Positions 1 through 11,861 of a DNA stretch of 11,861 nucleotides are shown here, in pieces. Under the pieces are notes generated by a model that worked only from the letters and a program-made list of their open reading frames with translations, was not told the DNA's origin and did no database searches. The stretch spans positions 1 to 11,861 of the forward strand of contig JAJRZV010000094.1 in the NCBI GenBank assembly GCA_024275095.1, in the 5' to 3' direction. How positions within the stretch are numbered: position 1 is the stretch's first letter; each line of letters starts with the position of its first letter. The translations under genes and the position numbers were made by a program. This DNA comes from a bacterium (GTDB lineage: Bacteria > JAJRZV01).

Positions 1-1
1 A

Positions 2-316
2 CTCAGGGTTGCTACTGATCTGGATGATGAAGGTTTTGAATATATCACTTCTCTCGTGGGCGAGATAGCCCAGCGGATAAAGGGAAAGTTCCCGGACGCA
101 CGCGTTGTGGAAGTAATGATTCTTGCAGCCCTTGAAATGGCGGAAAGGCTTTACAGGCTGCAACGTGGCGATTCTCAGGATGAAAAAGGGTCCATTGACA
201 TGCGCCTGGAGAGGATAATAGAATGCTTAGACAGGGAAATAAAAAATGGACAGGAAAGGGAAGAACAATTCCCTGGATTGTCCGTGGAGGGCAATAAAAC
301 CCTTGATCCAACATAA
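2..316 (+). CDS. zapA: Cell division protein ZapA, 5' end missing
   Basis: The frame is open from the window edge to TAA at 314-316, giving 104 codons. ZapA proteins are about 100 aa, so only a few N-terminal residues should be missing. ZapA binds FtsZ polymers at the division ring and promotes their bundling. The visible part fits the family: an N-terminal segment with acidic DLDDEGFEYI, then VGEIAQRIKGKFPDA, then the helix VVEVMILAALEMAERLYRLQ that matches the conserved ILAALN.A.EL stretch, then a charged coiled-coil-like helix rich in Arg and Glu. The GTG at 56 is internal to the domain and is not the real start. The last 15 or so codons also encode the 5' arm of the 6S RNA, and a promoter-like site lies inside the gene at 195-224. 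The downstream order 6S RNA then fau matches the classical zapA-ssrS-ygfA arrangement, which supports the call more than the short, variable protein does. Confidence 0.85.
   Translation, partial: LRVATDLDDEGFEYITSLVGEIAQRIKGKFPDARVVEVMILAALEMAERLYRLQRGDSQDEKGSIDMRLERIIECLDREIKNGQEREEQFPGLSVEGNKTLDPT
195..224 (+). promoter_or_regulatory. Sigma-70-type promoter inside zapA, probably for 6S RNA
   Basis: A perfect -35 hexamer TTGACA at 195-200 is followed, after an 18-bp spacer, by TAGAAT at 219-224 (5 of 6 matches to TATAAT). The predicted start is near 231, about 20 nt before the outer helix (251-266) and about 40 nt before the 6S terminal stem (271). A promoter within the upstream gene giving a longer 6S precursor is known in enterobacteria. 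Use of this site is inferred from position only. Confidence 0.55.
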
Positions 317-489
317 AACAAAAAGGGAACGGTCACTTGCTGTGGATGAAACGCCCGGCGAATGCCGGGACTTCAGAAGCAGTAAAACTGTTCCCACCTG
401 AGATTCAGGGTATCAGGGTTTAAGCTCCCACGGCAGTCCGGGGTTAATATTTAAAACTTTTATACTCAGGCTGGTTCTTTCCTTTCCTG
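251..489 (+). other. 16-bp inverted repeat enclosing the 6S RNA
   Basis: Bases 251-266 (CAGGAAAGGGAAGAAC) are complementary to 474-489 over 16 uninterrupted pairs with a single G-U (260/480). The 5' arm is zapA coding sequence. The 3' arm is the leader just upstream of fau. Between them lie the 6S RNA and an AU-rich 30-nt tail (444-473). In a transcript starting near 231 this forms a long double helix outside the 6S terminal stem, shaped like the processing stalks that enclose rRNA precursors. RNase III cleavage is an inference; the complementarity itself is read directly. Confidence 0.7.
268..447 (+). ncRNA. ssrS: 6S RNA (SsrS)
   Basis: 6S RNA mimics an open promoter, binds housekeeping RNA polymerase holoenzyme and templates short pRNAs. 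The 3' half matches the family motif order: AAAACTG (384-390), CACCTGA...CAGGG.ATCAGGG (396-418), then CACGGCAGTCCGGGG (429-443). It folds as expected. The terminal stem pairs 271-282 with 432-443 (12 bp including G-U), then, after one bulged C at 283, 284-287 with 428-431, with weaker pairing on to 291/424. The upper stem pairs 325-333 with 387-395. The apical hairpin is CCCGGC-GAAT-GCCGGG (354-369), with TGAA (347-350) pairing TTCA (372-375) below it. Between the stems is the large central bubble: an unpaired 5' strand (about 292-324) and a 3' strand that can form CCTGA (397-401) with TCAGG (405-409). The size, about 180 nt, and the position between zapA and the cyclo-ligase gene are both canonical. 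The exact ends are estimates. Confidence 0.9.
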
Positions 490-508
490 AAACTTGGGTA
501 ACGGAACA

Positions 509-1075
509 GTGGAACAAAAGAAGCGGTTGAGAGCATTTATTAAAGAAAAGTTAAACCATCTCCCCCAATCTATAATTTTATCTAAAAGCAGAAAAATTAT
601 TTCAAATTTGATGAATATGATTGAGAAGGATAATTCATCGGGGTCCATCGGGCTTTACTTTTCCACCAATGGTGAAGTAAGCACCGTGGAATTAATAGAG
701 GCTCTTCTTCGTAGAAATATAAGGGTGGCCCTTCCGGCAATTGAGGGTGACAAGATGATTTTTAAAAAAATCTCCTCCATAGAAGAACTTCATCCTGGAC
801 CGTTTGGTATTCCTCATCCTGAAAAAAATGGTGAACCCATTTCACCTTCTCTGCTTGTAATTCCAGCTCTTGCTTTTGACAGAAGAGGCGTGCGCCTTGG
901 CAGAGGCAGGGGATATTACGACAGGTATCTTCGCGGTACAGGACATGGTGAACTCAGGATTGGCCTGTGCTTTCATTTTCAATTTTACGAAAGGTTGCCT
1001 TGTTCCGCCCATGACGAGAGGGTTGACGTGGTCGTAACCGAATACGGTGTCTTCCACACCACAAGGAGGGACTGA
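509..1075 (+). CDS. fau: 5-formyltetrahydrofolate cyclo-ligase
   Basis: A 188-aa cytoplasmic enzyme, normal for the family (180-200 aa). It converts 5-formyltetrahydrofolate to 5,10-methenyltetrahydrofolate using ATP, returning stored folate to one-carbon metabolism. The start shows the usual basic QKKRLRAFI helix. The middle has GLYFSTNGEVST, where the substrate region lies. Near residues 126-141 is the signature GVRLGRGRGYYDRYL, the Gly-rich phosphate-binding motif, followed by GLCFHFQF. The start is uncertain. GTG 509 has a GGA three bases before it and puts the conserved helix at the N-terminus. TTG 494 would add five residues. Neither has a good Shine-Dalgarno site, and the upstream bases 474-489 are one arm of the helix around the 6S RNA, so translation could be sensitive to that structure. 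The stop lies one base before the rny ATG. Also called ygfA or yqgN. Confidence 0.93.
   Translation: MEQKKRLRAFIKEKLNHLPQSIILSKSRKIISNLMNMIEKDNSSGSIGLYFSTNGEVSTVELIEALLRRNIRVALPAIEGDKMIFKKISSIEELHPGPFGIPHPEKNGEPISPSLLVIPALAFDRRGVRLGRGRGYYDRYLRGTGHGELRIGLCFHFQFYERLPCSAHDERVDVVVTEYGVFHTTRRD
1064..1069 (+). promoter_or_regulatory. Ribosome binding site of rny
   Basis: AGGAGG lies seven bases before ATG 1077, inside the last codons of fau. It fixes the rny start at 1077 and rules out the in-frame GTG at 1047, which has no such site and would place ten polar residues before the membrane anchor. Confidence 0.85.
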
Positions 1076-1076
1076 A

Positions 1077-2633
1077 ATGATGGTGGGTGTAATTATTCTT
1101 GCTCTGATTGTTGCCGGTGTTGCCTATTATGCTGGCAGTGCAATTGCGCGTAAAAAGGTACTGGACGATCTGGTAAAGAAACGTGAAGATGCACGAACGA
1201 TCATCGAGGAAGCTCGAAAAAATGCGGATAGCATACTCAAGGAAGCCGAGCTTCAATCGAAGGACCTGCTTATAAAAACCCGTGCGGAAATGGAAAAGGA
1301 GTTTTCGCGGCGCAGAAGAGAAATAGAAGAGTTTGAACGGAAACTGCGACGGCGCGAGGATAATCTGGAAAAACGTGCTGAATACATCAGCATGAAAGAG
1401 CAGGAAATTGAGAAACAGAACAGGGAGCTTCAGAAGTTGCAGGAGAGCATTGAAGCAAAACGAAAAGAAGTAGAAGCGATGTTTGAAGAAGCGTCCAAGA
1501 GACTGCAAGAGATTTCAGGCCTGACACGGGAACAGGCCCGGGAGCAATTGATGGAGTCCGTATATAAAGAAATGAGGAAAGATGTTGCGAAACTGGTAGC
1601 CGATATGGAAACTCAGGCACGTGAGGAGGCGGAAGCCAGGGCAAGGGAAATCATAGCAACTGCCATTCAACGCCAGGCAGCAGAATATGTATATGATAAC
1701 AGTGTTTCTGTTGTTTCACTTCCCAGTGATGACATGAAGGGCCGTATCATCGGGCGCGAGGGACGCAATATCCGGGCGTTTGAAGCGGCGACGGGTGTTG
1801 ATGTAATTGTCGACGATACTCCTGAAGTAGTGGTTGTGTCGTCGTTGAATCCCATCAGGCGCGAGATCGCTAAAATGGCCCTTGAGAAGCTCGTGGCTGA
1901 TGGCCGTATACATCCCGCCAGGATTGAGGAGATGGTCAAGCGGAGTGAGCACGAAGTTGAGAATAAAATCAGAGATCTGGGACGCCAGGCGGTTAATGAG
2001 CTGGGACTCGGTGAGGTGCATCCTGATATAGTGAAAATGATCGGGCGTCTTAAATATCGTACGAGTTACTCACAGAACGTTTACCACCACAGCCTCGAAG
2101 TGGCTTACATCAGTGGAATCATTGCGGCTGAACTCGGTCTGGACGAAAAACTGGCACGTCGTGCAGGCCTGCTGCACGATATAGGAAAGGCTGTTGACCA
2201 TGAAGTGGAAGGGTCGCACACAGAAATTGGATATGACGTTGTTCGGCGGTACAGGGAGCCGGAAGAGGTCCTTGTAGCCATAAGGGACCACCACAGTGAT
2301 AAACCCTCCAATATTTATGCCGTGATCGTACAGGCAGCGGATGCACTTTCAGCAGCTCGTCCTGGAGCGCGCCGGGAAATGTACGAAGCGTACGTTAAAC
2401 GTGTCGAGGAACTGGAAGAGATTGCAGGTTCATTTGAGGGTGTAGAAAAGGCTTACGCTGTCCAGGCTGGCCGCGAAGTAAGAGTGATTGTTAATCCGGA
2501 TTCACTTTCAGATGAAGAATGTGTGCTTTTGGCCAGGGAAATAGCCAAGAAAATAGAGTCGGATATGCGATATCCCGGAGAGATAAAAGTAGTGGTGATT
2601 CGAGAGAGGCGATCCGTGGACTATGCCAGATAA
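1077..2633 (+). CDS. rny: Ribonuclease Y
   Basis: A membrane-anchored endoribonuclease that starts mRNA decay and processing. The length is 518 aa, typical of RNase Y (about 520). Domains in order: an N-terminal transmembrane anchor (residues 1-22, MMVGVIILALIVAGVAYYAG); a long charged coiled coil (about 30-200); a KH RNA-binding domain around 220-280 with the GxxG loop in GRIIGREGRNIRAFE; and an HD hydrolase domain from about 335 with HHSLEVA and the catalytic HD pair in GLLHDIGKA (H367, D368). The conserved C-terminal tail includes YPGEIKVVVIRE. No domain is missing. It follows fau by a single base and overlaps ymdB by 11 nt, so the three are probably co-transcribed. RNase Y can cleave structured transcripts, so its place downstream of a 6S precursor is suggestive, but no direct link is visible. 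Confidence 0.98.
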   Translation: MMVGVIILALIVAGVAYYAGSAIARKKVLDDLVKKREDARTIIEEARKNADSILKEAELQSKDLLIKTRAEMEKEFSRRRREIEEFERKLRRREDNLEKRAEYISMKEQEIEKQNRELQKLQESIEAKRKEVEAMFEEASKRLQEISGLTREQAREQLMESVYKEMRKDVAKLVADMETQAREEAEARAREIIATAIQRQAAEYVYDNSVSVVSLPSDDMKGRIIGREGRNIRAFEAATGVDVIVDDTPEVVVVSSLNPIRREIAKMALEKLVADGRIHPARIEEMVKRSEHEVENKIRDLGRQAVNELGLGEVHPDIVKMIGRLKYRTSYSQNVYHHSLEVAYISGIIAAELGLDEKLARRAGLLHDIGKAVDHEVEGSHTEIGYDVVRRYREPEEVLVAIRDHHSDKPSNIYAVIVQAADALSAARPGARREMYEAYVKRVEELEEIAGSFEGVEKAYAVQAGREVRVIVNPDSLSDEECVLLAREIAKKIESDMRYPGEIKVVVIRERRSVDYAR

Positions 2634-3438
2634 CACCGTTACAGTTGTATACATTGCGGATGTTGTTGGAGAGGCGGGACGAAATGCACTCAAAAAACAC
2701 TTCCCTGGTATTATCTCCCGATTTCACCCCCACCTGGTGATATGCAATGCGGAGAACGCCTCCGGGGGCTATGGTCTTACGGAGAGGAATTATCACGAGT
2801 TGATTCACCTGGGAATAGACGTTCTTACCTCTGGGAATCATATATGGGATAAAAAAGAAATTATGGGGCATATTAATGCAATGGAGCGTCTGCTAAGACC
2901 TGCCAATTATCCCCCGGGGGTGCCGGGACGTGGTGCTATTATCATTCCTGTCAGGAATGAAGCAATTGATGTGGAAGTGGCTGTAATTAACCTGATGGGG
3001 CGGGTGTTCATGTTGCCTGTGGATTGCCCTTTTCAGACAATTGATGCGCTGCTGGAAGTGTTTCGTGCGCGGACCCCCCTGGTGATTGTTGATTTTCATG
3101 CGGAAGCAACCAGTGAAAAGCAGGCTTTGTCTTATTATCTGGACGGACGCGTCAGTGCAGTCATTGGTTCTCATACTCATGTTCAGACATCAGATGCGCG
3201 TGTGCTGGACGGCGGTACGGGTTACATTACCGATGCCGGTATGACGGGCCCTGTAAATTCTGTGATAGGGATGGATATAACCCAGGCTGTGTCTCGATTT
3301 CTGTACACAATGCCGGGACGATTAAAAGTGGCTACCGGACGGTGCATGGTGCAGGGACTTATGCTTGAACTTGAGATCGAATCAGGCAGGTGTGTGAAAA
3401 TAGAACCTTTTACATATACCACTAAGGAAGGAGATTGA
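2623..3438 (+). CDS. ymdB: YmdB-family metallophosphoesterase (TIGR00282)
   Basis: A 271-aa calcineurin-like phosphoesterase of the YmdB family. Bacillus YmdB hydrolyses 2',3'-cyclic nucleotide monophosphates and affects biofilm and motility decisions. All the expected dinuclear-metal ligands are present when aligned to that enzyme: D13 (YIADVVGEAGR), E44 and N45 (NAENASGGYG), N72 and H73 (TSGNHIWDKKE), H159 (DFHAEATSEK), and H184 and H186 (SHTHVQT). The family tail with YITDAGMTGPVNSVIG is intact. There is no signal peptide, so it should be cytoplasmic. ATG 2623 lies within the end of rny (stop 2631-2633), which implies translational coupling. The rny-ymdB pair is conserved from Firmicutes to deltaproteobacteria. 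Pairing makes functional sense, because cleavage by some RNases yields 2',3'-cyclic ends, but that link is an inference. Confidence 0.95.
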   Translation: MPDNTVTVVYIADVVGEAGRNALKKHFPGIISRFHPHLVICNAENASGGYGLTERNYHELIHLGIDVLTSGNHIWDKKEIMGHINAMERLLRPANYPPGVPGRGAIIIPVRNEAIDVEVAVINLMGRVFMLPVDCPFQTIDALLEVFRARTPLVIVDFHAEATSEKQALSYYLDGRVSAVIGSHTHVQTSDARVLDGGTGYITDAGMTGPVNSVIGMDITQAVSRFLYTMPGRLKVATGRCMVQGLMLELEIESGRCVKIEPFTYTTKEGD

Positions 3439-3570
3439 GGTACTCGATATTCAGCTGTTTAGTTATTGAATTATGTTCAAGTTAAATGCTTTTAGCAAAA
3501 TTCAGCATGCTTGTCCTGTTTTATCCTACCTCTGTGCAACGAATGGATTGCCGGAATGGTGTGAAAGAAG

Positions 3571-5103
3571 TCAACTCTGTGTGGTGTTTCTCGTTGTTGC
3601 AACCCCGTATTTTTTCATCTTGTAAATGAGGGTGGTTCGTTTGATATTCAAAATTTTTGCTGCACGGGAAATATTGTACCCCGCTTCTTCAAGGGCCCGT
3701 ATAATTTCCTGGCGTTCGATGTTTCTCACTCTTGAGGGTAGATCTTCATGGTGTGAGGCCGAATCTTCTGAATTCTTTGAATAGGTTAACTCGCCGATAT
3801 CCCTCAAACGGATGAGAGGTTCGGTACCCAATACCATGGCTCTTTCGAGCACATTTTCCAGCTCCCTCACATTGCCGGGCCACTCGTATTCTATAAGGCG
3901 TTTCATCGCTTCGTCTTCTATTCCTTCGAACCGCCTGTTAAGTTCGATGTTAAAGCGGGCGATAATGTGTTTGACGAGGTGAGGTATATCTTCTTTTCTT
4001 TCCCTGAGCGGCGGTAGATGAATGGATATGACATTAAGTCTGTAGTAAAGGTCTTCACGGAACAGGCCTTTTTCTATCATTTCTTCAAGATTTCTGTTGG
4101 TCGCTGCTATGATACGCACATCTACCCGGGTTGGGGTGGATGCCCCCAGTTTCTGTATTTCTTTCTCCTGAATGGCACGCAGTAGTTTCACCTGGACGGA
4201 AGGGGAAATATCCCCTATTTCATCTAAGAACAGTGTGCCGCCGTGGGCCAGTTCAAAGCTTCCCTTTTTGGAAGCCGTTGCTCCGGTAAAGGCTCCTTTT
4301 TCGTACCCGAAAAGTTCACTTTCCAGCAGGGTCTCAGGGATGGCAGCGCAGGAAAGTTTGACAAAAGGTGCATTTTTACGGCGAGAGTACCGGTGAAGTG
4401 CCTTTGCAACAAGTTCCTTACCTGTACCACTTTCTCCGCGTATGAGAACATTGGCATTGCTTGGAGCTACTTTCTTGATGATGTCTGCAATGGCTTTCAT
4501 TTTCGGACTTTCGCCGATGACCAGCTCGTCTTCACCCTGATATTTTAACTGGTCACGTAGACTTCTATTTTCGTTTATGAGTTCCTGCCTTGAAAAAGCA
4601 TTTTCCAGAGCAATGGCTGCAAGTGAGGCAATGACCGAAATAATTTCTTCATCGTCTCTTGTAAAGTAATAAGGTGGTACTTTTTTGTTAAGGGATTCAA
4701 TGACACCCATCACGCGTCCGGCACGGTTACGTATAGGTACGCAGAGAATATTCTTTGTTTTGTATCCCGTTTGAGCATCCACGTTGCGGTAAAACCTGTT
4801 GTCCTGGTATGCATCTTTAATGTTCAATGTCTCTCCGTGAAGGGCGACATGCCCTGCAATTCCCGTTCCCATGGGAAGGCGTATTTCGCTGATCTCTGCC
4901 CCCTGTGCAATTTTTGACCAGAGCTCGTTTTTTTCTTCGTCTATGATGAACAGCGACGAACGATCTGCTTCAAGAAGCTCGGTTGTTTTGTCCATGATAA
5001 TTTCAAGAAGCTTGTCCACATTTGTTTCAGATGTGAGAAGCCTGGAGAGATTTACCAGCGCCTTGTAAGTGTTGAGACGTTCTTTTAACCTGGCATAAGC
5101 CAT
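3571..5103 (-). CDS. Sigma-54-dependent activator, GAF / AAA+ / Fis-HTH
   Basis: An enhancer-binding protein (510 aa from ATG 5103) that opens RNA polymerase-sigma-54 promoters. Layout: a GAF sensor at about 26-168, containing MGTGIAGHVA and KTKNILCVPI; a short helical linker; an AAA+ domain at about 195-430 with Walker A GESGTGKE (223-230), the sigma-54-contacting loop GAFTGA (270-275), Walker B GGTLFLDEIGD (288-298), and conserved arginines in LFREDLYYRLNV; and a C-terminal Fis-type HTH (about 462-499, EEAGYNISRAAKILNIKRTT). There is no receiver domain, so control should come from a ligand or redox state sensed by GAF, as in NifA or FhlA types. ATG 5103 is preceded by a G-rich run at a suitable distance. 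GTG 5115 would add four residues and lacks a ribosome site. It is divergent from the cyclase operon with a gap of about 130 bp. I found no sigma-54 promoter there, so its targets are probably elsewhere. Confidence 0.95.
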   Translation of the reverse strand: MAYARLKERLNTYKALVNLSRLLTSETNVDKLLEIIMDKTTELLEADRSSLFIIDEEKNELWSKIAQGAEISEIRLPMGTGIAGHVALHGETLNIKDAYQDNRFYRNVDAQTGYKTKNILCVPIRNRAGRVMGVIESLNKKVPPYYFTRDDEEIISVIASLAAIALENAFSRQELINENRSLRDQLKYQGEDELVIGESPKMKAIADIIKKVAPSNANVLIRGESGTGKELVAKALHRYSRRKNAPFVKLSCAAIPETLLESELFGYEKGAFTGATASKKGSFELAHGGTLFLDEIGDISPSVQVKLLRAIQEKEIQKLGASTPTRVDVRIIAATNRNLEEMIEKGLFREDLYYRLNVISIHLPPLRERKEDIPHLVKHIIARFNIELNRRFEGIEDEAMKRLIEYEWPGNVRELENVLERAMVLGTEPLIRLRDIGELTYSKNSEDSASHHEDLPSRVRNIERQEIIRALEEAGYNISRAAKILNIKRTTLIYKMKKYGVATTRNTTQS

Positions 5104-5231
5104 CAGTGCCCCCACTTAAAAGATGTTTTCTACAATAAAATTTTAAAACACTTGGGTCTTTATGAGAAATTTAAAGATAGCAATTCCTATTGTTGACGAA
5201 GTGGGGTGTCGTTGATACTCTAAAGAGCATA

Positions 5232-7661
5232 ATGAAAGAACGACGCCACACCTTTGTCATCGTTACAATCAGTACGATTATTTTCACCGCTATTATGTAT
5301 CTCTGGTTTATGGATTTAAACATTGGTTTTCATTTTTTTCGTGACCTTGATTTGAAGTTTTATGATGTATTTCTCAACCTCAGAGGACAAAGAGATGCAG
5401 ATGAGCGCGTGGTGATTGTGGCCATTGACGAAAAGAGCCTTGAACAGATAGGGCGCTGGCCGTGGAAGAGATCGGTTATCGCGGAAGGGCTGAAAGTTAT
5501 AGAGAAAGATAAACCAAAGGCCATCGGGCTCGATATTGTGTTTGCGGAGCCTGAAAAGACCATCGGTATGGAAAAGATTGAAAATCTGGTTCGCGAACTG
5601 GAAACGGTTGTTGACCATATAGAAGCAAAATTTCAGGCCCGCAAGAAAGATCTGCTCGGGCGCATGGAGGCTTTAACGAGGTCGCTGTATTTACTCAATC
5701 GCCATGCCCCGTCCTCACTCCGCAAGCGAATTATATCCGTGGGGAATCAGGTCTCTTCCATCAACAAGCTCATGAAAGAACTGGACGTGCTTGAGGGCCT
5801 GAAAGAAGAGATGAGGCGGCAGCTTGGCCTGAGCGTGGGGAAGATGAACAACGATGAATACCTTGCCCAGACCATTTCTCAATATGACAACATAGTGCTC
5901 GGGTATTTCTTTTACACCCGCCCGGAAGAGCTCAAAACAGTGGATTTGAGTAAGGTAAAAAAACTGGACAAATACATCCTTCAATCAAAAATTCCAGTGG
6001 TACTGGAAAAGGATAAAACAGTTCTCATGCCGTATAACATGCTGGCCATGCGCCCCAACATAGAAGTCATTTCCCGTGCCAGTAAGTATTCCGGCTTTTT
6101 CAATGCATTGCCGGATAACGATGGAATATTCCGGCACGGCGTGCTTATTGCAAAGTACGGGGACTACTATTTGCCGTCTTTGTCCCTGGAAATGCTTGTG
6201 GTGGGACTTGGCGAGGAGCCCGTTCTCGCCCTGCTCAGTGAAGGTGCGTATTTGCGACTCGGTGATATCAGCATTCCCCTGAGCCTTAAGGGAGAAATGT
6301 TCATCAATTACCGGGGACCCAAGGATACTTATGCAACAATCAGTTTTGCAGACCTCATAAATGGGAAAGTACCGAAAGGAACTTTTAAGGACAAGTACGT
6401 TCTTATCGGAGCCACTGCCACAGCGATATACGACTTGAGACCCACCCCTTTTGATAAAACATACCCTGGAGTAAAGGTGCATGCAAATATCATCGACAAC
6501 ATCCTCAATCGTGAATTTCTCACGCGGGGATTTGGAGCGGATTTCCTTGCTGCAGCTGCCATGATTGTTTTCTGGATATTTATCACGGTGGTGTTTTCCA
6601 GGTTCAACGCCTTTGTAGCGGTGACATTATCGGTGGCAGCTCTTGCAGCTTACGTGCTCGCTGCATACTGGTCATTTACAGCCCAGCGATATGTCATTTC
6701 GGTTGTTTACCCGTCTTCAGTAAACGTTTTCTCGTTTGTGGCGTTACTGGTATTCAAGCTTCTTACCGAGGAGCGAACGAGGAAAAAATACCGAGAGGCG
6801 TTTCAGCGTTATGTAAGTGCATCAGTCGTGGAGGAAATACTTAAAGACCCGTCGAGACTGAAACTTGGAGGTGAAAAAAGAGACCTGACAGTACTTTTTT
6901 CAGATATCCGGGGATTCACGAATATTTCGGAAAGGCTTGACCCCATTCATGTTGCCAATGTACTGCACGAATTTCTTACCCCCATGACAGAGGTGATTTT
7001 TGATCATCTGGGCATGCTGGACAAATACATGGGTGATGCCATCATGGCAGTATTTGGAGCTCCTCTTTATCGGGAAGACCATGCGATATTGGCCTGCAGG
7101 GCAGCATTGACAATGCTTGATAGACTGGTAGAGATAAACGAAAAATTTCGACAGGAGAACCTTCCACCCATTAATATAGGAATTGGAATTAACTCTGGAG
7201 AAATGGTTGTGGGAAACATGGGCTCCAGTATGCTGTTCGACTATACAGTGATAGGAGACGCGGTCAACCTGGGTTCACGGCTGGAAGGGCTCAACAAAAT
7301 ATACGGGACCAATATTATCATCAGTGAGTTTACTAAAGAGAGAGCAGCGGAAGGTGGATTTCTTTTCAGGGAACTGGATCTTGTTCGTGTCAAGGGTAAA
7401 GACGAGCCGGTGAAAATTTACGAACTTGTCAAGTTCGATGGCAGGGAAGATGCCTACCGGGAGGCCATACCTGTATTTGAAAAGGGATTGCACTATTACC
7501 GTAACCAGCGGTGGGATCTTGCCGCAGAACATTTTGAAACGGTGATAGAAATTCTTGGGAAAGATGCACCAAGTCGTCTTTTTATTCAGCGGTGTCAGTG
7601 GTTGAAAGAAAACCCGCCCGGTGATGAATGGGACGGGGTATGGAGGTTTGAGACCAAATGA
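5232..7661 (+). CDS. Membrane adenylate cyclase with CHASE2 sensor (class IIIb)
   Basis: Makes cAMP from ATP; 809 aa from ATG 5232. TM1 is at about residues 7-27. A periplasmic CHASE2 sensor follows (about 40-430; VVIVAIDEKSLEQIGRWPW near the start, PGVKVHANIIDNIL near the end). Three more helices (about 436-509) lead to the cytoplasmic cyclase domain (about 549-701). Catalytic residues are complete: metal aspartates D558 (FSDIRGFT) and D602 (DKYMGDAIMAVFG), adenine-selecting K598, T672 where class IIIa has Asp, which indicates class IIIb, and N679 and R683 (GDAVNLGSRLE). The lysine/threonine pair points to adenylate rather than guanylate cyclase. The C-terminal 75 residues look like a TPR-type helical tail (FEKGLHYYRNQRWDLAAEHF). 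An unusual helical insert of about 95 residues sits in CHASE2 (5562-5846). The start is uncertain: TTG 5190 would add 14 residues. The stop overlaps the next gene as ATGA. Confidence 0.94.
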   Translation: MKERRHTFVIVTISTIIFTAIMYLWFMDLNIGFHFFRDLDLKFYDVFLNLRGQRDADERVVIVAIDEKSLEQIGRWPWKRSVIAEGLKVIEKDKPKAIGLDIVFAEPEKTIGMEKIENLVRELETVVDHIEAKFQARKKDLLGRMEALTRSLYLLNRHAPSSLRKRIISVGNQVSSINKLMKELDVLEGLKEEMRRQLGLSVGKMNNDEYLAQTISQYDNIVLGYFFYTRPEELKTVDLSKVKKLDKYILQSKIPVVLEKDKTVLMPYNMLAMRPNIEVISRASKYSGFFNALPDNDGIFRHGVLIAKYGDYYLPSLSLEMLVVGLGEEPVLALLSEGAYLRLGDISIPLSLKGEMFINYRGPKDTYATISFADLINGKVPKGTFKDKYVLIGATATAIYDLRPTPFDKTYPGVKVHANIIDNILNREFLTRGFGADFLAAAAMIVFWIFITVVFSRFNAFVAVTLSVAALAAYVLAAYWSFTAQRYVISVVYPSSVNVFSFVALLVFKLLTEERTRKKYREAFQRYVSASVVEEILKDPSRLKLGGEKRDLTVLFSDIRGFTNISERLDPIHVANVLHEFLTPMTEVIFDHLGMLDKYMGDAIMAVFGAPLYREDHAILACRAALTMLDRLVEINEKFRQENLPPINIGIGINSGEMVVGNMGSSMLFDYTVIGDAVNLGSRLEGLNKIYGTNIIISEFTKERAAEGGFLFRELDLVRVKGKDEPVKIYELVKFDGREDAYREAIPVFEKGLHYYRNQRWDLAAEHFETVIEILGKDAPSRLFIQRCQWLKENPPGDEWDGVWRFETK

Positions 7662-8518
7662 CAGCTTTACCAACGGAAAAGATTAAAGAAATTATGAAAA
7701 AAAGTTACCTCTTCCAGGCTTTTGATGAAGGCGAGCTGAACGAATTTCTTGAACGTGCCGGTGTGAAAGAATTTGCGCCCGGTGAAATAATTATTCGCGA
7801 AGGTGAAAAAGGCTCATCCATGTTTTTTATAGTTGATGGTCAGGTTGAGGTATTTACCGACAGAGATGGAAGGCATTTTTTAGATATTTTGAAAACCGGC
7901 GATTTTTTTGGTGAATTCAGCCTTTTTACGGGTGGTACCCGTCATGCAACTGTTAAAGCAAAAACAGAGGTTACGTGCCTGGAGATTTCACAGGATTTGT
8001 TCGAAGATTTCGCAGAAAGGAATGAAGAATTTTCAAAGGTTGTTGTGGATTTTTACAAAATTCGAGTGCTCGACACTCTGTTGGCCCACACAGAATTGTT
8101 CGGAATGTTGAGGCCCCACGAGCGTAAAGAAGTGCTGGCTTCTTTTGAGCTCGAGGTGGTGGATAAAGGAGTTGAAATCGTGCGGGAAGGCGAGGAGGGT
8201 GACGCTCTTTACGTGATTAAGAGCGGTCGCGTGGAGGTGATTACGACGGACGCAGAGGGAAATGAGGTGAAAATTGCGGAACTGGGCGGCGGTGATTTCT
8301 TTGGAGAGATTGCTTTGATTACAGGGCGTCCCCGGACGGCTACGGTGCGAGCGATAACGAAAGTTCGCCTGATGAAAATGTCACGCGAGGCATTTGAGCA
8401 GATATGCGAGAGGTTCCCGGAAGTTCGAGTGAAGGCAGAGGAGATCGTGGAGAAGCGTGCTAAAGATACAATACACACACTTATTCATGCTGACCGCGGA
8501 AAGGCTGGTCGTCCGTGA
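7658..8518 (+). CDS. Tandem cyclic-nucleotide-binding domain protein
   Basis: A 286-aa soluble protein made of two CNB (CAP/PKA-R type) domains with no recognisable output domain. CNB1 spans about residues 18-135 with phosphate-binding cassette FGEFSLFTGGTRHATV (84-99; E86, R95). CNB2 spans about 145-265 with FGEIALITGRPRTATV (215-230; E217, R226). Both cassettes keep the Glu that contacts the ribose hydroxyl and the Arg that contacts the cyclic phosphate, so both sites should bind cAMP or cGMP. There is no helix-turn-helix after either domain, so it is not a CRP-type transcription factor. The layout recalls the regulatory subunit of protein kinase A, but no kinase is present in the window. 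It starts at ATG 7658 in an ATGA overlap with the cyclase, with GGAGG at 7642-7646, which strongly implies that it reads the cAMP made by its neighbour. The binding partner is unknown. Confidence 0.93.
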   Translation: MTALPTEKIKEIMKKSYLFQAFDEGELNEFLERAGVKEFAPGEIIIREGEKGSSMFFIVDGQVEVFTDRDGRHFLDILKTGDFFGEFSLFTGGTRHATVKAKTEVTCLEISQDLFEDFAERNEEFSKVVVDFYKIRVLDTLLAHTELFGMLRPHERKEVLASFELEVVDKGVEIVREGEEGDALYVIKSGRVEVITTDAEGNEVKIAELGGGDFFGEIALITGRPRTATVRAITKVRLMKMSREAFEQICERFPEVRVKAEEIVEKRAKDTIHTLIHADRGKAGRP

Positions 8519-10010
8519 CTGTTCGGAATTAAAAAGATATCTGAAGGGAGAAGTTACCTCTCATGCAAATGTTACTGCTGCGTTACGAAATGTACTGAAA
8601 GAAATTTCTAAAAAATTATCACTTCCTGGTTTAAGCGTGTACTCCCACCGGATGAAGTCTTTTATTATGGGGTCTGCCCCCAGGGCTCTAAAATACCAGC
8701 GATTACGTTTTTCGACTCGGCCCGGAATTCGATTTCTCCGGATATCTGGTAATAACTCTCTGAAGAACTGGCCATATCTGGTGGTGGGCCAGGGAGTGCG
8801 GAGTTTCGTCCTTGTTCCCTCCAGAATTACCGATAATACCTTACCCATGCTGGAGAAATTTTCACGCGCGGCCCATCTGCTGGAGCCCCTTCTCTCCAGG
8901 TACCAGGAAGAATTCGTGCGCAAGCAGTTTCAGAGAGATATGGAATACGTGTTAAAGGTGGGTCTTATTCTCAATTCCACGCTTTCAAGGCGTACCATTA
9001 TGAGGCGTGCTATGGAATATATCACCGAACTCCTCAATGCCGAGGCAGGTTCCCTGTTGCTGGTGGACCATGAAAAAGGTGAACTCTATTTTGAAATAGC
9101 CCTGGGAGACAGGGGAGCGAGGGTAAAAGAGATACGCCTGAAGATTGGCGAGGGAATTGCCGGGTGGGTTGCCAAATCGGGTAAACCCACTGTCGTTAAC
9201 GATGTGGAAAGAGATAAGAGATGGTACCGAAAAGCTGATGAAAAAACAAAATTCAGAACCCGAAACATCCTGTGTGTTCCTGTAAAGGTAAAAACTCGGG
9301 TGGAAGGCGTGCTCCAGGCACTGAATAAAAAGACAGGAGATTTTAACAATTACGACCTTAAAATCTTCCAGACATTTGCTGCCCAGGTGGCTATCGCCCT
9401 TGAAAATGCACGGCTTTATGAAGAGCTGAAAAATACGTTTATTGAGACAGCCGAGGCGCTTGCCACATCCATTGAAGCACGTGACCCTTACACAGGCGGG
9501 CATACCAAGCGCGTTGTGCATTACTCGCTTGCTGTAGGGCGCGAGCTTGGCCTGGACGAAGAAGAACTGGAACAACTTGAGGTTGCTGCGGTGCTTCATG
9601 ATATTGGCAAAATAGGTGTGGACGATGCTGTACTGAGAAAGCCAGGAAAGCTGGAGCCGGACGAGCTTGCCCAGATGCGGCGTCATCCCGAGATCGGGGC
9701 GGACATTCTCTCCAAGGTGGAGGCCCTGAAGGATATTATTCCCGCGGTACTTCATCATCAGGAAGCATACAACGGTTCGGGTTATCCCATGGGGCTCAGC
9801 AATGACGACATTCCCCTTTTTGCACGGATTATTGCAGTGGTGGATACATTTGATGCAATGACCACTGACAGGCCCTACAGGAAGGCCTTGCCCCATGAGG
9901 TGGCCCTGGACGAGTTGAAAAGGTGTTCCGGCAGTCAATTTGACCCTCAGGTGGTTGATGCATTCATCCGCGCTTACGAAAAAGGAATGATAACAGGTTT
10001 GAAAGTCTAA
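8487..10010 (+). CDS. GAF / HD-GYP cyclic-dinucleotide phosphodiesterase
   Basis: A 507-aa predicted cytoplasmic protein. Residues 1-150 are not clearly assignable. Their pattern (a helix ALRNVLKEISKKL, then strands, then a closing helix FSRAAHLLEPLLSRYQEEF) looks like a worn GAF domain. A clear GAF follows (about 165-308; GEGIAGWVA, FRTRNILCVPV). The HD-GYP domain covers about 325-500, with ARDPYTGGHTKRV, LHDIGKIGV (H371, D372), RRHPEIGADIL and SGYPMGL. HD-GYP enzymes hydrolyse c-di-GMP, some of them 3',3'-cGAMP, with an iron-type metal centre. The usual HHExxDGxGYP block reads HHQEAYNGSGYP here, so activity is likely but not certain. The start is ambiguous: ATG 8487 overlaps the upstream gene by 32 nt but lacks a ribosome site, while GTG 8457 has GGAG four bases ahead. 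Both overlap, so coupling to the CNB gene holds either way. Confidence 0.92.
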   Translation: MLTAERLVVRDCSELKRYLKGEVTSHANVTAALRNVLKEISKKLSLPGLSVYSHRMKSFIMGSAPRALKYQRLRFSTRPGIRFLRISGNNSLKNWPYLVVGQGVRSFVLVPSRITDNTLPMLEKFSRAAHLLEPLLSRYQEEFVRKQFQRDMEYVLKVGLILNSTLSRRTIMRRAMEYITELLNAEAGSLLLVDHEKGELYFEIALGDRGARVKEIRLKIGEGIAGWVAKSGKPTVVNDVERDKRWYRKADEKTKFRTRNILCVPVKVKTRVEGVLQALNKKTGDFNNYDLKIFQTFAAQVAIALENARLYEELKNTFIETAEALATSIEARDPYTGGHTKRVVHYSLAVGRELGLDEEELEQLEVAAVLHDIGKIGVDDAVLRKPGKLEPDELAQMRRHPEIGADILSKVEALKDIIPAVLHHQEAYNGSGYPMGLSNDDIPLFARIIAVVDTFDAMTTDRPYRKALPHEVALDELKRCSGSQFDPQVVDAFIRAYEKGMITGLKV

Positions 10011-10048
10011 TTTTTTTACGTCTTTTCCTGGCTTGATGCGGGAAGTGC

Positions 10049-10076
10049 TTGAAAAAAAGGGAATTTTGTGTATATT
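10049..10076 (+). promoter_or_regulatory. Sigma-70-type promoter of the HNH-ParA operon
   Basis: TTGAAA (10049-10054; 5 of 6 matches) and TATATT (10071-10076; 5 of 6) are separated by 16 bp in the AT-rich gap after the HD-GYP gene. The expected transcription start is about 10082-10084, directly next to ATG 10085. No Shine-Dalgarno site is present between promoter and ATG. Confidence 0.65.
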
Positions 10077-10084
10077 AAACTCTT

Positions 10085-10693
10085 ATGTCTGTACTCAATA
10101 CAAACGTTCTTGTACTTAACAGGTCATTTTTTCCCGTTCATATCACGACGGTTAAGCGTGCGTTCTGTCTCCTGGTGGCAGGGGCTGCCAGGGCAGTGGA
10201 CGAACAGTTCAGAACCTATGATTTCAGCTCGTGGGCAGAGCTTTCCGCGTACAAAGGAGAAAAAGATGTTGTTGGACTTGTGGGCCGTACCATTCTCGTG
10301 CCCCGGGTCATTCAACTTGTCACCTACGACCGTGTGCCGCCCAGGAGGGTGAAGTTTAACCGGTACAATATTTTCCTGCGGGATAACAACACGTGCCAGT
10401 ACTGCGGGCGAAGGTTTCCGCGCAGTGAACTGAATATAGACCACGTAATCCCCAAGTCGCGGGGTGGGAAAACGGTATGGGAGAATGTTGTCTGTTGCTG
10501 TATTTCCTGTAACCGTCGCAAGGGTGGTCGCCTGCCGGAGGAGGCAGGAATGAAACTTCTCAAGAAACCCGTAGCACCGAAGTGGAGCTTTTCCCTTCTA
10601 TTTCCTCGAGCCCCTGTATACAGGGAATGGGCTCCTTTCCTGAAGGTTATTGACGCGTCCTACTGGAGTGTCGAATTAGACCAGGACAGTTGA
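10085..10693 (+). CDS. HNH endonuclease family protein
   Basis: A 202-aa protein with a C-terminal HNH (beta-beta-alpha metal) nuclease fold. A zinc knuckle is formed by C104/C107 (CQYCGRRF) and C139/C142 (CISCN). The catalytic set is D119-H120 (NIDHVIPKSRGG), N134 (WENVV) and N143 (CNRRKGG), all intact. The N-terminal 90 residues (NVLVLNRSFFPVHITTVKRA, then DFSSWAEL) match the start typical of a widespread family of stand-alone chromosomal HNH proteins of unknown role, not a homing enzyme or a restriction enzyme with a recognition domain. About 40 residues after the fold, ending EWAPFLKVIDASYW, are typical of longer members. There is no signal peptide. It is first in an operon with the ParA-like gene (TTGA overlap). 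ATG 10085 fits the family start and nearly coincides with the predicted transcription start. The substrate is unknown; DNA is assumed from the fold. Confidence 0.9.
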   Translation: MSVLNTNVLVLNRSFFPVHITTVKRAFCLLVAGAARAVDEQFRTYDFSSWAELSAYKGEKDVVGLVGRTILVPRVIQLVTYDRVPPRRVKFNRYNIFLRDNNTCQYCGRRFPRSELNIDHVIPKSRGGKTVWENVVCCCISCNRRKGGRLPEEAGMKLLKKPVAPKWSFSLLFPRAPVYREWAPFLKVIDASYWSVELDQDS

Positions 10694-11610
10694 GGAAACG
10701 TAAAAGTCACATTATTGCCGTTGGCGGAGGTAAAGGCGGCGTAGGCAAGACATTAACCGCTGCGGGTCTTGCCGCTTCCCTTGCGGAGATGGGCCTTAGC
10801 GTTATTCTTATTGACGTGGACCTCGGCGGAAGCAATGTTCATACCCTTCTTGAGGTTGAACCGGAAGATGACTCCGCCACCATTACACGGTATTTTCGTG
10901 TCAAAGGTTCGCTTTTGGACGAGATTCTTTTGTCTACAGATTTTCGAGGTTTGAAGGTAGCGTGTGGTTCGCTTCACAATTATCGGCTGGTGAATCTGCC
11001 GTATTTTTCGAAACTCCGGTTCTTTAACGAGCTCAGACGTAAAGAGGTAGATTGTGTTGTACTGGATTTGGGTTCAGGTTCGGCCTATACAACCCTGGAT
11101 TTTTTCGCCTTTTCTGATACCGGTATTCTTGTAACAACTGTAGAGAAGACAGCGATAGAAAATCTCTATCGTTTTTTGAGAGGAGCATTTCTTCGAAAAC
11201 TTCGCTTTGAGCTTGAAAAGTACGGAAGGGAAATTGTTGATACGGTCATGAACAATCCCGACCTGAAGCAGTTGCCCAATCCACAGGAAGTGATCAGCAC
11301 CATTGAACATTTCTATCCTCAATACGGTGATAGAATTCGGGATTTCCTTAAAACCGTGAAGGTGGGCATTGTGCTCAACATGATGGAGAGTCCATCTGAA
11401 GTACATATTGGAAAACAGATGGAGAAAGCAGTTCGTGCTTATCTGGGTGTAGATGCAAAGATGCTCGGAGGGATAAGATATTATGAAGAAGTAAAGCGCA
11501 GAATGCGTATGGGGGAAGGAATGAAGAGTTTATGGCGCATCAGCGGCCTCCGGGAAGATATGGGCAGTATCGTTAAGACACTGAAAGGATGGATGGATAG
11601 GGACGGGTAA
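10690..11610 (+). CDS. MinD/FlhG-like ParA-family ATPase
   Basis: A 306-aa P-loop ATPase of the SIMIBI MinD/ParA group. It has the deviant Walker A GGGKGGVGKT with the signature lysine (residues 8-17), then the A' motif LIDVDLGGSNVHTLL, and switch II as VVLDLGSGSAYTTLDFF. The following stretch (TVEKTAIENLYRFLRGAFLRKL) is typical of FlhG/MinD-like proteins from deltaproteobacteria. A helical insert of about 60 residues (YGREIVDTVMNNPDLKQLPN onward) precedes the usual VGIVLNMMESPSEV strand. There is no clear C-terminal amphipathic membrane helix, so MinD-type membrane binding is doubtful, and there is no N-terminal HTH of plasmid ParA type. The start is TTG 10690, whose bases overlap the HNH stop as TTGA, with AGGA shortly before; no better start precedes the P-loop. 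The gene downstream begins one base after its stop. Its likely role is positioning or regulating a cell structure, but no flagellar or parB gene is nearby to settle this. Confidence 0.88.
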   Translation: MRKRKSHIIAVGGGKGGVGKTLTAAGLAASLAEMGLSVILIDVDLGGSNVHTLLEVEPEDDSATITRYFRVKGSLLDEILLSTDFRGLKVACGSLHNYRLVNLPYFSKLRFFNELRRKEVDCVVLDLGSGSAYTTLDFFAFSDTGILVTTVEKTAIENLYRFLRGAFLRKLRFELEKYGREIVDTVMNNPDLKQLPNPQEVISTIEHFYPQYGDRIRDFLKTVKVGIVLNMMESPSEVHIGKQMEKAVRAYLGVDAKMLGGIRYYEEVKRRMRMGEGMKSLWRISGLREDMGSIVKTLKGWMDRDG

Positions 11611-11611
11611 G

Positions 11612-11861
11612 GTGAAGAAGCGGACTTTTTATGAATGGCTGGACATTGAGAACTGTGCCGATATTCACGCGGTGGAACGTGCATACAGGCAGATACTCGA
11701 AATACTTCGCAATAGACACATTACGTATTTTTTAATGACAGAGAGAGAAAGAGAAGAATTCAACGCCCGGGCAACAATGGCTTATGAGATACTCAGTGAT
11801 GAACGCTGCAAATATTTTTACGATCAGTATCTGGTAAAGTCCCGCAGGGGATTCCTGGATG
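11612..11861 (+). CDS. J-domain-like protein without HPD, 3' end missing
   Basis: An open frame starts at GTG 11612, one base after the ParA-like stop, and runs off the window after 83 codons with no stop. The N-terminus reads as a DnaJ-type fold: FYEWLDIENCADIHAVERAYRQ for helices I-II, and ATMAYEILSDERCKYFYDQY for helices III-IV with the usual AYE.LSD....YD ending. The HPD tripeptide needed to stimulate DnaK is absent; the loop reads RNRHITYFLMTERERE. It is therefore unlikely to be a working co-chaperone and more likely a protein-interaction domain. In related bacteria I recall such domains fused to a RodZ-like HTH_25 segment and encoded next to this ATPase type. That C-terminal part is outside the window, so the fusion is inferred. 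A preceding GGACGGG gives only a weak ribosome site, and termination-reinitiation from the ATPase gene is likely. Confidence 0.72.
   Translation, partial: MKKRTFYEWLDIENCADIHAVERAYRQILEILRNRHITYFLMTEREREEFNARATMAYEILSDERCKYFYDQYLVKSRRGFLD

Follow-up and report, generated by a model that had tools for sequence, protein, structure and literature searches.

In most bacteria, cAMP is thought to work chiefly through CRP-type transcription factors. Gating of c-di-GMP enzymes by cAMP is biochemically established for three proteins, Bd1971, Lcd1 and Tlr0485 (PMC6717892; PMC8846402). Bd1971 of Bdellovibrio bacteriovorus is a c-di-GMP phosphodiesterase of the cNMP_binding-EAL type (PMC6717892), in which a CNB-type cAMP receptor governs a phosphodiesterase with no transcription factor in between, as is proposed here. 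In Bd1971, however, the CNB is fused to the EAL domain in one chain, whereas the locus described here encodes a separate tandem-CNB protein (P0002) and a separate HD-GYP protein (P0003) together with a cyclase (P0001). A review presents Tlr0485 of Thermosynechococcus vulcanus as a cAMP-activated GAF-HD-GYP c-di-GMP phosphodiesterase, with GAF joined to HD-GYP as in P0003, and makes no mention of a tandem-CNB partner (PMC8846402); P0003 differs in having one recognised GAF behind an N-terminal region without an assigned domain. Lcd1 of Leptospira interrogans is a cAMP-dependent GAF-GGDEF protein, the GAF of which (PDB 5W10; PMC11800159) matches that of P0003 over its full length; its output is a diguanylate cyclase, and the sign of its effect is therefore opposite. 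The nearest solved structure to the GAF and HD-GYP domains of P0003 is PmGH of Persephonella marina (4mcw), a GAF-HD-GYP protein with Glu185 and His277 where P0003 has Tyr and Gln. Two CNBs in tandem also make up the regulatory modules of PKA and cGMP-dependent kinase, the best PDB matches of P0002, although P0002 shows no recognisable kinase, inhibitor or dimerisation segment and its proposed target is a phosphodiesterase.

Control of c-di-GMP enzymes by cAMP is known in the form of domain fusions, and a separate tandem-CNB partner would be a new variation on it. The domains and the order of the three genes are observed; from them we tentatively propose, at a little below an even chance, that the trio is a conserved cAMP module in which the CNB protein would gate a cyclic-dinucleotide phosphodiesterase.

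Three overlapping genes and their products

The window, that is, the whole stretch of 11,861 nucleotides analysed, carries the trio on its plus strand (Table 1). The preliminary description had placed three overlapping genes here, encoding a CHASE2 cyclase, a protein with two intact CNB domains and no output domain, and a GAF/HD-GYP protein, and the open reading frames, Pfam and the pocket residues bear it out. It had also taken the overlaps to imply stoichiometric synthesis. The overlaps suggest translational coupling, although stoichiometry does not follow from them. If P0003 starts at GTG, which is preceded by GGAG at 8449-8452, its overlap with the CNB gene extends to 62 nt; no clear Shine-Dalgarno sequence precedes the ATG.

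Table 1. Positions of the trio, its overlaps and the divergent neighbour in the window
Feature	Position	Strand	Details
Sigma-54 activator P0004, GAF-AAA-Fis HTH	3571..5115	-	divergent from trio
Predicted CHASE2-class III adenylate cyclase P0001	5190..7661	+	start TTG 5190 or ATG 5232, in frame; stop 7661
P0001 domains	CHASE2 ~5307-6590; cyclase domain 6879-7421	+	Pfam
Cyclase/CNB start-stop overlap ATGA, 4 nt	7658..7661	+	TGA 7659-7661, ATG 7658-7660
Stand-alone tandem CNB protein P0002, 286 aa	7658..8518	+	CNB-B ~8156-8413
CNB/HD-GYP overlap, 32 nt	8487..8518	+	ATG 8487 vs CNB stop 8518
GAF/HD-GYP protein P0003	8457..10010	+	start GTG 8457 or ATG 8487
P0003 domains	GAF 8982-9404; HD-GYP 9459-9953	+	Pfam
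Gln codon at PmGH H277 metal-ligand position, motif HHQEAYNGSGYP	9759..9761	+	alignment to PmGH

P0001 is a predicted CHASE2 class III adenylate cyclase. Pfam finds CHASE2 (2.5e-63) and Guanylate_cyc (2.2e-24). One hydrophobic stretch lies ahead of CHASE2, and three more separate it from the cyclase domain. Its motifs FSDIRGFT, LDKYMGDAIMAVF and DYTVIGDAVNLGSR fit class III adenylate cyclases, with the metal-binding Asp pair and the adenylate-type Lys/Asp and Asn/Arg residues in place, and its top PDB matches are adenylate cyclases.

In P0002, Pfam detects two cNMP_binding stretches (2.4e-53) and no further domain, and both stretches are matched by its closest PDB relatives, cGMP-dependent kinases and PKA regulatory subunits. 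Each CNB retains Glu (in FGE) and Arg (in the second half) of the phosphate-binding cassette (FFGEFSLFTGGTRHATV; FFGEIALITGRPRTATV), as expected of cAMP-binding pockets, and both are predicted to bind cAMP. Wherever the sequence is readable, CNB proteins linked to HD-GYP genes retain the Arg in both pockets, and several unlinked ones have lost it from CNB-B (T in G043, G048 and a paralog from the same genome as the window, C in G296 and G159). The N-terminal TPR-like region present in relatives is absent from P0002, an observation that counts against the gating model. A scan of the genome contigs with one protein returned distant single-CNB matches only. A TAG in G065 and G066 was not taken as recoding, since in the translations it falls before the probable start of the CNB gene or past its end.

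P0003 contains GAF_2 (3.3e-22) and HD_5 (1.5e-42) domains, and its best PDB match over both is PmGH (E 3.5e-59). Neither Pfam nor hhalign gave an assignable domain in its first ~150 residues, and a degenerate GAF was rejected there (hhalign probability 0.2%). AlphaFold runs on single sequences gave a mean pLDDT of 35 for P0003 and 43 for P0002, and these models were set aside.

Gene order in other genomes

The complete trio occurs in the window, in all three genomes of another phylum (G039, G067 and G068) and, within a third phylum, in G402 and G474, where identity to the window is 62-63% in the cyclase domain and 68-69% in HD-GYP. Recurrence in other phyla makes this order more than a coincidence. 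A CNB-CNB gene followed by an HD-GYP gene, with no adjacent cyclase, is found on the same strand and in the same order in 9/9 genomes of the G019 phylum, and also in G421 and G457. Junctions in related loci are likewise short overlaps or gaps, with overlaps of 4 nt in L063 and L207 and of 14 nt in L055. CNB and phosphodiesterase domains were nowhere joined in one chain in the window or in the linked loci read, and no CNB/HD-GYP fusion appeared among the loci inspected.

Linkage of the CNB and HD-GYP genes is thus conserved, in every genome of two small phyla (nine and three) as well as in two families belonging to a large one, and this supports the earlier idea of a module connecting cAMP to cyclic dinucleotides. 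The expectation that relatives keep the genes together held to this extent and failed for the more distant tandem-CNB homologues, most of which have no HD-GYP neighbour; this also counts against the gating model. In five other families, which lack a CNB gene at the locus, a CHASE2 cyclase lies near a GAF-HD-GYP gene. The CNB protein is therefore inessential to the pairing of cyclase and HD-GYP, another point against gating through it. A CHASE2 cyclase lies within three genes of a GAF-HD-GYP gene in 7 of 21 other families, where a rough model predicts about 0.2-0.5.

A possible cAMP route to a cyclic-dinucleotide phosphodiesterase

In the proposed mechanism, the membrane CHASE2 cyclase would pick up an extracytoplasmic cue and produce cAMP, and P0002, which resembles in architecture the part of a PKA regulatory subunit that binds cAMP but has no kinase or DNA-binding domain, would load cAMP in both pockets. 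The loaded protein might then alter in trans the activity of the co-translated P0003, by which cAMP would shift c-di-GMP (or cGAMP) levels. Through its own GAF, P0003 perhaps receives cAMP as a further input. In favour of the gating model we count the recurring gene order with its short overlaps or gaps, the Arg retained in both pockets of linked CNB proteins, the CRP-like and cAMP-phosphodiesterase-like genes at the loci of relatives, the clustering of CHASE2 cyclases with GAF-HD-GYP genes, the genome's set of second-messenger proteins and the three characterised cAMP-gated enzymes. For this trio we infer from sequence the binding of cAMP, the contact between CNB and HD-GYP proteins, the direction and sign of the effect, and the substrate. 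If true, the operon would constitute a post-translational cAMP pathway directly linking two global second messengers in lineages in which both are unstudied, and would suggest what some members of the large TPR-CNB-CNB family, which lack an output domain, might do.

An unlikely but serious alternative is that cAMP acts directly on the GAF of P0003, as in Tlr0485 (PMC8846402), and that P0002 has another target or serves only as a cAMP buffer. The GAF resembles those of Lcd1 (E 1.3e-25) and CyaB2 (1ykd, E 5.3e-29), and, like that of Lcd1, it ends its NKFDE motif in Leu, while N, K, F and D are retained; the five families without a CNB gene also fit direct action. Similar motifs, however, occur in GAFs with no known cyclic nucleotide binding, and Arg291, an adenine contact of CyaB2 (PMC4411481), aligns with Ala in P0003. 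Direct action would also leave unexplained why CNB and HD-GYP genes are strictly paired in the G019 phylum, whose loci have no adjacent cyclase.

It is also rather unlikely that the genes are simply co-expressed parts of a regulon, in which the CNB or TPR-CNB protein would be a cAMP-dependent adaptor acting elsewhere and the HD-GYP protein would lower c-di-GMP independently. The unlinked distant relatives speak for this, as do the TPR regions of relatives, which hint at other partners, and the clusters of relatives, which hold a CRP-like gene (f60, f271) and a class-II cAMP-phosphodiesterase-like MBL gene close to HD-GYP or the CHASE2 cyclase. Yet in four phyla the genes adjoin directly in a constant order, frequently overlapping and even at loci away from the cyclase, which suggests a coupling tighter than shared regulation.

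The HD-GYP domain named in the preliminary description is present, although its metal site departs in part from the canonical one. An HD-GYP phosphodiesterase should show HD, an H...GYP motif and at least seven metal ligands; P0003 has the GYP motif and the equivalents of PmGH D183, H189, H221, D222, K225, H250, H276 and D305, and Gln replaces H277; Tyr stands at the E185 position, as in the Y/F subfamily (PMC4159591). Because the PmGH H277A variant is nearly inactive (PMC4159591), P0003 might be a catalytically altered receptor for c-di-GMP or cGAMP, exerting feedback on the cyclase or the CNB protein. The Gln, which counts against the gating model, is common to the linked relatives G402, G438 and G474, the closest trio relatives among them. 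We consider a receptor role quite improbable, however, since the eight equivalents listed are present, Gln might still bind metal, and the trio relatives G039, G067 and G068 keep the canonical HH.

A Pycsar-like defence pair of cyclase and CNB effector was rejected as scarcely credible: the PADLOC models for both match the shared cyclase and CNB domains only, P0002 has no TIR, transmembrane or other toxic effector domain, P0001 combines a membrane-bound CHASE2 architecture with motifs of the adenylate type, and an HD-GYP partner is foreign to such systems.

The divergent regulator and the second-messenger repertoire

Tied to the trio by position and GAF type only, the divergent activator P0004 is a possible second cAMP reader; the NKFDE motif of its GAF is complete, and in the PDB P0004 is most similar to the two cAMP-binding GAFs of CyaB2 (1ykd, E 8.9e-49). 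Matches to the sigma-54 promoter motif in the window were not above chance, and none fell in the intergenic gap 5116-5189. The genome encodes 5 GGDEF, 6 HD-GYP and 6 PilZ proteins, with no match to EAL. As a Hypr-like GGDEF is also encoded, the putative substrate of P0003 could well be cGAMP in place of c-di-GMP.

Architecture and surroundings of the trio

The window is a complete contig (C60, 11,861 bases) of a 2.45-Mb genome, for which the genome search returned no relative nearer than the same domain. The three overlapping open reading frames of the preliminary description are present, with an ATGA overlap between the P0001 and P0002 genes and one of 32 or 62 nt before the HD-GYP gene. Its domain assignments agree with the Pfam matches: CHASE2 and Guanylate_cyc in P0001, which has adenylate-type cyclase motifs; two cNMP_binding stretches and nothing further in P0002, consistent with two CNB domains and no output domain, the pockets of both retaining Glu and Arg; and GAF and HD_5 in P0003. 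A helical insert of ~90 residues apparently lies within the CHASE2 domain of P0001, and alignments with most relatives start downstream of it. The GAF domain of the adjoining sigma-54 activator has a complete NKFDE motif and the cAMP-binding CyaB2 GAF pair as its top PDB match (E 8.9e-49), on account of which the activator may be a cAMP-responsive regulator.

Features of the window and of related loci (window positions unless a locus is named)
Feature	Position	Strand	Remark
6S RNA	267-448	+	RF00013, 89.4 bits; just upstream of 5-formyltetrahydrofolate cyclo-ligase gene
Sigma-54 activator	3571-5115	-	divergent from trio
P0001, CHASE2 cyclase	5190/5232-7661	+	
Helical insert of P0001	about 5560-5835		
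ATGA overlap	7658-7661		
P0002, tandem-CNB protein	7658-8518	+	
P0003, GAF/HD-GYP protein	8457/8487-10010	+	
Class-II cAMP-phosphodiesterase-like MBL gene	L207 9996-10760; L126-L128, L147, L148, L150		near GAF-HD-GYP or adjoining CHASE2 cyclases, several families
Second tandem-CNB gene, cyclase flanked by two (G039)	L054 6993-11067		upstream of cyclase
PilZ-like gene (G019)	L039 8650-9174	+	divergent from CNB gene; identified by eye
GAF-GGDEF protein, window genome	L229 (G000:C27:1-900)		

Conservation of the gene order

P0002 was searched against 59 and then 386 sampled genomes, and the neighbourhoods of its matches fell into three classes. Conservation of the three-gene order, proposed earlier as a check, holds in part: the full order of CHASE2 cyclase, tandem CNB and GAF-HD-GYP (class a) occurs in G039, G067 and G068, all three sampled genomes of their phylum, and in G402 and G474 of another phylum, but the tandem-CNB genes of class (c) have no HD-GYP gene nearby (G043, G048, G179, G296, G243, G159, G100, G371, G107 and most matches in the G179 phylum), an N-terminal TPR-like region being usual among them. 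In class (b), CNB precedes HD-GYP with no adjoining cyclase in 9/9 genomes of the G019 phylum (the G061 pair is split over two contigs, and the flank read was limited to 1.5 kb in some of the nine), as well as in G457 and G421. The CNB and HD-GYP genes of G438 are located at a contig start.

Among P0003 homologues collected from 386 genomes, a CHASE2 cyclase without a CNB gene adjoins the homologue in f79 (G356, G087, G228), f131 (G139, G275) and f103 (G111), and is found at a distance of three genes in G192 and G037. Cyclase and HD-GYP are close in 7 of 21 families, where a rough model of 2-5 CHASE2 cyclases per 2.5 Mb predicts about 0.2-0.5, so the number is far beyond chance. CHASE2 cyclases are frequent (159/386 genomes), and from their side linkage is rarer: a CNB or HD-GYP gene lies no more than 1.5 kb from only a few of the best 30. 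DUF3307 membrane-protein genes accompany the cyclase and GAF-HD-GYP genes at L132-L134, L140 and L141 (a Pfam match for L141, which also has a weak DUF2254 match; the others by eye). At L126, L127 and L128, of three other families, close relatives of P0003 (53-58% identity) directly follow genes that by eye appear to be trpA.

In midpoint-rooted trees, CNB-linked HD-GYPs group with trp-linked ones and G092 (SH-aLRT 92-100), and cyclase-linked HD-GYPs without a CNB gene occupy three separate branches of the other group. HD-GYP-linked CNB proteins are not one clade, that of the window grouping with the G019 phylum (SH-aLRT 89), so that the linkage was possibly gained or lost several times.

Other cAMP-related genes occur near the HD-GYP gene, although not in the window locus itself. 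A single-CNB, CRP-like gene follows it in f60 and f271. A metallo-beta-lactamase-fold (MBL) gene matching PDEase_II (2.9e-14), whose product has a 3',5'-cyclic-nucleotide phosphodiesterase as its sole PDB match, is downstream of HD-GYP in f271, f290 and the trp-operon-linked G133, G179 and G148, close by in G068, and next to a CHASE2 cyclase in G140, G160 and G297. Judged from these assignments, cAMP is the theme common to the neighbourhoods even where no cyclase adjoins.

Proposed control of P0003 and its possible substrate

In the best-supported reading, P0001 would make cAMP, P0002 would read it, and P0002 would control the presumably co-translated P0003, whose GAF is possibly a second input; the analysis shows the domains, overlaps and conservation, and we infer binding, contact, sign and substrate. 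The phosphate-binding Arg is kept in both pockets of HD-GYP-linked CNB proteins, where read, and is lost from CNB-B in several unlinked ones. The main rival is that cAMP would act on P0003 directly through its own GAF, as in Tlr0485 (PMC8846402). This domain matches the cAMP-binding GAF of Lcd1 full-length; of the NKFDE motif it retains N, K, F and D and has an Lcd1-like Leu at the last position, but it lacks the Arg by which CyaB2 contacts adenine (PMC4411481). The CNB-mediated and direct modes are compatible, and the two linkage patterns, HD-GYP with CNB and no cyclase or with cyclase and no CNB, fit a family of modules that can use one receptor or the other. Cyclic AMP control of c-di-GMP enzymes is already known from the fused proteins Bd1971, Lcd1 and Tlr0485; neither the stand-alone tandem-CNB partner nor the operon was found described in full-text searches of part of the literature, in line with the earlier statement that no characterised system was known to have exactly this trio.

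At the ligand positions of PmGH, the GAF-HD-GYP of Persephonella marina, P0003 has Tyr for E185, which fits the Y/F subfamily (PMC4159591), and Gln for H277. Catalytic activity cannot be assumed because H277A kills PmGH (PMC4159591), although the same Gln in G402, G438 and G474 argues against random decay. The window genome has 5 GGDEF, 6 HD-GYP and 6 PilZ matches and none to EAL, so that its c-di-GMP turnover probably rests on HD-GYPs. One of these GGDEF proteins, the GAF-GGDEF protein L229, has in place of the canonical Asp the Ser (GHLIGS...GGDEF) that marks Hypr-type cGAMP synthases (PMC6456294); L229 is a candidate cGAMP synthase, which makes cGAMP, the alternative substrate put forward earlier, a live option. 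The HD-GYP domain of P0003 alone matches V-cGAP3, a cGAMP phosphodiesterase, somewhat better than PmGH (1.3e-44 vs 2.6e-37).
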